Shown piece after piece: positions 1 to 64,000 of a stretch of DNA of 64,000 nt (the stretch's first letter is position 1; each line of letters begins with the position of its first letter). Source of the stretch: Pseudomonas baetica. GTDB taxonomy: Bacteria; Pseudomonadota; Gammaproteobacteria; Pseudomonadales; Pseudomonadaceae. Where the stretch lies: the NCBI RefSeq assembly GCF_002813455.1, contig NZ_PHHE01000001.1, forward strand, positions 6,603,001 to 6,667,000. Direction: 5' to 3'. Made by a program: the position numbers and the translations under genes. The notes below the pieces were generated by a model. The model made no database searches, was not told the DNA's origin, and worked only from the letters and a program-made list of their open reading frames with translations.

Positions 1-172
1 TGGGCTGCGTAACATCACGGCAAACTGGGGCTCGGCGGCTCATGACTGGAAGAGTGCGATGAACCAATTTGCGATTCTGTACGGAGATCGATTTATCAGG
101 CCGACCTGGTAAAACCCGGCCTGCCTGACGGCAGGCCATTACCGGCCCGCACACAAAAAATCTGACACTCTC
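1..172 (+). mobile_element. IS256-family element, 3' end (cut by window edge)
   Basis: These 172 bases match, base for base, the reverse complement of 36699-36528, which is the transposase-3' end of the complete IS256-family element at 36528-37887. The element ends with the terminal repeat CTGACACTCTC at 162-172. The next 8 bases (atacctga, 173-180) would be the target duplication, but the other end lies outside the window. The two copies are in opposite orientation. Confidence 0.93.
2..112 (+). CDS. IS256-family transposase, C-terminal 36 residues (partial)
   Basis: The open frame enters from the left edge and encodes the last 36 residues of a MULE-type IS256 transposase, ending ...GDRFIRPTW. 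The residues are identical to the C-terminus of the full-length transposase at 36588-37835. The start codon and the DDE catalytic residues lie outside the window. The protein would catalyse cut-and-paste or copy-paste transposition of its own element. Confidence 0.92.
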   Translation, partial: GLRNITANWGSAAHDWKSAMNQFAILYGDRFIRPTW

Positions 173-190
173 ATACCTGAAGCCCACCCG

Positions 191-210
191 GACAGGCAAT
201 GGTGCCTGTC
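191..210. promoter_or_regulatory. Perfect 8-bp hairpin in the hcp leader
   Basis: GACAGGCA (191-198) pairs with TGCCTGTC (203-210) around a 4-base loop, just upstream of the hcp ribosome binding site. It lies 19 bases beyond the IS256 end, so the hcp promoter region may have been altered by the insertion. It could be a leader structure that stabilises or attenuates hcp mRNA, but no function is shown. Confidence 0.4.
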
Positions 211-241
211 GGTCATGCGTTTCAAGCAAGGAGAGCACCCC

Positions 242-757
242 ATGGCAACACCAGCGTACATGTCGGTTACCGGCGAAAAACAAGGCCTGATCACTGCCGG
301 CGCATTCACCGCTGACTCCGTTGGCAACACCTACCAGGAAGGCCACGAAGACCAGGTCATGGTTCAGGCTTTCAGCCACGACGTGATCATCCCGCGTGAC
401 CCGCAATCCGGTCAGCCAACCGGTCAGCGCGTTCACAAGCCAGTTGTGATCACCAAGGTCTACGACAAGGCTTCGCCTCTGCTGCAAGCTGCTCTGACTT
501 CGGGCGAGCGCATGAGCGAAATCGTTATCCAGTGGTTCCGTACTTCGGCTCAAGGTACCCAAGAGCACTACTACACCACCAAACTGGAAGACGCGATCAT
601 CGTCGCCATCAACAACAAAATGCACAACTGCCAGGATCCAGGCAACGCGCACTTCACCCACCTGGAAGAAGTGCAGTTCACCTACCGCAAAATCACCTGG
701 ACCCACGAAGTATCCGGTACTTCGGGTTCCGATGACTGGCGTGCTCCAGTCGTTTAA
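242..757 (+). CDS. hcp: Hcp, T6SS tube protein
   Basis: 171 residues with the Hcp1 family pattern: N-terminal AYMSVTGEKQGLI, central HKPVVITKVYDKASPLL, and C-terminal EVQFTYRKITWTHEVSGTSGSDDW. Hcp forms the hexameric rings of the inner tube that the contractile sheath fires out of the cell, and it can carry small effectors. A longer in-frame start exists at 215. The ATG at 242 is preferred because AAGGAG (228-233) sits at proper spacing and the product starts like known Hcps (MATPAYMSV). No sheath, baseplate or membrane-complex genes are in the window, so this is an auxiliary hcp-vgrG island that depends on a core T6SS elsewhere. Confidence 0.96.
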   Translation: MATPAYMSVTGEKQGLITAGAFTADSVGNTYQEGHEDQVMVQAFSHDVIIPRDPQSGQPTGQRVHKPVVITKVYDKASPLLQAALTSGERMSEIVIQWFRTSAQGTQEHYYTTKLEDAIIVAINNKMHNCQDPGNAHFTHLEEVQFTYRKITWTHEVSGTSGSDDWRAPVV

Positions 758-775
758 TCATGGCTGATGGTTGTC

Positions 776-806
776 CCGCCCCGGCCAGTGCGGCTGGCCG
801 GGGCGG
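776..806 (+). terminator. Strong GC hairpin between hcp and vgrG
   Basis: A perfect 13-bp stem (776-788 with 794-806) around a 5-base loop is followed by only CTTTGA, so the U tract is poor. It lies 19 bases after the hcp stop. It may be a partial terminator or 3' mRNA stabiliser that lets the abundant Hcp be made in excess over VgrG. Confidence 0.65.
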
Positions 807-884
807 CTTTGACCTACAGAATTTTTTCGTGCGCCACGCTCCACGGAACCGGCGCCCGTCGCAGCATTGCGCGAGGAACAAGGG

Positions 885-3809
885 ATGTTCTCACCGGCCA
901 ATCAGCCTCATTTCAACCTGACCGTCGATGGCGTGGAAAACGATTTCCAGGTCTTGTCGTTTACCGGCCGGGAGTCACTCAATACCCCCTTCGAGTTCGA
1001 GCTGGAACTGGTCAGCGAAAAGGCCTCGATCAACCTCGAAAGCGTGCTGCACAAACTGGCGTTTCTGCAGCTGTCGCCGAGCGGTAGCGGCATTCACGGG
1101 CTGATCTACAGCATCGCCCAGGGCGAGTCGGGCAAGCGTCTGACGCGCTACAAAATCTCCCTGCGTCCGCAACTGGCGTACCTCGCGCATCGCGTGAACC
1201 AGCGCATCTTCCAGCAGATGACCGTGCAGCAGATCATCAGCCAGGTGCTGGAAGAGCACGGCATTCTCGCCAGCGATTACCACTTCCAGCTCAGCGCGAT
1301 TTACCCCGAGCGCATTTACTGCGTGCAGTACGACGAGTCAGATCTCGATTTTATCCAGCGCCTGTGCGAAGAGGAGGGCATTCACTACCACTTCCAGCAC
1401 ACCGCCAGCGGCCACAAACTGACCTTCGGCGATGACCAGACGGTGTTCCCGAAACTCGCGCCAGTGGCCTATCAGCAGGACTCCGGACTGGTCGCCGACA
1501 AACCGGTAGTCAAGCGTTTCGGCTTGCGTCTGGCCACCCGCACCAGCCGCACCACGCGGCGCGATTACGACTTCGTCAAACCGAAGATCGAACTGGAAAG
1601 CGACGCCAAAAGCAGTGCCCAACCGGACCTGGAAGATTACGACTACCCGGGCCGTTTCGTCGATCGCGACCGTGGCAAGCATCTGGCCAATCGGGCATTG
1701 GAACGTCATCGCAGCGACTACCGTCTGGCCGAGGGCAGCAGCGACCAGCCGATCCTGGTCAGCGGGCATTTCCTCGCCCTCACCGAGCATGCCAACCCGA
1801 CCTGGAATGACCTGTGGCTGCTCACCGAGATCTACCACGAAGGCAAGCAGCCGCAGGTGCTGGAAGAGTCGCTGACCAGCGACACCACAGAGCTCAAGGA
1901 CGATTTCCATCAGGGCTATCGCAACCGCTTCAGCGCGATTCCGTGGGATGTGCCATACCGTCCGCCGCTCGATCACCCGAAACCGAAAGTCCTCGGCACG
2001 CAAAGCGCTGTGGTCTGCGGCCCCGAAGGCGAAGAGATCTACTGCGACCAGTACGGTCGGGTGAAGGTGCAGTTCTTCTGGGACCGCGAAGGCAAGCACG
2101 ACGACATGACCAGTTGCTGGATGCGTGTGGCGTCGAGCTGGGCAGCGGAAACCTTTGGTTCGATCAATATTCCACGGGTCGGCATGGAAGTGCTGATCAC
2201 CTTCCTTGAGGGGGATCCCGACCAGCCGCTGATCACCGGTTGTCTGTACCACGGCGCGAATTTGCCGCCGTACAAACTGCCGGATTTCAAGACCCTTGCC
2301 ACGGTCAAGAGCAAGGAATACAAGGGCAGCCGTGCCAACGAACTGCGCATCGACGACACCACCAGCGAGATCAGCATCGCGCTGCGCAGTGACCACGGTG
2401 CGAGTGCGATCAACCTTGGTTATTTGACCCATCCGCGCCCGAGCGGTGGTCAGCCGCGGGGCGAAGGTTTTGAATTGCGCACCGACCGCCACGGCGCAGT
2501 GCGTGCCGGTGCCGGCTTGCTGATCACCACCGAGCCGCGCCCGAACGAATCGAAACACCACAAAGACCTGCCGGAAACTGCCGAGCGCCTCGCCACTGCG
2601 AGCGATCAGCAAGACGGTTTTGCCGTGCAGGCCAAAGAGCTGCAAGCGCAGGAAGCCGGTGATCAGGATGACGTCGCCAAGGCGCTGCACGCCCAGCACC
2701 AAGGCGTACTCGGCTCGGGCCCTGCGAACCTCACCGCCAACGAATTCCCCGAGTTCACCGAACCGCATCTGGTCCTTGCCAGCCCGGCCGGCATCGCCCT
2801 GACCACCCCGCGTTCCAGCCACATCGCCACCGGCGAACACCTGGCGCTGAGCAGCACCGGCCACACCAGCCTGTCGATCGGCAAACGCCTGCTCGCCAGC
2901 GCCAGTCGTGGCATGCGCCTGTTCGTGCAAAGCATGGGCTGGCGCCTGGTCGCAGCCTCCGGTGACATCGACGTGCGGGCGCTCAAGGACAGTATCAACC
3001 TGCTGGCCAAACTCAACATCACCGCCAACGCCGACCGCATCACCATCACCGCGAAAACCGAACTGGTGATCCAGGGCGGCGGCAGTGCAACAACGTACAA
3101 CGCGGGCGGCATCACCCACGCCACCACCGGCCCGTACACGGCGCATGCGGCGAATTTTGCCTATACCGGGGCGAAATCCCTGGCCGGTGTATTCCCGGAA
3201 CCGCCGAAACCGGGCAAGGGCAATCTGGAACTGTTCAACCAGTACGCCGGGCGCCAGGGCATCAAGGAAGGCGATTACGAAGTCATCGACGCCTTGGGCA
3301 AAAGCATCAAGGGCAAGCTCGACGCCAAGGGTTTCGCCAGCGTCTCTGGCGCCGCACCGGGGCCAGCGCGCGTGTTGTTCGGCAAGGATCCGGCAGACAC
3401 CTGGAGCGATGGCAGCTACATCGGCAAACCCGAATGGCCGTTGAATCCGCCAGGCGCTGCAGAGGTGCCAAGCCAGGTGCAAGCGATGGTCGCTCAAGTG
3501 TTGCCAACCAAGAACTGGGACATGCTGGAGAAGGGCAAGGCAATGGCACAAACAGGGATGAGTGCGATGCAGACCGCGCAGGGCGCAATGCAAACGGCTC
3601 AGCAGGTGAAAGGCGCAGTGCAGGGCGGAGTAGCCGGACTGCCGAAACTGGCGAGCGCGGCGATGCCGAGTGCGTCGAGCATCCTCGGCGCGGCGAGCAA
3701 GGCAGGCAAGTTGCCGAGCCTGCCGGCGGTATCGCTTCCTGAAACATCAGTAAAAAAACTCGCCCCTGGCTCCGTTTCCAGTCTGCTGCCCGGTGAGGTG
3801 CTGTCATGA
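885..3809 (+). CDS. vgrG: VgrG spike protein with C-terminal adaptor extension
   Basis: 974 residues. Residues 1 to about 370 are the gp27-like base (FNLTVDGVENDFQVLSF). About 375-465 is the gp5 OB-fold (CDQYGRVKVQFFWD, WMRVASSWA, GDPDQPLITGCLYHG). The DUF2345 beta-helix spike runs to about 765. Residues about 780-840 look like the transthyretin-like domain seen in some VgrGs, and 840-974 is an Ala/Gln/Met-rich helical tail. VgrG trimers cap the Hcp tube and carry effectors. The ATG at 885 is preferred over the in-frame ATG at 867 because of the upstream GAGGAACAAGGG. The stop overlaps the rhs start by four bases (ATGA, 3806-3809), so the two are translationally coupled. The extension probably docks the Rhs cargo (inference). 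Confidence 0.94.
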   Translation: MFSPANQPHFNLTVDGVENDFQVLSFTGRESLNTPFEFELELVSEKASINLESVLHKLAFLQLSPSGSGIHGLIYSIAQGESGKRLTRYKISLRPQLAYLAHRVNQRIFQQMTVQQIISQVLEEHGILASDYHFQLSAIYPERIYCVQYDESDLDFIQRLCEEEGIHYHFQHTASGHKLTFGDDQTVFPKLAPVAYQQDSGLVADKPVVKRFGLRLATRTSRTTRRDYDFVKPKIELESDAKSSAQPDLEDYDYPGRFVDRDRGKHLANRALERHRSDYRLAEGSSDQPILVSGHFLALTEHANPTWNDLWLLTEIYHEGKQPQVLEESLTSDTTELKDDFHQGYRNRFSAIPWDVPYRPPLDHPKPKVLGTQSAVVCGPEGEEIYCDQYGRVKVQFFWDREGKHDDMTSCWMRVASSWAAETFGSINIPRVGMEVLITFLEGDPDQPLITGCLYHGANLPPYKLPDFKTLATVKSKEYKGSRANELRIDDTTSEISIALRSDHGASAINLGYLTHPRPSGGQPRGEGFELRTDRHGAVRAGAGLLITTEPRPNESKHHKDLPETAERLATASDQQDGFAVQAKELQAQEAGDQDDVAKALHAQHQGVLGSGPANLTANEFPEFTEPHLVLASPAGIALTTPRSSHIATGEHLALSSTGHTSLSIGKRLLASASRGMRLFVQSMGWRLVAASGDIDVRALKDSINLLAKLNITANADRITITAKTELVIQGGGSATTYNAGGITHATTGPYTAHAANFAYTGAKSLAGVFPEPPKPGKGNLELFNQYAGRQGIKEGDYEVIDALGKSIKGKLDAKGFASVSGAAPGPARVLFGKDPADTWSDGSYIGKPEWPLNPPGAAEVPSQVQAMVAQVLPTKNWDMLEKGKAMAQTGMSAMQTAQGAMQTAQQVKGAVQGGVAGLPKLASAAMPSASSILGAASKAGKLPSLPAVSLPETSVKKLAPGSVSSLLPGEVLS

Positions 3810-6800
3810 CTACGCCGACATCCGCTGAAAAAAAACGTGAAGCGCAAGTGGCAGTGGTTCCGCTCAACACCATCGACATCAAAGACGTCGGGCGCGGGGC
3901 CGCCAAATTTGATGCATGGCTGCAATCCATCAGCGGCGGGGTGGTAACGCTTGAGCGCGTCAAGAACGTTGCCGGTGCGTTGCCTGTGGTCGGCAACATC
4001 ATGGCCTTGGTTGACGCCCTTGGCGACATCGTCACGCTGGCCAAGAGCAAGCAGCGGCAAATCCTCGACTGGGTCAGCCTGGGCATCAACCTTATTGGTG
4101 TGTTGCCGGCGCCGCCAACGATGGCCTCGGCGCGGATGACGTTGCGCCCGACCTTGGGTCTGGTGCGTCAGGAGCTGCGCAACAGTGCAAAGATGTTGCT
4201 GGGTGACTCTTTGATCGAGGTACTGATCGGGCATTTGAATGCCAACATCGTCGGGACGATCGACAATTTTGTCGAGCAGGCCAAACCCAAGCTGGCAAGC
4301 ATTCTTGACGATGCGGGTGAGCTCGGCCAAAAAGCCGTGAACGAGATTGCCAAGGGTCTGGAAACCGTGGTCAATGGCAAGCTCGACGCCAAAGGCGACC
4401 TCAGTGCAGCGGGCTCGAAAATGAGTGCGGCCGGAGGGCAGCTGTTACATAACCCCAAGGCGGCCATTGGCAATATTTTCGGCGCGGCCTTCAGTGCTTA
4501 TAAAGCAGCAGGTAAAGGCGTAGCCAACAGCGCGGCGCAACATCTTCTGCCGGACCGCGCCAAGGCCCTGGTGCTCAGCAACACGTCGATGTTGCGCACA
4601 TTGGGTGTTGAGCTGCGAACCCAGTTGAAAAAGCTTGGCGACCCCTCTGTGCAGCATTCCATCGGTTGGCTGTTGCAGATGCTCGCCGGAGCCGTCGTGA
4701 CGTGGCGCAAGCGCCGCAAGCATGGCCAGAGTGCCAGTGTCAAACCCGGGGCCACCAGCAAGGCAGAGCAGCGCGCCGGCAAAGGTCAGTTGGAGCTGCA
4801 GAGTAACCAGGCGCCGGCGCGGGCGGACGCCAGTGGCTGCAAGAATGGTGTGCCGACGGGGACGACCCGGGACATCAGTTTTGCACGGGGAACGGAAACC
4901 CTGACGCACACGGATTTCAGTCTTCCGGGGGTTTTTCCAATCAAATGGAACCGCACCTATTACTCAAGTCTGGGGGCTTATGACCACAGCGAACTGGGTG
5001 CCCGCTGGTTAACGGAGTTCACCACGCGCTTCGATTGCGTGGACGATGGTTTGTTGTTTCATGCCGCGGATGGACGCAGTCATGCGTACGCCTTGCCGAA
5101 CATTGGCAAAGCCCACTACGACCCTGTTGAAAACCTGACACTGATTCGTTCCGGTGAACATCAGTTACTGCTCTGCAGCGGTCTCGGGCGCAAGGAGTCT
5201 TACGTTCGCCGCGGATCGCGCTACGTACTCAGCGGGATCGAGTTGCGCAGCGGTGCCGGGATCATGCTCCACTACGAACACCGCCATGCTGATGAACCGG
5301 TACTCTCGGACCTGATCACTTACCAGGGCGATGTCAGCAAGGTTCACTTGCATCTGGGGACTTTGATTGATGATTGCGGGCGCGTGATCGGTCTCTGGGA
5401 AATCCGTGACGGCGCGCCCCAGCGACAGCTTTGCGCTTATCGTTATGACGCGGCGGGTGATCTGGTTCAGGCACAGGACGAATTCGGTTCGGCTTGGGAT
5501 TATCAATATTCGCGCCACTTGATTACGCGTTACACCGACCGGACGGGACGCGGCATGAACCTGCAGTGGCAGGGGGACGGAACCGACGCCAGAGCGGTGC
5601 GCGAGTGGGCAGACGACGGTAGTTTCGATACCCGCCTGGAGTGGGATGAAAACATTCGTCTGACCTACGTGACAGATGCTCACGGCAATGAGACCTGGCA
5701 CTACTACGATATTCTTGGCTACACCTATCGTATCCGTCATCCGGATGAGCGCTCGGAATGGTTGTTCCGTGACGAAGCGAAGAACCTCGTGCGTCACGTG
5801 CATGCCGATGGCAGCGTTGACCGCTTCAGTTACGACGAGCGCAGCAATCTTGTCGAACACCTGCGCGCCGATGGTTCGACCGTGCATTACGCCTATGACG
5901 ATCAGGACCAGTTGATCAAAATCAGCGATGCCGAGGGTGGGCTGTGGTCAAGGGACTATGACGACTGCGGCAATCTGGTGGAGGCTGTCGATCCGCTCGG
6001 CAACGTGACCGAGTACGCCTATTCCCCAGCCGGCTTGCTCGAAGCGGTCACAGATGCCAACGGTGCGCAAAACCGGCTCGAATACAACGAAGCCGGTCAA
6101 CTGACCAAATACATTGACTGCTCTGGCAAGGCGAGCGAGTGGGCGTACAACAGTCTTGGGCAGATCATCAGTTTCACCGACGCACTTGGGTACAGTACCG
6201 AATATCGGTACGGCAGCGGTGAACTGGAACTGATCATTCACCCGGACAAGACCGAAGAACGCTTCACTCGAGATGCCGAAGGCCGTTTGCTCGCGTACGT
6301 CGATCAACTGGGTCGCTGCACGACCTGGTGCTACAGCGCTGCCGGACTGATCAGTGAGCGGGTGGATGCAGCCGAGCAGACCTTGCGCTTTCGTTGGGAC
6401 CGTCTCGGCAGACTGACCGCCCTGGAGAACGAAAACGAGCAGCGCGCACAGTTCGACTATGACCCTGTAGGTCGCTTGCTTCAGGAAAGCGGCTTCGACG
6501 GGCAGGTCACACGTTATCGCTACGATGCCGACAGCGGCAAGCTGGCCTCGGTCATCGACGGGCAAAGGATTACCCAGGTCGAATTCGACCCGATGAATCG
6601 CTTGATTACCCGTCGCGCGAGTCAGGCAGGCCAGACGCAGGAGGAAACCTTTTCCTACGATGGAAACGGCAATCTGATTTCAGCCTGCAACGCCGACAGT
6701 CGCTTGCAGTGGTTTCATGACGCGGCGGGCAATCTGCTGCGTGAGCACCAACATTATCTGCACCTCGAACAGGCCAACGTTGCAGTCTGGCAACACGAAT

Positions 6801-8488
6801 ATGATGTGCTCAACAGGCGTGTGGCGACGCGGCGTCCTGATGGTCATCGGGTCAGTTGGTTGACCTACGGCAGCGGCCATGTCCTCGGTATTCGGGTCGA
6901 TGAACATGAGTTGGTCAGTTACGAGCGAGATGACTTGCACCGTGAGGTCACCCGCTATCAAGGCAACCACCTGCAGCAAACCCAGAAATGGACGCCGGTC
7001 GGCTACTTGCAGGAGCAGGTACTCGGCCGAGCAGACGACAAGCGCACGTTGCTCAAGCGTGAGTACCGATACGACGCCGCAGGACAGTTGATTCACATCG
7101 ATGATACGCGGCGCGGTCCACTGGACTACCAATATGATCCCGTGGGACGTTTGCTCAAAGCGCAGAGCCGGTTGGCTGTCGAGACTTTCGCCTTCGATCC
7201 GGCTGGCAACCTGCTCGACGAAAGAGCCCAGCAGGTCCGACGTCCCCTTGATCAGGATCCGTTGCAGGGCAGGCTGGCGGGCAATCTGTTACGTCATTGC
7301 GCAGGCAGCCATTATGAATACGACGAACGTGGCAATCTGATTCAGCGTTGGTGCAACGAAAGCATCAGTCGTTTGCGCTGGGATCTATTCGACCGCCTGG
7401 TGCATTTCGACGATGCACGCCTGGAGGTCGATTTTGCTTACGATGCGTTGGGACGACGTCTGTACAAACACTCCAGAGCGCACTTCAAGGAGCATGCCGA
7501 AGCCGGTTCGCTGTGGAATCTGAACGAATATGCACGCCGCCAGCGCGACTTGCGCTGCGGGTTCACGCTCTATGGCTGGGATGGGGATAACCTGGCCTGG
7601 GAAAGCAGTCCAGGTCAAGGCGACGGTGACGCGGGTCGCACCGTTCATTACGTTTATGAGCCAGGTTTGTTTGTACCCGTGGCGCAAGCCAGGCGACACC
7701 AGTACATCGCGTTGTCCAGCCTGGCTGATCCATCGGGCGACTACCGTCTGGAAGACGATCCGCTGTGGAGCCGCACGCCAAAGGCACCGCCAGTAGACGG
7801 GCTTGCCTGGTACCAGTGCGACCATCTGGGAACTCCGCAGGAATTGACTGACGAAAATGGCGACATCGCCTGGAGTGCCCAATACAGTGCGTGGGGCGAG
7901 ATCCGGGAGCAGAGCCAGGCGTCAGGGCGACAACCCGGGCTGAGTAACCCGATCCGATTCCAGGGGCAGTACCATGACCATGAAACCGGCCTTTATTACA
8001 ACCGTTTCCGCTATTACGATCCGGCGGTGGGACGCTTTATCTCCAAAGACCCGGCGGGTTACGAAGGTGGGCTGAATCTTTTCGTTTATGCGCCCAACCC
8101 CCTGGGCTGGATCGATCCACTGGGACTGGCGCGATGCCCTTGTCTGGACGGGGGAAGTTTCCGTGATATGGACGCCAAACGGCAGGCTGACGAAGTCGGC
8201 CACCACATGCCTCAGAATGCCTATAACAAAACCATCGGCGTATCGCGCAACGATGGGCCGGCCGTTTTGATGACAACGCAAGCGCATGCGCAAACACGCA
8301 CGTTCTCGGGAAGAGGCAAAGCCTCGATGAGAAAGGACGGTGAGGATAATCTATTGGCTCGCCAGCGCCTGGCACAGGACGTAAGAGACCTCAGAGCGCT
8401 TTATGGCACCAAGTGCAACAGCGCCTCGTTGAAGGCGATTGCCTACGCGAAAACAAGACCCGAATATCAAAAGAGAAAGCCATTATGA
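3806..8488 (+). CDS. Rhs-family T6SS effector 1, candidate HNH/EndoVII-type nuclease tip
   Basis: 1560 residues. The N-terminal ~340 residues carry hydrophobic segments (GALPVVGNIMALVDAL and SLGINLIGVLP) and no PAAR motif, and resemble pre-toxin membrane regions. A DUF6531-like segment starts near residue 357 (SFARGTETLTHTDFSLPG). YD/RHS repeats then run to the core motif RYYDPAVGRFISKDP and the self-cleavage motif DPLGL, which ends at residue 1441. The 119-residue tip contains GHHMP, a downstream TTQAHAQT and basic residues, which suggests an HNH/Endonuclease VII superfamily nuclease of the xHH type. That family call is from motif memory and is uncertain. The next gene overlaps the stop and is a plausible immunity gene. 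The tip is richer in A+T than the core. Confidence 0.9.
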   Translation: MTTPTSAEKKREAQVAVVPLNTIDIKDVGRGAAKFDAWLQSISGGVVTLERVKNVAGALPVVGNIMALVDALGDIVTLAKSKQRQILDWVSLGINLIGVLPAPPTMASARMTLRPTLGLVRQELRNSAKMLLGDSLIEVLIGHLNANIVGTIDNFVEQAKPKLASILDDAGELGQKAVNEIAKGLETVVNGKLDAKGDLSAAGSKMSAAGGQLLHNPKAAIGNIFGAAFSAYKAAGKGVANSAAQHLLPDRAKALVLSNTSMLRTLGVELRTQLKKLGDPSVQHSIGWLLQMLAGAVVTWRKRRKHGQSASVKPGATSKAEQRAGKGQLELQSNQAPARADASGCKNGVPTGTTRDISFARGTETLTHTDFSLPGVFPIKWNRTYYSSLGAYDHSELGARWLTEFTTRFDCVDDGLLFHAADGRSHAYALPNIGKAHYDPVENLTLIRSGEHQLLLCSGLGRKESYVRRGSRYVLSGIELRSGAGIMLHYEHRHADEPVLSDLITYQGDVSKVHLHLGTLIDDCGRVIGLWEIRDGAPQRQLCAYRYDAAGDLVQAQDEFGSAWDYQYSRHLITRYTDRTGRGMNLQWQGDGTDARAVREWADDGSFDTRLEWDENIRLTYVTDAHGNETWHYYDILGYTYRIRHPDERSEWLFRDEAKNLVRHVHADGSVDRFSYDERSNLVEHLRADGSTVHYAYDDQDQLIKISDAEGGLWSRDYDDCGNLVEAVDPLGNVTEYAYSPAGLLEAVTDANGAQNRLEYNEAGQLTKYIDCSGKASEWAYNSLGQIISFTDALGYSTEYRYGSGELELIIHPDKTEERFTRDAEGRLLAYVDQLGRCTTWCYSAAGLISERVDAAEQTLRFRWDRLGRLTALENENEQRAQFDYDPVGRLLQESGFDGQVTRYRYDADSGKLASVIDGQRITQVEFDPMNRLITRRASQAGQTQEETFSYDGNGNLISACNADSRLQWFHDAAGNLLREHQHYLHLEQANVAVWQHEYDVLNRRVATRRPDGHRVSWLTYGSGHVLGIRVDEHELVSYERDDLHREVTRYQGNHLQQTQKWTPVGYLQEQVLGRADDKRTLLKREYRYDAAGQLIHIDDTRRGPLDYQYDPVGRLLKAQSRLAVETFAFDPAGNLLDERAQQVRRPLDQDPLQGRLAGNLLRHCAGSHYEYDERGNLIQRWCNESISRLRWDLFDRLVHFDDARLEVDFAYDALGRRLYKHSRAHFKEHAEAGSLWNLNEYARRQRDLRCGFTLYGWDGDNLAWESSPGQGDGDAGRTVHYVYEPGLFVPVAQARRHQYIALSSLADPSGDYRLEDDPLWSRTPKAPPVDGLAWYQCDHLGTPQELTDENGDIAWSAQYSAWGEIREQSQASGRQPGLSNPIRFQGQYHDHETGLYYNRFRYYDPAVGRFISKDPAGYEGGLNLFVYAPNPLGWIDPLGLARCPCLDGGSFRDMDAKRQADEVGHHMPQNAYNKTIGVSRNDGPAVLMTTQAHAQTRTFSGRGKASMRKDGEDNLLARQRLAQDVRDLRALYGTKCNSASLKAIAYAKTRPEYQKRKPL

Positions 8489-8913
8489 ATGTCAAAGATC
8501 TGGTCCTTCCGAAGGCTTACAGCGCCTTCGCTTCCAAGTATCAAACGGTAGACGGCTTTTGTAATCTCAGGCTGAAAAACCAGCAAGATGCGTTCGACGA
8601 GACGCTGGAGACCGAGCTCGCGCAGGTGTATGTGAGCGAGTCACAGTTGCGGGAAAAATCCGAGGCGCTCAATAAAGATTTTGTCTGTGATGGTTATTAC
8701 GGTGAACCTGGCGATGTCAGTGATGAGCCGGGTGCCATTGCCGACATCACCGACTTCTCAAACATTATCTGTTTTGGCATGGCGGGTGACGGCAGTGCGT
8801 TTTGTTTCGACTACAGGGGCGATCGCAAGCATCCGAGCGTCATCTGGTGGGAAGATGATCATTGGCGAAAAATCGCCGACAGCTTCGAAGATTTTATCGC
8901 CCTGTTTTCGTGA
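8485..8913 (+). CDS. Probable immunity protein to Rhs effector 1, SMI1/KNR4 (SUKH)-like
   Basis: 142 residues. The C-terminal half (FGMAGDGSAFCFDYRG, SVIWWEDDHW, IADSFEDFIALF) has the acidic, aromatic pattern of SUKH/SMI1-KNR4 domains, which commonly neutralise nuclease toxins in polymorphic toxin loci. The ATG at 8485 overlaps the rhs stop (ATGA), so the two would be made together; a longer upstream in-frame start at 8413 would lie deep in the toxin gene. The role as cognate inhibitor is inferred from position and family. No signal peptide is seen, consistent with action in the cytoplasm. Confidence 0.85.
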   Translation: MNVKDLVLPKAYSAFASKYQTVDGFCNLRLKNQQDAFDETLETELAQVYVSESQLREKSEALNKDFVCDGYYGEPGDVSDEPGAIADITDFSNIICFGMAGDGSAFCFDYRGDRKHPSVIWWEDDHWRKIADSFEDFIALFS

Positions 8914-9013
8914 TTCAAAGTTGAGCAACTGAAAACTCGCAGCGGCGGTCTCGCTGCCTGTCGGGTTTGAAGTCGAGATCGGCGACCCGTTCGACCGTCA
9001 AAGGAGTGACAAC

Positions 9014-9277
9014 ATGAAAGATGCAATCCGCTTGGGCGACTCCACTACGCACGGTGGCAAAGTCCTCGAAGCGTTCTCCCGGACCGACCTCAACGGCAAA
9101 CCGATTGCCGGGCTCGGTCACAAGGTCAGTTGCCCTTTGTGCAAGGGAATTTTCCCGATTGCCGAGGGCAGCAGCACCTACACCGTCGATGGCACTCCCA
9201 TCGCGCTGGACGGCATGAAAACCGCTTGCGGGGCCGCGCTGATTGCCAGTGGCCCGAAAGGTGCGGTCATTAGCTGA
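9014..9277 (+). CDS. PAAR-domain tip protein
   Basis: 87 residues with a single PAAR fold: GDSTTHGGKVLEA near the start, then a Cys pair (SCPLCKG) and CGAALIASGPKGAVIS at the end. PAAR proteins sharpen the VgrG spike and can carry effectors. AAGGAG at 9000-9005 precedes the ATG. It is a free-standing tip placed between the two Rhs modules, and neither Rhs protein has its own PAAR, so it probably serves one or both Rhs effectors. Confidence 0.93.
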   Translation: MKDAIRLGDSTTHGGKVLEAFSRTDLNGKPIAGLGHKVSCPLCKGIFPIAEGSSTYTVDGTPIALDGMKTACGAALIASGPKGAVIS

Positions 9278-9360
9278 ACCGGTGAAATTCAATAGGGAAC
9301 CAGATCTGCGCTCCGGGACGTGTGTCCCCCGGTTGCCGCAGGTCTGCGTCTTCAATAATT

Positions 9361-9379
9361 GCCCGAGGCATGCTCGGGC
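9361..9379 (+). promoter_or_regulatory. 7-bp hairpin upstream of rhs 2
   Basis: GCCCGAG (9361-9367) pairs with CTCGGGC (9373-9379), 15 bases before the second rhs start. There is no U tract. It may affect translation start of rhs 2, whose ribosome binding site is weak. Confidence 0.35.
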
Positions 9380-9394
9380 CTGTTGGACGCTGTC

Positions 9395-12300
9395 ATGACG
9401 ACTCAAGCTGCTGCGGTAAAACGTGAATCCCAGGTTGCGGTAGTCCCGCTCAATCAGATCCAGGTCGTGGACGTCGGGCGTGACGCGGCGAAGTTCGATG
9501 CCTGGCTGCAAGAGGTCAGCGGCGGCTATGTGACCCTGGAACGCATCAAGTATGTCGCCGGGGCGTTGCCGATCGTGGGCAACATCATGGCTTTGGTGGA
9601 TGTCCTGAATGACATCGCGGTCTTGTCCCGCAGTGCGCAACGCGACCCGCTCGACTGGGTCAGCCTGGGTATCGATCTGATCGGGGTGATCCCGGTGCCG
9701 GCCAACATGGCCGCCGCTCGCATGAGCTTGCGCCCCATGCTGTATCTGATACGCGAGGAAATGAAGATCGCCGGCAAAGCGGTGCTCGCGGATGCCGTGA
9801 TCAATGTCGTCACCGGGCACCTTAACGCGACCATCGTTGGGGAAATCGATCAGTTCGTGAAAACCGCGCAGTCCTCGTTGCCCGACTTGCTGGACAAGGC
9901 AGGGCACAAGGGGGAAGAGTTCCTGAAGCAAATCGCCAAGGGCCTGAACGCGGTGGTCGACGGCGAGTTGGATGCGGCACAAGACCTCGACAGAGCGCAG
10001 AAAAGGGTCAGCGGCGTAGGCGGGCAACTGCTTCACGACCCCACCAAGGCCATCAGCAATATTTTTGATGCGGCCTGCGATGTCTACAAGGCTGCGGGCA
10101 AAGGCGCGGTCAACAGTGCGGCGAAGCTCCTCGTGCGCAAGGATGCGCAGAAGCTGGTGCACCGGCAGACGGCGCAACTGACCGCCATGGGGCCTGAGCT
10201 GCGGGCGCAGTTGAAAAAGCTGAGCAATCCGAATATGCAGTTTTCCATCGGCTCGCTGCTGGTCATGCTGGCCAAAGCCGTCGAGGTGTGGAGGGCGCGC
10301 AACCGGCGTGGGGTGCCCGGCAACGTCAGGGTCGGCGGTACCACTCAGGCCAGGCATCAAGGTGCGGCCGGCAGGGTCGAGGCGAGGAAAACTGAAGTGC
10401 CGGTCAGAGCAAGACCCAGCGCTGACAAGAACGGTACCTGTTCCAGTACGTGCAAGAGCATCAGTTTCGCCACGGGTTCTGAAAGTCTGACCCACGCTGA
10501 CTTCAGTTTGCCCGGCCCATTCCCGATCGACTGGATCCGTTGCTACAGCTCGGATCTGCACGCCTACGATCAGGAGGCGCTGGGCGCGCGCTGGATTACG
10601 CCCTTTTCGACACGCTTTGAGAGGGTCGATGAAGCCCTGTCGTTCTACGATGCCGATGGTCGCAGCCATTCCTGGCCGCTACCCAAAGTCGGGCTGTTTC
10701 ATTACGACGCTATCGAAAACATCACGCTGGTGCGCAGCAGTGAAGATCAGCTTTTACTGTGCCGCGGGTTTGAGCGCAAGGAAACCTACGTCCGCCATGG
10801 CCAGCGTTATGTGCTGAGCAATGTCTCGATGCGCAGCGGTGCCGGGATCATGCTGCATTACGAGCACAGCCACGGCGGGCAATCGGTGATTTCGGACCTG
10901 ATCACCTATCAGGAAAACGACGTCAGTAAGGTACATTTGCACCTCGGTACGATGCTCGATGACCAAGGTCGACTGGCAGGAATCTGGGAGATTCGCGACG
11001 GCGTTGCGCAACGGCAACTCTGTGCCTATCAGTACGACGCCGCTGGCGATCTGATTCTCGCTCAGGACGAGAACGGGGCGGCATGGTCGTACCAGTATCA
11101 ACATCATCTGGTGACCCGATATACCGACCGCACGGGTCGCGGCATGAACCTGCAATGGCAAGGGGTCGGCGCCGACGCGAAAGCCATTCGCGAATGGGCC
11201 GACGACGGCAGCTTCGACACGCGCCTGGAGTGGGATGAAAACATTCGTCTGACTTACGTCACGGACGCACTCGGCAACGAGACCTGGCATTACTACGACA
11301 TCCTTGGCTACACCTATCGCATTCGGCATGCGGATGAGCGTTCGGAATGGCTATTGCGTGATGACGCTAAAAACGTCATTCGACATCTGCACACCGACGG
11401 CAGCACTGATCGTTACAGCTACGACGAGCGGGGCAATCTGCTCGAACACATTCGCGCCGATCACACCGTGCTGCACTACGCCTACGATGATCAGGATTTA
11501 CTGATCAAGACCCATGACGCCGAGGGTGGCCAATGGCAGCGCGAGCATGACGACCACGGCAACCTCGTTGAAACGGTTGATCCGTTGGGTAACAAAACCC
11601 GATACGCCTATAACAAGGCGGGGCTGCCAACGGCGATCAAGGACGCCAACGGCAATGAAAAAACCCTGGCCTACAACGCTGCCGGGCAAATGGTGGAGTA
11701 CGTCGATTGTTCGGGTAAATCCAGCGTCTGGGACTACAACGAACGGGGGCAGATGGTGTGTTTCACCGACGCCGCTGGAAACGTCACAGAGTACGAATAC
11801 AAGGCCGGGCATCTGGCGCTGATCAAACACCCGGACAAGACCGAGGAACGTTTTGAGCGCGATGCCGAAGGTCGGCTGTTGGCGCATGTCGATGGTCTCG
11901 GTCGCTGTACCACGTGGAGCTATAGTGCTGCTGGTGCGGTTGCCGAGCGAGTTGATGCAGCGCAACAGACGCTGCGTTATCGCTGGGATCGGCTGGGGCG
12001 GTTGCAGGCACTGGAAAACGCCAACGGACAACGCGCACTTTTTCACTACGACCCGGTAGGCCGTCTGCTGCAAGAAACCGGCTTTGATGGTCGTGATACC
12101 CGTTACCAATACGACCCCGAGACAGGACGTCTGGCCCAGGTCTTCAACGGCGAACGCGTGATTTCCTTGAGCTTCGACGCGATGGGGCGGTTGACCGAAC
12201 GCCACGCCAGCCTGGGCGACCAGTCGCAAAGCGAAACCTTCGATTACGATGGTAACGGCAATCTGATCATGGCCATCAACGCTGACAGCCGGTTGCAGTG

Positions 12301-14056
12301 GTTTCACGATCTGGCCGGCAATCTGTTGCGTGAACACCAGCACTACCTCGCACTGGAAAAGCCTGCGGTCGCGATCTGGCAGCACGAGTACGATGCGCTC
12401 AACCAGCGTGTTGCTACCGTTCGCCCGGACGGCCACCGCGTCAGTTGGCTCACTTATGGCAGCGGACATCTGTTGGGGCTGCGCCTCGATGAGCATGAAT
12501 TGATCGGCTACGAACGCGATGCGCTGCACCGTGAAGTCGCCCGCCATCAAGGCAACCGCTTGCTGCAAACTCAGCAGTGGAGTCCGACCGGACGTCTGCA
12601 AGAGCAATTGCTGGGGCGCAGCGAGGACAAGTCCACACTGCTCAAACGCGACTACGCCTATGACGCCGCCGACCAATTGACCCGTATCGATGACAGCCGT
12701 AGAGGGGCCCTCACGTATCGCTATGACCCTATCGGGCAACTGCTCAGCGCGACCACTCGGCAAGGCCTGGAAACGTTCGCCTTCGACCCGGCGGGCAACC
12801 TGCTTGATGCTCATGTCAGCGAAGTCCGCCGACCGTTGGACCAGACTCCCGCGCGTAGCACCCTGTTGGATAATCGGCTGCGTGAATTTGTCGGCAGCCA
12901 CTACGATTACGATGATCGCGGCAACCAGATCCGGCGCTGGCATAACGGTCAGCGCAGCGACCTGCACTGGGACCTGTTTGATCGGCTGGTGCATTTCGAA
13001 AACCCGCAGCTGAGCGTGGATTTCGCCTACGACGCGTTGGGCAGACGTCTCCACAAAAACTCCCGCGCCCATTACAAACAGCGGCCTGAGGCCGGTTCAC
13101 AATGGAATCGCAATGAACATGCGCGCCAACAACGCGAGCTTGGTTGCGGCTTCACACTGTATGGCTGGGACGGTGACACTCTGGCGTGGGAAAGTAGCCC
13201 GGCACACCTCGATGGCGGTGCCGGTCGCACCGTGCACTATATTTTCGAGCCCGGATCCTTTGTTCCGGTTGCTCAAGCCCTGCGCCATCAACCGATCGAC
13301 CTGATCGGTCAGGTGCATGACAGCGACGAGTACAGCGTTGAAGATGATCCATTGTGGAACCACAAGCCGATCGCTCATCCTTTTGATGTGTTGGCGTGGT
13401 ATCAATGCGATCACCTCGGCACACCACAGGAACTGACTGACCAGCAGGGCGACATTGCCTGGAGCGCCCACTACAAGGCCTGGGGGGAAATCGACGAACA
13501 TCGCTCGGCACTGGCGCAGCGTCATGGGTTGACCAACCCGATCCGCTTCCAGGGCCAGTACCACGACCATGAAACCGGCCTGCACTACAATCGGCATCGC
13601 TACTATGATCCAGGCGTCGGGCGTTTTATCAGCCAGGACCCGATCGGTCTGGCGGGCGGATTGAACCTGTATGCCTATGCGCCGAACCCGGTTGGCTGGG
13701 TCGACCCGTCAGGGCTGACGGCGAAAAAAATTGCCTGCTATGCGAAATTGACAAAAATCGAAGACAAAACCCGGCTTCTTAGCCATGAGTTCAGCAAATA
13801 CAATCCGATTGAGGATGCCAAGGGCGGACATGTGCATAAGCATGGCGTGACTGTTCCGGGTGGGCACTACAAGGAAATTCGAGATCTTCAGAGAGGGATT
13901 AAAAATTCCTTGAAAGACTATTCAGACAGCGAATGCAATTGCCAATGCCTGGGTATCAAGGCCAAGCCGGTGCTTGATCGGGCAGAAGGCTACGCGAACA
14001 GGCATGTCGTCGTTCCGCCAGGCGTGGCGCCGATTCGTATAGGGAGCAACCGATGA
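9395..14056 (+). CDS. Rhs-family T6SS effector 2, toxin tip of uncertain class
   Basis: 1553 residues, paralogous to Rhs effector 1 through residue 1441 (DPSGL). It has the same N-terminal hydrophobic region, DUF6531-like segment, YD repeats and RHS core (RYYDPGVGRFISQDP). The 112-residue tip is unrelated to that of effector 1. It begins TAKKIACYAKLTK, contains GGHVHKHGVTVPGGHYKEI and a Cys cluster (CNCQCLG), and vaguely recalls the polymorphic toxin type 28 domain, but I am not sure. The start at 9395 matches the start of effector 1 (MTT...); an upstream in-frame ATG at 9359 adds 12 residues with no homology. The tip region is lower in GC than the core. It overlaps the next gene by four bases. 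Confidence 0.88.
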   Translation: MTTQAAAVKRESQVAVVPLNQIQVVDVGRDAAKFDAWLQEVSGGYVTLERIKYVAGALPIVGNIMALVDVLNDIAVLSRSAQRDPLDWVSLGIDLIGVIPVPANMAAARMSLRPMLYLIREEMKIAGKAVLADAVINVVTGHLNATIVGEIDQFVKTAQSSLPDLLDKAGHKGEEFLKQIAKGLNAVVDGELDAAQDLDRAQKRVSGVGGQLLHDPTKAISNIFDAACDVYKAAGKGAVNSAAKLLVRKDAQKLVHRQTAQLTAMGPELRAQLKKLSNPNMQFSIGSLLVMLAKAVEVWRARNRRGVPGNVRVGGTTQARHQGAAGRVEARKTEVPVRARPSADKNGTCSSTCKSISFATGSESLTHADFSLPGPFPIDWIRCYSSDLHAYDQEALGARWITPFSTRFERVDEALSFYDADGRSHSWPLPKVGLFHYDAIENITLVRSSEDQLLLCRGFERKETYVRHGQRYVLSNVSMRSGAGIMLHYEHSHGGQSVISDLITYQENDVSKVHLHLGTMLDDQGRLAGIWEIRDGVAQRQLCAYQYDAAGDLILAQDENGAAWSYQYQHHLVTRYTDRTGRGMNLQWQGVGADAKAIREWADDGSFDTRLEWDENIRLTYVTDALGNETWHYYDILGYTYRIRHADERSEWLLRDDAKNVIRHLHTDGSTDRYSYDERGNLLEHIRADHTVLHYAYDDQDLLIKTHDAEGGQWQREHDDHGNLVETVDPLGNKTRYAYNKAGLPTAIKDANGNEKTLAYNAAGQMVEYVDCSGKSSVWDYNERGQMVCFTDAAGNVTEYEYKAGHLALIKHPDKTEERFERDAEGRLLAHVDGLGRCTTWSYSAAGAVAERVDAAQQTLRYRWDRLGRLQALENANGQRALFHYDPVGRLLQETGFDGRDTRYQYDPETGRLAQVFNGERVISLSFDAMGRLTERHASLGDQSQSETFDYDGNGNLIMAINADSRLQWFHDLAGNLLREHQHYLALEKPAVAIWQHEYDALNQRVATVRPDGHRVSWLTYGSGHLLGLRLDEHELIGYERDALHREVARHQGNRLLQTQQWSPTGRLQEQLLGRSEDKSTLLKRDYAYDAADQLTRIDDSRRGALTYRYDPIGQLLSATTRQGLETFAFDPAGNLLDAHVSEVRRPLDQTPARSTLLDNRLREFVGSHYDYDDRGNQIRRWHNGQRSDLHWDLFDRLVHFENPQLSVDFAYDALGRRLHKNSRAHYKQRPEAGSQWNRNEHARQQRELGCGFTLYGWDGDTLAWESSPAHLDGGAGRTVHYIFEPGSFVPVAQALRHQPIDLIGQVHDSDEYSVEDDPLWNHKPIAHPFDVLAWYQCDHLGTPQELTDQQGDIAWSAHYKAWGEIDEHRSALAQRHGLTNPIRFQGQYHDHETGLHYNRHRYYDPGVGRFISQDPIGLAGGLNLYAYAPNPVGWVDPSGLTAKKIACYAKLTKIEDKTRLLSHEFSKYNPIEDAKGGHVHKHGVTVPGGHYKEIRDLQRGIKNSLKDYSDSECNCQCLGIKAKPVLDRAEGYANRHVVVPPGVAPIRIGSNR

Positions 14057-14664
14057 TCAATGAAGAACAGCTAGTGGATCTTTATGAAGCCGGCGATGCG
14101 CTGGCTGGCGGAGATAGCAGTGCAATGCAACGTTTGCTTGCGCACATAAAAAACGGCGAGTCGTACAGCGAAATCCCGGTGTTGTTCTACGTCGCTGAAA
14201 ACGTGGAGACACTCGATTTTCTCGCGGAAAATGGCGTGGATTTTTTTCAGAAAAGCAACCTCGGCGGTGGCAGCCTGCTGCATCGCGCGGCGCTGGAAAG
14301 TGATGATTCTGTCTTCACCTGGGTGCTCGACTGGTACAAGGCCCATAACTTGATCGACACCCCTGATGACGCCGGCGTCACGACATTGTCGGCGCTTTTG
14401 AAACTCGGCCCGGTAGAGCGTGCACGCCGATTGGTCGACGCCGGAGCAAGCGTTGACTCAGTGGCAGACAACGGCCTGACCCCGGCGCGACAAGCGGTTT
14501 TCCATATGGGAGAAGACGCGCAGGCCATTGAAGGTCTGCAGATACTTCTAGCGCATGGATGGACCGTGGGTGCGGACGAGGCCGCCTATTTGGCGGACGC
14601 AGCGCGAAGCATCGAGAGGCCCGTTCTTGCCCAGTGGATTGAAGACAATCTGCACGCTCGGTGA
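14053..14664 (+). CDS. Ankyrin-repeat immunity protein, probable partner of Rhs effector 2
   Basis: 203 residues with ankyrin-type units: SLLHRAALESDDSVFTWVLD, GVTTLSALLKLGPVERARRLVDAGA and GLTPARQAVFHMG...LQILLAHG. Ankyrin proteins are a common immunity class in polymorphic toxin loci. The ATG overlaps the rhs 2 stop (ATGA, 14053-14056), a layout shared with effector 1 and its immunity gene. No signal peptide is visible, so the protein is expected in the cytoplasm. That it binds this toxin tip is inferred from position. Confidence 0.85.
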   Translation: MINEEQLVDLYEAGDALAGGDSSAMQRLLAHIKNGESYSEIPVLFYVAENVETLDFLAENGVDFFQKSNLGGGSLLHRAALESDDSVFTWVLDWYKAHNLIDTPDDAGVTTLSALLKLGPVERARRLVDAGASVDSVADNGLTPARQAVFHMGEDAQAIEGLQILLAHGWTVGADEAAYLADAARSIERPVLAQWIEDNLHAR

Positions 14665-14721
14665 TGTGCTTGTTCACCTGATGATTGACTGACCCAGGCT
14701 CTTTCTTTTAAAGGAATAAAC

Positions 14722-15117
14722 ATGAAAAACACTGCTTTGATCCTCGCAATGACCGCCGCTTTCGGCACCTTCAACGTCGCCCACGCAGAGGGGCCGGACG
14801 CCGCCACTTTGAAAGGCATGTACGACACCGGGCGCAACATGTCCGGGCTGATCAAGCATTGTGTCGACAAGGGCTTCCTGAAAGCGGACAGCACGGAAAA
14901 CGCCAACAAAATGGTGGCTTACGTGGCCGGTATTCCAGGGGGAATGGACAAGAGTGGGGGCGACAAAAGCGAAGCCCAGGGTCGCAAGGGTGAAGTATTG
15001 ACCGAAGGTGAATACAAAAACCTGGAAGCCAGCTTGCCAGCGAATCTGGATCTGAAACAGTGGTGCGAACAGGCGGATCAAGGCATGCGTCAGGGGTTGA
15101 AGCAAATCGGTTTGTAA
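14722..15117 (+). CDS. Small secreted protein, function unknown
   Basis: 131 residues with a clear signal peptide (MKNTALILAMTAAFGTFNVAHA) and a mature part of about 109 residues with two Cys (HCVDKG and QWCEQAD) that could form a disulfide. The glycine-rich middle (GIPGGMDKSGGDKSE) may be a flexible loop. AAAGGAATAAAC precedes the ATG. A good terminator follows, so it ends the transcript that may start upstream in the effector island. I do not recognise the family. A periplasmic accessory or immunity role is possible but unsupported. Confidence 0.75.
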   Translation: MKNTALILAMTAAFGTFNVAHAEGPDAATLKGMYDTGRNMSGLIKHCVDKGFLKADSTENANKMVAYVAGIPGGMDKSGGDKSEAQGRKGEVLTEGEYKNLEASLPANLDLKQWCEQADQGMRQGLKQIGL

Positions 15118-15151
15118 TCCCGTGTTGATTTGACTCAGCGCATTAGAAAGA

Positions 15152-15176
15152 CGCTCGCAGATCGCGAGCGTTTTTT
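15152..15176 (+). terminator. Rho-independent terminator after the secreted protein gene
   Basis: CGCTCGC (15152-15158) pairs with GCGAGCG (15164-15170), followed by six T. It closes the island transcript before the convergent trmK gene. Confidence 0.88.
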
Positions 15177-15203
15177 ATGTCATCGACCGCTGTGCCTCTC
15201 CTG

Positions 15204-15899
15204 TCAAGCCAACAGCTCGGCAATCCATTGCGCCTCGCGAGCAACTTCTTGCACTTTCGCCTCGGGCAAAGCCTGCTGCGCTCGAGTGAAGTGACTCAAC
15301 GTCTGCTGCTTCAGACGTAGCTTGCGTTGCCATTTGTCCAGGAACGCCGGGCTGCGAGCCTGCATCTGCAAGGGGCCGAAGTACAACTCCTGATCGGTGT
15401 AGCTCACGGATTCTGCGCGTTCGGCGACAATGATTTCATAGTCGAAAAGGTTCTCCCGCAGCACTTCCTCGCTGAGGATGCGGTAGCCGTTATTCATCAG
15501 CCATTGGCGCAGTGGCTGCTCGCCGCCGTTGGGTTGCAGGATCAGGCGTTCTTCGCCGCTCAAACGCGCTTTGCCGCTGTCGAGGATGTCGCGGATCGTC
15601 TCGCCGCCCATGCCGCAGATACTGACGGCGGTGACCCTGTCGCCAGGCTCGATCGCCGCCAGCCCATTGGCCAGACGCACGGTAATGTGTTGCTGCAGAT
15701 CGTTGTCGCGCACCGTGCGCTGAGCCGAATGAAAGGGCGTCAACGCCACCTCACCGGCCACGGCCGCTTCAATCACACCACGCCGCATCAACGCCACCGG
15801 CAGATAGCCGTGATCCGAGCCGATATCGGCCAGCCGTGCGCCGGCTGGCACATGCGCCGCCACGCGCTCCAGGCGCGTGGACAATGTTTGTTCGTTCAA
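15204..15899 (-). CDS. trmK: tRNA (adenine-22-N1)-methyltransferase TrmK
   Basis: 231 residues with a class I methyltransferase SAM motif (RLADIGSDHGYLPVAL) and the family signature SICGMGGETIRDIL, followed by LILQPNGGEQPLRQWL. The family methylates N1 of A22 in tRNA. I use a TTG start at 15899 (L-NEQTLSTRLERVAAHVPAG), preceded by CAGGGG, since homologues start here as I remember them. An ATG-initiated frame extends to 15983, but those extra 28 residues do not look like the family. The gene is convergent with the secreted-protein gene and close to an alcohol dehydrogenase gene on the same strand. Confidence 0.9.
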   Translation of the reverse strand: MNEQTLSTRLERVAAHVPAGARLADIGSDHGYLPVALMRRGVIEAAVAGEVALTPFHSAQRTVRDNDLQQHITVRLANGLAAIEPGDRVTAVSICGMGGETIRDILDSGKARLSGEERLILQPNGGEQPLRQWLMNNGYRILSEEVLRENLFDYEIIVAERAESVSYTDQELYFGPLQMQARSPAFLDKWQRKLRLKQQTLSHFTRAQQALPEAKVQEVAREAQWIAELLA

Positions 15900-16014
15900 C
15901 GACAACCCCTGTTTTGCCCAAACCTGCGGCGTCGATAGCCGCAAAAGGGGTGCGACTCTGGCGAGCAACACGGCGCCTGTCAAATTCCGCCGACAAAGAT
16001 CACGGCGCGAACCT

Positions 16015-17064
16015 TCAGCCAGCCAGCGTCGCGTTGTCGATCACGAAGCGATATTTCACGTCACCCTTGAGCATGCGCTCGTAGGATTCATTGATCTGGT
16101 CAGCGTGGATCAGTTCGATGTCGGAAACGATGCTGTGCTCGGCACAGAAATCCAGCATCTCCTGCGTCTCGGCAATGCCGCCAATCATCGAACCGGCAAT
16201 CGTGCGGCGCTTCATGATCAGGTTGAACACGTTTGGCGAAGGATGCGGCGAGGCGGGCGCCCCCACCAGCGTCAACGCGCCATCACGCTTGAGCAGCACC
16301 AGAAACGCATCGAGATCATGTGGCGCTGCGACGGTGTTGAGAATGAAGTCGAAGCTCTTGGCATGCGCGGCCATCTCTTCGGCATTGCGTGACACGACAA
16401 CTTCATCGGCGCCCAGTTGTTTGGCCGCTTCGCGTTTGGATTCGGAAGTGGTGAACGCCACGACATGCGCGCCCATGGCATGGGCCAGTTTGATGCCCAT
16501 GTGACCGAGACCACCGATGCCGACCACGCCGACCTTCTTGCCCGGCCCGGCCTGCCAGTGACGCAGCGGCGAGTAGGTGGTGATGCCGGCGCACAGCAGC
16601 GGTGCGACGGCCGCCAGTTGCGCTTCGGGATGGCGGATGCGCAGCACGTAGCGTTCGTGCACGACGATGTTTTGCGAATAGCCGCCGAGGGTCCAGCCGG
16701 GGGCGTCCGGCGTCGGGAAGTTGTAGGTGCCGATCATGCCGTCGCAGTAGTTTTCCAGGCCGGCTTCGCAGTCATCGCAATGTTTGCAGCTGTCGACGAT
16801 GCAACCGACACCGACCAGATCACCGACTTTATAATCCGCGACATGTGCGCCGACGGCCGAGACGCGTCCGACAATTTCATGGCCCGGTACGCAGGGGAAT
16901 TGCGTGCCGGCCCATTCGGCGCGCACCTGATGCAGGTCCGAATGGCAAATGCCACAGAAGGCAATGTCGACCTGCACATCATGGGCGGCGGGCGCGCGGC
17001 GATTGATCTGCATCGGCTCAAGGGGTTTGTCGCCAGCGTGGGCACCGTAGGCTTGTACGAGCAT
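16015..17064 (-). CDS. Zinc-dependent NADP(H) alcohol dehydrogenase, YahK/CAD type
   Basis: 349 residues of the medium-chain dehydrogenase family. Catalytic zinc site: CGICHSDLH and GHEIVGRV. The structural zinc cluster of four Cys is intact (CKHCDDCEAGLENYC). Rossmann motif: GIGGLGHMG, followed by SESKREA. These match the cinnamyl/aldehyde-reducing YahK group that reduces broad aldehydes with NADPH in the cytoplasm. It is monocistronic, with the divergent gal gene 184 bases away on the other strand. The exact substrate cannot be read from sequence. Confidence 0.92.
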   Translation of the reverse strand: MLVQAYGAHAGDKPLEPMQINRRAPAAHDVQVDIAFCGICHSDLHQVRAEWAGTQFPCVPGHEIVGRVSAVGAHVADYKVGDLVGVGCIVDSCKHCDDCEAGLENYCDGMIGTYNFPTPDAPGWTLGGYSQNIVVHERYVLRIRHPEAQLAAVAPLLCAGITTYSPLRHWQAGPGKKVGVVGIGGLGHMGIKLAHAMGAHVVAFTTSESKREAAKQLGADEVVVSRNAEEMAAHAKSFDFILNTVAAPHDLDAFLVLLKRDGALTLVGAPASPHPSPNVFNLIMKRRTIAGSMIGGIAETQEMLDFCAEHSIVSDIELIHADQINESYERMLKGDVKYRFVIDNATLAG

Positions 17065-17248
17065 GGGAACGTCCTCAATGGATTTGTCGGAGGACTATCT
17101 TTGCGGTTTCGCGCGGCGCTGGAGTAGTGCATTCCTGTGCAATGCTTGCCTGATCCTGCGAGGCCTTGTGACGTTGCGCAGACAGACGATGGCAGTGTTT
17201 GCAGGTAATCTGCCGGTTCGCTGACTAAAACAAAAACAGGAGTCATTG

Positions 17249-18178
17249 ATGCAACCGATCCGTCTCGGCCTGGTGGGCTACGGCAAAATTGCGCAGGATC
17301 AACACGTGCCGGCGATCCTCGCCAATCCCGGCTTCCAGTTGGTGTCCGTCGCCACGCAAGGCCAGCCCTGCGCCGGTGTAGAGAATTTTCAGTCGTTGAG
17401 CGAGTTGCTCGAACACGGCCCGCAGGTTGATGCGATTGCGTTCTGCACGCCGCCGCAAGGGCGTTTCGCACTGGTGCAACAAGCGCTGGCTGCCGGCAAA
17501 CATGTGCTGGTGGAAAAACCGCCGTGCGCCACATTGGGTGAGGCGATGGCGTTGGTGACGCTGGCTGAGCACCAAGGTGTCAGCGCGTTGTTCGCCTGGC
17601 ATTCACGTTACGCCCCCGGCATCGCCGCCGCCCGCGACTGGCTCGCGAGCCGCACCCTGCAAAGCGTGCAGATCGACTGGAAGGAAGACGTGCGCAAATG
17701 GCACCCCGGCCAGACCTGGATCTGGCAACCGGGCGGCCTGGGCGTTTTCGATCCGGGCATCAATGCCTTGTCGATCGTGACGCACCTGCTGACGCTGCCA
17801 TTGTTTGTCGAATCCGCCGAACTGCGCGTGCCGGGCAACTGCCAGTCGCCAATTGCCGCGTCGATCAAAATGTCTGACGCGCGCCACCTCGATGTGCGCG
17901 CCGAGTTCGATTTCGACCATGGTCATGATGAGTTATGGAGCATCGAAGTTCGCTGCGCCGAAGGTGTGTTGCGACTGGATAACGGCGGCGCGTTGTTGAG
18001 CATCGACGGGGTGCGTCAGACCGTGTCGGAGGAGGGCGAATACGCCGCGGTGTATCGGCATTTCCAGCAGTTGATTGGCGACAAGGCCAGTGATCTGGAT
18101 CTGCAGCCATTGCGGTTGGTGGCGGATAGTTTCTTTGTCGGCAGTCGCGTGTCGGTCGCGCCGTTCTACGACGCCTGA
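17249..18178 (+). CDS. gal: D-galactose 1-dehydrogenase (Gfo/Idh/MocA family)
   Basis: 309 residues. N-terminal Rossmann motif GLVGYGKIAQDQH, catalytic EKPPCATLGEA lysine motif, and WKEDVRKWHPGQTWIWQPGGLGVFDPGINAL. The sequence closely follows the P. fluorescens galactose dehydrogenase as I remember it; that enzyme oxidises D-galactose (and L-arabinose) to the lactone with NAD(P)+. The ATG at 17249 is chosen because AGGAG lies 6 bases upstream. A TTG directly before it (17246) is an alternative. A strong terminator follows. Confidence 0.93.
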   Translation: MQPIRLGLVGYGKIAQDQHVPAILANPGFQLVSVATQGQPCAGVENFQSLSELLEHGPQVDAIAFCTPPQGRFALVQQALAAGKHVLVEKPPCATLGEAMALVTLAEHQGVSALFAWHSRYAPGIAAARDWLASRTLQSVQIDWKEDVRKWHPGQTWIWQPGGLGVFDPGINALSIVTHLLTLPLFVESAELRVPGNCQSPIAASIKMSDARHLDVRAEFDFDHGHDELWSIEVRCAEGVLRLDNGGALLSIDGVRQTVSEEGEYAAVYRHFQQLIGDKASDLDLQPLRLVADSFFVGSRVSVAPFYDA

Positions 18179-18205
18179 ACCCGCTGCGGTTCATCGTCAC
18201 CCCCC

Positions 18206-18236
18206 TGTAGGAGCTGCGGCACACTGCGATCTCTTG
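18206..18236 (+). repeat. Half REP-like repeat (TGTAGGAGCTGCGGCAC type)
   Basis: This intergenic copy shares TGTAGGAGCTGCGGCACRCTGCGATC with the paired copies at 29978-30068 and the degenerate pair at 56191-56277. Here only one arm is present. Confidence 0.8.
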
Positions 18237-18242
18237 CTCTTG

Positions 18243-18275
18243 AAAGCCCGGACAGCAAAAGCGTCCGGGCTTTTT
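18243..18275 (+). terminator. Terminator of gal, possibly bidirectional
   Basis: AAAGCCCGGAC (18243-18253) pairs with GTCCGGGCTTT (18263-18273), followed by more T. The A run on the other side means it could also end the convergent DUF6124 transcript. Confidence 0.9.
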
Positions 18276-18312
18276 ATTGCCCCGCTCAAACGCATATCAG
18301 CGGAGCTTGCGA

Positions 18313-18678
18313 CTACTCAGGCAAGCGCAGCTTATCCAGCAGTCGATTGGCCAACAGCTCGTTCAACATGATCACCTGTTGCAGCGCCAGCAACGGTTTG
18401 CGCTCCGGGCCGCCCACCGAGTTGGCGATATTGCCGGCCATGGCATGGGCGTATGAAAGCGATTCGCAGGCCTCGACCAGCAGGGTTTCGTCATCCAGCG
18501 TGGGGTCGACGAGGAACACTGGGCGAAACCTGGGCGAGCCTGGCGGGGCTCCCAGTGCTTCGGGTTTGAGGTAGTAGTCGAGGGCGCGGTCGGTGGCTTC
18601 TTTGACCTTTTGCGGGTCGAGCGCGGGGTCGTGGGGGATTGCATCGGTTTGTGGTGGGTTGGGTGTGATTTTGAACAT
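18313..18678 (-). CDS. DUF6124 family protein (copy A)
   Basis: 121 residues, function unknown. It starts MFKITPNPPQTD and has the family layout: a charged N-terminus, KEATDRALDYYLKP, and a helical C-terminal half (LLVEACESLSYAHAMAGNIA ... VIMLNELLANRLLDKL). The paralogue at 41412-41774 shares this pattern. No signal peptide or membrane segment is seen. Its 5' region holds the structured RNA at 18700-18990. Pseudomonas genomes often carry several such genes, but I know of no assigned function. Confidence 0.88.
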   Translation of the reverse strand: MFKITPNPPQTDAIPHDPALDPQKVKEATDRALDYYLKPEALGAPPGSPRFRPVFLVDPTLDDETLLVEACESLSYAHAMAGNIANSVGGPERKPLLALQQVIMLNELLANRLLDKLRLPE

Positions 18679-18699
18679 GATAAAGGTCCTACTTAATAA

Positions 18700-18990
18700 A
18701 TTAAGGAACCATCACTCTCGCTACCAAACGAGGGGTGGTGGCCATACGCGGGTTGGTAGACCGGTCTAAGTAGGAAACCCGGCGCTCACGAGTGAGCCCC
18801 ACGCATGGCCACCATAAAGGGTGGTGCCAAACGACTACTATAGAAGCGGGCTACCAAACCCGATCACTGTTATGCAGTGACAGGGAAACGATATAGCCCG
18901 CCCCATAGCCGTGTAAGCCGGCGGATTCTGGCGTACGCGTAGGTAACGGCGCAAGGCGTTGTAGGCTCTGTGGCGTAACGGGTTGTGTAA
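18700..18990 (-). ncRNA. Candidate structured RNA upstream of DUF6124 gene (copy A)
   Basis: The region is conserved with 41795-42110 ahead of the other DUF6124 gene. Stems by plus-strand coordinates: P1 18721-18727 with 18753-18759; P2 18736-18745 with 18805-18814 (10 bp); P3 18784-18788 with 18793-18797; a hairpin 18864-18869 with 18875-18880. A 21-base block (18915-18935) is identical in both copies. P1 and P2 interleave, so together they form a pseudoknot. P1, P2 and P3 all show paired changes between copies. It could be a cis-regulatory leader or an independent small RNA. A leader peptide is less likely because substitutions are not concentrated at third positions and copy B has no good start codon. 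Confidence 0.65.
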
Positions 18991-19076
18991 TTTAAACGTG
19001 CTTGCAGGACTGCGTTTACGGGCCGAGCATCGCGCAGTCCATCCGCTGTTTTGAGGTTGTCTGGCTTACCGCTTTC

Positions 19077-19098
19077 GCGAGCAGGCTCGCTCCTACAG
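19077..19098 (+). repeat. REP element (GCGAGCAGGCTCGC type)
   Basis: The core palindrome GCGAGCAGGCTCGC is followed by TCCTACAG, the common Pseudomonas REP pattern. Related copies lie at 29243-29264 and 45718-45739. Confidence 0.85.
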
Positions 19099-19162
19099 TT
19101 GGAGTGCATACCTCCGAAAGAAAATGGTCGCATCGCAGCTCCCGCAGGGGAGGTTCAACCAC

Positions 19163-19828
19163 TCAGGCGCCAAAGTTGAACGCTATGGAAATCCTCGGCC
19201 TCGTCCCCTCAAAGCGCTGCACTAAATGCATCAGCCACGACGGGAACATCAGGAAGGTTCCACTTTGGGCGGCACAGGTCGTGCTGAAACCAGCGGTCAG
19301 ACAGTCTTCGACGCGCATACGCAGGGCAGGGTTGTAGGTTGAGGCGACCATGCCGCGCGGGTCGAGGAATTCCAGATCACCGCCGACGGCCGGGTCGTCT
19401 TCGCGGCCGCCAGCGTCGACCCAGTAAACCCCGGACCAGAATGCACCGGGATGGCCATGCAGTGAGTTGCTGTGGCCGGCCTGATTCACGTTGGCCCAGG
19501 CGTTGAGTTTCCATGCGAATGCCGGTTCGGTCAGGCCGTATTGCTCGCTGTGAACGGCGGTCAGTTGCCCGGCGAAGTCGGTGGCGAAGCGCACCAAGGC
19601 ATCACAGGCGTCGCCACCCCATGTCGAGAAGTCGTTGCTGGACTGCCAGCCACCTTCATTGCTGCGCTGCGTGCCGCACAGGTCTTGCGCCATGCGCTGG
19701 GTGATGAGGGTTTTCAGCTCGGCGTTGAGGGTTTCTGCATGGGGGTATTGGAGACTGGCCAGAGGTGTTGCGAACAGCCGGCGGATCATGATCAGCTCAG
19801 GATCCACCAGAGTAGTGCTCGACTGCAT
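19163..19828 (-). CDS. Putative 2OG-Fe(II) oxygenase, TIGR02466 type
   Basis: 221 residues. RRLFATPLASLQYP near the N-terminus, NVNQAGHSNSLHGHPGAFWSGVYWVD in the middle with likely iron-binding His, and SGTFLMFPSWLMHLVQRFEGTRPRISIAFNF at the end with the distal His and the Arg that binds 2-oxoglutarate. These features fit the putative 2OG-Fe(II) oxygenases of TIGR02466. The substrate is unknown. Starts at 19858, 19828 and 19789 are all in frame; 19828 has a GGAAA upstream and is preferred, but the choice is weak. Confidence 0.82.
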   Translation of the reverse strand: MQSSTTLVDPELIMIRRLFATPLASLQYPHAETLNAELKTLITQRMAQDLCGTQRSNEGGWQSSNDFSTWGGDACDALVRFATDFAGQLTAVHSEQYGLTEPAFAWKLNAWANVNQAGHSNSLHGHPGAFWSGVYWVDAGGREDDPAVGGDLEFLDPRGMVASTYNPALRMRVEDCLTAGFSTTCAAQSGTFLMFPSWLMHLVQRFEGTRPRISIAFNFGA

Positions 19829-20208
19829 TGCGAGATTTCCAGATCGTGGCAGGTGCAAAAACTATATCGGGGGGGCTGCCAAAGCGATGTAAACCATTGT
19901 TAAAAATCAGGGTATTGATGTTAAAGGCCTTCGAGCGACTATGGCTTGATCACAGCCAGCAGACGATCACTGATCGCGTCAGTAACAACCATTAATTCAA
20001 TGCAGTTCTCATATCGGACCGGCGCGACGTACACCGAGTATCCAGCCGATCCGGCAATTGCGCTTTAAGACCGGTTTTCCCTGCCTGCAATTCCTGCCGC
20101 TGGCGAAATAGAGTGCCTGCGTTACGCCCGACACTCTCAGGATTGCGCACCTGATCGCCGGTAACGAAAATGTTCTACCGGCTATCCTGACCTTCGTTCA
20201 ACGGACGT
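19829..20208. other. Intergenic stretch with a promoter-like motif shared with 60043-60092
   Basis: I see no gene. Around 19980-20014 the sequence TAACAACCATTAAnTCAAT followed by TTCTnATATCG recurs at 60050-60085, upstream of the small secreted peptide gene at 60143. Here no such gene follows. This may be the leftover promoter of a lost paralogue or a shared regulator site. Confidence 0.5.
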
Positions 20209-21711
20209 TTAAGAGGGCGTATCGTCTCCATCTTGTGGTGCTGCTGTTGAACTGTGGGTCTTTAAATTGGCGAGAAGTTCAGCGATGTCTACATCGGGAA
20301 GCAAGTCAGCTCCGATTAAGTATTCCTTGAGCTGGAGCGAGTTCGGCGTGCCATAAAGCATGTGCTTGATGTGCGTCGAGTCGAAGCCTGTCAGGCTGAG
20401 GATTCGCAGGAGGTAAAGGGTGGAAAGTGCATCAGTTTTTTTCAGCAATTCACTGATGAAATACTGATAATCCCCCGGCTTCCTTTCACCACCGTGATGA
20501 GACAGGTCATTTCGAAGGTCGGCGCAGGCGCGGGTAAATTTTTTGAGTTTTGTGTCATCAAGCCCGATAGCCACGGGCTTTAACAGGTTGTAGAGCCTGT
20601 CTGCCAGTGGCCGTTCCACGCTACGCTGCTCTAATAGCCCCGTTAACCATTTACGATCACTACGGTTGAGTTGTTCGCCGTTTTCTGCAACGAACTTCTT
20701 CAGTCGCTGAATTTTTTCCGTAAGTTTAGGGTCGTCACAGCTTGACGCGTTGACGCGGCGATCCAGCGCTTCCAGCCCCCACACAAGATTGACAAAGCGA
20801 TGCTCTACATAAAGGGGCTTGTTGCGGCGGGTTCCCAGATAAAGGCTGATGCCCGGGCCTAAACGTTTTCGTTGGTCTATCCAGTTTTCCAGCAGGGTTG
20901 CAAACGTCTCGCGGATCATAATGAACGGCAGTAGCATTTCATGCCATTTTACCGGGCTGTCGGCCGGTGCGTTGCGGCGAAAATAAAAGACGGCCGTAGT
21001 GAGTTCTCCATGTTCTTCCCAGAATAATTTCGGCCACCTGAGCGTTAAATTTGAATTCGTAAGAATCAGCAATAAATCCTGGACGGCACGGTACCAGTCC
21101 AGTGCATCCTCGCTTGTCATCGCTGTTGTTGGCGTGAACGCCAGTCTTGAAGACATGCCGGCATTGATTGAATGGGCCCACATGTCGGGTTCGTAACCGG
21201 TGAAGTCATGAATAACTTCAAGCGTTCCCGATGAGGTGATCAACGACTCATCCGGATTTAGCGCCAGCCTGGCTTCGATTGCCTCGCCACCACCATCACT
21301 ACTCTTTGATCGATCAAAGGTGATTTTCCCGGGGCGTATCCACTGCTGTAGATCATCCAGGGACACACTGATCTTATCGATGCTTTTAAAGGTGGGTGGC
21401 CTTTGGGAGATAAAACATTCACGGGCTATAAACGTTTCATGTGAATTGTGCCCCGTGTGCCCACCGACGGCAGCCAGCCCCTTGAGCAATACATATTGGC
21501 CGCTGGCTTTCAAACAACCCAACAGGGAAATGGACTCCGCAAGGTTTTCACCAAAAACTCCGCCGAGTCCGCTTCGCCCTGGCAACGTCTCGTGCAGTTC
21601 AAGTTTGATCAGTCCGCTTGAGTCTATCGTTAATAAGCCGGCCGTCCTCTGCGTCTCAGAATCTTCATTTGCCCACCAGAAGAACCCCTGGTCTTGAATT
21701 TCCATGTGCAT
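20209..21711 (-). CDS. ApeA-like HEPN antiphage protein
   Basis: 500 residues. The N-terminus (DQGFFWWANE...TAGLLTIDSSGLIKLELHETL) fits the ApeA N-terminal domain. The C-terminal third holds a HEPN RNase motif (R-N-D-L-S-H, Rx4H) near residue 400 in ACADLRNDLSHHGG. ApeA is a single-gene defence protein that acts by abortive infection, and HEPN domains of this type cleave RNA. The ATG at 21711 (MHMEIQDQG) has ACGGAAAAG upstream; the frame stays open to 21786. No partner gene is adjacent. The domain call is from family memory. Confidence 0.82.
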   Translation of the reverse strand: MHMEIQDQGFFWWANEDSETQRTAGLLTIDSSGLIKLELHETLPGRSGLGGVFGENLAESISLLGCLKASGQYVLLKGLAAVGGHTGHNSHETFIARECFISQRPPTFKSIDKISVSLDDLQQWIRPGKITFDRSKSSDGGGEAIEARLALNPDESLITSSGTLEVIHDFTGYEPDMWAHSINAGMSSRLAFTPTTAMTSEDALDWYRAVQDLLLILTNSNLTLRWPKLFWEEHGELTTAVFYFRRNAPADSPVKWHEMLLPFIMIRETFATLLENWIDQRKRLGPGISLYLGTRRNKPLYVEHRFVNLVWGLEALDRRVNASSCDDPKLTEKIQRLKKFVAENGEQLNRSDRKWLTGLLEQRSVERPLADRLYNLLKPVAIGLDDTKLKKFTRACADLRNDLSHHGGERKPGDYQYFISELLKKTDALSTLYLLRILSLTGFDSTHIKHMLYGTPNSLQLKEYLIGADLLPDVDIAELLANLKTHSSTAAPQDGDDTPS

Positions 21712-22203
21712 ATACTTTTCCGTAACTGGACCGAAATGGGTACGCCAAGTGCTCTCGTCGGCTGGGTAAGAGGCCGCGCGCTGCAACGCAGAGAATGATT
21801 GCTTCAGGTGCTCTGCGCCACCGTTGCAGGGCGTACACGTTACCAGCGATTGTTCTTGCGAGTTACACCGACCTGAAACATCGAGTCGAACTCAGTTTTG
21901 AACGCACTAAAGCTCGGCTCCTTTTACCGTCGCCCCCTCTGGGGCCTGTTGGATGTTTCGGGAGGGCTGGGGTGAGGGGGCAGCCATCTACCTGACACTC
22001 CACGCACCTGCCAAACACCCTCAACCCAAAAAGCATCCGGCCTAAGCTAATGCAAAAAAGGTATTTGTTAGCCGTTTTATATATCGATTAGTTTTGATTC
22101 ACCAACGAATCAAAGCATCAAACCGATAGACCTCCGATTGCCATGACGGCACACGCTGAATCGATCAAAGGCTCTTCAGGTTTGGTTCACACGGGAGTGA
22201 ATC
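21712..22203. other. Intergenic stretch between apeA-like gene and oxygenase operon
   Basis: No convincing gene. It has a GC-rich low-complexity part (21920-21985) and an unusually AT-rich part (22050-22115) that should contain the promoter of the downstream operon. Confidence 0.6.
22093..22114 (+). promoter_or_regulatory. Inverted repeat, candidate operator of the 22204 operon
   Basis: TTTGATTC (22093-22100) and GAATCAAA (22107-22114) form a perfect 8-bp inverted repeat with a 6-base spacer in AT-rich sequence, 90 bases before the oxygenase start. The size suits a dimeric regulator. The regulator is unknown. Confidence 0.5.
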
Positions 22204-23250
22204 ATGCCGCGTACCCTGGACATCACTGCATTACCGACGCTGGACCTTTCGTTGTTCGAAGGCACGGCGCAACAGCGTTATGAATTTCTTGAAAACCTGC
22301 GTCACGCCGCGCGCGACGTCGGCTTCTTCTATCTCACCGGTCATGGCATCGACAGCGCTTCGCTCAAGCAAGTGCAGGATCACGCCCGGCAATTCTTCGC
22401 CTTGCCCGACAGCGAAAAAACCGCCGTCGGCATGATCAACTCGCCGCACTTTCGCGGCTACAACCGCGCGGCTTCCGAGATCACCCGCGGCCAACCTGAC
22501 CAGCGCGAACAGTTTGATCTGGGCGCCGAGCGTGAAGTCTTGCCTTTGCAAGCGGACAGCCCGTTCTGGGCGCGGCTGCAAGGCCCGAATCAATGGCCGG
22601 CGGCGCTGCCGGAACTCAAACCCTTGCTACTCGATTGGCAGCAGGCGATGACGCACATGTCGTTGCGCCTGCTGCAAGCGTTCGCCCAGGCACTGTCGCT
22701 ACGGGCAGACGCTTTTGATCAGTTATACGGCGACAAACCCAATGAACACATCAAGCTGATGCGCTATCCGGGCCAGCCGGTCGATGCGAGCAATCAGGGC
22801 GTCGGTGCGCACAAGGATTCCGGTTTCCTCAGCTTCCTGTTGCAGGACGAACAGGCCGGTCTGCAAGTGGAGATCGAAGAGGGCCGCTGGATCGATGCGC
22901 TGCCCCGGGAAAACACGTTGGTGGTGAACATCGGCGAATTGCTGGAGCTGGCCACCAACGGTTATCTGCGCGCCACCGTGCATCGGGTTGTCTCGCCGCC
23001 CGAAGGCAGCGAACGCCTGTCCATCGCCTTCTTCCTTGGCGCGCAACTCGACGCCACGGTGCCGCTGTATCCCTTGCCCACCGCGTTGTTGCGTGAAGCG
23101 CGCGGGCCGGCCAGTGATCCGCTCAACCCCCTGTTTCGCGATGTCGGCTGGAACTACCTCAAGGGTCGTTTGCGCTCGCATCCCGATGTGGCGCAACGGT
23201 TCTATGCCGATGCGCTGCTGCCGCCAGCACCCGCTCGCAAAACCGCCTGA
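22204..23250 (+). CDS. Isopenicillin-N-synthase-like 2OG-Fe(II) dioxygenase
   Basis: 348 residues. The DIOX_N part (ARDVGFFYLTGHGID) is followed by the catalytic jelly roll. The iron triad is visible as HxD in GAHKDSG and the distal His in ATVHRV, with the 2OG-binding Arg in ERLSIAFF. It is a cytoplasmic oxygenase of the plant-type 2OG dioxygenase group; the substrate is unknown. It heads an apparent operon with a MetQNI-type transporter (27 bases to metQ), so it probably oxidises an imported compound (inference). The ATG follows GGGAGTGAATC. Confidence 0.9.
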   Translation: MPRTLDITALPTLDLSLFEGTAQQRYEFLENLRHAARDVGFFYLTGHGIDSASLKQVQDHARQFFALPDSEKTAVGMINSPHFRGYNRAASEITRGQPDQREQFDLGAEREVLPLQADSPFWARLQGPNQWPAALPELKPLLLDWQQAMTHMSLRLLQAFAQALSLRADAFDQLYGDKPNEHIKLMRYPGQPVDASNQGVGAHKDSGFLSFLLQDEQAGLQVEIEEGRWIDALPRENTLVVNIGELLELATNGYLRATVHRVVSPPEGSERLSIAFFLGAQLDATVPLYPLPTALLREARGPASDPLNPLFRDVGWNYLKGRLRSHPDVAQRFYADALLPPAPARKTA

Positions 23251-23277
23251 TTCATCACTCGCTCAAGGATTTCGCCC

Positions 23278-24087
23278 ATGTTGAAAAAAGCAGGTTTGAC
23301 CCTGGCCGTCCTCGGCGCGCTGGTGACCTCGTTTGGTGCTCAGGCGCTGGAGCCATTACGTGTCGCTGCCGACCCGGTGCCCCATGCGCAGATTCTGGCG
23401 TACGTGCAGAAGATCGACCCGCAACTCAATCTGAAAATCATCGAGATCCCCAACGGCGTGAACTCCAACGAGCTGCTGGTGCATGGCGATGTCGACGCCA
23501 ATTACTTCCAACACCTGCCGTATCTGAAGTCTCAGGAGCAGGCCCTCGGCGAGAAACTCGCCGTCGCGGCCACCGTGCATATCGAACCGTTGGGCATCTA
23601 CTCGCACCGGCATAAAAGTTTCGCTGATGTGCCGGCAAAAGGCACCGTCGCCGTGCCCAACAACGTCACTAACCTGAGCCGTGCGCTGTACCTGTTGCAG
23701 GACAACGGCCTGATCAAACTCAAGCCCGGTTTCAACAATCCGGCAACGGACCAGGCGACGCCCAAGGACATTGCCGAAAACCCGAAACAGTTGAAGATCC
23801 TGGAGATCGAATCACCGCAGATTCCCCGCTCGCTGGACGATGTCGATCTGGCGGTGATCAACGGCAACTATGCGCTGGACGCCGGACTGGTGCCGGCCAA
23901 GGATGCGCTGGGCCTGGAGAAGGCCGAGCACAACCCCTACGCCAACATTCTGGTGACCACACCGAACTTGCAGAGCGACCCGCGCATCGCGCAACTGGCC
24001 AAAGACCTGACCTCGCCGCAAGTGGCCAAGTACATCACCGATAACTTCGCCGGCTCGGTGATTCCGGTGGCGGACGCGAAGCCATGA
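23278..24087 (+). CDS. MetQ/NlpA-family ABC substrate-binding protein
   Basis: 269 residues with a signal peptide ([23 protein letters not shown]) that lacks a lipobox Cys, so it is a soluble periplasmic form. Family landmarks: [42 protein letters not shown] and [12 protein letters not shown]. MetQ proteins bind methionine or its derivatives. The tandem oxygenase and non-canonical transporter suggest a different ligand. It overlaps the ATPase gene by four bases. Confidence 0.9.
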
Positions 24088-24884
24088 TCATCGTCGAGCA
24101 GTTGAGCAAGACCTACCCGTCAGCGCCGGCGCCTGCCCTGGATCAGGTGTCGCTGAGCATTCCCGACGGTGCGGTCTACGGGATTCTCGGGCGCAGCGGA
24201 GCGGGCAAATCGACGCTGCTGCGTTGCCTTAATCTGCTCGAACGACCGGACAGCGGTCGGATTCTGCTGGACGGTGTCGACCTCAGGGCGCTGTCCGACA
24301 AGGCGTTGCGCCAACAACGGCAACGCATCGGCATGATCTTTCAGGGCTTCAACCTGCTGCACTCGCGCAATGTGTTCGACAACATCGCCGTGCCGCTGGA
24401 AATCGCCAACGTCGGCAAGCCGTGGCGCCATGTGCGGGTTCGCGAATTGCTGGCGCTGGTCGGCTTGAGCGACAAGGCGCAGGCCTTTCCCTCGCAATTG
24501 TCCGGTGGCCAGAAACAGCGGGTGGGCATCGCCCGGGCCCTGGCGGCGGAACCGGCGTATTTGCTGTCGGACGAAGCCACCAGCGCCCTCGACCCGGAAA
24601 CCACCGAATCGATTCTGGAGCTGCTGCGCGATATCAACCGGCAACTGGGCCTGACCATCGTGCTGATCACCCATGAACTGGACGTGGTCAAGTCGATCTG
24701 CGATCACGCAGCGCTGATGGCCAACGGGCGGTTGATCGAGGCCGGCCCGGTGCCACGGCTGCTGGCTGATCCGCAATCGACACTCGGCCGTTCGCTACGG
24801 CCCACCTGCGGATTGCCGTTGGGTCATGACTCGCCCGGCCTGAGCTTTCTCAAGCAATACGGCGCGCGGGCGGCGCAGTCATGA
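24084..24884 (+). CDS. MetN-type ABC transporter ATPase lacking the NIL domain
   Basis: 266 residues. Walker [11 protein letters not shown]-loop FQGFNLL, signature [15 protein letters not shown], and a Walker-B-like segment [12 protein letters not shown]. The usual 'LLxDE' is here LLSDE. MetN proteins normally run to about 340 residues with a C-terminal NIL (ACT-like) domain through which methionine inhibits transport. This protein stops soon after the nucleotide-binding domain, so such feedback should be absent. It overlaps both neighbours by four bases (ATGA). Confidence 0.9.
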
Positions 24885-25552
24885 ATCGCTCGATCAATTG
24901 GGATGAAATCCTGCAACTGGTGCTCAACGCCACCGGTGAAACCGTGTACATGGTCTTGCTCGCCGGGCTGTTCACGCTGTTGATCGGCCTGCCGCTGGGC
25001 GTGTTGCTGTTCATCAGCCGCCGCACCGGACTGGCGCCGATGCCACGCTTCAATGCGGCGCTGAGCGGGCTGGTCAATCTTGGGCGTTCGTTGCCGTTCG
25101 TGGTGATGCTGATTGCCCTGATCCCGCTGACCCGGTTGGTGGTTGGCACGACACTGGGCAGCACCGCTGCGGTGGTGCCGATCACCATCGGCGCGTTTCC
25201 GTTCTTCGCGCGCATTGTCGAAAACGCCCTGGACGAAGTCGACAAGGGCCGCATCGAAGCGATCCTCGCCATGGGCGGTGACATTCGCCATGTGATTTTC
25301 AAAGTGCTGTTGCCCGAAGCGCTGCCGGCGTTGCTGGCGGGGATCACCCTGACGCTGGTAATGCTCATCGGTTTTTCCTCGATGGCGGGGGTGATTGGTG
25401 GCGGCGGGCTCGGCGATCTGGCCATCCGTTATGGCTATCAACGGTTCAACAATGAAGTGATGGTCGCCACCGTGGTGGTGCTGGTCATTCTCGTTCAGGG
25501 CGTGCAAAGCCTGGGCGATCGGCTGGTGCGTTCACTGGCCCATCGACGTTAA
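24881..25552 (+). CDS. MetI-type ABC transporter permease
   Basis: 223 residues with about five membrane helices and the coupling motif [27 protein letters not shown]. It should form the inner-membrane channel with the MetN-type ATPase. It is the third gene of the MetQNI-type set and only 8 bases precede the next ABC ATPase gene, so both transporters are probably co-transcribed. Confidence 0.92.
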
Positions 25553-25560
25553 GGAATTTT

Positions 25561-27117
25561 ATGAGTGCACCTGTCGCTGTGGCCCCTGAGCCGCTGATTC
25601 GGGTACGTGAGGTCAGTAAGGTTTTCGGTTCGAACCGGGCACTGGATCGGGTCAGCCTGGAGATTTATCCCGCCGAAGTGGTAGCGCTGCTGGGCGTCAA
25701 TGGTGCGGGCAAATCGACGCTGGTGAAGATTCTGGCTGGCAGTCAGCGCGCGGATGGCGGCGAGATACTGGTGGACGCTCAGCCGCGCCATTTCAGCTCG
25801 CCGTTGTCGGCGCGAAGGGTCGGAATTGTCGCGGTGCATCAGCAGATCAATGAAGGCATTGCACCGGGTTTGAGCGTGGCGGAAAACCTGCTGCTCGATG
25901 AGCTATGCCGCCCTGATGCCGACTTCTGGCTCAATCGCAAACGTCTGCTGGAGCGCGCCGCGAACATTGCCGCAGGGCTTGGGTTGAGCTTGCCGCTGGA
26001 GCAGCCGATCGAGCATCTGGGCCAGGCCGAACGGCAACTGGTGGTGCTGGCCCGGGCGTTCGCTTTGCAGCCACGCTTGCTGATTCTGGACGAGCCGACC
26101 GCTGCCTTGTCGGATGCCGAAGCGCAGCGCTTGTTTCGCTTGATCGATACGTTACGCAGTCGTGGCGTGGCAATTCTGTACATCTCCCATCGGTTGTCCG
26201 ATCTGCAGCGGGTGGCGGATCGCGCCATTGTCCTGCGTGATGGGCGGCTGGCGGGGGCGTTCACGGCGCGGCAATTGCCCGAGGCGGTGCAGGCGATGCT
26301 CGGGCAGGCGCTTGCGCAACACACTTACGTGCCGCGTGTGGCCGGGCGGGAAGTGCTGAAACTCAGTGCGATGAAAATCCTGCCTCGGTCGAACGCGTTT
26401 GACCTGAGCCTGCACGAAAACGAAATAGTGGTGCTGACCGGGTTGCTCGGCGCCGGGAAAAGCGAGATTGCCGAGGTGCTGTTTGGCCTGCGATCCGCTG
26501 TCTCAGGCACCGCGCAACTGGAGGGCGTTGACTGGCGCGCCGGCTCCCCCCGTGAGGCGATTCGCAGCGGCGTGTTCTTGGCCGCCGAAGATCGCGCCAG
26601 TCAATCGCTGGTGCCTGATTTTTCCTTACGTCGCACCCTGACTATGCCGTTTCTTGAACGCTTCACTCGCGGCGGTTTTATCCGCAATCGCGCTGAAGCC
26701 GCTGCGGTCGAGGCGCAAGTGGCGGCGCTGGGGATCAAGACCGCGGGCATCGATGTGCCGATGACCGCGTTATCCGGCGGCAATCAACAGAAAGTCGTGT
26801 TGGGCCGCTGGTTGCTCGGGGAAGGGCGGGTGCTGATCCTCGACGAGCCCTTTCAAGGTGTCGACGTGCGCGCCCGTCGCGAGATCGGCCAGTTGCTGCG
26901 CGACAGCGCCAAAGGCCGCGCGACGCTGGTGATTTGCGCCGATGTTGATGAAGCCCTGGAAATTGCCGACCGCATCCTGCTGGTGCGCGATCACGCGGTA
27001 GTCGCCGAATATCCGCGTGCCGGCCTCAACCGCGCCACGCTGGTCGCCGCACTGGCCGGCACCGACGCTGTTGAAAATCCCCTTCAAGCCACGCCAAGGA
27101 GCAGAGCGAGTGCCTGA
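25561..27117 (+). CDS. Sugar-type ABC transporter ATPase (RbsA-like, two nucleotide-binding domains)
   Basis: 518 residues with two ATPase halves. First half: Walker A GVNGAGKST, a degenerate signature LGQAERQLVVLARAF, Walker B LLILDEPTAAL. Second half: GLLGAGKSE, LSGGNQQKVVLGRWL and VLILDEPFQGVD. This is the fused architecture of ribose/sugar and autoinducer-2 importers. The ligand cannot be assigned. The GTG start of the permease lies within its last codons. Confidence 0.9.
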   Translation: MSAPVAVAPEPLIRVREVSKVFGSNRALDRVSLEIYPAEVVALLGVNGAGKSTLVKILAGSQRADGGEILVDAQPRHFSSPLSARRVGIVAVHQQINEGIAPGLSVAENLLLDELCRPDADFWLNRKRLLERAANIAAGLGLSLPLEQPIEHLGQAERQLVVLARAFALQPRLLILDEPTAALSDAEAQRLFRLIDTLRSRGVAILYISHRLSDLQRVADRAIVLRDGRLAGAFTARQLPEAVQAMLGQALAQHTYVPRVAGREVLKLSAMKILPRSNAFDLSLHENEIVVLTGLLGAGKSEIAEVLFGLRSAVSGTAQLEGVDWRAGSPREAIRSGVFLAAEDRASQSLVPDFSLRRTLTMPFLERFTRGGFIRNRAEAAAVEAQVAALGIKTAGIDVPMTALSGGNQQKVVLGRWLLGEGRVLILDEPFQGVDVRARREIGQLLRDSAKGRATLVICADVDEALEIADRILLVRDHAVVAEYPRAGLNRATLVAALAGTDAVENPLQATPRSRASA

Positions 27118-28135
27118 TTCGAGTTCACTGATATCGACCGTGCCGGCCCCCGCCGAGCGCTTGCTGCAAGCCTTGATTCGCTATGGCCTGTTGTGGCTGC
27201 TGGCGCTGATCGTGGTGTTTTTCAGCGCTGCGGAGCCTGCGTTTCTGCGCGTCGGCAATCTGTTCAGCATCCTGCAATCGGTGTCGATCGTGGCGCTGCT
27301 GGCCCTTGGGGTGACCCTGACCATGGCCGTCGGCGGCGTGGATTTATCGATTGGCGCAGTGGCGGCGATGAGCCTGATGATCGCCAGTTACGTGATGGTC
27401 GTGCTCGGTTGGGGCGCGGTGCCCGCGGTGTTGATCAGTCTGGCGGGTGGCGCACTGGTCGGGCTGCTCAACGGCTGGCTGATCGTCAAGCTGCGGGTGC
27501 CGGACATCCTCGCGACGCTGGGCAGCATGTTTCTGGTGATCGGTGTGCAACTGATTCCCACCGGCGGCCGTTCGATTGCGGTGGGCATGACCTTGCCCAA
27601 TGGCGTGGAAACCGAGGGCACCTTCAGTGCGGCGTTTCTGGCGCTGGGACGCGGGCGATTATGGGACGTGGTGCCGGTTCCGGTGCTGATCACGGCGGTG
27701 GTGGCGCTGGCGGTGTGGCTGTTTCTGGAGCGCACGCGCATTGGCCGGTTGTTCTATGCCATTGGCGGCAACGAGCAGGCCGCGCGACTGGCCGGCGCAC
27801 CGGTGCAGCGCTTCAAATTGCTGGCCTACGTGTTGTCGGCACTGCTGGCGTCGCTTGGAGGTTTGTTACTGGCCGCGCGATTGGGGCGCGGTGATGTCAG
27901 CTCTGGCAACGGCCTGGTACTGGATGCCTTAGGCGCGGCGCTGATCGGTTTTGCCGTACTCGGCGCGAATAAGCCCAACGCCTTTGGCACCTTGGTCGGT
28001 GCGCTGCTGGTGGCCTCGTTGCTCAATGGCCTGACCATGCTCAACGCGCCTTATTACGCGCAGGATTTCGTCAAGGGACTGGTGCTGGTGCTGGCCCTGA
28101 TGTTCACCTTCGGCCTCGCGCATCGGGCGCGTTGA
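27110..28135 (+). CDS. Sugar-type ABC transporter permease (RbsC-like)
   Basis: 341 residues with many membrane helices and family motifs VGGVDLSIGAVAAMS, AIGGNEQAARLAG and LDALGAALIGFAVLGANKPNAFGTLVGA. I choose the GTG at 27110 because AAGGAG (27095-27100) lies eight bases before it; the longer ATG-started frame from 27017 would add 31 residues with no membrane character. It overlaps the ATPase gene by 8 bases. Confidence 0.9.
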   Translation: MPDSSSLISTVPAPAERLLQALIRYGLLWLLALIVVFFSAAEPAFLRVGNLFSILQSVSIVALLALGVTLTMAVGGVDLSIGAVAAMSLMIASYVMVVLGWGAVPAVLISLAGGALVGLLNGWLIVKLRVPDILATLGSMFLVIGVQLIPTGGRSIAVGMTLPNGVETEGTFSAAFLALGRGRLWDVVPVPVLITAVVALAVWLFLERTRIGRLFYAIGGNEQAARLAGAPVQRFKLLAYVLSALLASLGGLLLAARLGRGDVSSGNGLVLDALGAALIGFAVLGANKPNAFGTLVGALLVASLLNGLTMLNAPYYAQDFVKGLVLVLALMFTFGLAHRAR

Positions 28136-28159
28136 GCCGCTTTCAGTCAAGGAAGTTGT

Positions 28160-29215
28160 ATGCACGGTTCAATCAGACAGTTCGCCCGCCATTGCCTCGC
28201 GGGGGCCTTGCTCTCGGCGTTGGCCCTTAACGCCCAGGCCACGGTATTGCCCGGCGCGCCGGCACCGTTCGATAAAGGTCAGGTGCAGATCGCACTGGTG
28301 GGTTATCTGTTTTCCGGGGATTTTCCCGAGGCGTATTTGCGCGGGGTAGAGCAGCAGACCAAAGCGCTGGGCGCCAGTCTGCGTGTATTCGATGCCCGGC
28401 AGCAGGCGGCGAGTCAGGGCGAGATGATCGATCAGGCGATTGATCTGGGCGTGGACGGGATCATCGTGCAACTCGGTCTGGCGGAAACCCTCAAGGCGCC
28501 GATTGATCGGGCCATCGCCAAAGGCATCAAAGTGGTCGCGTTCGATGTCGATCTGAATTCGCCGCAGGTGACTCAGGTCGAGCAGGATCACCATGCGCTG
28601 GCGCGGCTGGCACTGGATCAGGCGCTGAAGGACAACGGCACGCAGTTCGATGCCGGGTATGTGTACATCAGCGGGTTTACCCCAATGGAGCGCCGCGACG
28701 AGATCTGGAGTCAGGTCAAGAAGGCCAATCCGGGCATCGTCGAGAAGGCGCGCTTCGGCACGCTGAATCCGCCGATTGCCAACTCGGTGGCGGATCAGGC
28801 CAGCGCCGTGCTGCGGGCGAATCCGGGGATCAGCGTGATATTTGCGCCGTTCGATGAGTTCGCCAAAGGCGCAAAAATTGCCGTCGACGAGGCGGGGCTG
28901 GCGAGCCAAGTGAAGATCTACAGTGCGGATATTTCTACCGCCGATATCCAGATCATGAAAGAGCCGGACAGCGCCTGGGCGGCGACGGCGGCGGTCAATC
29001 CGCAAGTGGCCGGGGCGATCAGCGTGCGCAGTCTGGCGATGTTGATTGCCGGGGAGAATCCGGGGCACCAGGTGCTGGTTCCGCCGACGCTGATCACCCG
29101 CCAGCAGTTGCTCGATCTGGATGTGAAGAACGTGCGCGATCTGGCACAGAAACTCCCGGCGTTCGGCGATACCGACAATGTGGCGCGGGCTGAGTGGATA
29201 CCTGTGGCCCAATAA
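28160..29215 (+). CDS. Sugar-type periplasmic substrate-binding protein (RbsB-like)
   Basis: 351 residues with a signal peptide (MHGSIRQFARHCLAGALLSALALNAQA) and the Peripla_BP_4 pattern: VQIALVGYLFSGDFPEAYLRGVEQQTKALGA, DQAIDLGVDGIIVQLG, IKVVAFDVD and VIFAPFDEFAKGAK. It should deliver ligand to the RbsAC-like pair. Having two different binding proteins in one operon suggests either two ligands or a ligand and its derivative. Confidence 0.9.
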   Translation: MHGSIRQFARHCLAGALLSALALNAQATVLPGAPAPFDKGQVQIALVGYLFSGDFPEAYLRGVEQQTKALGASLRVFDARQQAASQGEMIDQAIDLGVDGIIVQLGLAETLKAPIDRAIAKGIKVVAFDVDLNSPQVTQVEQDHHALARLALDQALKDNGTQFDAGYVYISGFTPMERRDEIWSQVKKANPGIVEKARFGTLNPPIANSVADQASAVLRANPGISVIFAPFDEFAKGAKIAVDEAGLASQVKIYSADISTADIQIMKEPDSAWAATAAVNPQVAGAISVRSLAMLIAGENPGHQVLVPPTLITRQQLLDLDVKNVRDLAQKLPAFGDTDNVARAEWIPVAQ

Positions 29216-29242
29216 AAATCAGATGACAGATCCGCCGTCTTC

Positions 29243-29264
29243 GTGAGCAGGCTCGCTCCCACAG
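29243..29264 (+). repeat. REP element (GTGAGCAGGCTCGC type)
   Basis: Variant of the core GCGAGCAGGCTCGC, here GTGAGCAGGCTCGCTCCCACAG. It lies between the binding-protein gene and the molybdoenzyme gene. Confidence 0.82.
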
Positions 29265-29296
29265 GGTCAGGTTTCACTTTTGAGTTTGGGGTGAAC

Positions 29297-29962
29297 ATGC
29301 ACAACAAAGCTGCACGATTGCGCAAAACCCGCTCTCCGAAAACAGATCCTGCATTCGGCGGGCGGTTGCCTCCCGGTCAGGTGCTGACCGAGCGCTTCCC
29401 GATCCTGCATGAAGGCGACGTGCCGGAGTATGACTTGGCGAACTGGTCGCTGCGTCTGTTCGGTTCGCTGAACAGCGCGGTCGAGCTGCGCTACACCGAC
29501 CTGCAAGCGCTGCCGCAACGCCAACTGCAATGCGATATCCACTGCGTGACACGCTGGTCGAAGTTCGACACGCAGTGGCGCGGAGTGCATCTGCAAGACC
29601 TGTTGCAAGCCTTCGATATCCAGCCGAAGACGGCGTTCGTCATGGCCCACGCCGATCACGATTACCAGACCAACCTTCGGCTTGACGACTTGCTGCATCC
29701 GCACACCCTGCTGGCGACTCACTACGCAGGCCAACCGTTAACCGAGCAACACGGCTGGCCCCTGCGGCTGGTGGTGGCGGGGCGGTACTTCTGGAAGAGT
29801 GCCAAATGGCTGCGGGGGCTTGAGTTTGTCGAACACGAGCAAGCGGGTTTTTGGGAGCGTAACGGCTTTCATCTGCAGGCCGATCCGTTTGCTGAGCAGC
29901 GCTTCAGTGCACAAGCGTTGGACATTGCCGAAGATGCGTGGCTGGAAAAGGACTTCGATTGA
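29297..29962 (+). CDS. Sulfite-oxidase-fold molybdopterin oxidoreductase, cytoplasmic type
   Basis: 221 residues. The oxidoreductase molybdopterin domain shows CDIHCVTRWSKFDTQWRGV, whose Cys in HCVTRW is the expected molybdenum ligand, and PLRLVVAGRYFWKSAKWLRGLEF. It resembles the small YedY/MsrP-like proteins but has no Tat signal, so it should stay in the cytoplasm. The ATG at 29297 follows GGGGTGAAC; an upstream ATG (29243) falls inside a REP. Its reaction is unknown. Its position beside the transporters suggests a link to sulfur or N/S-oxide metabolism (inference). Confidence 0.88.
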   Translation: MHNKAARLRKTRSPKTDPAFGGRLPPGQVLTERFPILHEGDVPEYDLANWSLRLFGSLNSAVELRYTDLQALPQRQLQCDIHCVTRWSKFDTQWRGVHLQDLLQAFDIQPKTAFVMAHADHDYQTNLRLDDLLHPHTLLATHYAGQPLTEQHGWPLRLVVAGRYFWKSAKWLRGLEFVEHEQAGFWERNGFHLQADPFAEQRFSAQALDIAEDAWLEKDFD

Positions 29963-30372
29963 ATGTAATGCATCGGTCCCTGTAGGAGCTGCGGCACGCT
30001 GCGATCTTTTGACTTTGTCTTTTAACAGCAAGATCAAAAGATCGCAGCGTGCCGCAGCTCCTACAGGGGTCTTACTTAGTTGGTTAAAGTGTTGGTCCAG
30101 CAACACTTGTGTTGAACTAAAAACACTCCTTTAGAGCGATCTAACCTAAGTGTTATTGGTTCTTTTGCGAAAGCCATCCGCTCCTCTAGCATCGGGCTTC
30201 AAGGGGAAAATATTCACTCTGGGGGGTACTGCGCTTCACCGCTATTTAACGTTTCAACAGCCTTCGCTGCCTTCCGCTATCTAAAACTACAGCAGACATT
30301 GCCGCGCTTTGATTGCCGACGACTTATTGCCGGTAACGGCCGGGTATTAGCTGCGATTCAAGGAGCTGTTAC
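29963..30372. other. Intergenic stretch: REP pair plus TonB-receptor leader
   Basis: No gene is seen. After the REP pair (29978-30068), AAGTGTTG (30087-30094) and CAACACTT (30101-30108) form a perfect inverted repeat with a 6-base spacer, which may be an operator. The remaining 260 bases form the promoter and leader region of the TonB receptor. Confidence 0.55.
29978..30068. repeat. Perfect inverted REP pair, 35-bp arms
   Basis: 29978-30012 is exactly the reverse complement of 30034-30068, with a 21-base loop. The arm starts CCCTGTAGGAGCTGCGG. This is a REP doublet of the type mobilised by REP-associated transposases, and could fold into a long hairpin in the 3' end of the upstream transcript. 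Confidence 0.92.
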
Positions 30373-32760
30373 ATGCATTACCGTTCCCGTTCATTACTGG
30401 CCGCTGCAGTTGTCAGTGCAATCTGGCAACTACCCGCAAAAGCCGAAGATACTTCCACTAGCGTCGAAAACGAATCCCGACTGGGCACTGTTCTGGTCAC
30501 CGGTACGCGCGGTACTTCGCGCACGGTGCTGGACTCCCCCGTGCCGGTGGATGTGCTGACCGCCGAAGACCTGAAAACTGCCGGCGCGGCTGACGGCGAA
30601 CTGGGCGCGGCGTTGCAGACATTGCTGCCATCCTTCAGCCTGCCGCGCCAATCCAACTCCGGCGGCGCTGACCATATCCGCGCCGCACAACTGCGCGGCA
30701 TGAGCCCGGATCAGGTGCTGGTGCTGGTCAACGGCAAGCGCCGCCACACGTCGGCGGTGGTCAACGACTCTTCGAAAATCGGACGCGGCACCGCACCGGT
30801 AGACTTCAATTCGATCCCCATCAGCGCGATCAAACGCATCGAGGTGCTGCGTGACGGCGCGGGTGCGCAGTACGGCTCTGACGCGATTGCCGGGGTGATC
30901 AACATCATCCTAGACGACGCCCCGGAAGGCGGCGAAGTGTCCACCAGTTATGGCGCGTTTCACACCCGTCAGGACGCCATCGGCAAGACCACCACCGACG
31001 GCCAGAACAGCGTGACCACCGCCAAGCTCGGCACGCACCTGGGCGAGGAGGGCGGCTTCATTCGCGGTGGTACCGAGTACAAGGATCGCAACCCGACCAA
31101 CCGTGCAGGCTTCGACGGTTTCGCCGACACACCCGGCCAGCGCAACTACGTGATGGGCGACGGCCTGGCGCGGGACGTCAACCTGTGGTTCAACAGCGAG
31201 CTGCCGCTGACCGGCGGCAAGGCCTACAGTTTCGGCACCTATAACCAGCGCCATACCACGGGCGCCGCGTTCTATCGTTACCCCTACGAACAACCGCAGT
31301 TCTATCCCAACGGTTACTTGCCACAATCGCTGGGTGACAACCAGGACATCTCGGCCACCGCCGGTTTCAAAGGCTTGATCGGCGATGAGTGGGATTTCGA
31401 CAGCAGCATCACCCATGGCCGCAACCGCTTCGAATCGTCAACCCGACGCACCCTCAACGTCAGCCTCGGTGAAGACTCGCCGACGAAGTTCGACACCGGC
31501 GAATACGAGTTGCGCCAGACCACCAGCAACCTCGATTTCAGCCGCGAGCTGCGCCTCGGCGAGCGCTCGTTTGTCCTCGCGGTCGGCGGTGAGTATCGCT
31601 ATGAGAACTACCTGACCTATGCCGGCGACGAGGCGTCCTACATCGGCTCCGGAGCGGATGGCGCCAACGGTCTGCGCCCGAGCGAAGAGTCGGATCTGGA
31701 TCGCAACGTGTTCGGCACATACGCCGAATTGTCGGGCGACGTCACCGACCGCTTCTTCGTCGACGCCGCCACCCGTTGGGAACATTACGACGACGCCGGC
31801 AGCAAACTCACCGGCAAGCTCAGTGGTCGCTATAAACTCACCGAGCAATGGGCGCTGCGCGGCGCGGTGTCGAACAACTTCCGCGCGCCGTCGCTGGCGC
31901 AGAGTGGTTTCCAGAACACCACCAGCAACTTCGGTGATGGCGGCACGCTGACCGACATCCGCGTGCTCTCGGTCAACGACCCGATCGCACGCGCCCTTGG
32001 TGCAGAAAAACTCGACCCGGAAACCTCGAAAAACTTCAGCCTCGGCCTGACCTTCCAGTTGAACGATCGCTTTGATGCCTCGCTCGACGTCTTCCGCATC
32101 GACGTCAAAGACCGCATTACGCTGTCCCAGCGCATCGGCAGCGACGCCCTGGAAACCTTCATCAACGATAACTACGGCGTCGCCGGCGTCCATGACGTCA
32201 ACTTCTTCACCAACGCCGCCGACACCAGCACCCACGGCGCCGAATTGGTGCTCAACTACCACCAGCCGTTCTACGAAGGACAACTGGGCCTGACCACCGC
32301 GTACACCTACAACCACACCAAAGTCACCAGCACCAAAGGCACACCGTCGCAACTGACTGCACTGGGGATCGGCAACGATGCGCTGGTCGGCGTTGAGGAA
32401 ACCAACACGTTGACCGACGCCGCGCCGAAGGATCGCTTCATCTTTTCCGCGAACTGGGCGAGTGAACACTGGGGCCTGCTTGGCCGTTTGACTCGCCAGG
32501 GCGAAACCACGCGGGTGTTTGATTTCGGCGATTCGCAACCGGAGCAAACCTACGGCGCGGTGTGGCAACTGGACGCCGAAGTGACCTACAAATTCACCCC
32601 GAAATTCAATGTCGCCGTGGGCGGCAACAACCTCACCGACAATTACCCGGAGCGCTCGGGCTCGGCCATCAACTACGGCGGCAACCTGCCGTATGACGTG
32701 CTGTCGCCGATCGGCACCAACGGCGCGTACTACTACGCCCGCGCGACCTATGGGTTCTGA
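30373..32760 (+). CDS. TonB-dependent outer-membrane receptor
   Basis: 795 residues with a signal peptide (ending LPAKA), a TonB-box-like LGTVLVTGTR, a plug domain (DQVLVLVNGKRRHTSAVV, IPISAIKRIEVLRDGAGAQYGSDAIAGVINI) and a beta-barrel that ends with an aromatic residue (YYYARATYGF). AAGGAGCTGTTAC precedes the ATG. It imports an unidentified ligand across the outer membrane using TonB. Its place next to two ABC importers suggests it may be the outer-membrane gate of the same uptake route, though it has its own leader. Confidence 0.94.
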   Translation: MHYRSRSLLAAAVVSAIWQLPAKAEDTSTSVENESRLGTVLVTGTRGTSRTVLDSPVPVDVLTAEDLKTAGAADGELGAALQTLLPSFSLPRQSNSGGADHIRAAQLRGMSPDQVLVLVNGKRRHTSAVVNDSSKIGRGTAPVDFNSIPISAIKRIEVLRDGAGAQYGSDAIAGVINIILDDAPEGGEVSTSYGAFHTRQDAIGKTTTDGQNSVTTAKLGTHLGEEGGFIRGGTEYKDRNPTNRAGFDGFADTPGQRNYVMGDGLARDVNLWFNSELPLTGGKAYSFGTYNQRHTTGAAFYRYPYEQPQFYPNGYLPQSLGDNQDISATAGFKGLIGDEWDFDSSITHGRNRFESSTRRTLNVSLGEDSPTKFDTGEYELRQTTSNLDFSRELRLGERSFVLAVGGEYRYENYLTYAGDEASYIGSGADGANGLRPSEESDLDRNVFGTYAELSGDVTDRFFVDAATRWEHYDDAGSKLTGKLSGRYKLTEQWALRGAVSNNFRAPSLAQSGFQNTTSNFGDGGTLTDIRVLSVNDPIARALGAEKLDPETSKNFSLGLTFQLNDRFDASLDVFRIDVKDRITLSQRIGSDALETFINDNYGVAGVHDVNFFTNAADTSTHGAELVLNYHQPFYEGQLGLTTAYTYNHTKVTSTKGTPSQLTALGIGNDALVGVEETNTLTDAAPKDRFIFSANWASEHWGLLGRLTRQGETTRVFDFGDSQPEQTYGAVWQLDAEVTYKFTPKFNVAVGGNNLTDNYPERSGSAINYGGNLPYDVLSPIGTNGAYYYARATYGF

Positions 32761-32866
32761 AAAAGGGCAGGGGCCGGGCCGGCATCTGCCGGTGTTTGAT
32801 CACGCTGGGTAGGGTGATCACCACCGACATCCTGAAAACCGCGCCGACCGTGGCGCTCAACGTCGG

Positions 32867-32912
32867 GCCCTCTCTCCAGCCCTCTCCCAGCGAGAGAGCT
32901 GGAGAGAAGGGC
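32867..32912. terminator. Imperfect hairpin downstream of the TonB receptor
   Basis: GCCCTCTCTCCAG (32867-32879) pairs with CTGGAGAGAAGGGC (32899-32912) with one bulge. The T tract is poor. It lies between two convergent genes and may terminate both. The bases between 32761 and 32866 hold no gene I recognise. Confidence 0.5.
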
Positions 32913-32914
32913 TC

Positions 32915-33376
32915 TTAAAAAGACACCGCTGCCGGTTGCGAAAGACGCAACACCGACAAATCCCCGGTAATCCGCTTGTACGCCAACCTAATCGCCTCAA
33001 TGCTGCCCTCATTCTTCGCGCTGTTCTCATGCAAGACCACAATCACCTTGGTGCTCAGCCGCTCAGGCTCTTTAGCCCCATGGTCCTTCCACTGCCCATA
33101 CGCATCGAAAACAGTGAACCCGTCGGGAAAGCGCGGCGTGACTTCCTTATCGAGGAACTCGCGCCAGCGCGCAGGGCTGACCGCCCCTTCCTTGCCATCC
33201 AGCGAACCCACCGAAAAGTACAACTCGGTACGCGTCCACTGCGCCTGCGCCGGGCGCGTGGCGTCGCCTTGCAGGGTTGAGCTGACGGGATCCTTGGTAT
33301 GCACGGAAACGGGCGGGGGCGTGGCACAACCGGCGACTGCAACGAACAGTGCCGCCAGTAAAAGACGTTGAGGCAT
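32915..33376 (-). CDS. DUF3574 family lipoprotein
   Basis: 153 residues with a lipoprotein signal (MPQRLLLAALFVAVAGC, lipobox VAGC). The mature part shows the DUF3574 pattern: RTELYFSVGSLDGKEGAVSPARWREFLDKEVTPRFPDGFTVFDAYGQW and LSTKVIVVLHENSAKNEGSIEAIRLAYKR. Function is unknown. It is expected to be anchored to the inner leaflet of the outer membrane. Confidence 0.88.
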   Translation of the reverse strand: MPQRLLLAALFVAVAGCATPPPVSVHTKDPVSSTLQGDATRPAQAQWTRTELYFSVGSLDGKEGAVSPARWREFLDKEVTPRFPDGFTVFDAYGQWKDHGAKEPERLSTKVIVVLHENSAKNEGSIEAIRLAYKRITGDLSVLRLSQPAAVSF

Positions 33377-33484
33377 GTAACTTCCTTATTGGACGTAGAG
33401 GTGGCGTCCTGAGTATAAGGTCGCTTTCTGACTGGCAATAAAGACCTAAAAAGCAGGCTGATAGGCGCTTGCGGAATAACCCTC

Positions 33485-35866
33485 TCATGCAGCCGGCGGC
33501 GTCGCCAAGGCAATCCCCGCTGCGCCCAAACGCTTGAGAATCTCGAACAGCAGATCACTCTTGGTCACCCCGACAATCCTTGGGCTGCCCACATATCCCG
33601 TGATGGTCAGCGTAATCCCCTCCGGCGACAATTTGCTGAAGCGCACAAACGACGCCGGTTTATCGAGGATGCTTTCGTTCTCTCGATACGTGTTGAGCAG
33701 CAGGTCTTTCACCTCTTCGGGATCGATATCCAGCGGGAACACCAACTCAAGCGACGCCACCCCCTGAGCACTGCCGCCCAGGGTGACGTTGCGCAGGTTC
33801 TGCGAGATCAGTTGTGAGTTGGGCACGATCACGATCGAGCGGTCGCTGAGCTGGATCTCCGTGGCGCGCACGTTGATCCGCCGGATATCGCCCTCGACGC
33901 CGCTGATGCTGATCAAGTCGCCGACCTTTACCGGTCGCTCCGTCAACAGAATCAGGCCCGAGACGAAGTTCTTTACGATCTCCTGCAAACCAAAACCGAT
34001 CCCCACCGACAGCGCACTGACGATCCACGCCAGATTGGTCCACTGCACGCCCAGCGACGACAGCGTCAGCAGAATCACCGCCGCATAACCGATATTGGAA
34101 AACAGCGTGCTCAACGACGCGCACATGCCCGGATCCATATCGGTCTTGGGCAGAAACTCATTGTCGAGCCAGCGGCTCAAGGCGCGGATCAGGTAGATGC
34201 CGATCAACAACGCCAGCACCGCGTTGAGCACATGCCCAGGCACGATGTTCAACTTGCGCAACCCGGCGCCGCCGAGGATCGCCATGATGTTGCTTAGTAA
34301 CTGGCCGAACGTGGTGCCGATACCGCCGACAAACAGCGCAATCACCGCCAGCAGCATCAGCCCGGCGCGACTGAAACCGGACAGCAGAATCGAGATCTGA
34401 TCCAGCCGCCGATCACCGATCCCCAGCAGCTGCTTGAGCGCCTTGCCGCTCGAATGTTTGGGCGAAAACACATACTCGCAGCCATCCTTGATGACCTGGA
34501 TCAGCAAGTAAAAACCCGACAACACAATGTAGCCCCACACCACCTCATAAGTGATAAACCGCGCCAGCGACACATAACCCGTGAGCAGCGCAATCGTTGA
34601 AACAAACATCGAAACGCTGACGACGGTGTAAATCACCCCGGCAAACGTGTTGCCTGCCGCCGAGGGATCGTTGGCCGCGATCAGCGCCTTGCGCACTTTG
34701 CTGACGCGCAGCAGCATCGTCACGATGATCGCCATGACCACCATCGCGATCACGCCACGCCCGGCCAGCACAATCTGACTGCTCATGCCGGTGGCGTTGC
34801 TGACTTGCACCAGTGTCACCAACACCAGTAGCGCGCCGGAGATAATGCGCGGGTAGGGCTCCAGCGCGAGCGCCACCGGATCGGCAATCGCCGGCAGCCG
34901 CCACGACGGATGCTTGGTCGACAGCAGCGCACGGCTCAGCCCGGTGATCAGCACACAGGCATACACAACCTTTTCAAACTCTTGGGAAAACGTCTCCAGC
35001 ATCGGCGGCAACGGCGCATGCCGAGTGCAGGCATAGAACAGGATTTGCAGGGCAATCCCCGTGGTGACAATGGTCGCCAGCGCAGAAGCTGCCGCCAACG
35101 CACTGCGCCGCACACGCCCCTCCGGCATGCGATGTATACACAGCCACGTCAACCCACGCTCCGCCAAACGCCGCCCGAACGTCCAGATCGCCAGCGCCAA
35201 CAACAGCAGCACGCTGGTAAAAAAACGCTGCCCCGGCGCCCAAACCGTGGCCCACGTGTTGCCCACCTGACCGATAAAAAAGCTCAACCGCTGCCGATCA
35301 TCCTGCCGAGGCTTGACCAGCGGTGACCAGAAATCCGGGCTCAACATACTGTTGGTGCGCAGCGTCAGCTCACTCTCCAGCAACGTGCGCCGAATCCCCG
35401 CAATCTGCGTAATCAGGTCCGCCGCACTTTGTTTCAACGCCGCCAGATTCTTCAGCGTCGTATCCACCTTGTTCTTTTGCTCTGCCAACAACGCCCGCTG
35501 CGCGACGATATCCGCCTGCTCCGACGCCACCCCCGTATCCGGGGCCGCCCCTAATACCCCTAGCTGCACCGCCAGTTGCGCCTGCTGCGGCAACAACGAC
35601 GCCGACAACCGATCGACATCCAGAATGAACGCCTGCACCCGATCCTGCGGCCCTTCGAGCTGGTTGTAATTATTCGCCGACGAGATCTGTTGCTTGAGCC
35701 CGTCGAGGCGCAGTTGCAGGCCTTGCAGGTCACTTTGACTGATCACCGGCAGCGGCGCGGCCGCCGCCTGCGAAGGCGCCGGCAGATCCGCCGCCCACAG
35801 CGAAGAACCGCCAGGAATCAGCAGCGTGAGCGCGATAAACAACAGCGACTTCAATGTGTTGCGCAT
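33485..35866 (-). CDS. DUF3772 / MscS-type mechanosensitive channel
   Basis: 793 residues. A signal peptide (ending LWAA), a periplasmic coiled region with DUF3772 (about 40-190), a block of about ten membrane helices, and a C-terminal MscS domain (SVGIGFGLQEIVKNFVSGLILLTERPVKVGDLI). It is the size of the large MscK/YbdG-like channels that open on osmotic down-shock. It is likely monocistronic. Confidence 0.92.
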   Translation of the reverse strand: MRNTLKSLLFIALTLLIPGGSSLWAADLPAPSQAAAAPLPVISQSDLQGLQLRLDGLKQQISSANNYNQLEGPQDRVQAFILDVDRLSASLLPQQAQLAVQLGVLGAAPDTGVASEQADIVAQRALLAEQKNKVDTTLKNLAALKQSAADLITQIAGIRRTLLESELTLRTNSMLSPDFWSPLVKPRQDDRQRLSFFIGQVGNTWATVWAPGQRFFTSVLLLLALAIWTFGRRLAERGLTWLCIHRMPEGRVRRSALAAASALATIVTTGIALQILFYACTRHAPLPPMLETFSQEFEKVVYACVLITGLSRALLSTKHPSWRLPAIADPVALALEPYPRIISGALLVLVTLVQVSNATGMSSQIVLAGRGVIAMVVMAIIVTMLLRVSKVRKALIAANDPSAAGNTFAGVIYTVVSVSMFVSTIALLTGYVSLARFITYEVVWGYIVLSGFYLLIQVIKDGCEYVFSPKHSSGKALKQLLGIGDRRLDQISILLSGFSRAGLMLLAVIALFVGGIGTTFGQLLSNIMAILGGAGLRKLNIVPGHVLNAVLALLIGIYLIRALSRWLDNEFLPKTDMDPGMCASLSTLFSNIGYAAVILLTLSSLGVQWTNLAWIVSALSVGIGFGLQEIVKNFVSGLILLTERPVKVGDLISISGVEGDIRRINVRATEIQLSDRSIVIVPNSQLISQNLRNVTLGGSAQGVASLELVFPLDIDPEEVKDLLLNTYRENESILDKPASFVRFSKLSPEGITLTITGYVGSPRIVGVTKSDLLFEILKRLGAAGIALATPPAA

Positions 35867-35937
35867 GGACGGACGGGCTCGAATTGATCACACAGTCTAT
35901 GAGGTTAGGTGATCAAAGCGCCGCAAGAGGAAAAGTT

Positions 35938-36396
35938 TCAGGGCAGCAGGTGGATTAGCTGGGGTTCCAGCGCGTCAGGGGTGACGTCGAGCAAAGCCAG
36001 CGTGACCGGCAGTTTGAAACGCCGGCGGCCGGCGCTGCCGGGGTTGAGGTACAGACGATCACCGCGCCATTCGATCAGCGGTTTGTGGGAGTGACCGGTG
36101 ATGATGAGTTTGACGGTGCTGCTGAGCAGGGCCGGGACGTCGGCGATGTCGTGGGTGAGCAGGGTTGGCCAACCGTTCAGCGTGAGGGCGAGGTGATCGG
36201 GGAGGGTGGCGGCCCAGGGAAGGTGCAGGTCGTTGTTGCCGCGTACGGCGTGGGTGGGGGCGATTTGGGAAAGTTGCTCCAGGATTTCGCAGCTGCCGAT
36301 ATCACCGGCGTGGAGGATGAGGTCGACGCCCTGGATCGCGGTCAGGGCTTCGGGGCGGAGGAGGCCGTGGGTGTCGGAGATGATGGCGGTTTTCAT
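35938..36396 (-). CDS. YfcE/MJ0936-type metallophosphoesterase
   Basis: 152 residues with the full calcineurin-like metal set: ISDTHG, HAGDIG, RGNND, LLTHD and ITGHSH. These small phosphodiesterases hydrolyse phosphodiester bonds in vitro; the natural substrate is unknown. The region upstream (36397-36431) leads directly into the insertion-sequence patch. Confidence 0.92.
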   Translation of the reverse strand: MKTAIISDTHGLLRPEALTAIQGVDLILHAGDIGSCEILEQLSQIAPTHAVRGNNDLHLPWAATLPDHLALTLNGWPTLLTHDIADVPALLSSTVKLIITGHSHKPLIEWRGDRLYLNPGSAGRRRFKLPVTLALLDVTPDALEPQLIHLLP

Positions 36397-36527
36397 GGGG
36401 GGAGATTAGCAGGGAATGAGGGGCTGCTTTCGGCCGATTCTGTTGAAAAAGTCCACCTTGGTTTCCATGGCAGAAAAGTACGCGTCTGAGATTGAAATCC
36501 TCACTTTTGGCTGAGGCTTCCGGGCTC

Positions 36528-37887
36528 GAGAGTGTCAGATTTTTTGTGTGCGGGCCGGTAATGGCCTGCCGTCAGGCAGGCCGGGTTTTACCAGGTCGGC
36601 CTGATAAATCGATCTCCGTACAGAATCGCAAATTGGTTCATCGCACTCTTCCAGTCATGAGCCGCCGAGCCCCAGTTTGCCGTGATGTTACGCAGCCCAA
36701 GCCAGATCAGCTTGGTCGCTGCGTCATCCGTCGGGAAGTGGCCCCGGGTCTTGATGATCTTGCGTAGCTGAGCGTTGATGCTTTCGATAGCGTTGGTCGT
36801 ATAGATCACTTTTCGAATGGCAGGCGGGAAGACAAAAAATGGAATCACTCGATCCCAGGCTCGTCTCCAGGCCGCCACCACCGTTGGGTATTGCTTACCC
36901 CAAGGGCCATTTTCAAAGGCATCCAGTGCTTCCTCAGCCGCTTCTGCGTTGATGGCTTGATAGATCGGTTTTAGCGCCTTGGCCAGCTCACGGCGCTTGT
37001 CCCACGCCGCGTAATCGAGGCTGTTGCGGATCAAGTGGACGATGCATGTTTGCAGCGTTGTTGCCGGAAATACTGCGCTTAGCGCCTCTGGCATGCCTTT
37101 GAGACCGTCAGTCACGGCGATCAGCACGTCCTCTACGCCGCGGGTCTTGAGGTCGTTGAAGACCTTCATCCAGAACTTCGCACCCTCGGTGTTTTCGATC
37201 CAGATACCAAGAATATCGCGCGTTCCATCGGGTAAAACACCCAGCGCCAAGTAAATCGCCTTGTTGCGGACAAGGCCTTCTTCTCGGATCTTGACCCGCA
37301 GCGCATCGAAGAAAATGACTGGGTACATCGGCTCAAGCGGTCGCTGTTGCCACGCACCAATTTCCTCCATCACCTCGTGCGTGACTGAGCTGATGAAGTC
37401 ATGGGAAACGTCCGTCCCGTATTGCTCAGAGAGGAAAGCGCGGATTTCTCGAACGGTCATGCCTCGGGCATACATGGCGATGATCTTGTCATCAAAACCG
37501 GTGTAACGCCGCTCATGCTTGGGGATCAGAATGGGGGCAAAACTGCCATCCCGATCACGGGGAATCTCCAGCCGCAGCGGGCCATCCCCCGTCAAAATCG
37601 TCTTGCCCGTTTTGCCATTGCGCTGGTTGGTTTCATCCTCTGGGCGCTGCGCGCCCGGCGGATACCCCAGGTGGTGACCGAGCTCGGCACTCAATGCTCG
37701 CTCAATCAAGGCCTTCTTGAAGGCCGCAGAAGCGTCTTCAATAGCCTCTGCGGTAATCAGCCCCTCACCGAACTCTTCGAGCAGCTCCTTGGGGATTTTT
37801 GGTAGGTCACGCAGGGGTTTCTTTTTGGTTGGCATACATGCACCTCTTACTCATGTTATGCCCGAACACAAAATTTCTGACACCCCC
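36528..37887 (-). mobile_element. Complete IS256-family insertion sequence (1360 bp)
   Basis: Terminal inverted repeats: GAGAGTGTCAGATTTTTTGT at 36528 and, on the other end read inwards, GGGGGTGTCAGAAATTTTGT. The 8-base direct repeats CCGGGCTC lie at 36520-36527 and 37888-37895, which is the 8-9 bp duplication usual for the family. The transposase is intact, so the element may be active. Confidence 0.95.
36588..37835 (-). CDS. IS256-family transposase
   Basis: 415 residues with the mutator-type features: PRDRDGSFAPILIPKHERR, IAMYARGMTVREI, the DDE core (MYPVIFFDALRVKIREEG, AVTDGLKGMPEALSAVFP, and a downstream Glu in TTNAIESINAQLRK). The C-terminus is identical to the fragment at 2-112. The reading frame is complete. 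GAGGTGCATGT precedes the ATG. Confidence 0.95.
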   Translation of the reverse strand: MPTKKKPLRDLPKIPKELLEEFGEGLITAEAIEDASAAFKKALIERALSAELGHHLGYPPGAQRPEDETNQRNGKTGKTILTGDGPLRLEIPRDRDGSFAPILIPKHERRYTGFDDKIIAMYARGMTVREIRAFLSEQYGTDVSHDFISSVTHEVMEEIGAWQQRPLEPMYPVIFFDALRVKIREEGLVRNKAIYLALGVLPDGTRDILGIWIENTEGAKFWMKVFNDLKTRGVEDVLIAVTDGLKGMPEALSAVFPATTLQTCIVHLIRNSLDYAAWDKRRELAKALKPIYQAINAEAAEEALDAFENGPWGKQYPTVVAAWRRAWDRVIPFFVFPPAIRKVIYTTNAIESINAQLRKIIKTRGHFPTDDAATKLIWLGLRNITANWGSAAHDWKSAMNQFAILYGDRFIRPTW

Positions 37888-37984
37888 CCGGGCTCAGATT
37901 TCACGTAGCAACGTGCAAAAGTTGCATTTTCCCCGGTCAATATCCGGGCAGTTGAGAGGAGCGACTTTTTCAACACAATCGGCC

Positions 37985-38242
37985 AGAAGCAGACATTTGC
38001 GATTTCTTTCATGGGCCCCAGCATCAACTTCGTGGTCAGCGACCATGCCGAACTGCATCGTCTCTGGTTCTTTCAACACAAGATTCAATTCCACCACGTT
38101 GACGAGGCTTCCGCTGAGTTTAACGGATAAAGGCACGCGGGCCAGCTTCAGTTTTGTCAGTTCCATATCCGGCACTTCCGTATATCGCTTCGCAGGTAGA
38201 GGTGTCGCAGTGGGCGCGACGGCTCGGAGTAGGTGGTGTACT
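37985..38242 (-). pseudogene. Interrupted fragment, faint resemblance to phage tail assembly chaperones
   Basis: An open frame runs from the IS3 end through MELTKLKLARVPLSVKL and VVELNLVLKEPETMQFGMVAD, then passes into the repeat-bounded element, which supplies an artificial C-terminus. The LxEP pattern loosely recalls gpE-type tail assembly chaperones, but this is weak. If the IS3 element is removed, the frame continues to an ATG at its other side (MADA-VHHLLRAV). It is either a decayed gene or chance. Confidence 0.35.
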
Positions 38243-39477
<1,235 letters not shown>

Positions 39478-39714
39478 GCGTCAGCCATCACTAAAGACGG
39501 CGACAGTTCTATCAGAAAGAAAAAGCCTCTGGCCTAGAAACTTATCCTCCTGGCAAGAATGCCAAGCCTAATCGGTAGGGCAATCTAAGGCCCCAGCTTC
39601 GCTGTGGGGTATTTCGCCAAGCTGCACCGGTGTTTGTGTGGTCACTCACTGATTTTCGATGCTCACTTTGATGCCTGCTTGGCCGGAAGGTACCGCTCTC
39701 AAGCGTCCGCTATT
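39478..39714. other. Spacer between IS3 and IS1182 elements
   Basis: 237 bases with no recognisable gene. A hairpin CCCCAGC-TTCG-CTGTGGGG lies near 39592-39610. The sequence looks like a relict of the pre-insertion chromosome or of an older element. Confidence 0.45.
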
Positions 39715-41331
39715 GGCCGATTCTGTTGAAAAAGTCGGATTTTCAAATGGCCTGAACTCAGGCACGACCACCACCGGAGAACCTACTCACCACATTGAGT
39801 GGTTTTTCGGCCCTTCGGTGACCTTTGCTGCTCTGTTATTGGGTTAATTTGAGGTTTTTTGCTTGGTGCAGGCGCACCTATCCCGTGACTGGTGGCCCTT
39901 GAGATGAAAATTTGGCCAGCCGTCGCAGGTTCTGCACCGCAGCGGCCAGCGTGAATTCATCCGTCGCGCCACTCATGCCACGTAGCCGCAGGCGATCCAA
40001 TTTCAGGATGCGCTTGAGGTGGGCAAACAACATTTCGACCTTTTTACGTTCGTGGCGAGAGCGCTGATATGCCGGCGTTGCTGCAATGCGCCGAGCCACA
40101 TCGCGAGCGGCTTCATGGACGCTGCGAGCGATCTTGCGGAACGCAGTGTTCGGGCAGCACTTGGCTTTCATCGGACACGTAGCGCAATCGGTCTGCCGGG
40201 ATCGGAAGATGATGGTGTTGGCTTTGGTGACGTGTGAACGCTCGTTTTTGAAGGCTCGCCATTCGCTGCGCAATGGGTTGCCGGCTGGGCAGCGGTATTC
40301 CTCGGCCTCTTCATTCCAGTGGAAATCGTTACTCGAAAAGCTGTCGTTCTTGCGCTCAGTTTTGTCCCACACCGGCACATGCGGCTCGATGTCTTTTTCC
40401 TCCACCATCCAGGCCAGCATCGGCGCGGTACCGTAAGCGGTGTCGCCAATGAGGCGTTCCGGCTTGATGTCGAACAGCGCTTCGACCCGTTCGATCATCG
40501 TCTTGGTGCTCTCGACTTCTGCGGTTCGATGAGCCGGTGTGGGTTCCACATCCATGATCACGCCGTGCTCGGTATCGATCAGATAATTCGTGGAGTAAGC
40601 GTAGAAAGCTGGGCCGCCTGGAGCAGCGGTCCAACGGGCCTGAGGATCCGTCAGCGACAGGCGCTTCGGTAGCGTTTCGGCCAGAGCCTCTTCATCGAGC
40701 GCCTCAAGATACTCACGCACGGCGCGAGTGGTCAGGGATGGATCGCTCCAGTTGACCTGTTCATCTCCCGGTACGCCGCGCTGCCGACTCGCATCCGCCT
40801 TGATGATGCTGGCGTCCACGGCAAAGCCTTCACCTTTGACCAAGCCTGCGTCCATGCAACGACGCAGCACTTCATTGAACAACCAGCGAAACAGATCACT
40901 GTCCCGAAAACGGCCGTGTCGATTTTTGGAAAAGGTCGAGTGGTTGGGCACTTCATCTTCAAGGCTCAACCGGCAGAACCAGCGATACGCCAGGTTCAAA
41001 TGGGCCTCTTCGCACAACCGTCGTTCGGAGCGGATGCCATAGCAGTAGCCGACGATCAGCATGCGGATCATCAGTTCAGGATCAATCGACGGACGTCCAA
41101 TCGGGCTATAGAAATCGGCGAGGTAATGGCGCAGGTCACTCAGATCGAGACACTGATCAATGCTGCGCAGAAGATGATTGGCTGGGATGTGATCTTCAAG
41201 GTTGAACGAGTAAAACAGCCGCTCCTGCCCACTCGATAACTGTCCCATCATGCTCTGTGATCCCCCGCCGGCCAATGAAGCAATTTTGCCGCAGGTCAGA
41301 CAGGGGAGCTACTTTTTCAACAGAATCGGCC
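39715..41331 (-). mobile_element. IS1182-family insertion sequence (about 1617 bp)
   Basis: Bounded by GGCCGATTCTGTTGAAAAAG at 39715 and its exact reverse complement ending at 41331. Similarity of the ends may extend another 6-10 bases outward (GCTATT and GCTTTC), so the true tips could be slightly wider. No clear target duplication was found. Confidence 0.85.
39878..41251 (-). CDS. IS1182-family transposase
   Basis: About 457 residues: N-terminal DUF772-type domain (HLLRSIDQCLDLSDL, GRPSIDPELMIRMLIVGYCYGIRSERRLCEE), DDE core (GFAVDASIIKADAS, RLIGDTAYGT) and C-terminal zinc-like Cys cluster (CATCPMKAKCCP) followed by ERKKVEMLFAHLKRILKLDRLRLRG. The frame is complete. Starts at 41275, 41251 and 41248 are possible; 41251 has GGGGATCACAG upstream. 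Confidence 0.92.
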   Translation of the reverse strand: MMGQLSSGQERLFYSFNLEDHIPANHLLRSIDQCLDLSDLRHYLADFYSPIGRPSIDPELMIRMLIVGYCYGIRSERRLCEEAHLNLAYRWFCRLSLEDEVPNHSTFSKNRHGRFRDSDLFRWLFNEVLRRCMDAGLVKGEGFAVDASIIKADASRQRGVPGDEQVNWSDPSLTTRAVREYLEALDEEALAETLPKRLSLTDPQARWTAAPGGPAFYAYSTNYLIDTEHGVIMDVEPTPAHRTAEVESTKTMIERVEALFDIKPERLIGDTAYGTAPMLAWMVEEKDIEPHVPVWDKTERKNDSFSSNDFHWNEEAEEYRCPAGNPLRSEWRAFKNERSHVTKANTIIFRSRQTDCATCPMKAKCCPNTAFRKIARSVHEAARDVARRIAATPAYQRSRHERKKVEMLFAHLKRILKLDRLRLRGMSGATDEFTLAAAVQNLRRLAKFSSQGPPVTG

Positions 41332-41354
41332 GAAAGCGAACGGCTGTCAAGGTC

Positions 41355-41402
41355 AAAAAAACGGCCGTGCTCAGTGGCGACAAGCGATCCGTCGCCACTG
41401 AG
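41355..41402 (-). terminator. Terminator of DUF6124 gene copy B
   Basis: On the minus strand, a 12-bp stem (41391-41402 with 41370-41381) is followed by CACGGCCG and seven T (41355-41361). It ends 10 bases from the DUF6124 stop, close to the IS1182 boundary. Confidence 0.8.
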
Positions 41403-41411
41403 CGGGAGGGA

Positions 41412-41774
41412 CTACTGGACTACATCAACCCTATCCAAAGCCCGATTCACCGCCAATTCCCCAAGCATCACCACCTGCGCAATGCCCAGCAAAGTCTTGC
41501 GAATCGACCCATCTACATGCCCGGCAACATCCCCGAGCATGACACTCGCCGAGGACAGTGATTCGCAGGCATTCGCCAGCAACGACTCGACGTCTGTCTC
41601 TGGATTAACCGAAAACATCGTGCTGGGTTTATACGGCGCAGCACTGATCGCTGCCGCAGGTTTGAGGTAATGGTCGAGCGCGCGTTCTGCCGCGTCGTGG
41701 AATTTCCTGGAATCGGCTGATTCGTACGGGGAGGCCGGGTCGGTTTCCGGCGGGTTTGGCGTTATTTTGCACAT
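41412..41774 (-). CDS. DUF6124 family protein (copy B)
   Basis: 120 residues, function unknown, paralogous to the gene at 18313: same start pattern (MCKITPNPPETD), AAERALDHYLKP and C-terminal helices (LLANACESLSSASVMLGDVAGHV ... VVMLGELAVNRALDRV). AGGAAAAAGAAGAA precedes the ATG. The structured RNA copy B lies directly upstream. The terminator sits next to the IS1182 element, so the gene just escaped disruption. Confidence 0.86.
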   Translation of the reverse strand: MCKITPNPPETDPASPYESADSRKFHDAAERALDHYLKPAAAISAAPYKPSTMFSVNPETDVESLLANACESLSSASVMLGDVAGHVDGSIRKTLLGIAQVVMLGELAVNRALDRVDVVQ

Positions 41775-41794
41775 TTCTTCTTTTTCCTGTTGTG

Positions 41795-42110
41795 TGGCCG
41801 CCGCTCCGAGCTACTAAACAGGGGGTGGCAGCTGTACGCAGGTTAGTAGACCGGGGAAAAGAAGAAAGCCGGCGCGCCCGAGGGCGCCCTACGCACAGCC
41901 GCCATCAATTGCAGGTATGCAAATACCTGACTGAGGGGAGCTTGTGCACTTTCATTTACCACGGGCTACTAAACCCGATCACTGGGAATCAGTGACAGGA
42001 ATCAAGTTACCGATGGCCCTCCAGGCGCACAAGCCGGCGGATTCTGGCGTAGTCGTAGGCAACGACGCAAGGTGTTGTAGCCTCGATGGCGTAACGCGAG
42101 GTGTCTTTTA
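41795..42110 (-). ncRNA. Candidate structured RNA upstream of DUF6124 gene (copy B)
   Basis: Same architecture as 18700-18990. P1: 41811-41817 with 41843-41849. P2: 41826-41835 with 41895-41904, one A-C mismatch. P3: 41874-41878 with 41883-41887. Hairpin: 41979-41984 with 41990-41995. The identical 21-base block is at 42031-42051. Compared with copy A, P1 changes one C-G to T-A, P2 changes three pairs and P3 two, each with the partner also changed. The P1/P2 pseudoknot is preserved. The spacer between P2 and the hairpin differs in sequence and length. Confidence 0.65.
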
Positions 42111-42288
42111 AACGCCAGGGCAAATGCTGTTAAACATACCGGCCGAAACGTTGATGACATCCGAGAAACTACGCCCGATAACCGCGCTAAATCCGCATTC
42201 CCCAAAGGAATGCCCCACATAAAATCTATGCATTTTTCTTATCCAGCTCCCCGGCGTACCTTGCTGCAAAGACAAGGAGAATCGCCCA

Positions 42289-43005
42289 TTGAACTCATCC
42301 GCCGCCAACCCCGCCGATAAATTCGACACCTCCCGCGCCAACGAATACGCCAGGCAAAGCCGCATCGCTCTGGCCGGTTATGACGCTTGTCACGATCTGG
42401 CGGCATGTATGTTGGCTGCCAGTCTCGGCCAGTCGCGCTCGGCAAAAATACTGGTCGTCGGTGCTGGCGGCACCGCGCAGGAAATCATCGCAATGGCCGC
42501 GCTGGAGCCGGGTTGGCGGTTCACGGCGGTTGATCCTTCCGAGCCGATGCTGCAGGCGGCGACGCAGTCATTGCAGGCTAACGGATTGCTCGACAGAACC
42601 GAGGTGCGCCTTGGGCACGTTGATGACTTGCCAGCTGACGAGTTATTCGATGCGGCAACGTTGATTGGAGTGCTTCACCATCTGAATGGCGACGGGCCGA
42701 AGAGCGATATTCTGCGATCGATTCAGGCTCGCCTGAAGCCGGGTGCGCCGCTGATCGTCGCGGGCAATCACTACGCTTATGCCAGCCAACCGTTATTGCT
42801 GGCGGCATGGGGGCAGCGCTGGCGGCAGCAGGGCGCCAGTGCGGACGAGGTGGAGGCCAAGCTTGGCAAGATTCTTCAGGGCGCCGATCCGCCGCATTCC
42901 GAGGCGGCGGTTCAGGCGTTGTTGCATGAGGCCGGGTTTGGTGATGCGACGCGGTTTTTCAGCAGTCTGTTCTGGGGGGCGTGGCTGACGTGTAAAGCGC
43001 TCTGA
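42289..43005 (+). CDS. Class I SAM-dependent methyltransferase
   Basis: 238 residues with SAM motif I (ILVVGAGGTAQEIIAMA), acidic motif II (FTAVDPSEPMLQAA), and TLIGVLHHLNGDG. It begins with TTG at 42289, eight bases after AAGGAGA (42274-42280); no ATG fits better. The substrate is unknown. It is a cytoplasmic, probably small-molecule, methyltransferase. Confidence 0.85.
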   Translation: MNSSAANPADKFDTSRANEYARQSRIALAGYDACHDLAACMLAASLGQSRSAKILVVGAGGTAQEIIAMAALEPGWRFTAVDPSEPMLQAATQSLQANGLLDRTEVRLGHVDDLPADELFDAATLIGVLHHLNGDGPKSDILRSIQARLKPGAPLIVAGNHYAYASQPLLLAAWGQRWRQQGASADEVEAKLGKILQGADPPHSEAAVQALLHEAGFGDATRFFSSLFWGAWLTCKAL

Positions 43006-43100
43006 GCCAAAATTGCCCAGCGCTGCATTTTTACTCTGATCTATAGTCACTTGGGTCGGCCATCAGCCCGGCCAATGCCACCCGCGAAGGAGCGCGCGAC

Positions 43101-43523
43101 TTGATCACTCGACTGCAAGCTCTCAAGTTGATTCAGATAGCCGTCGCACTGCCGGCCTACACCGTGCCCGCAACCACCACGATCGGTTTTACGCTCTGGG
43201 CCGTGATAACGCTGCCGATCAATCTGTTCACCGGGCAATTTTCATCAGCGTGGCTATGGGTGTTTCTGGGCGTGACGCTGCTGTCGTTTTCGCAATGGGC
43301 CTGCTGGAGCATTTTTGCTGACGGGCTGGAGGATGATCCCCCCGTCCGACATCTGCCGCTGCTCTTGCTGGGTATGTTGATTACGTTGCTCATGGGGGCC
43401 GTCGCCTGGATTACCTTTCACGCAAGCCTTGGCGGGTTGATGTGTGGCTCACAGGGGATCGCAGCCTGCCTGCTTCTGGTCATCAATTTGATACGGAAGA
43501 AATCGAGTTCGTTTGAACCGTGA
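43101..43523 (+). CDS. Small inner-membrane protein
   Basis: 140 residues with four predicted membrane segments: IQIAVALPAYTVPATTTIGF, WLWVFLGVTLLSFSQWACW, LPLLLLGMLITLLMGAVAWI and GIAACLLLVINLI. The TTG start at 43101 follows GAAGGAGCGCG. I do not recognise the family. It lies downstream of the methyltransferase but with a 95-base gap. Confidence 0.65.
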   Translation: MITRLQALKLIQIAVALPAYTVPATTTIGFTLWAVITLPINLFTGQFSSAWLWVFLGVTLLSFSQWACWSIFADGLEDDPPVRHLPLLLLGMLITLLMGAVAWITFHASLGGLMCGSQGIAACLLLVINLIRKKSSSFEP

Positions 43524-43565
43524 AACACGCTGCAGACGATGCTTTGACGGCTGTCCAGCCATCAC

Positions 43566-44021
43566 TCAAGCAAACGCACCCGCGATAAACGCTTCCAGCG
43601 ACTTCTCTTCCAGAATTTCGATAGAGAAGTGACCGAAGCGTTTGGGCAACCAGATAATCCGTGTCCCGGAAGGGGATTGCAGGTGTTGGCGGGTCAAGGG
43701 ATTGCCATTTTCATCTTCGGGCTGCACGCCGGCGATCAGCAGGTCGTCATAAGCCTTTTCGATGTCCGGTGTTGTGTAGCAGTGACGGTAAATCATGCCT
43801 TCGCCGACGGTATCGAGCAGCGTCTTCAAGTTGCCTTCAAGCGGTTGCACCAGCATGAAACGCTCTTGCCCGATCATCGCGACCGCATAGCGCACATGCA
43901 GGCCGCCGCGTTGCCATATCTGGGTTTTGGAGATGTTGGCGTTGAGGATCTGTGCGTAGTAGACACATGCGTCCTCGAGATGGTTGACCAGCACATCGAC
44001 GTGACTGAACTTCAGATCCAT
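43566..44021 (-). CDS. VOC (glyoxalase-fold) family protein
   Basis: 151 residues with the beta-alpha-beta-beta-beta pattern: FSHVDVLVNHLEDACVYYAQIL, followed by AMIGQERFMLVQPLEGN and SGTRIIWLPKRFGHFSIEILEE. VOC proteins bind a metal through His/Glu residues and include lyases, dioxygenases and binding proteins. The precise role is unknown. The DUF2986 gene lies 30 bases upstream on the same strand. Confidence 0.82.
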   Translation of the reverse strand: MDLKFSHVDVLVNHLEDACVYYAQILNANISKTQIWQRGGLHVRYAVAMIGQERFMLVQPLEGNLKTLLDTVGEGMIYRHCYTTPDIEKAYDDLLIAGVQPEDENGNPLTRQHLQSPSGTRIIWLPKRFGHFSIEILEEKSLEAFIAGAFA

Positions 44022-44051
44022 TGAATGCCTCCCGCCGATGCGGTGTCCGGA

Positions 44052-44213
44052 TTAATCAGCGGTTGCCGGGCTCTCGGTCGATGCTGCCGCCTCTGCCTCC
44101 AGTTTGGCCCGCTCGGCCTTACTGATGTACTTCGGCTTTTTCGGCGCCAGTTTTGCGTTGGCCTTTTTGGCTTTTTCCTTGAACAACTGCTGCAGTTTTT
44201 TCTGGCGGTTCAT
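44052..44213 (-). CDS. DUF2986 family small protein
   Basis: 53 residues, strongly basic: MNRQKKLQQLFKEKAKKANA, then APKKPKYISKAERAKLEAEA and a short acidic tail. It matches the DUF2986 pattern of short, lysine-rich Pseudomonas proteins of unknown function. The basic half could bind RNA or ribosomes (inference). It is on the same strand as the VOC gene and may be co-transcribed. Confidence 0.85.
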   Translation of the reverse strand: MNRQKKLQQLFKEKAKKANAKLAPKKPKYISKAERAKLEAEAAASTESPATAD

Positions 44214-44497
44214 GTTTTTTACTCAATGTGTTCGTGCTGGAGGGGGCTGGGTTTCAGGCCAATAGCTTAGGTATTGATAGCGGGTTTCTCGGCGCCTTGG
44301 CCGCAGTAATACGAATTGTGCGCATGGTAGGCGTGAATCGGGGCGATGGCCAGAATTCAACGTGTGACGGGGCGTCCACTCTCGGAACGTTGCCGGTTGG
44401 GCAGGCCAGCGCCTTTCCCCACCATTGTGAAGCCGCCCCAGGTTCGATGTAGAACCCCGGCAAACCGAGGACGATCATCGCCTTCGGCTTTGACGCT

Positions 44498-44983
44498 TCA
44501 TGCCAGACGCATACCCATCTCGACGGCCCGTTCCTCGAAACCAAACTCTGCGTACATGCGCGCCGCGCGTTCATTGAACGGCCAGACCGTCAGCCGCAAG
44601 TCCTGTGCATCATGTTCAATCGCCCAGTCTCTGACGCGCTGAATCAGCGCGCGACCAATGCCTTTGCCGGAAAACCGTTCCGCCACACACACCGATCCGA
44701 TGCGAACGACTTTTTGCGGCTGCATCAGTGGTGGCTTGCTCGACGACAGGGTAGCGGTGATGAACGCGGCAGCCTTTTCGTTGACGTGCGCAATGAAGGC
44801 GACCTGATCCGGCTTGTCGAAAACCCCTGACCAGTGCGGCAGGTCGCGGGAAAAGTCTTCGGTGGCGGCGGCGTAGATGTCGGGGCGAGCAGCGTGGTGC
44901 ACCACGTTGAGCAATTGGCCCAGCTCGCACAGGGTCAGTGCATCGGCGGCGGTGGCGACTCGATAAGTGATGGTTTCTTCCAT
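44498..44983 (-). CDS. GNAT family N-acetyltransferase
   Basis: 161 residues: YRVATAADALTLCELGQLL, then FIAHVNEKAAAFITATL, IGSVCVAERFSGKGIGRALIQRVRDWA (acetyl-CoA motif A, with R-F-S-G-K-G-I-G) and LTVWPFNERAARMYAEFGFEERAVEMGMRL. The ATG at 44983 has AAGGAAAACATCATC upstream; the frame is open to 45070 without a better start. The acceptor is unknown. Confidence 0.9.
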   Translation of the reverse strand: MEETITYRVATAADALTLCELGQLLNVVHHAARPDIYAAATEDFSRDLPHWSGVFDKPDQVAFIAHVNEKAAAFITATLSSSKPPLMQPQKVVRIGSVCVAERFSGKGIGRALIQRVRDWAIEHDAQDLRLTVWPFNERAARMYAEFGFEERAVEMGMRLA

Positions 44984-45050
44984 GATGATGTTTTCCTTGA
45001 ATGTGTTGAGGGGCCGCGAGACGGCGCGAGGCAATCTGGAACCGTCAGGT

Positions 45051-45476
45051 TCAGCTGACTGGCCGCTCACCCAAACGCTCGACCAGCCTTACAAGATAAC
45101 CGTCTGGATCCTGGACGATGAATTCGCGTTGACCCACTTCTACCTTGTCCGCCCGATACCAGGTGTCCTGGCATGTTCGGTAAAGTGAAAACCCTGCTTC
45201 GCCAAGCCTGCGAATGACGGGGGCGACGGCCTCAACGTCAATCTGCAGGTTGATACCTCTGCCAAAAGGTTTGTCCAGCGCAGCGGTCAGCCATTGATTG
45301 GCGTGCGGATCAATCTGTTCCAGCATGACTTGAGCTCCATTGAGGTTCAGGTAGGCAAAGCCCTCTTCGCGACGTTGGTAAGCAATGTTGAATCCCAGGC
45401 AAGACACCCAGAAGGCCAGGCTCTCATCCAGTTGGCTAACCATTAATTCGGGTACCAGTTTGTTGCGTTCGAACAT
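45051..45476 (-). CDS. Bleomycin-resistance-like VOC protein
   Basis: 141 residues: VPELMVSQLDESLAFWVSCLGFNIAY, GAQVMLEQIDPHANQWLTAAL and FIVQDPDGYLVRLVERLGERP. This is the typical dimeric VOC fold of bleomycin-binding or glyoxalase-like proteins. The role in this strain is unknown. The gene precedes the GNAT gene on the same strand, with about 70 bases between. Confidence 0.85.
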   Translation of the reverse strand: MFERNKLVPELMVSQLDESLAFWVSCLGFNIAYQRREEGFAYLNLNGAQVMLEQIDPHANQWLTAALDKPFGRGINLQIDVEAVAPVIRRLGEAGFSLYRTCQDTWYRADKVEVGQREFIVQDPDGYLVRLVERLGERPVS

Positions 45477-45529
45477 GAAGTGTCTTCCGTTACGGGGGGA
45501 GTCCGTTATCTGAGTCTTTCAGTTGAATG

Positions 45530-45610
45530 TCACGGCGCACGCCAGATCCGCAGTCGAGACATTAAGTCCGCGCCAATGACCACGATGCGCTTGTCTGCTG
45601 TATGTCCCAT
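45530..45610 (-). pseudogene. 26-codon remnant with a strong ribosome binding site
   Basis: AAGGAGG precedes an ATG that opens MGHTADKRIVVIGADLMSRL and stops after 26 codons. KRIVVIGA is the usual start of a Rossmann-type protein, so this could be the 5' stub of a deleted gene. It may also be a chance small frame. Confidence 0.35.
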
Positions 45611-45717
45611 AGCAACCTCCTTGTTGTCGAGCGGGTGACGGTACTACAGGTGGGCGCGGGTTTGCTCGCGGATGCGGTGGGTCAGTTAATGCAGAGGCCG
45701 GACGTGCGGGCCTCTTC

Positions 45718-45739
45718 GCGAGCAAGCTCGCTGCCACAG
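45718..45739 (+). repeat. REP element (GCGAGCAAGCTCGC type)
   Basis: GCGAGCAAGCTCGCTGCCACAG is a variant of the copies at 19077 and 29243. A partial related sequence (GCGGGTTTGCTCGCGG) lies 60 bases upstream. Confidence 0.82.
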
Positions 45740-45768
45740 GGGTATTGCGCTGGTTGCGAAATCAGCGC

Positions 45769-45796
45769 AAAAAAACGCCCGGCATTTGGCCGGGCG
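45769..45796 (-). terminator. Terminator of the truncated hemerythrin gene
   Basis: On the minus strand, CGCCCGGC pairs with GCCGGGCG (45776-45783 with 45789-45796), followed by seven T (45769-45775). Confidence 0.85.
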
Positions 45797-45814
45797 TTGG
45801 ATGCAGTCAGACAT

Positions 45815-46048
45815 TTATGCCGCCATGTCCTTCTTGTAGCTGGCCTTCATGGCTTCCCTTTCAGCGCCCAGCTCATCGAGCTTTGCTTTGCCCAAGAGCT
45901 TTTTCGCCTGAGGAAACACTTCCGTTTCTTCCTCTTCGATGTGATGTTCCAGCAGTTCCTTGACCACTTTCACCCGACCGGCAAATTCAGGTGTGCCGGG
46001 GTCGGTCATTTTCAGATCCGGCAGTACCAGTGAGTCGACGGTGCGGTG
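45815..46048 (-). pseudogene. 5'-truncated hemerythrin-domain protein
   Basis: The C-terminal part of a hemerythrin-like protein is intact: TVDSLVLPDLKMTDPGTPEF, VKELLEHHIEEEETEVFPQAKKLLGKAKLDELG. Homologues have about 75 more residues with the first iron-binding His and Glu, but here homology ends at HRTVDSL (46048) and a stop (TAA) follows directly upstream. A short ATG-started product from 46009 could be made, but it would lack a full diiron site. The deletion junction lies 8 bases from the stop of the next gene. Confidence 0.75.
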
Positions 46049-46056
46049 TTATTCCT

Positions 46057-46272
46057 TTAGCGGCCGGGATGCGACGCGGTGTTCTGGCTAATGTGTTTGG
46101 GGCCGGCAATTGCCCAGGCGATCAGCCCGAACAACGGCACAAACACAATCAGCACAATCCACACCCCCTTATTGTTCGATTTCCCCTCGCTCTTACGCAC
46201 CCGATTGATGGCCCACAGTTCGATCAGTAGAAGAACTGCCGCCAGTACGATCCACACGGTTTCGATATGCAT
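46057..46272 (-). CDS. PLDc_N domain small membrane protein
   Basis: 71 residues with two membrane segments (VWIVLAAVLLLIELWAI and GVWIVLIVFVPLFGLIAWAIAGP) separated by a basic turn (RVRKSEGKSNNK). This is the 'phospholipase D nuclease N-terminal' pattern found alone in many small membrane proteins. AGGAGGTAGCC precedes the ATG. The function is unknown. Its C-terminus ends next to the hemerythrin deletion junction but looks complete. Confidence 0.82.
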   Translation of the reverse strand: MHIETVWIVLAAVLLLIELWAINRVRKSEGKSNNKGVWIVLIVFVPLFGLIAWAIAGPKHISQNTASHPGR

Positions 46273-46326
46273 TGGCTACCTCCTGATGGTCTTTCAGTTA
46301 GGTGGCGTGCGCCGTCGCGGGTTCAT

Positions 46327-47337
46327 TTATTTTTCTCCAGCGCGTTGAGCGGCTGTGCCAGATCCAGCGCGATAAGGCCGCGCACCCGCCGACACGAGCC
46401 CATGCTCGTTTTGCCGCAGTGGTGTGTCGAAAACATCACGCGCGTGGGGCGGCACCTCGAGAGAGGCGAACTGGCTGCTCAGCCAGCTGTAGAGTTGAGA
46501 CACCGCAGGGGAGATCTGCTTGCGGTGCGGACAGACCATGCTCAGCGGCGAGGCATTGCCCGGATAGTCCGCGAGCAACACTAACAGACGCCCGGCGGCC
46601 ACGTCGGCGCTGACATCCAGCCACGATTTGCAGGCGATACCTTCGCCCTCCAGCGCCCAGCGCCGAACCACATCGGCATCGTCGCTGAACAACGGGCCGC
46701 AGACGTGGATCGTTTGTCCGCCGAGGGTCCACTTATCGAACACCCGACCATTTTGCAGATAAAGCAAGCAGGGATGGTTGAGCAGTTGCTCCGGGGTTTG
46801 CGGTTGCCCGCAGCGCTCGACATATTCTGGCGAGGCAACCAGAACACGCCGGTTCCAGGGGGCCAGCGGCAGCGCGACATAGTTGGCGTCTTCGTTCAAA
46901 CCGTAACGGATGGCGACATCCACCGGATCGCGAAACAGGTCGGCGACCTGATCGGACAGCGCAAAACGCAAGGTGAGCTCAGGGTGTTGGCGGCGGAATT
47001 GCGACAGCCACGGCAACAGCACATTGCGCCCCAGATCGGACGGTGCGGTGACTTGCAGCACGCCCTTGAGCGTAGCATTTTCACCGCGCAGGTTTTCCTT
47101 GCCCAGTTTCAACGCCTCCAGCACCGCGTGGGCGGTCGGCAGGTACTGCTCACCCTCGGCGGTCAGGCGCAGGCTGCGCGTGGTGCGCGCGAACAGACGC
47201 ACGTCCAGCTCACGTTCCAGGCGCTTGATCGCGGCAGCGACCTGGCCCGGCAATAAATCGGCTTCCAGCGCAGCGGCGGTAAAACTGCCCAGCGCGGCAC
47301 TGCGAATAAACATGCCCAGATCATCGACGCGAATCAA
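46327..47337 (-). CDS. LysR-family transcriptional regulator
   Basis: 336 residues. The winged HTH occupies residues 1-60 (MFIRSAALGSFTAAALEADLLPGQVAAAIKRLERELDVRLFARTTRSLRLT) and the substrate-binding domain about 90-295 (LRFALSDQVADLFRDPVDVAIRYG, GEGIACKSWLDVSADVAAGRL). A C-terminal tail of about 40 residues is longer than usual. It is divergent from the tandem dehydrogenase genes, the standard layout for a LysR protein that controls its neighbour, and probably activates the 47449-53845 cluster (inference). Confidence 0.92.
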   Translation of the reverse strand: MIRVDDLGMFIRSAALGSFTAAALEADLLPGQVAAAIKRLERELDVRLFARTTRSLRLTAEGEQYLPTAHAVLEALKLGKENLRGENATLKGVLQVTAPSDLGRNVLLPWLSQFRRQHPELTLRFALSDQVADLFRDPVDVAIRYGLNEDANYVALPLAPWNRRVLVASPEYVERCGQPQTPEQLLNHPCLLYLQNGRVFDKWTLGGQTIHVCGPLFSDDADVVRRWALEGEGIACKSWLDVSADVAAGRLLVLLADYPGNASPLSMVCPHRKQISPAVSQLYSWLSSQFASLEVPPHARDVFDTPLRQNEHGLVSAGARPYRAGSGTAAQRAGEK

Positions 47338-47448
47338 TCTTCACTCCTAGGGTGAAAGTGTTGGCGGATTCTGCGGGTTTTTCTTTGCTCTCGTGAGCTC
47401 GAAAATGTTTGCAAGTGTGTGCGTCAGTTCTTCAAACAGCGAGCTTCA
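47338..47448 (+). promoter_or_regulatory. Divergent promoter region of the LysR gene and the dehydrogenase cluster
   Basis: TCACtcctagGGTGA (47341-47355) is an interrupted palindrome that could bind the regulator. The following GTGAAAGTGTTGGCG and TGCGGGTTTTTCTTTG recur as GATGAAAGTGTTGGCG and TGCGGGTTTTTCTTTG at 48448-48484, ahead of the second dehydrogenase gene, so the promoter was duplicated with the gene. Confidence 0.6.
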
Positions 47449-48423
47449 ATGAAAACTTTCACCTTCACCCCCCACAGACTATCGAATGATGACGTTGACG
47501 CTACCCGACCCAAGCCCGGCCCAAGGCAACTGTTGATTGAAGTTCACGCGACTGCAGTCAGCCCTGGCGCGAGCGACATGCCGGTGGCGGCGCTGCTCCA
47601 AGAGCCGAATATTCTCGGCTGGGGAGCGGCCGGTGTGGTTCGTGAAGTCGGCCCGGAGGCGACGCTGTTTCAGCCGGGCGATGACGTGTTTTATTGCTAT
47701 CACGGCAGCATCGGCGACACCGGCGGCCCCAGCCCGATGCACTCGGTGGATGAACGAGCGGTCGGGCACAAGCCGCGAACCTTGAGTGCAGCGCGTGCGG
47801 CGGCATTGTCTTTACCTTCTGTCACCGCCTGGGAATTGCTCTTTGAGCGTCTGGGTGTTGCGCAGGATTCGGGGGCGGGCGAGTGCCTGTTGATCACCGG
47901 GGCGGACACTGATGTGGGGTCGATGCTGGTGCAACTGGCCCGGCAGTTGACCCGGCTGACGGTGATCGCGTGCGCCAGCACTCACGCGGTGGATTCGGTT
48001 CGGCAGTGGGGCGCGCACCATGCGCTTGATCACGCCGCGATAGCTGATCAGTTGCAGGCCCTCACCATCGCCGAGGTCAGCTACGTCGCCAGTCTGATTG
48101 ATACCCAACAGCACTTTGCGCAGTTGATCGACGTGCTGCGCGCGCAAGGGCGTCTGGCCGTGAACGACGAACCACAACATCTCGACGGGATGCACCTCAA
48201 GCGCAAGTCCTTGTCGCTGCATTGGCAAATGCCATTTACCCGTTCGTTGTTCGAATCCGCCGACCTGATCAATCAGTATCAGTTGCTCAACCGTGTCTCT
48301 ACGCTCGTGGATCAAGGCGTTTTGCAAACCTGTGTGAGCACGTCGGCGGACGCTGGCGCGGCGGACAGTATGCAACGCGCCGCTGCACTGCTTGAACGTC
48401 TCAAGGCCAAAGGCAAACCTTAG
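47449..48423 (+). CDS. Degenerate MDR dehydrogenase (zinc-binding ADH family, zinc-free), copy 1
   Basis: 324 residues, similar to the next gene along its length (LGWGAAGVVREVGPEATLFQPGDDVFY, SVTAWELLFERLGV). The nucleotide-binding motif that reads GAAGGVGSM in copy 2 is GADTDVGSM here, losing two glycines of the fold. It may bind NADPH poorly and have another role or be decaying. The ATG at 47449 follows AGCGAGCTTCA; upstream frame to 47419 is not needed. The frame remains open without stops. Confidence 0.86.
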   Translation: MKTFTFTPHRLSNDDVDATRPKPGPRQLLIEVHATAVSPGASDMPVAALLQEPNILGWGAAGVVREVGPEATLFQPGDDVFYCYHGSIGDTGGPSPMHSVDERAVGHKPRTLSAARAAALSLPSVTAWELLFERLGVAQDSGAGECLLITGADTDVGSMLVQLARQLTRLTVIACASTHAVDSVRQWGAHHALDHAAIADQLQALTIAEVSYVASLIDTQQHFAQLIDVLRAQGRLAVNDEPQHLDGMHLKRKSLSLHWQMPFTRSLFESADLINQYQLLNRVSTLVDQGVLQTCVSTSADAGAADSMQRAAALLERLKAKGKP

Positions 48424-48544
48424 TGGAAGGCTGATTTTCATTTTTTTGATGAAAGTGTTGGCGCGTTTTGCGGGTTTTTCTTTGGTTAAGGGCAGTCGAA
48501 GATGGCTGCAAGTGAACGCATCAACCCTCACACAGCGAGTTTCC

Positions 48545-49552
48545 ATGAAAGCCATCACCTTTACCCAACACGCCTTGCCTATTGAAGATCCACAAGCGTT
48601 GTTCGACACCGACATCCCGCGTCCGACGCCCGGCCCGCGCGATCTGCTGGTCGAAGTTCACGCGGTTTCAGTCAACCCGGTGGATACCAAGGCACGCGCC
48701 GGCACTTTCACTAAAGAACCGAAAATCCTCGGTTGGGATGCGGCAGGTATCGTCCGCGAAGTCGGCTCTGAAGTAACACTGTTTCAACCCGGCGATGAAG
48801 TGTTCTATGCCGGCTCGATTGCCCGCACCGGCAGCTACAGCGAATTGCATCTGGTCGATGAGCGAATTGTCGGGCACAAGCCGCGCTCATTGAGTGCTGC
48901 TCATGCGGCTGCGTTGCCGCTGACATCGATCACCGCCTGGGAATTGCTGTTTGACCGGCTCGGTGTCGTTGAAGGCACGGGGGAGGGCAAGTGCCTGTTG
49001 ATTACCGGTGCGGCGGGTGGCGTCGGTTCGATGCTGGTGCAACTGGCGCGGCAATTGACCCGGCTCACGGTCATTGGCACCGCGTCGCGCCAGGAAACCG
49101 CTGACTGGGTCAAGCAACTGGGGGCGCATCACGTCATCGATCACAGCCAGCCGCTGCTTGCTCAGTTGCAGGCGATCGGCATTGCCGAGGTCGACTATGT
49201 CGCCAGCCTGACCCACACCGAGCAGCACTTTTTACAACTGATCGAGGTGCTGAAACCGCAGGGGCGTCTGGGCGTGATCGACGATCCCGACAGCCTCGAT
49301 GTGATGCCGCTCAAGCGCAAGTCGTTGTCGCTGCATTGGGAGCTGATGTTTACCCGTTCGCTGTACGAAACCGCCGACATGATCGAACAGCATCACTTGC
49401 TCAACCGGGTCTCCGACCTGATTGATCTGGGCGTTTTGCAAACCACCGTTGGCGAGCACTTCGGCGCGATCAACGCTGCCAACATGCGGCGCGCCCATGC
49501 GCTGGTCGAGAGCGGCAAGGCCCGGGGCAAGATCGTTCTCGAAGGTTTCTGA
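48545..49552 (+). CDS. Zinc-free MDR quinone-oxidoreductase-like dehydrogenase, copy 2
   Basis: 335 residues of the zinc-binding alcohol dehydrogenase family protein / NADPH:quinone reductase type. VHAVSVNPVDTKARAG, LGWDAAGIVREVG, the Rossmann motif GAAGGVGSMLVQLARQL and TRSLYETADMIEQHHLLNRVSDLIDLG. No zinc-ligand Cys cluster is present. It reduces quinones or enones with NADPH in the known family. The start is placed at 48545; the frame is open to 48392 inside copy 1. A duplicated promoter precedes it. Confidence 0.92.
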   Translation: MKAITFTQHALPIEDPQALFDTDIPRPTPGPRDLLVEVHAVSVNPVDTKARAGTFTKEPKILGWDAAGIVREVGSEVTLFQPGDEVFYAGSIARTGSYSELHLVDERIVGHKPRSLSAAHAAALPLTSITAWELLFDRLGVVEGTGEGKCLLITGAAGGVGSMLVQLARQLTRLTVIGTASRQETADWVKQLGAHHVIDHSQPLLAQLQAIGIAEVDYVASLTHTEQHFLQLIEVLKPQGRLGVIDDPDSLDVMPLKRKSLSLHWELMFTRSLYETADMIEQHHLLNRVSDLIDLGVLQTTVGEHFGAINAANMRRAHALVESGKARGKIVLEGF

Positions 49553-49608
49553 ACACCGCCATCTGTACAGTCAGACGGGCCACCAGAAGGGCGCGTCAGG
49601 AGCACGTT

Positions 49609-50793
49609 ATGCGTATGAAAAAACTTTCCGCCACGATTGCCATGGTCACGGCTGCCGCATTGGCCATGCCGTTTGCGCATGCCGTCAATGCCGTCGCATT
49701 GCCGGCCAATGCACCCGCCGATCGGCCTTTCGGCAAGCTTGAACAAGTGCATGCGTTCTACGACGCGATGCCAACCGGGGTGACGGTCAGCGAGACCGGG
49801 CGAATCTTCGTCAACTACCCGCGCTGGGGCGACGATGTACCCTTCGCCGTGGGCGAGATCCGCGACGGCAAGGTGGTCGCCTATCCAAATGCGGCAATCA
49901 ACCGGGAAAACCCCAATGACCCCAGCGATGGGCTGATCAGCGTGCAAAGCGTGGTGGCCGATGGTCAGGGCCGTGTCTGGCTGCTCGACACGGCAGCCCC
50001 GGGTTTCGCCGATCCGAAACCGCGCGGCGCCAAGCTGGTGGCGGTGGACCTTGCCAGCAACACGGTCGTCAAGCGTCTGGTGTTCCCGGAGAACGTCATG
50101 TTGCCCAGCACCTACGTCAACGACATGCGTTTTGATTTTCGCACCGGCGAGCAAGGCACTGTTTATCTCACCGACTCATCGTTGCGCGGTCCGGGGGCGA
50201 TCATCGTCGTGGACATCGCCAGCGGTCGCGCCATGCGCCGCTTGAGCGGAGTACCGTCAACATCGGTTGATCCGTCCTTCGTACCTGTTGTGGAAGGCCT
50301 TCCAGTGATGGTCAAGGGCGCCGACGGCAAACAAAAACCGCTCGGTGTGGCGTCCGACGGCATCGCCTTGTCGGCGGACGGCAAGACACTGTATTTCACG
50401 CCGTTGTCCAGCCGCCACCTGTACTCGGTACCGACCGCATTGCTGCGTGATTCCAGCGTCAGCGAGCAACAACTGGCCGCTGCCGTGCAGAATCTGGGCG
50501 AGAAAGGCGCATCGGACGGCATGGAGGCGGACGCCAGCGGCGCACTTTATGCTGGCGACTACGAGCACAACTCGATCCGTAAACGCCTGCCGGACGGCCA
50601 ATGGCAAACCATCGTGCACGATCCACGCCTGCTCTGGCCCGACACGTTGTCCATCGGTCCTGACGGCTATCTGTATTTCACCGCCAACCAGTTGCACCGC
50701 CAGGCGGCGTTTCGCGGTGGCCAGGATCAGCGGCAAAAACCCTACAGCCTGATGCGTCTGAAAATCGACGCGGCGCCTGCACCTACCCGGTAA
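49609..50793 (+). CDS. Secreted Yellow/major-royal-jelly-like protein
   Basis: 394 residues with a signal peptide (MRMKKLSATIAMVTAAALAMPFAHA) and a six-bladed propeller of the SMP-30/royal-jelly type: RIFVNYPRW, VVADGQGRVWLLDTAAPGF, YVNDMRFDFRTGEQGTVYLTDSS, GIALSADGKTLYFTPLSSRHLY and SDGMEADASGALYAGDYEHNSI. Related proteins are annotated as L-dopachrome tautomerase-related or gluconolactonase-like. Substrate unknown; location periplasm. CAGGAGCACGTT precedes the ATG. It belongs to the LysR-linked cluster. Confidence 0.9.
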   Translation: MRMKKLSATIAMVTAAALAMPFAHAVNAVALPANAPADRPFGKLEQVHAFYDAMPTGVTVSETGRIFVNYPRWGDDVPFAVGEIRDGKVVAYPNAAINRENPNDPSDGLISVQSVVADGQGRVWLLDTAAPGFADPKPRGAKLVAVDLASNTVVKRLVFPENVMLPSTYVNDMRFDFRTGEQGTVYLTDSSLRGPGAIIVVDIASGRAMRRLSGVPSTSVDPSFVPVVEGLPVMVKGADGKQKPLGVASDGIALSADGKTLYFTPLSSRHLYSVPTALLRDSSVSEQQLAAAVQNLGEKGASDGMEADASGALYAGDYEHNSIRKRLPDGQWQTIVHDPRLLWPDTLSIGPDGYLYFTANQLHRQAAFRGGQDQRQKPYSLMRLKIDAAPAPTR

Positions 50794-50820
50794 TACCTGT
50801 TCGAATTTTCTGGAGAATTG

Positions 50821-51132
50821 ATGATGAATGCATCCACTGAAGTGTTGGTTTCGATTGCCGTCCTCAAGGCCAAAGCGGGCAAGGAGCAAGCCTTGAAGGA
50901 GGGCTTGCTGGCGCTGGTCGAGCCGACCCGGGCCGAGCCGGGCAATCTCGACTATGTGTTGTTCGAACTGCGTGACGAACGCGGCACGTTCTATATGCGC
51001 GAGGCGTTCAAGAATCAGGCGGCACTGGATGCGCATTTCGCCATGCCGTACTTCCAGCGCTTCGCAGCCACGGCGGATGACCTGCTTGCCGAGCCGTTGC
51101 AATTGATCTTCCTTGAGCAAGTCTCGAACTGA
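50821..51132 (+). CDS. Putative quinol monooxygenase (ABM fold)
   Basis: 103 residues: VLVSIAVLKAKAGKEQALKEGLLALVEPTRAEPGNLDYVLFELRDERGTFYMREAFKNQAALDAHFAMPYFQRF. This is the antibiotic biosynthesis monooxygenase fold (YgiN-like), cofactor-free dimers that oxidise quinols or act as ring-modifying enzymes. TGGAGAATTG precedes the ATG at 50821. It fits with the neighbouring quinone-reductase-like genes in redox metabolism of an aromatic or quinone compound (inference). Confidence 0.9.
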   Translation: MMNASTEVLVSIAVLKAKAGKEQALKEGLLALVEPTRAEPGNLDYVLFELRDERGTFYMREAFKNQAALDAHFAMPYFQRFAATADDLLAEPLQLIFLEQVSN

Positions 51133-51181
51133 CAGCGCTACAACACTCAGTCGTCCTTCCAACCTTTCAGGGTGTTCTGCA

Positions 51182-53845
51182 ATGAAAGATTCCGCGCAAC
51201 GGCCAGGCCAGACAACGTCGCTTCATGAAGACAGCGATGCCATTGAAACTCTTGAGTGGCTCGACGCCCTGGCCAGCGTTGCGCAGGTCGCTGGCAGGCG
51301 CCGCGTCAGGTACTTGCTGCAACGGCTGGCCGAGCAGGCCAATCGCTTGGGCGTGCAGGGCGGCGCGGGTGCGTACTCGCTCTATCAGAACACCATCGCG
51401 CTGGAGCAGCAGCCGGACTATCCCGGCGATCTGGTGATGGAGGAACGCCTCACCTCGATCATCCGCTGGAATGCCTTGGCGATGGTGGCCAAGGCCAACA
51501 AGGCTTATGGCGAGTTGGGCGGTCACATCGCCAGTTTTGCTTCGGCAGCCGAGATTTTCGAGGTCGGCTTCAATCATTTCTTTCGTGCTGACAGTGAGCA
51601 GGGACGCGGTGATCTGGTGTACTTCCAGGCGCATTCGGCGCCCGGCGTCTATGCGCGGGCCTTCCTCGAAGGCCGCTTGCAGCAGACGCAACTGGAGCGC
51701 TATCGGCAGGAGGTCGACGGTGGCGGCTTGTGCTCGTACCCGCACCCTTGGCTGATGCCGGACTTCTGGCAGTTTCCCACCGGCTCAATGGGCATCGGGC
51801 CGATCAATGCCATCTACCAGGCACGGTTTCTGCGCTATCTGCAACATCGCGGCATTGCCGCGACGGCGGGTCGGCATGTCTGGGGCGTATTTGGTGACGG
51901 CGAGATGGACGAGCCGGAGTCGATTGCCGCGCTGTCGCTCGCCTCGCGGGAAAGCCTCGATAACGTCACCTTCGTGATCAACTGCAACTTGCAGCGTCTC
52001 GATGGCCCGGTACGGGGCAACGGGCAAATCGTTCAGGAGCTGGAATCGCTGTTCAGCGGTGCCGGCTGGAACGTGATCAAAGTGCTGTGGGGCTCTGACT
52101 GGGATCGGTTGTTCGCCCGCGACGAAGGCCACGCGCTGCTGCGCCATTTCGCGGCCATGGTCGACGGCGAGTATCAGAACCTCGGCGCCAATGATGGCGC
52201 GTACAACCTCAGTCACTTCTTCAATCAAGACCCGCAATTGCAAGCGCTGGTTGCGGATATGACGCCGCAGCAGATCGACGCGCTGCGCCGGGGCGGCCAT
52301 GATTTTCGCAAACTGCACGCAGCGTTCGAAGCGGCGAAGAATCACGAGGGCAGGCCGACCGTGATTCTGGCGAAAACCAAAAAGGGTTTCGGCATGGGCC
52401 AGATTGGCGAGTCGCGCAACACCTCACACCAGCAGAAAAAGCTTGATGTCGAGGCACTCAAGGCCTTTCGTGATCGCTTTGCCTTGCCGCTGGACGATCA
52501 GGCCGTGGAGGAAATGCGCTTCTATCGGCCTGCCGACGACAGCCCCGAGTTGCGTTACCTGCAGCAACAGCGACGTGCGCTGGGCGGTTATCTGCCCAAG
52601 CGCAACAGCGTGGCAGCGGTAATCCCGGTGCCGCCGCTCGACAGTTATGCGCGGTTTGCGCTGGCCCCGGACGAGCGGGAAAACTCCACCACAATGGCGG
52701 TTGTGCGCCTGTTCACCCACCTGATCAAGGACAAACAACTGGGGCCGCGCATCGTGCCGATCGTTGCCGATGAGGCGCGCACTTTCGGCATGGCCAACCT
52801 GTTCCGGCAGATCGGCATCTACTCGTCGGTGGGGCAACTGTACGAGCCGGAAGACGCCGGCGCGCTGCTTTATTACAAGGAATCCATCGACGGCCAGTTG
52901 CTGGAGGAGGGCATCACCGAAGCCGGCGCCATGTCCTCGTGGATCGCTGCGGCCACCTCGTACAGCGTCAATGGCGAGCCGATGCTGCCGTTCTACATCT
53001 ACTACTCGATGTTCGGCTTCCAGCGCGTCGGTGATCTGATCTGGGCGGCGGCTGATCAGCGCGCCAGAGGTTTTCTCATCGGCGCCACGTCAGGCCGCAC
53101 GACGCTGGCTGGCGAAGGCTTGCAACATCAGGACGGTTCCAGCCAATTGATGGCCGCCACCGTGCCCAACTGCCGCGCCTATGACCCGGCATTCGCCAGC
53201 GAAGCGGCGGTGATCATCGATCATGGCAGCCGGCGCATGCTGGAGCAGCAAGAGGACGAGTTCTATTACCTGACCGTGACCAACGAAAACTACGTGCAGG
53301 CGCCGCTGGAACCCGATCAATACGAACAGGTGATTCGCGGCATGCGCCTGTATGCCCGTCACGGCGACAAGGTCCCGGCCGTGCGCCTGCTAGGTTCCGG
53401 AGCGATTCTGCGCGAAGTGATCGCCGCCGCGCAGATGCTGGACGAAGAGTGGCAGGTCAGCAGCGAAGTCTGGAGCGTCACAAGCTTTTCCGAGTTGGCG
53501 CGAGAGGCGCGCGAGGTGCAGCGTCAACAGGTGTTCGGGGGGGACGTCCATCAGCAAAGCCATCTGACACGTTGCCTGCCCGGCGGCGCGCCAATTGTGG
53601 CGGCCAGCGATTACGTGCGCGCTTATGCGCAACTGATCGCACCTTACTTGCAGGCGCCTTACCTTGCCCTGGGCACCGATGGCTTCGGGCGCAGCGACAC
53701 GCGTTCGGCGTTGCGCCGGTTCTTTGAGGTGGATCGCTATCACATCGTGCTGGCTGCGTTGGCGGCGGTAGATCCGCAGGCGCATGCTGTGGCGCGGTCG
53801 CGATACGGCATCGAGGCGAGCGTGCAGGCACCGTGGAATTGTTGA
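51182..53845 (+). CDS. Homodimeric pyruvate dehydrogenase E1-like protein, extra copy outside an aceEF operon
   Basis: 887 residues, the AceE type: ETLEWLDALASVAQVAGRRR near the start, PTGSMGIGPINAIYQARF, thiamine diphosphate motif GDGEMDEPES...NCNLQRLDGPVRGN, and the transketolase-like part ADEARTFGMANLFRQIGIYS. No aceF or lpd gene follows. It may feed acetyl groups from pyruvate or a related 2-oxo acid of the cluster's pathway, needing E2/E3 from elsewhere. The ATG at 51182 is preferred over 51113, which lies within the ABM gene. Confidence 0.9.
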   Translation: MKDSAQRPGQTTSLHEDSDAIETLEWLDALASVAQVAGRRRVRYLLQRLAEQANRLGVQGGAGAYSLYQNTIALEQQPDYPGDLVMEERLTSIIRWNALAMVAKANKAYGELGGHIASFASAAEIFEVGFNHFFRADSEQGRGDLVYFQAHSAPGVYARAFLEGRLQQTQLERYRQEVDGGGLCSYPHPWLMPDFWQFPTGSMGIGPINAIYQARFLRYLQHRGIAATAGRHVWGVFGDGEMDEPESIAALSLASRESLDNVTFVINCNLQRLDGPVRGNGQIVQELESLFSGAGWNVIKVLWGSDWDRLFARDEGHALLRHFAAMVDGEYQNLGANDGAYNLSHFFNQDPQLQALVADMTPQQIDALRRGGHDFRKLHAAFEAAKNHEGRPTVILAKTKKGFGMGQIGESRNTSHQQKKLDVEALKAFRDRFALPLDDQAVEEMRFYRPADDSPELRYLQQQRRALGGYLPKRNSVAAVIPVPPLDSYARFALAPDERENSTTMAVVRLFTHLIKDKQLGPRIVPIVADEARTFGMANLFRQIGIYSSVGQLYEPEDAGALLYYKESIDGQLLEEGITEAGAMSSWIAAATSYSVNGEPMLPFYIYYSMFGFQRVGDLIWAAADQRARGFLIGATSGRTTLAGEGLQHQDGSSQLMAATVPNCRAYDPAFASEAAVIIDHGSRRMLEQQEDEFYYLTVTNENYVQAPLEPDQYEQVIRGMRLYARHGDKVPAVRLLGSGAILREVIAAAQMLDEEWQVSSEVWSVTSFSELAREAREVQRQQVFGGDVHQQSHLTRCLPGGAPIVAASDYVRAYAQLIAPYLQAPYLALGTDGFGRSDTRSALRRFFEVDRYHIVLAALAAVDPQAHAVARSRYGIEASVQAPWNC

Positions 53846-53907
53846 TTGGCTTGCTCGCGCTCCGGCCAATATTCTTCACGCCGTCATGTGTGTCGGATAT
53901 TGGCTGA

Positions 53908-54147
53908 GGACAGATCATCAGCGGCTATTGGCTGATGAGCGTTTCGGGGCTGCCCATGACCACGGAGTGGGTGCTTACCTCGCTGATCATCGTCCTTTGC
54001 GCAGGTTCGCTTTGGCTGCCGGTGTTGGTTTTGCACAAGCGTTTGTAGGTGATGGCGTCGAGCGCGGGGGAGGTAGGGACGGCGCTCGATGCGCAATACC
54101 GTGCGGTTTACCGGATGTGGTTCTGGCTGGGTGCATGCGGGCAAAGA
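53908..54147 (+). pseudogene. Decayed DUF2269-like membrane protein fragment
   Basis: One frame reads SGYWLMSVSGLPMTTEWVLT, then SLIIVLCAGSLWLPVLVLHK, a stop, then AQYRAVYRMWFWLG before the frame is lost. The pattern (G-W-L-M..., LPVLVL, R.WF.LG) resembles the C-terminal half of DUF2269 proteins. The N-terminal half is missing and there is at least one in-frame stop, so it is not functional. It lies between the E1 gene and the IS4 element. Confidence 0.5.
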
Positions 54148-54214
54148 GGCGATGGTCACGCTTGGAGTCAATGTGTACGTCTCATCCGTACGACAGAAAG
54201 CCGGGAATAAGCCC

Positions 54215-55640
54215 TAATGCCAGTCAGTTAAGCTGACTGGCATTTTTGTTTTTGATCGGATACTTCGGCGATTTGAGCCTGATTGCCCGAGGATAAATGC
54301 GCTCCTCGCGTCGATGTGGCAGGACATAATGCGGGGCTGAGGCATGCAACTCTGCGAGATATTTGGGGATGTTCCCCGAACGATCCGCAGAAACGCCGTT
54401 GATAAACCCCAAGATCGCCCAAGTGCACGCGGTGAAGCTCAGTTCGCATGGATGGATGCCTGGACAATGGCGGCTCATCTCCACCATCTGATAACGCAAC
54501 AGGTTGTAGCCCAACAACACGCCCCACAGTTCCTGCTCAATCATTTCGGGCGTCTTGCTGCGCAGCGTATAGCTGCTGTTCAGCAGGGTCTGCTTCATTT
54601 CTCTAAACCCTAACTCGATCTCCCATCGCTGGCTGTAGAGATCGACGATTTCGTCGGACGGGAAGCGTAATGAGTCGGCCATCGACGTCAGTATCTGACA
54701 AACCTTGCCCTTGACGGTTTTGCTCAGAAGCCGCGCAGTCAGGCGCTCCGGCAATCCAGGCCATTGCTTGCGGGCCTGCGGCGAAGTACTCAACGAGACC
54801 ACAGCATCGTGGCGCCCCAAACGCTGAAGCACTTCGTACTGCGAGCCTTTTTTCAGCGGCATCAACCAATGTCGCTCGATGCCTGCTTGCTGCCATTGAT
54901 GCAGCAACCCCAAGGAATAAAAGCCGCGATCGAACAGCGTCAGCGAGTGATCGGGGGTGGTTTCGATCAGTTGCTCCGCCAGTTTCATCTCGTTGCTGCG
55001 ATAGCCGTCAAACGCGCTGCCAATCAGTAAGTGACTGGTCAATTCCATTTGGCAAACCATGCGCACCTGAGGAAAACCAGTATCGCCATGCTGGTTGCTG
55101 GCGGAGTCGTAACGCGCACGGTTTTCCGGTGTATCGGGCGTACGCCAGACGACGCCGTCGACACCCAGCAAGCGCAACCCGGCCCAGGTCGGATGACTGG
55201 CCGCTTCATGCCAGCTTTTCTGAGTCAGATCGAAGACTTGTCGTACGGCCTCGCTGCCCAGCCGCTGACGGGCTTGGACTACGGCGCTGGGCGCGACCAG
55301 CGGACGTTGCCCAGGCAGCATGATGTTCATGCGACTGACCACATCCCACGCCGACATGCGTCGAAAAAACGCCATGGAGATGACGCACCAAAGCATCATT
55401 TCCAAAGGTAAGCGTCGCCTGCGCAAAGTGGCTACACCGGCCTGCTCCAATGCCTGTTCGACCAGAGATGGATCAAGCAACGAGTCCAACCCTTCGAGGG
55501 AGTTGGGAGTCGAGACGAAGTTGTGGGTGAGTTCCAGTGCCCGAGCCAGACGCATAAAAAAATCCGATGCCTATTCAGGCATCGGATTTTGATTTCTTGC
55601 GGCCAAAGGTCAAGCAAAAGGGCTTAACTGATCGGCATTA
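54215..55640 (-). mobile_element. Complete IS4-family insertion sequence (1426 bp)
   Basis: Ends TAATGCCAGTCAGTTAAG (54215) and, from the other side inward, TAATGCCGATCAGTTAAG (55640), 18-bp repeats with two mismatches. Direct repeats GGAATAAGCCC (11 bp) at 54204-54214 and 55641-55651 are the target duplication. The size is typical for IS4 relatives. Confidence 0.95.
54224..55555 (-). CDS. IS4-family transposase
   Basis: 443 residues: N-terminal DUF4372-like helical part, then DDE core with [20 protein letters not shown] (first Asp), [15 protein letters not shown] (second Asp) and the Y-2-R-3-E-6-K box in [16 protein letters not shown]. Complete frame, so likely active. Confidence 0.94.
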
Positions 55641-55663
55641 GGAATAAGCCCGGCTTTTTTGCG

Positions 55664-56113
55664 TCAGGAAAATTTCAGGAAACGCTGTTCATGGTCAGGA
55701 TTGGGCAGCAGGCAGGTATCGTACTTGCCAAACAACCGATAGCGATTCAGCGCGATGCGGTCATAACCCCAGTCCCGTAATACGCGGGGGAAGAGTCGCA
55801 GCAGTCGCAAAGGCTGCCAACGGCCGGACAACTGGCCGATGACTTCGAAAAAGGCGTCCGAACGCTCCCAGTAGTGCCGGTCACGAATCACCGCCATGGT
55901 GTCGAACTGATCCAGCGGTAACCCCGCCCACGCGAGCAGCGCCTGGCCCTCGGGTGACTGCACCGCCGCCAGTCGCACGCGCCGCTGGTGGTCATGCCGA
56001 ATCAGAAACCGCGCCCAGCCATTGCACAGCTTGCACACACCGTCGAACAGCACCACCGTCTCGCCTGGCTTGAGCAATGGCGCGGGGGTAGGGCGGGTTT
56101 GCGCAGATGGCAT
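55664..56113 (-). CDS. DCC-family (DUF393) thiol-disulfide oxidoreductase-like protein
   Basis: 149 residues: TVVLFDGVCKLCNGWARFLIRHD carries the DxLCxLC-type motif (D-G-V-C-K-L-C) that names the family, followed by VRLAAVQSPEGQALL and the C-terminal GYDRIALNRYRLFGKYDTCLLP. Predicted to be a small cytoplasmic thiol protein; function unproven. The ATG at 56113 is chosen over 56164, but no strong ribosome site marks either. Confidence 0.85.
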   Translation of the reverse strand: MPSAQTRPTPAPLLKPGETVVLFDGVCKLCNGWARFLIRHDHQRRVRLAAVQSPEGQALLAWAGLPLDQFDTMAVIRDRHYWERSDAFFEVIGQLSGRWQPLRLLRLFPRVLRDWGYDRIALNRYRLFGKYDTCLLPNPDHEQRFLKFS

Positions 56114-56190
56114 GGAGAAAGTCCGTTGGGGTGAGGTGAACGGGATCATAACCGCAGAGGGCACAGGCGTGCTCTGAACAACTCCAAACC

Positions 56191-56277
56191 TGTAGGCGCT
56201 GCGCCACGCTGAGATTTTTTGATCTGGTTTTTTTAGAGATCAAGATCAAAAGATCGCAGCGTGCCGCAGCTGTTACA
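56191..56277. repeat. Degenerate inverted REP pair
   Basis: The left arm TGTAGGCGCTGCGCCACGCT has diverged, while the right arm ATCGCAGCGTGCCGCAGCTG is closer to the consensus of 29978-30068. The spacer is AT-rich and longer, so this pair is older or decaying. Confidence 0.8.
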
Positions 56278-56361
56278 ACGATAGCGTATGGCCAATGATA
56301 TCTATCGAAGGCAACGCGGTTCGAACACGCCAGGGCTAAAGGCCCTGGCAGTGTGCTGATG

Positions 56362-56610
56362 CTACTTTTTCTTTTTTGCTGGCTTATCTGACTTTTCCGC
56401 TTTCTCTGCTTTCTTGACCTTCTCTGGCTTGCTGTCAGCTTTCTTTGCAGATTTCTTTGGTTCGGCCTCTTTTTTCTTGTCTTTCTTTTCGGAAGACTTC
56501 GAAAGAGCCGAGGCCGCAGCGGATTTCTTTTCAGGTGATGACTTTTTGTCTTTCAATTCCTTGCTGGCTTTCGAAGCGTCACCTTTGCCTTTCTTCTCGT
56601 CTTTAGCCAT
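56362..56610 (-). CDS. Lysine-rich low-complexity protein
   Basis: 82 residues, more than a third Lys: MAKDEKKGKGDASKASKELKD, then repeated KK/EKK/AEK blocks and a C-terminal PAKKKK. No fold is recognisable; it should be disordered and could bind nucleic acid, like histone-H1-type bacterial proteins. The ATG at 56610 has GAGGTGGTCAAC upstream. A hairpin GCCAGGGC-TAAAG-GCCCTGGC (56329-56349) lies downstream and may act as terminator though without a T tract. Confidence 0.72.
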   Translation of the reverse strand: MAKDEKKGKGDASKASKELKDKKSSPEKKSAAASALSKSSEKKDKKKEAEPKKSAKKADSKPEKVKKAEKAEKSDKPAKKKK

Positions 56611-56823
56611 GTTGACCACCTCTCGGAGCGTGCCGGTATTGGCACATTGCCTGTGCAATTTGTCCACAAGCTGATCATTAGGCGAGTGCGTCCAGAAGCG
56701 GTTCAAATTCTTTTGGCACGTCGAGACGGGCTGCTGCTGATGCATCTCTCTGAGGTAGTATCACAATGCCATCGCTTGCTGATAATCTCCGCTCCCTTGA
56801 CCATCCCTGCTCATGGAGAGCCC

Positions 56824-57447
56824 ATGTTGGTGCGCCATCCTCTCTCGCTCATCCTCTTCTCAGCCGCACTGCTTGCCGGTTGTGCGACCCCGCCTGTCGC
56901 CGTCAAACCAGCCGAGCCCATCCACCTGGAGCCGCTGGGGCAGAGCCTGCCGCAGACCCGTGCGCGCATGGCGTTGATTGACCAGATCATCGACAACGAC
57001 CCGGTCGTGGTCTCGTCGCTAAAGCCGGTACTTTCCAAGACCGATAACGACGGGCGGGTTGCTGCGCTGCGCAAGAAGGACGGTGGGGCCTTGCCTGACG
57101 GTTACTGGGCGCTCTACAAACAGAATCTGGAAGCGCTTCAGTACGATCTCAATCACCAACATGACGCGGCACGCGCCGAGTACATCGCGACGTACCGCGA
57201 CGAACTGAACCGGGTCGATGACGGCACGTTGCAAGCCATGGCCACGTCGCCCAAAGCGCTGGAGGAGGGGAGTCGGCGCCAATGGAATGCCCGCCTGAGC
57301 GACAGAACCCTGCGCTACATGCTCACCAGCGAGCAATCGGCGAGCGCTGCCACTGACGCCCATCTCAATCGCATGGCGTTGATGGATCGTCAGTACAACG
57401 TGTGCGCGGTAAAACCTGAATGCTGGGATGCACCGGTTAAAAAGTGA
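56824..57447 (+). CDS. Putative lipoprotein, function unknown
   Basis: 207 residues with a lipoprotein signal (LILFSAALLAGC, lipobox LAGC). The mature part is mostly helical and charged (PLGQSLPQTRARMALIDQII, LKPVLSKTDNDGRVAALRKKDGGALPDGYWALYKQNLEALQYDL). Two late Cys (CAVKPEC) may form a disulfide. ATGGAGAGCCC precedes the ATG. I do not recognise the family. Confidence 0.8.
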   Translation: MLVRHPLSLILFSAALLAGCATPPVAVKPAEPIHLEPLGQSLPQTRARMALIDQIIDNDPVVVSSLKPVLSKTDNDGRVAALRKKDGGALPDGYWALYKQNLEALQYDLNHQHDAARAEYIATYRDELNRVDDGTLQAMATSPKALEEGSRRQWNARLSDRTLRYMLTSEQSASAATDAHLNRMALMDRQYNVCAVKPECWDAPVKK

Positions 57448-57512
57448 TGTGACCGGATCGGCTCACAGCGTCGCAAGCTGGCGGTTATTCGGGCCGCTTG
57501 CGAGGTGTGACC

Positions 57513-58019
57513 TCAGGCACGTTTCGGCAGTTTCCAGTTCGGGCGGATGAAGTGGCAGGTGTAGCCATTCGGAATGCGCTCGAGGTAATCCTGATGCTCC
57601 GGCTCCGCTTCCCAGAACGGCCCGGCCGGTTCGATTTCGGTGACCACTCGGCCCGGCCACAGTTTTGATGCGTCGACGTCGGCGGCGGTGTCTTCGGCGA
57701 TGTCGCGTTGCTGTTCGCTGAGGTAATAGATCGCCGAGCGATAGCTGGGGCCGAGGTCGTTGCCCTGACGGTTGGGTGTGCTGGGGTCGTGTATCTGGAA
57801 AAAGAATTCGAGGATCTGCCGATAGCTGATCACCGCCGGATCGAAGACGATTTCGATCGCTTCGGCGTGGTTGCCATGGTTGCGGTAAGTGGCGTTCGGC
57901 ACATCGCCGCCGGTGTAGCCGACGCGAGTTTGCAGCACACCGGGGTAGCGTCGCAGCAAGTCCTGCATGCCCCAGAAGCAGCCGCCGGCGAGAATGGCAG
58001 TTTCGGTTTGTGCGCTCAT
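57513..58019 (-). CDS. msrA: Peptide-methionine (S)-S-oxide reductase MsrA
   Basis: 168 residues with the active-site motif [11 protein letters not shown] (catalytic Cys in GCFWG), [28 protein letters not shown] and [23 protein letters not shown]. It repairs oxidised methionine using thioredoxin. The ATG at 58019 follows AAGGACTGACC; the upstream frame to 58136 does not resemble the family. No extra C-terminal recycling Cys is seen. Confidence 0.95.
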
Positions 58020-58179
58020 GGTCAGTCCTTCCTCATGGCCTTGGGTATAGCCATGGTAATGAGGGCGTGTTGAGCAATTCCAAGGCTGGGCCGCGCAAAT
58101 ATATCTGCGCGGCTTTCTAGCCTGAGGCAGTGGCAAACCTGAAAACCCCAGGCTTGCTCGTCCGCTTCGGATTACGTAA

Positions 58180-59724
58180 TCAGATGACTTTCAACGCGTT
58201 GAGAATAACCAGCGACTGTTCGGCAAACGCCTGCGCCTGTTCCGTCAACGCGGCAAGGTTTTCTTCTGCGGTCAACAGCGGTCCGTTATCACCGACGAGA
58301 ACCTCACCTTGCTGGCTGATGATGCCCCAGGCCAGTTGTGCCCATTCGGCCGGGTGCTTGTTGCCCTGTTTGATCGATATCAGGAACAGTTGCTGGAAGC
58401 GGCTGACCGGTACGCCTCCCCCGGTGACCGGGCTGGCCAGCACCTGAATCTGGTTGTTGAATAGCGCACGTTTGCACAGTTGCAGATTGAGTGTGCTGCA
58501 GCGCTCGTGCACCAGTTTTTCCGCCGCTTCGCTTTGGCACGGCGCTGCACAGCCCATGCCCACCAACACGGTGATGGCCTGCAACAAGTCGTCATAAGCC
58601 ATCGCAGGGATCGAGGCGGACAGCTGACGCAAGGTTTTTGCTTCGCAGCCATTGCTGGCCAACGCATCCAGTACCGGGCCGTACACTTCATCCTGCAACG
58701 TAGCTTCGCCTGCCGGACCTTTGACGGTGCCCGGAATGCTTTCTACCCCTTGCATCAGGACAAAGCGGGTTTTCATCAGACTTTCGCGGTGTTCTGACGC
58801 GCAAAGTCGGTTGGCGCCGCGCACATACAAGTCGCGGCGGAAATGTTGATTGACGAAGTAGTCACGCGCCTGCTCACGCATGATCGGGTGTTCGATGCTT
58901 TCCAGGAAATCCATGCCTTGCGCGCTCAGGTTGAGCGGGTCAACTGCGTCCAGCGGCACGGCGGTTGTAGCGTAGTCGAGCTTGGCGGCGGCGAAGGCGT
59001 CAACCACGTCGGTGAAATACATGCAGTCCCAGTTACGGTTGAAGTATTCATGAGCGACGTATTGGCGATTCTGGCCTTTGATGCTCTGCAACCTGGCATC
59101 CAGATTCGGTGCGGCGGCAGCGTAATTGGGATTGGCCGCCAGCAACGCTTCGGAGAATTGCAGCGCTGAATCGATGCGTTTTTCAGGGCTGGCGCTGGTC
59201 TGGGTGGCGAAGCGGTCGTGCAGGCTGAACAGATTGCGCAAGGGTGCCGAAGGCGACCAACCCGGGAAGCAGTTGTAGCTGACATACAACAGGCCGCCGG
59301 GTTTGAGATGACGACGGGCGAATTCGACGATCAGTTTCTGGTTGTCGCGGCTGACCCACGTCCAGATACCATGCAGGCTGATGCTATCGAACTGCGGCAG
59401 ATCATTACGCGCCAGCAGTTGCTCGAAACTGTCGTCGTACAGCTGTGCCGAGCTGTTCCAGGAAGTCGCCAATGCATTGGCGTTAGCCGCCTGGCCTGGA
59501 TGAAAGTCCGTGCCGACGTAGGCGCCCGGGTTGGCTGCGGCGTGGATGTTGATCGAGACACCTTGGCCAAAGCCCAGTTCGCAGTGATAGCCGTTGCTGC
59601 TCTCCAGCGTGGCAAAACCACGCAACAACAAACAATAGCGCTGGAAAACCGGGTTGATCTCCCGGCTATACCCGAAGGTGTAGCCCTCATCGGTGAAGTA
59701 CCCTTCGTTCCAGTTGGCGCTCAT
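58180..59724 (-). CDS. SAM methyltransferase with C-terminal regulatory domain
   Basis: 514 residues. The N-terminal class I methyltransferase shows [20 protein letters not shown] and [17 protein letters not shown], then [18 protein letters not shown]. The remaining half fits the 'methyltransferase regulatory domain' family (PF10119) with a C-terminal helical part. Substrate unknown; relatives are often near flagellar or glycan genes, but none is here. The ATG at 59724 follows GAAGGATGCATGC. Confidence 0.85.
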
Positions 59725-60142
59725 GCATGCATCCTTCAATGTGTAGAAAAGTGGCTCTTATAAGGGGTAGTCCTTACGCGCGACAAGAAGAAAAACTTGT
59801 AAGGATATTTGTCGCGGACTGCTCCTCACTCAAGAAGCAGTGGACGCCGGTATGGCGGTCAGCTTCAACAGAATCAGGGGTGAAGTCAGACGTGTGTCTG
59901 AAATTTCACTAAGGTTCAGGGAGTGCCTCTATAGCGGCCAAAGCGAAGAAAGGTTTAGTGAAGGGCGGGCAGGGCTCTGGGGTGCTGGTCAGCCAAAGGC
60001 CTCGGCAGCCGGGCGATGGCCAAATGTTCAGCGCTATCATTGACTGAATCAATAACAACCATTAACTCAATTAGATTCTAATATCGAAACAGCGGCGTAA
60101 GATCAGCTCCAGACCAACCCACTGCACACGGAGCACGTCATC
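59725..60142. other. Intergenic stretch with the repeated promoter-like motif
   Basis: No gene recognised. The motif TAACAACCATTAA-TCAAT...TTCT-ATATCG near 60050-60085 is shared with 19980-20014. It lies about 60 bases upstream of the small peptide gene and should include its promoter. Confidence 0.5.
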
Positions 60143-60367
60143 ATGAAACGCCAAACCATCCTCGGTATCGCATTCTCACTTTTCGCACTGAACGCAGTTG
60201 CCGCAGCGACTCAAACTGATCCCCTGTTCAGCGATGCAGTGGCTGCTGCGACACAAACCGACCCACTCTTCAGCGATGCTGTTGCCGCCGACGGTTCGGA
60301 TCGTCTTAAAGGTAATCTGGTCGCCGAAGGTGGTGCCGACCGTCTGCTCGAACGCCGTACCGCTTGA
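60143..60367 (+). CDS. Small secreted peptide with a tandem 14-residue duplication
   Basis: 74 residues: a signal peptide (MKRQTILGIAFSLFALNAVA), then AATQTDPLFSDAVA twice in tandem, then DGSDRLKGNLVAEGGADRLLERRTA. The two 42-base units differ at several synonymous positions, so the duplication is not recent and the amino acids seem to be kept. The last part has its own GSDRL/GADRL echo. Function unknown. A terminator follows immediately. Confidence 0.75.
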   Translation: MKRQTILGIAFSLFALNAVAAATQTDPLFSDAVAAATQTDPLFSDAVAADGSDRLKGNLVAEGGADRLLERRTA

Positions 60368-60399
60368 ATGCAGCGTTTGACCGCAGTTATCGGTGAAAG

Positions 60400-60426
60400 C
60401 CCGGCCTCATCGGCCGGGTTTTTTTT
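60400..60426 (+). terminator. Terminator of the small peptide gene
   Basis: CCCGGCC (60400-60406) pairs with GGCCGGG (60412-60418) followed by eight T. Confidence 0.92.
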
Positions 60427-60462
60427 GCCACGAATAGGGAAACAACCTCTTGATTACCCTGA

Positions 60463-61449
60463 TCAAGGACTTGAACGAGTGACGGGCGCTTGCCCATCGA
60501 CCCGCGCCGAAATCCATTCGCGACTGTAAGCCAGCACGCTTTGAGCAATGGCCGTCGGAAAATGGATAAAACCGTGCGGGGAGGAGGGCAGCAGATACAC
60601 CTCGACAGGCGCCGATTGCACCCAGCGCTTGGCGATGTCGAGGGTGTCATCGCGCAGCGGATCGAGCTCCCCGGCAAACATCAGCGCCGGCGGGAAATCA
60701 CTGAAGTCGCCATACAGCGGTGACAACGGTGGCTGCCGGCGCTGTTGGTCATTCAAGTCCGGCGTGAGCATGCGCAACGCGGTGACCATGCCGGGGCCGT
60801 CCAGCACCAGGGTTTGCGGCGGTGCAGCGCGCACGCTCGGCGTTCCGGCCAAATCGTAGACGCCGTAATACAACAGCGCGCCGCTGACCCGTTGCAGCAG
60901 ATCGGGCGAAGGTTTGAGTGCCAGCAACGTTGCCGCCGCCAGATGTGCCCCGGCGGATTCGCCGATGACGATCACCGGCAGATCGGCAAACGCTTCGTCG
61001 GCCAATACCCAGCGAGCGGCCGCAACGCAGTCCTCCATCACCCCCTCAATGGGTGTCGATACCGCCAGCCGATAATCCACCGAGACCACCGTCACGTCGC
61101 AAGTATTGACGATGGCGATGTTGAAGTTGTCATTCATCTGCGCATTGCCGATCACCCAGCCGCCGCCATGGAAATCCAGCACGACGCCTTTGGCTCGACC
61201 TTTGGGCCGGATGATTCGAACGGCCACGCCGCTATCAATCACCCTTCGTTCAGCCGCGAGGCCAGCATTGAGCAACTTGCTCGCGCCACCGATTTGACTG
61301 ATACGAAGCAGCGCCTGAATCATCCGTGGCAGCACGCGATTGCGGATTTTGAAGCGCGGTAACCAGGCGAGTTTCCTGTTGAAAGCGCGCACTTGCGCCA
61401 ACTCACGCTCGCCCTCTGGCCACGGCGCTTTGCCGGTGAATTGGGTCAT
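60463..61449 (-). CDS. Alpha/beta hydrolase (hormone-sensitive-lipase type)
   Basis: 328 residues with the HSL oxyanion motif FHGGGWVIG, nucleophile GESAG, acid in FAGELDPLRDD and catalytic His in SSPHGFIHFP. Family members cleave short acyl esters in the cytoplasm. The start at 61449 overlaps the stop of tspO (TGATG), so the two are translationally coupled. It is an esterase or lipase; substrate unknown. Confidence 0.92.
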   Translation of the reverse strand: MTQFTGKAPWPEGERELAQVRAFNRKLAWLPRFKIRNRVLPRMIQALLRISQIGGASKLLNAGLAAERRVIDSGVAVRIIRPKGRAKGVVLDFHGGGWVIGNAQMNDNFNIAIVNTCDVTVVSVDYRLAVSTPIEGVMEDCVAAARWVLADEAFADLPVIVIGESAGAHLAAATLLALKPSPDLLQRVSGALLYYGVYDLAGTPSVRAAPPQTLVLDGPGMVTALRMLTPDLNDQQRRQPPLSPLYGDFSDFPPALMFAGELDPLRDDTLDIAKRWVQSAPVEVYLLPSSPHGFIHFPTAIAQSVLAYSREWISARVDGQAPVTRSSP

Positions 61450-61889
61450 CAGCGGTTCTTGACAAAAATCGAAAAGTTCAACGCGGCGGCCACACACAGC
61501 CACGCCAGATAGGGAAACAGAATCAGGCCGGTGATCAGATCAAGCTGCACCGCCAGCACGACCATCGCCGCGACCACCAGCCACAGCAGTGTGAGGATGA
61601 TCATGGCGGCGAGAATTTGATGCGCGCCGAAGAACACCGGCGTCCACAGCGTATTCAGCGCAATTTGCGCGGCCCACAACGCCAACACGGTCTGACTGCC
61701 GGGGATCAGGCTCAAGCGGTAACCGGCCCAGGCCAGCAGCAGATAAATCACTGTCCAGGCCACCGGGAATGCCCAGTTGGGTGGGGTGAAGCCCGGTTTG
61801 GCCAACGACGCATACCATTCGCCCGGTTTGAACATGACGCCCGTGGTTGCGGCAGCCGCGCAGGCCAGAAGAAAAATGAAGAAGGTCAT
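61449..61889 (-). CDS. tspO: TspO/MBR family membrane protein
   Basis: 146 residues with five membrane helices and the family signature PGEWYASLAKPGFTPPNWAFPVAWTVIYLLLAWAGYRL, then ALWAAQIALNTLWTPVFFGAHQ and LFPYLAWLCVAAALNFSIFVKNR. TspO proteins bind porphyrins and act in stress responses. Coupled to the downstream hydrolase gene. Confidence 0.93.
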   Translation of the reverse strand: MTFFIFLLACAAAATTGVMFKPGEWYASLAKPGFTPPNWAFPVAWTVIYLLLAWAGYRLSLIPGSQTVLALWAAQIALNTLWTPVFFGAHQILAAMIILTLLWLVVAAMVVLAVQLDLITGLILFPYLAWLCVAAALNFSIFVKNR

Positions 61890-62060
61890 CGCCAGTCCTT
61901 AGCTGTGCTCAGCTTTTGGGAAGTGTAAGAAGAGGACGCCCGGTGACGCTAAAAGTTTGGAATGAACTGATATTTCTCTGCTCATCATGCAGTTGAACTA
62001 AAAAAGTGACTGGCGCGTCAGGATATTCAGTGGCTTCTCACTTCATAAGCGGATGACACC

Positions 62061-62222
62061 ATGCACACCTACCACATCGAGTACCGATTCAACGGCGAGC
62101 CGCGCAGTCATGCATTCGAGCTCAAACAGCCGCAACTGGCCGAACACGAGGCGGCGATGCATCTTCTGGAACTGCATCTGGGTGATGCCGAAGTAAGCGT
62201 ATGGGGAATACGCCTTGCGTAG
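62061..62222 (+). pseudogene. Small gene truncated by the IS66 element
   Basis: The frame reads MHTYHIEYRFNGEPRSHAFE, LKQPQLAEHEAAMHLLELHLGDAE up to the IS66 tip at 62193, then nine residues (VSVWGIRLA) from inside the element before a stop. The native part is 44 residues; the original C-terminus is unknown. I do not recognise the family. Confidence 0.6.
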
Positions 62223-62223
62223 A

Positions 62224-63750
62224 TCAGCCAGGCATCCATTGATGCGGCAGTAGATGCTCGATCTCACTGGCTTTCTGCGTCGGCAATCGCGTCAGTACAT
62301 CCTTGAGATACGCGTACGGATCATGCCCGTTCATGCGTGCCGACTGGATCAAACTCATGATCGCTGCCGCTCGTTTGCCACTGCGCAGAGACCCTGCGAA
62401 CAACCAATTGGAGCGCCCAAGCGCCCATGGCCTGATCGTGTTCTCCACCGGGTTGTTGTCGATGGGCACGGCACCATCATCCAGGTAGCGCGTCAGCGCT
62501 ACCCAGCGTTTCAAGCTGTAATCCAGAGCCTTGGTCGTGGCCGAGCCCTCGGGCACGAGGTCGCGCTGAGCCAGCATCCACTCATGTAATTTCTGTGCAA
62601 TGGGCACCGCTATTTCTTGGCGTAATCGCCATCGTTCTTCATCACTTATGTCTTTGGCCTGCCGTTCAACTTCGTACAGCCCGCCGATTGAGTGCAGCGC
62701 TTGCTCGGCCAACTGGCTTTTGTTCGTCACATGCAGGTCGAAGAACTTACGGCGGGCATGCGCCATGCAGCCGATTTCGGTGATGCCCAGCTCGAAGCTG
62801 GCCTTGTAACCCGCGAAGTCATCACAGACCAGCTTGCCGTTCCACGTGCCAAGGAAGTTCCGTGCATGTTCGCCAGCACGGCTGGGGCTGAAGTCGTAGA
62901 CAACGGCCTTCAGTGCCGAGAACGGCGTGGTGCAATAAGCCCAGACATAAGCTCGGTGCGTTTTCTTCTCGCCGGGCGCCAGCATCTGCACCGGCGTTTC
63001 ATCGGCATGCACGACTCGCTGAGCCAGCACCGCTTCGCGCAGTGCATCCACCAGCGGTTGTAGCTGTACGCCAGTTTGGCCCACCCACTGAGCCAGCGTT
63101 GAACGCGGGATCGCCAGGCCTGCACGGCCAAAGATCTTTTCTTGCCGGTACAGCGGCAGATGATCAGCGAATTTGGCCACCATCACATGCGCCAGCAGGC
63201 CTGCGGTCGGGATGCCCTTGTCGATCACCTGGGCCGGCACCGGTGCTTGGATCAGTGTTTCGCACTGGCGGCAGGCCCACTTTCCACGTACATGCTGCTC
63301 AACGGTAAACACGCCCGGCGTGTAATCCAGCTTCTCGCTGACGTCTTCGCCGATGCGCTGAAGCTGACACCCGCAGACACACTGGGTGTTCTCTGGCTCG
63401 TGACGAATGACGGTACGTGGGAACTGCGGCGGCAGCGGCGCGCGCTTGGGTTTTTGGCGGGTTTCGTCCGACGTTGGGGCGGGACGAAGCGCGTTCAGTT
63501 CTGCCTCGATAGCCTCAAGGTCAGTGGTGAGCAGGTCATCGAGCAAGTTGCCTTGCGCCAGGCTGATCTGTTCGCTGCGCTTGGCGAACTTGTGCCGCTT
63601 GAGGATGGCAATCTCGTGAGAGAGCTGCTCGATGATCGTCTCGTCACGATGGATTTTTCGGCCCATGGTGTCGACCTTCGACAGCAACTGCGCAGCGAGT
63701 GCGCGCAGTTGTTCGGGTGTCATTTGGTCGAGATTGGGAGAGGAAGTCAT
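62224..63750 (-). CDS. tnpC: IS66 transposase TnpC
   Basis: 508 residues: an N-terminal leucine-zipper-like region, a zinc-finger Cys set (CVCGCQL ... CRQC), the DDE_Tnp_IS66 core (VVHADETPVQMLAPG, LVCDDFAGYKA) and the C-terminal motif PIDNNPVENTIRPWALGRSNWLFAGS. Start placed at 63750 (MTSSPNLDQMTPEQLRAL); an ATG at 63777 is also in frame. Confidence 0.94.
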   Translation of the reverse strand: MTSSPNLDQMTPEQLRALAAQLLSKVDTMGRKIHRDETIIEQLSHEIAILKRHKFAKRSEQISLAQGNLLDDLLTTDLEAIEAELNALRPAPTSDETRQKPKRAPLPPQFPRTVIRHEPENTQCVCGCQLQRIGEDVSEKLDYTPGVFTVEQHVRGKWACRQCETLIQAPVPAQVIDKGIPTAGLLAHVMVAKFADHLPLYRQEKIFGRAGLAIPRSTLAQWVGQTGVQLQPLVDALREAVLAQRVVHADETPVQMLAPGEKKTHRAYVWAYCTTPFSALKAVVYDFSPSRAGEHARNFLGTWNGKLVCDDFAGYKASFELGITEIGCMAHARRKFFDLHVTNKSQLAEQALHSIGGLYEVERQAKDISDEERWRLRQEIAVPIAQKLHEWMLAQRDLVPEGSATTKALDYSLKRWVALTRYLDDGAVPIDNNPVENTIRPWALGRSNWLFAGSLRSGKRAAAIMSLIQSARMNGHDPYAYLKDVLTRLPTQKASEIEHLLPHQWMPG

Positions 63751-63799
63751 GCCGTGGATTTTACCAAAGCGATCCACCTGCCACAGCTGAAAAGCAAGG

Positions 63800-64000
63800 C
63801 TAAATCATTGTGATTGCGCCGTTAGCGCCAACTCGCTGCCATGGCAAACCGAGCACCAGCGCTTGAAGTTGTTCAGCGTCGAGCCCGACTTCCAAACCGC
63901 GATGAGTGCCAGGCCAGTGAAACTTGCCTTGGTTCAAACGCCGTGCGGCAAGCCAGATGCCCACGCCATCGTGCACCAGCACCTTCATCCGGTTGGCCCG
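63800..64000 (-). CDS. tnpB: IS66 accessory protein TnpB (C-terminal part)
   Basis: The frame enters from the right edge: RANRMKVLVHDGVGIWLAARRLNQGKFHW, then LDAEQLQALVLGLPWQRVG. This is the conserved C-terminal half of TnpB ('DGTGxWLxxRRLxxGxFxWP'). It precedes tnpC by about 50 bases as usual. Confidence 0.92.
   Translation of the reverse strand, partial: RANRMKVLVHDGVGIWLAARRLNQGKFHWPGTHRGLEVGLDAEQLQALVLGLPWQRVGANGAITMI

Follow-up and report, generated by a model that had tools for sequence, protein, structure and literature searches.

What is the RNA that precedes the DUF6124 genes of Pseudomonas baetica, and what does it do to them? The question arises from positions 18700-18990 of a 64,000-nt stretch of this genome (the window), which a sequence-only reading had singled out as a pseudoknotted, covarying RNA shared by two unlinked DUF6124 genes. 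The region is the leader of a minus-strand DUF6124 gene (18313-18678); the locus as a whole, copy A, spans 18313-18935, and copy B occupies 41412-42051 on the same strand.

The leader RNA is a C4 antisense RNA

The RNA upstream of both window DUF6124 genes is the Rfam C4 antisense RNA (RF01695). The model covers both elements full length (model positions 1-87 of 87), scoring 79.7 bits at 18731-18819 in copy A and 78.7 bits at 41821-41909 in copy B, with a cut-off of 45. The suggestion of an undescribed regulatory RNA did not survive this search, which returned RF01695 and, upstream of it, a near-cut-off match to c4-a1b1 (RF03163). Two points go beyond the sequence-only reading: the RNA lies on the minus strand, the same as the gene, and an extra loop at 18765-18778 is complementary to the ribosome-binding region.

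The helices proposed in that reading, and the base changes by which copies A and B were said to differ, were correct when the two copies were compared by eye. P1 (18721-18727/18753-18759, ctaccaa/ttggtag) carries one double change (CUACC/GGUAG vs CUACU/AGUAG in copy B), P2 carries three, within 10 of the 17 bp of the stem 18736-18752/18798-18814, and the nested hairpin P3 (18784-18797) carries two. P2 is the outer part of the 17-bp C4 stem, and P3 is the first C4 hairpin. P1, the helix that interleaves with P2, does pair and covary, but it is not part of the C4 fold. This "pseudoknot" is best read as an antisense-target duplex, in which a C4 segment, b', faces a target, b2, behind the RNA. Covariation data alone do not separate a P1 duplex formed within one RNA from one formed between two.

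The genome contains 36 C4 RNAs, all scoring above the RF01695 cut-off. An alignment of these 36 same-genome copies showed strong covariation, beyond what chance would give. Bases paired in 93.3% of cells (82.9% in shuffles), 22 pairs were changed on both sides (13.1 in shuffles), and the covariation score was 0.439 (0.233 in shuffles), a value reached by 0 of 500 shuffles; slid controls scored at most 0.099. All 7 pairs of b':b2, the P1 of the sequence-only reading, showed changes on both sides in the 36-row alignment. MAFFT displaced b' or b2 in some alignment rows, which should lower, not raise, the covariation counts.

C4 loops match the start of the gene behind

In copy A, the antisense loop a' (GUUUCCUACUUAGA, 18765-18778) can pair with the ribosome-binding region of the gene behind it. 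The complementary stretches are UCCUACUUA in the loop and UAAGUAGGA in the target a2 (UUAAGUAGGACCUU, 18683-18696), which lies over the likely ribosome-binding site. The duplex spans positions -18 to -5 relative to the start codon, with an energy of -14.2 kcal/mol that is the best of 36 in both directions. Segment b' (CUACCAA, 18753-18759) forms 7/7 pairs with b2 (UUGGUAG, 18721-18727), its partner half in P1, and also with an upstream copy, b1 (TTGGTAG, 18851-18857). In copy B, b' (CUACUAA, 41843-41849) likewise forms 7/7 pairs with b2 (UUAGUAG, 41811-41817) and with b1. Here the loop a' UUUCUUCUUUU pairs with the start region AAAAGAAGAAA within a2 (41770-41788, ..AAAAAGAAGAAAUG..), reaching into the start codon, which a2 overlaps (-14.3 kcal/mol, again best of 36 in both directions). 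The a' loops of the two copies are widely different, and each fits its own target.

Duplex energies were calculated for every a' loop against every start region of the 36 loci, the start codons of L025 and L032 being set by hand at the first ATG after a ribosome-binding site. Paired with their own start regions, the a' loops summed to -525.4 kcal/mol, compared with -326.7 kcal/mol (sd 13.7) for permuted partners, and none of 20,000 permutations reached the own-partner sum. No two of the 36 loci have the same a' loop, and b' occurs in 22 different sequences. In 29 of the 36 loci the 26 nt that follow a C4 contain a 7/7 partner for its b' segment, and in 31 loci the 110 nt upstream of the C4 contain one. 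Among the 1,214 mismatched combinations, that is, locus pairs with different b', the corresponding figures are 103 (8.5%) and 94 (7.7%).

A start-agnostic replication covered all C4 RNAs above cut-off in four genomes (36, 38, 35 and 30 of them; one sub-cut-off match in genome G010 was left out). The three added genomes were picked for many C4 RNAs and differing DUF6124 counts. In the same genome order, a' matched its downstream target with z = -14.4, -11.0, -14.2 and -9.6, b' matched b2 with z = -10.9, -7.4, -8.4 and -7.4, and b' matched the upstream side with z = -10.3, -8.7, -11.0 and -8.8. The match of a' to the upstream side was weaker (z = -5.6, -7.3, -5.8 and -5.1). In each of these 16 tests (four pairings in four genomes), 0 of 10,000 permutations reached the observed value. 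For 34 of the 36 window-genome loci, the best a' site lay over positions -13 to -5 relative to the start codon. Together, covariation and loop-target matching lend strong support to the earlier suggestion that selection acts on RNA structure tied to genes of unknown function.

The match between a C4 and its own gene is not exclusive. The own target was the best of 36 for only 21 C4s, the own C4 was the best partner for only 16 of the 36 targets, and at least one rival C4 fitted about equally well in 16 of 36 loci by a loose criterion. The weakest own pairings, at L045, L049 and L026, ranked 21st, 16th and 14th of 36. Insulation between paralogs is therefore incomplete, though strong on average. 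The set can be seen as a family of putative silencers, each with its own address, in which the addresses have diverged only in part. At three loci (L028, L046 and L048), which have a nearly identical promoter stretch, pairwise identity is 95-98% in the coding sequences and only 21-38% in the a' loops; the loops still pair with their own targets, at -11.4, -13.7 and -12.0 kcal/mol (3rd, 2nd and 3rd of 36). Either rapid joint change of loop and target after duplication, or gene conversion homogenising the coding sequences under differing leaders, may account for this pattern.

Genes predicted to be controlled by the C4 set

A DUF6124 match lies within 500 bases downstream of the C4, on the same strand, in 27 of the 36 loci, and a DUF3077 match does so in 5. 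Of the remaining four C4s, three precede small proteins (L037, L049 and L056) and one precedes a Bro-N antirepressor-like gene. A Pfam scan of the L037 and L049 proteins gave no match at E <= 1, and L056 was grouped with them by eye. Seen from the genes, the element stands ahead of most DUF6124 genes, as the sequence-only reading would require: 27 of the 33 matches have a same-strand C4 within 500 bases upstream, and two of the six that do not sit directly behind a C4-headed DUF6124 gene. Five of the six DUF3077 matches have a C4 directly ahead. The two families are related in profile comparison, where DUF6124 matched a DUF3077-like set (probability 91, E 1e-6). One gene matches both DUF6124 and DUF3077 and has no C4 (L058, G000:C1:1243235); a PrrF RNA (158.4 bits) was found in the same fetched stretch.

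Bro-N antirepressor-like genes follow one C4 in the window genome (L041, G000:C1:4329672) and five in genome G018 (L069, L072, L081, L123 and L127). L041 and L072 were assigned by Pfam and the other four by sequence likeness. The L041 protein begins MIEVTPNAP, resembling the MxKxTPNPP of DUF6124, as if the N-terminus had moved with the leader.

In the three other genomes, 14 of 103 C4s had no ORF of at least 55 aa behind them by the rule used, which visibly chose the wrong ORF in some loci (e.g. L061, L068, L100 and L146). Shorter relatives of 70-80 aa occur behind C4s in G009 (L067, L070 and L074) and G018 (L084 and L116), and many of these begin MKK.VPDPP or MKKLTP. L084 is a DUF6124 match (45.7 bits), and the Pfam scan of L067 gave no match above cut-off. 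The Pfam models probably do not cover the whole family under predicted C4 control. G009 also carries C4s in tandem (L155, L157 and L163 at C21:16214-16512; L090, L143 and L153 at C17:111255-112197). Several of these resemble orphans, with no evident target gene behind, and may be decoys, spares or products of decay.

The genes directly beside the two window copies encode a GFO/IDH/MocA oxidoreductase, a putative 2OG-Fe(II) oxygenase, a methyltransferase and a DDE transposase; phage structural genes were absent among these direct neighbours. The transposase gene (39878-41275, minus strand) lies immediately downstream of the copy B DUF6124 gene, and repeats of 35-36 bases at 36419, 37955, 39702 and 41302 suggest the termini of a pair of related IS elements. 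Some 1.3 kb upstream of leader A, a gene (20209-21786, minus strand) encodes an ApeA-type protein (ApeA_NTD1 and HEPN_Apea), which by its name we take to be an anti-phage defence candidate. A site fixed across the genus was ruled out by the flanks in other genomes: the flanking oxidoreductase gene occurs without an adjoining C4-DUF6124 cassette in G011, G005, G002 and G010, and in G016 a cassette lies beside the 2OG-oxygenase gene in the opposite orientation. The site is lineage-specific. Elsewhere in the window genome, a fragment at G000:C1:6229071-6229367 is 94% identical to the 3' part of the copy A gene region; it matches DUF6124, and C4 was not found in the fetched stretch (L059).

Promoter-like and target elements upstream of C4

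The order of elements at these loci is a promoter-like element, an a1/b1 target, C4, a b2/a2 target and the gene. In copy A, a predicted sigma70-type promoter (TTACAC - 17 - TATCGT, 18888-18916, minus strand) was found by pattern match ahead of an RF03163-like a1/b1 element at 18843-18894 (45.6 bits, E 2e-10). In copy B, the predicted promoter (TTGTGC - 17 - TAACTT) lies at 42004-42032 and the a1/b1 element at 41958-42009 (26.9 bits, E 0.009). Both a1/b1 scores are under the RF03163 cut-off of 46.7, that of copy B well under it. Genome-wide, c4-a1b1 matches were found upstream of the C4 in 30 of 36 loci at E <= 0.01, 10 of them at or above the curated cut-off. A match to isrK (RF01394) on the upstream region (26.7 bits, cut-off 50) was taken as a likeness of the a1/b1 hairpins.

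In 32 of the 36 loci a loose pattern finds a sigma70-like -35/-10 pair immediately ahead of a1/b1; 200 base shuffles gave a mean of 6.8 loci and at most 15, and the same pattern farther upstream gave 1 of 36. A strict pattern is matched in 22 loci. The 21-base block that the sequence-only reading had found identical in the two copies was located at 18915-18935, where it abuts the -35 of the predicted promoter, and at 42031-42051. Its core, CAGAATCCGCCGGCTT, has 18 exact sites in the 6.9-Mb genome, all of them 96-141 bases upstream of a same-strand C4, and a nineteenth site upstream of a C4 has one mismatch. With up to two mismatches, CAGAATCCGCCGGCTT gave 27 matches, against 2 for the backward control. 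The block is likely to be a shared operator or promoter part, as judged from its sequence and placement. It is common to about half of the 36 loci, which makes these a candidate regulon: the loci that share it may be regulated together.

The conserved stretch around the block (18900-18998 and 42016-42114) can be read as a similar peptide in both copies. An in-frame TAA at L029, L033, L035 and L052, together with the base-level identity of the block, argues against a small upstream ORF and for a promoter or operator element.

The DUF6124 protein

The window genes encode proteins of 121 aa (copy A, 18313-18678) and 120 aa (copy B, 41412-41774), which match PF19619 with 62.9 and 76.8 bits, both above its gathering score of 27. 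DUF6124 proteins are under purifying selection, with dN/dS values of 0.08-0.16 in five equal-length paralog pairs (of seven tried) and of 0.15 between copy A and its paralog L050. An AlphaFold model (mean pLDDT 76.4, pTM 0.48) shows a confident two-helix hairpin at residues 62-115 behind a weak N-terminal part. A Foldseek search of this model against the PDB returned nothing at E <= 0.001, and ferritin-like rows were read as generic helices. The window proteins gave no NCBIfam and no PADLOC match, and in PHROGs only phrog_6327 was matched, by copy B (E 0.018).

Distribution of C4 and DUF6124

Of the 99 genus genomes sampled, the window genome among them, 92 have C4 matches and 91 have matches above the cut-off. 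The median was 13 copies, and 21 of the 99 genomes had at least 30. Outside the genus, C4 matches were present in 17 of the 273 genomes sampled from the class, at 1-6 copies each in a search that scored up to 15 candidates per genome. DUF6124 occurred in 78 of the 99 genus genomes and in none of the 273 others, and DUF3077 in 76 of the 99. Across the 99 genomes, the number of C4s followed the summed number of DUF6124 and DUF3077 matches (Spearman 0.94, where a C4 count of 39 stands for at least 39 and a gene matching both families is counted twice).

The seven genus genomes that lack C4 have neither DUF6124 nor DUF3077. Conversely, 13 of the 20 genomes without DUF6124 and DUF3077 keep 1-4 C4s (e.g. 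G001, G008 and G012), so C4 is not bound to these genes alone. In those 13 genomes it must head other genes, perhaps prophage antirepressors. In nine C4 loci from other genera, all nine a' loops had a leader site of -12 kcal/mol or lower behind them, a count made without a permutation control. Two of the nine proteins behind these C4s (L197 and L200) resemble phage antirepressors when their motifs are read by eye. We would expect C4 ahead of an antirepressor to be the ancestral setting.

Searched with copy B, 50,697 phage records yielded a single DUF6124 match and 72,556 plasmid records yielded none. The idea that DUF6124 belongs to phages or plasmids was rejected; the sole phage match lies at the end of its record (61-405), probably in a host flank.

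Discussion

We have good confidence in the prediction that each C4, with loops complementary to the start of the DUF6124 gene behind it, silences that gene. A single leader transcript from the upstream promoter would carry a1/b1, C4, b2/a2 and the gene. C4 would be excised from this leader, as by RNase P in the phages P1 and P7. With its two loops, the released C4 would attach to the target next to and over the ribosome-binding site, either in the same transcript or in a sister one. Pairing with b2 and a2 would close the ribosome-binding site and block translation, and early termination of the mRNA would probably follow.

A device acting purely in cis would require no released RNA. The C4 fold would form a pseudoknot with b2/a2 while its own leader is being transcribed, acting as a translation or termination switch set by a ligand, a protein or the passage of the ribosome. 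The antisense and its target do lie on one predicted transcript, with b2 starting 2-8 nt and the start codons used lying 41-56 nt behind C4, and covariation is blind to the difference between a cis and a trans duplex. We nevertheless consider such a device unlikely, since C4 of P1/P7 works as a processed RNA and the read coverage of C4-like RNAs in Acinetobacter baumannii climbs at the processing motif (PMC5320573), and since two target sets (a1/b1 and a2/b2) for each C4 would suit a released RNA better.

The main task of the C4s could instead be defence against incoming phages or elements whose antirepressors are under C4 control, with DUF6124 as a passenger. This would accord with the part that C4 plays in P1/P7 immunity (PMC5320573), with the Bro-N antirepressor-like genes behind one C4 here and five in G018, and with the two of nine C4s in other genera that by eye head antirepressor-like proteins. 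We regard this as improbable: the loops fit DUF6124 starts within the same genome, dN/dS values of 0.08-0.16 show purifying selection on the family, and DUF6124 was met in only 1 of 50,697 phage and 0 of 72,556 plasmid records. That the C4s are functionless relics of decayed prophages is more improbable still. Phages are the best-known source of C4, and some copies are orphan-like, but both-side changes in 7/7 b':b2 pairs and the low dN/dS contradict decay, and the presence of C4 in 92 of 99 sampled genus genomes and the lack of phage structural genes directly beside both window copies (the two of the 36 whose neighbours were scanned) also speak against it. An undescribed class of pseudoknotted RNA, to which the covarying interleaved helices could have pointed, is refuted as to class by the end-to-end match to RF01695, about 35 bits over the cut-off.

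The predicted silencing of each gene by the C4 ahead of it can be set against several known systems. A 2010 study lists C4 and its a1/b1 element (PMC2864571), and a 2016 study credits it with predicting C4 in Pseudomonadales, among others (PMC5320573). In P1/P7, RNase P cuts C4 from a longer transcript to about 77 nt (PMC5320573). The Pseudomonas RNAs resemble C4 of P1/P7 (RF01695, RF03163) in their fold, in the loops a' and b', in the a1/b1-like element upstream and in the ribosome-binding-site target (PMC5320573). They differ from it in being chromosomal, with 36 copies in one genome and differing loops, and in that the controlled gene is mostly DUF6124 or DUF3077. The gene controlled by C4 in P1 and P7 is ant. 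Immunity of the P1/P7 c4 kind is defined by control of an antirepressor in a phage or prophage, and the window loci, which have DUF6124 genes instead and direct neighbours other than phage structural genes, were not classed with it.

In A. baumannii, C4-like RNAs occur in multiple copies and are reported to be strongly expressed, apparently with processing at a GGW site (PMC5320573). Those of Group 1 are like the present set in occurring many times in one genome with variable a' loops (PMC5320573). Their targets are left open in the available text of that study (PMC5320573), whereas in Pseudomonas we propose the next gene's own start, and the loop-target pairs co-vary. Expression and processing are reported for the A. 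baumannii copies (PMC5320573) and predicted for those of Pseudomonas. R178, an intergenic repeat of P. fluorescens described in 2009, is 101 bp long with an internal 11-bp inverted repeat, and is present in 18, 28 and 9 copies in strains SBW25, Pf0-1 and Pf-5 (PMC2718517). It might be the same element as these C4 loci, and the available part of that account links R178 neither to C4 nor to a target gene (PMC2718517).

Full-text searches of the open-licence literature gave, among the papers listed, no account of C4 with DUF6124 or DUF3077, nor of matched Pseudomonas targets, and the available passages on DUF3077 make no link to C4. The RNA is a member of RF01695 that differs in its setting, its copy number and the gene it is predicted to control.

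Two other systems offer partial parallels. The CI RNA of satellite phage P4 is a processed antisense RNA that pairs with sites in its own leader, as proposed here for C4; it differs in being a single copy that serves prophage immunity. Multi-copy type I toxin-antitoxin families likewise couple every member of a set of small paralogous genes to a dedicated RNA repressor. In contrast to these, C4 lies on the same strand as the gene and ahead of it, and the window proteins have no PADLOC match. We know of no toxicity of DUF6124.

Taken further, and more tentatively, the set could be a chromosomal array of dozens of individually addressed antisense silencers in Pseudomonas. Loops and targets would have been rewritten jointly after each duplication of a C4-DUF6124 cassette, like the heteroimmune split of P1 and P7, leaving paralogs that are silent and singly releasable. 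DUF6124 would then be a domesticated effector family of phage-regulator type, dosed gene by gene. We hold this larger picture to be possible, with the odds somewhat against it.

The predicted silencing of each gene by the C4 ahead gives chromosomal C4-like RNAs a testable target, a matter left open for A. baumannii in the available text (PMC5320573). With at least 30 natural antisense-target pairs per genome, replicated within the genus, they offer a view of how RNA specificity splits after duplication. DUF6124, a large family of no known function with 33 matches in this genome, gains a concrete regulatory hypothesis.
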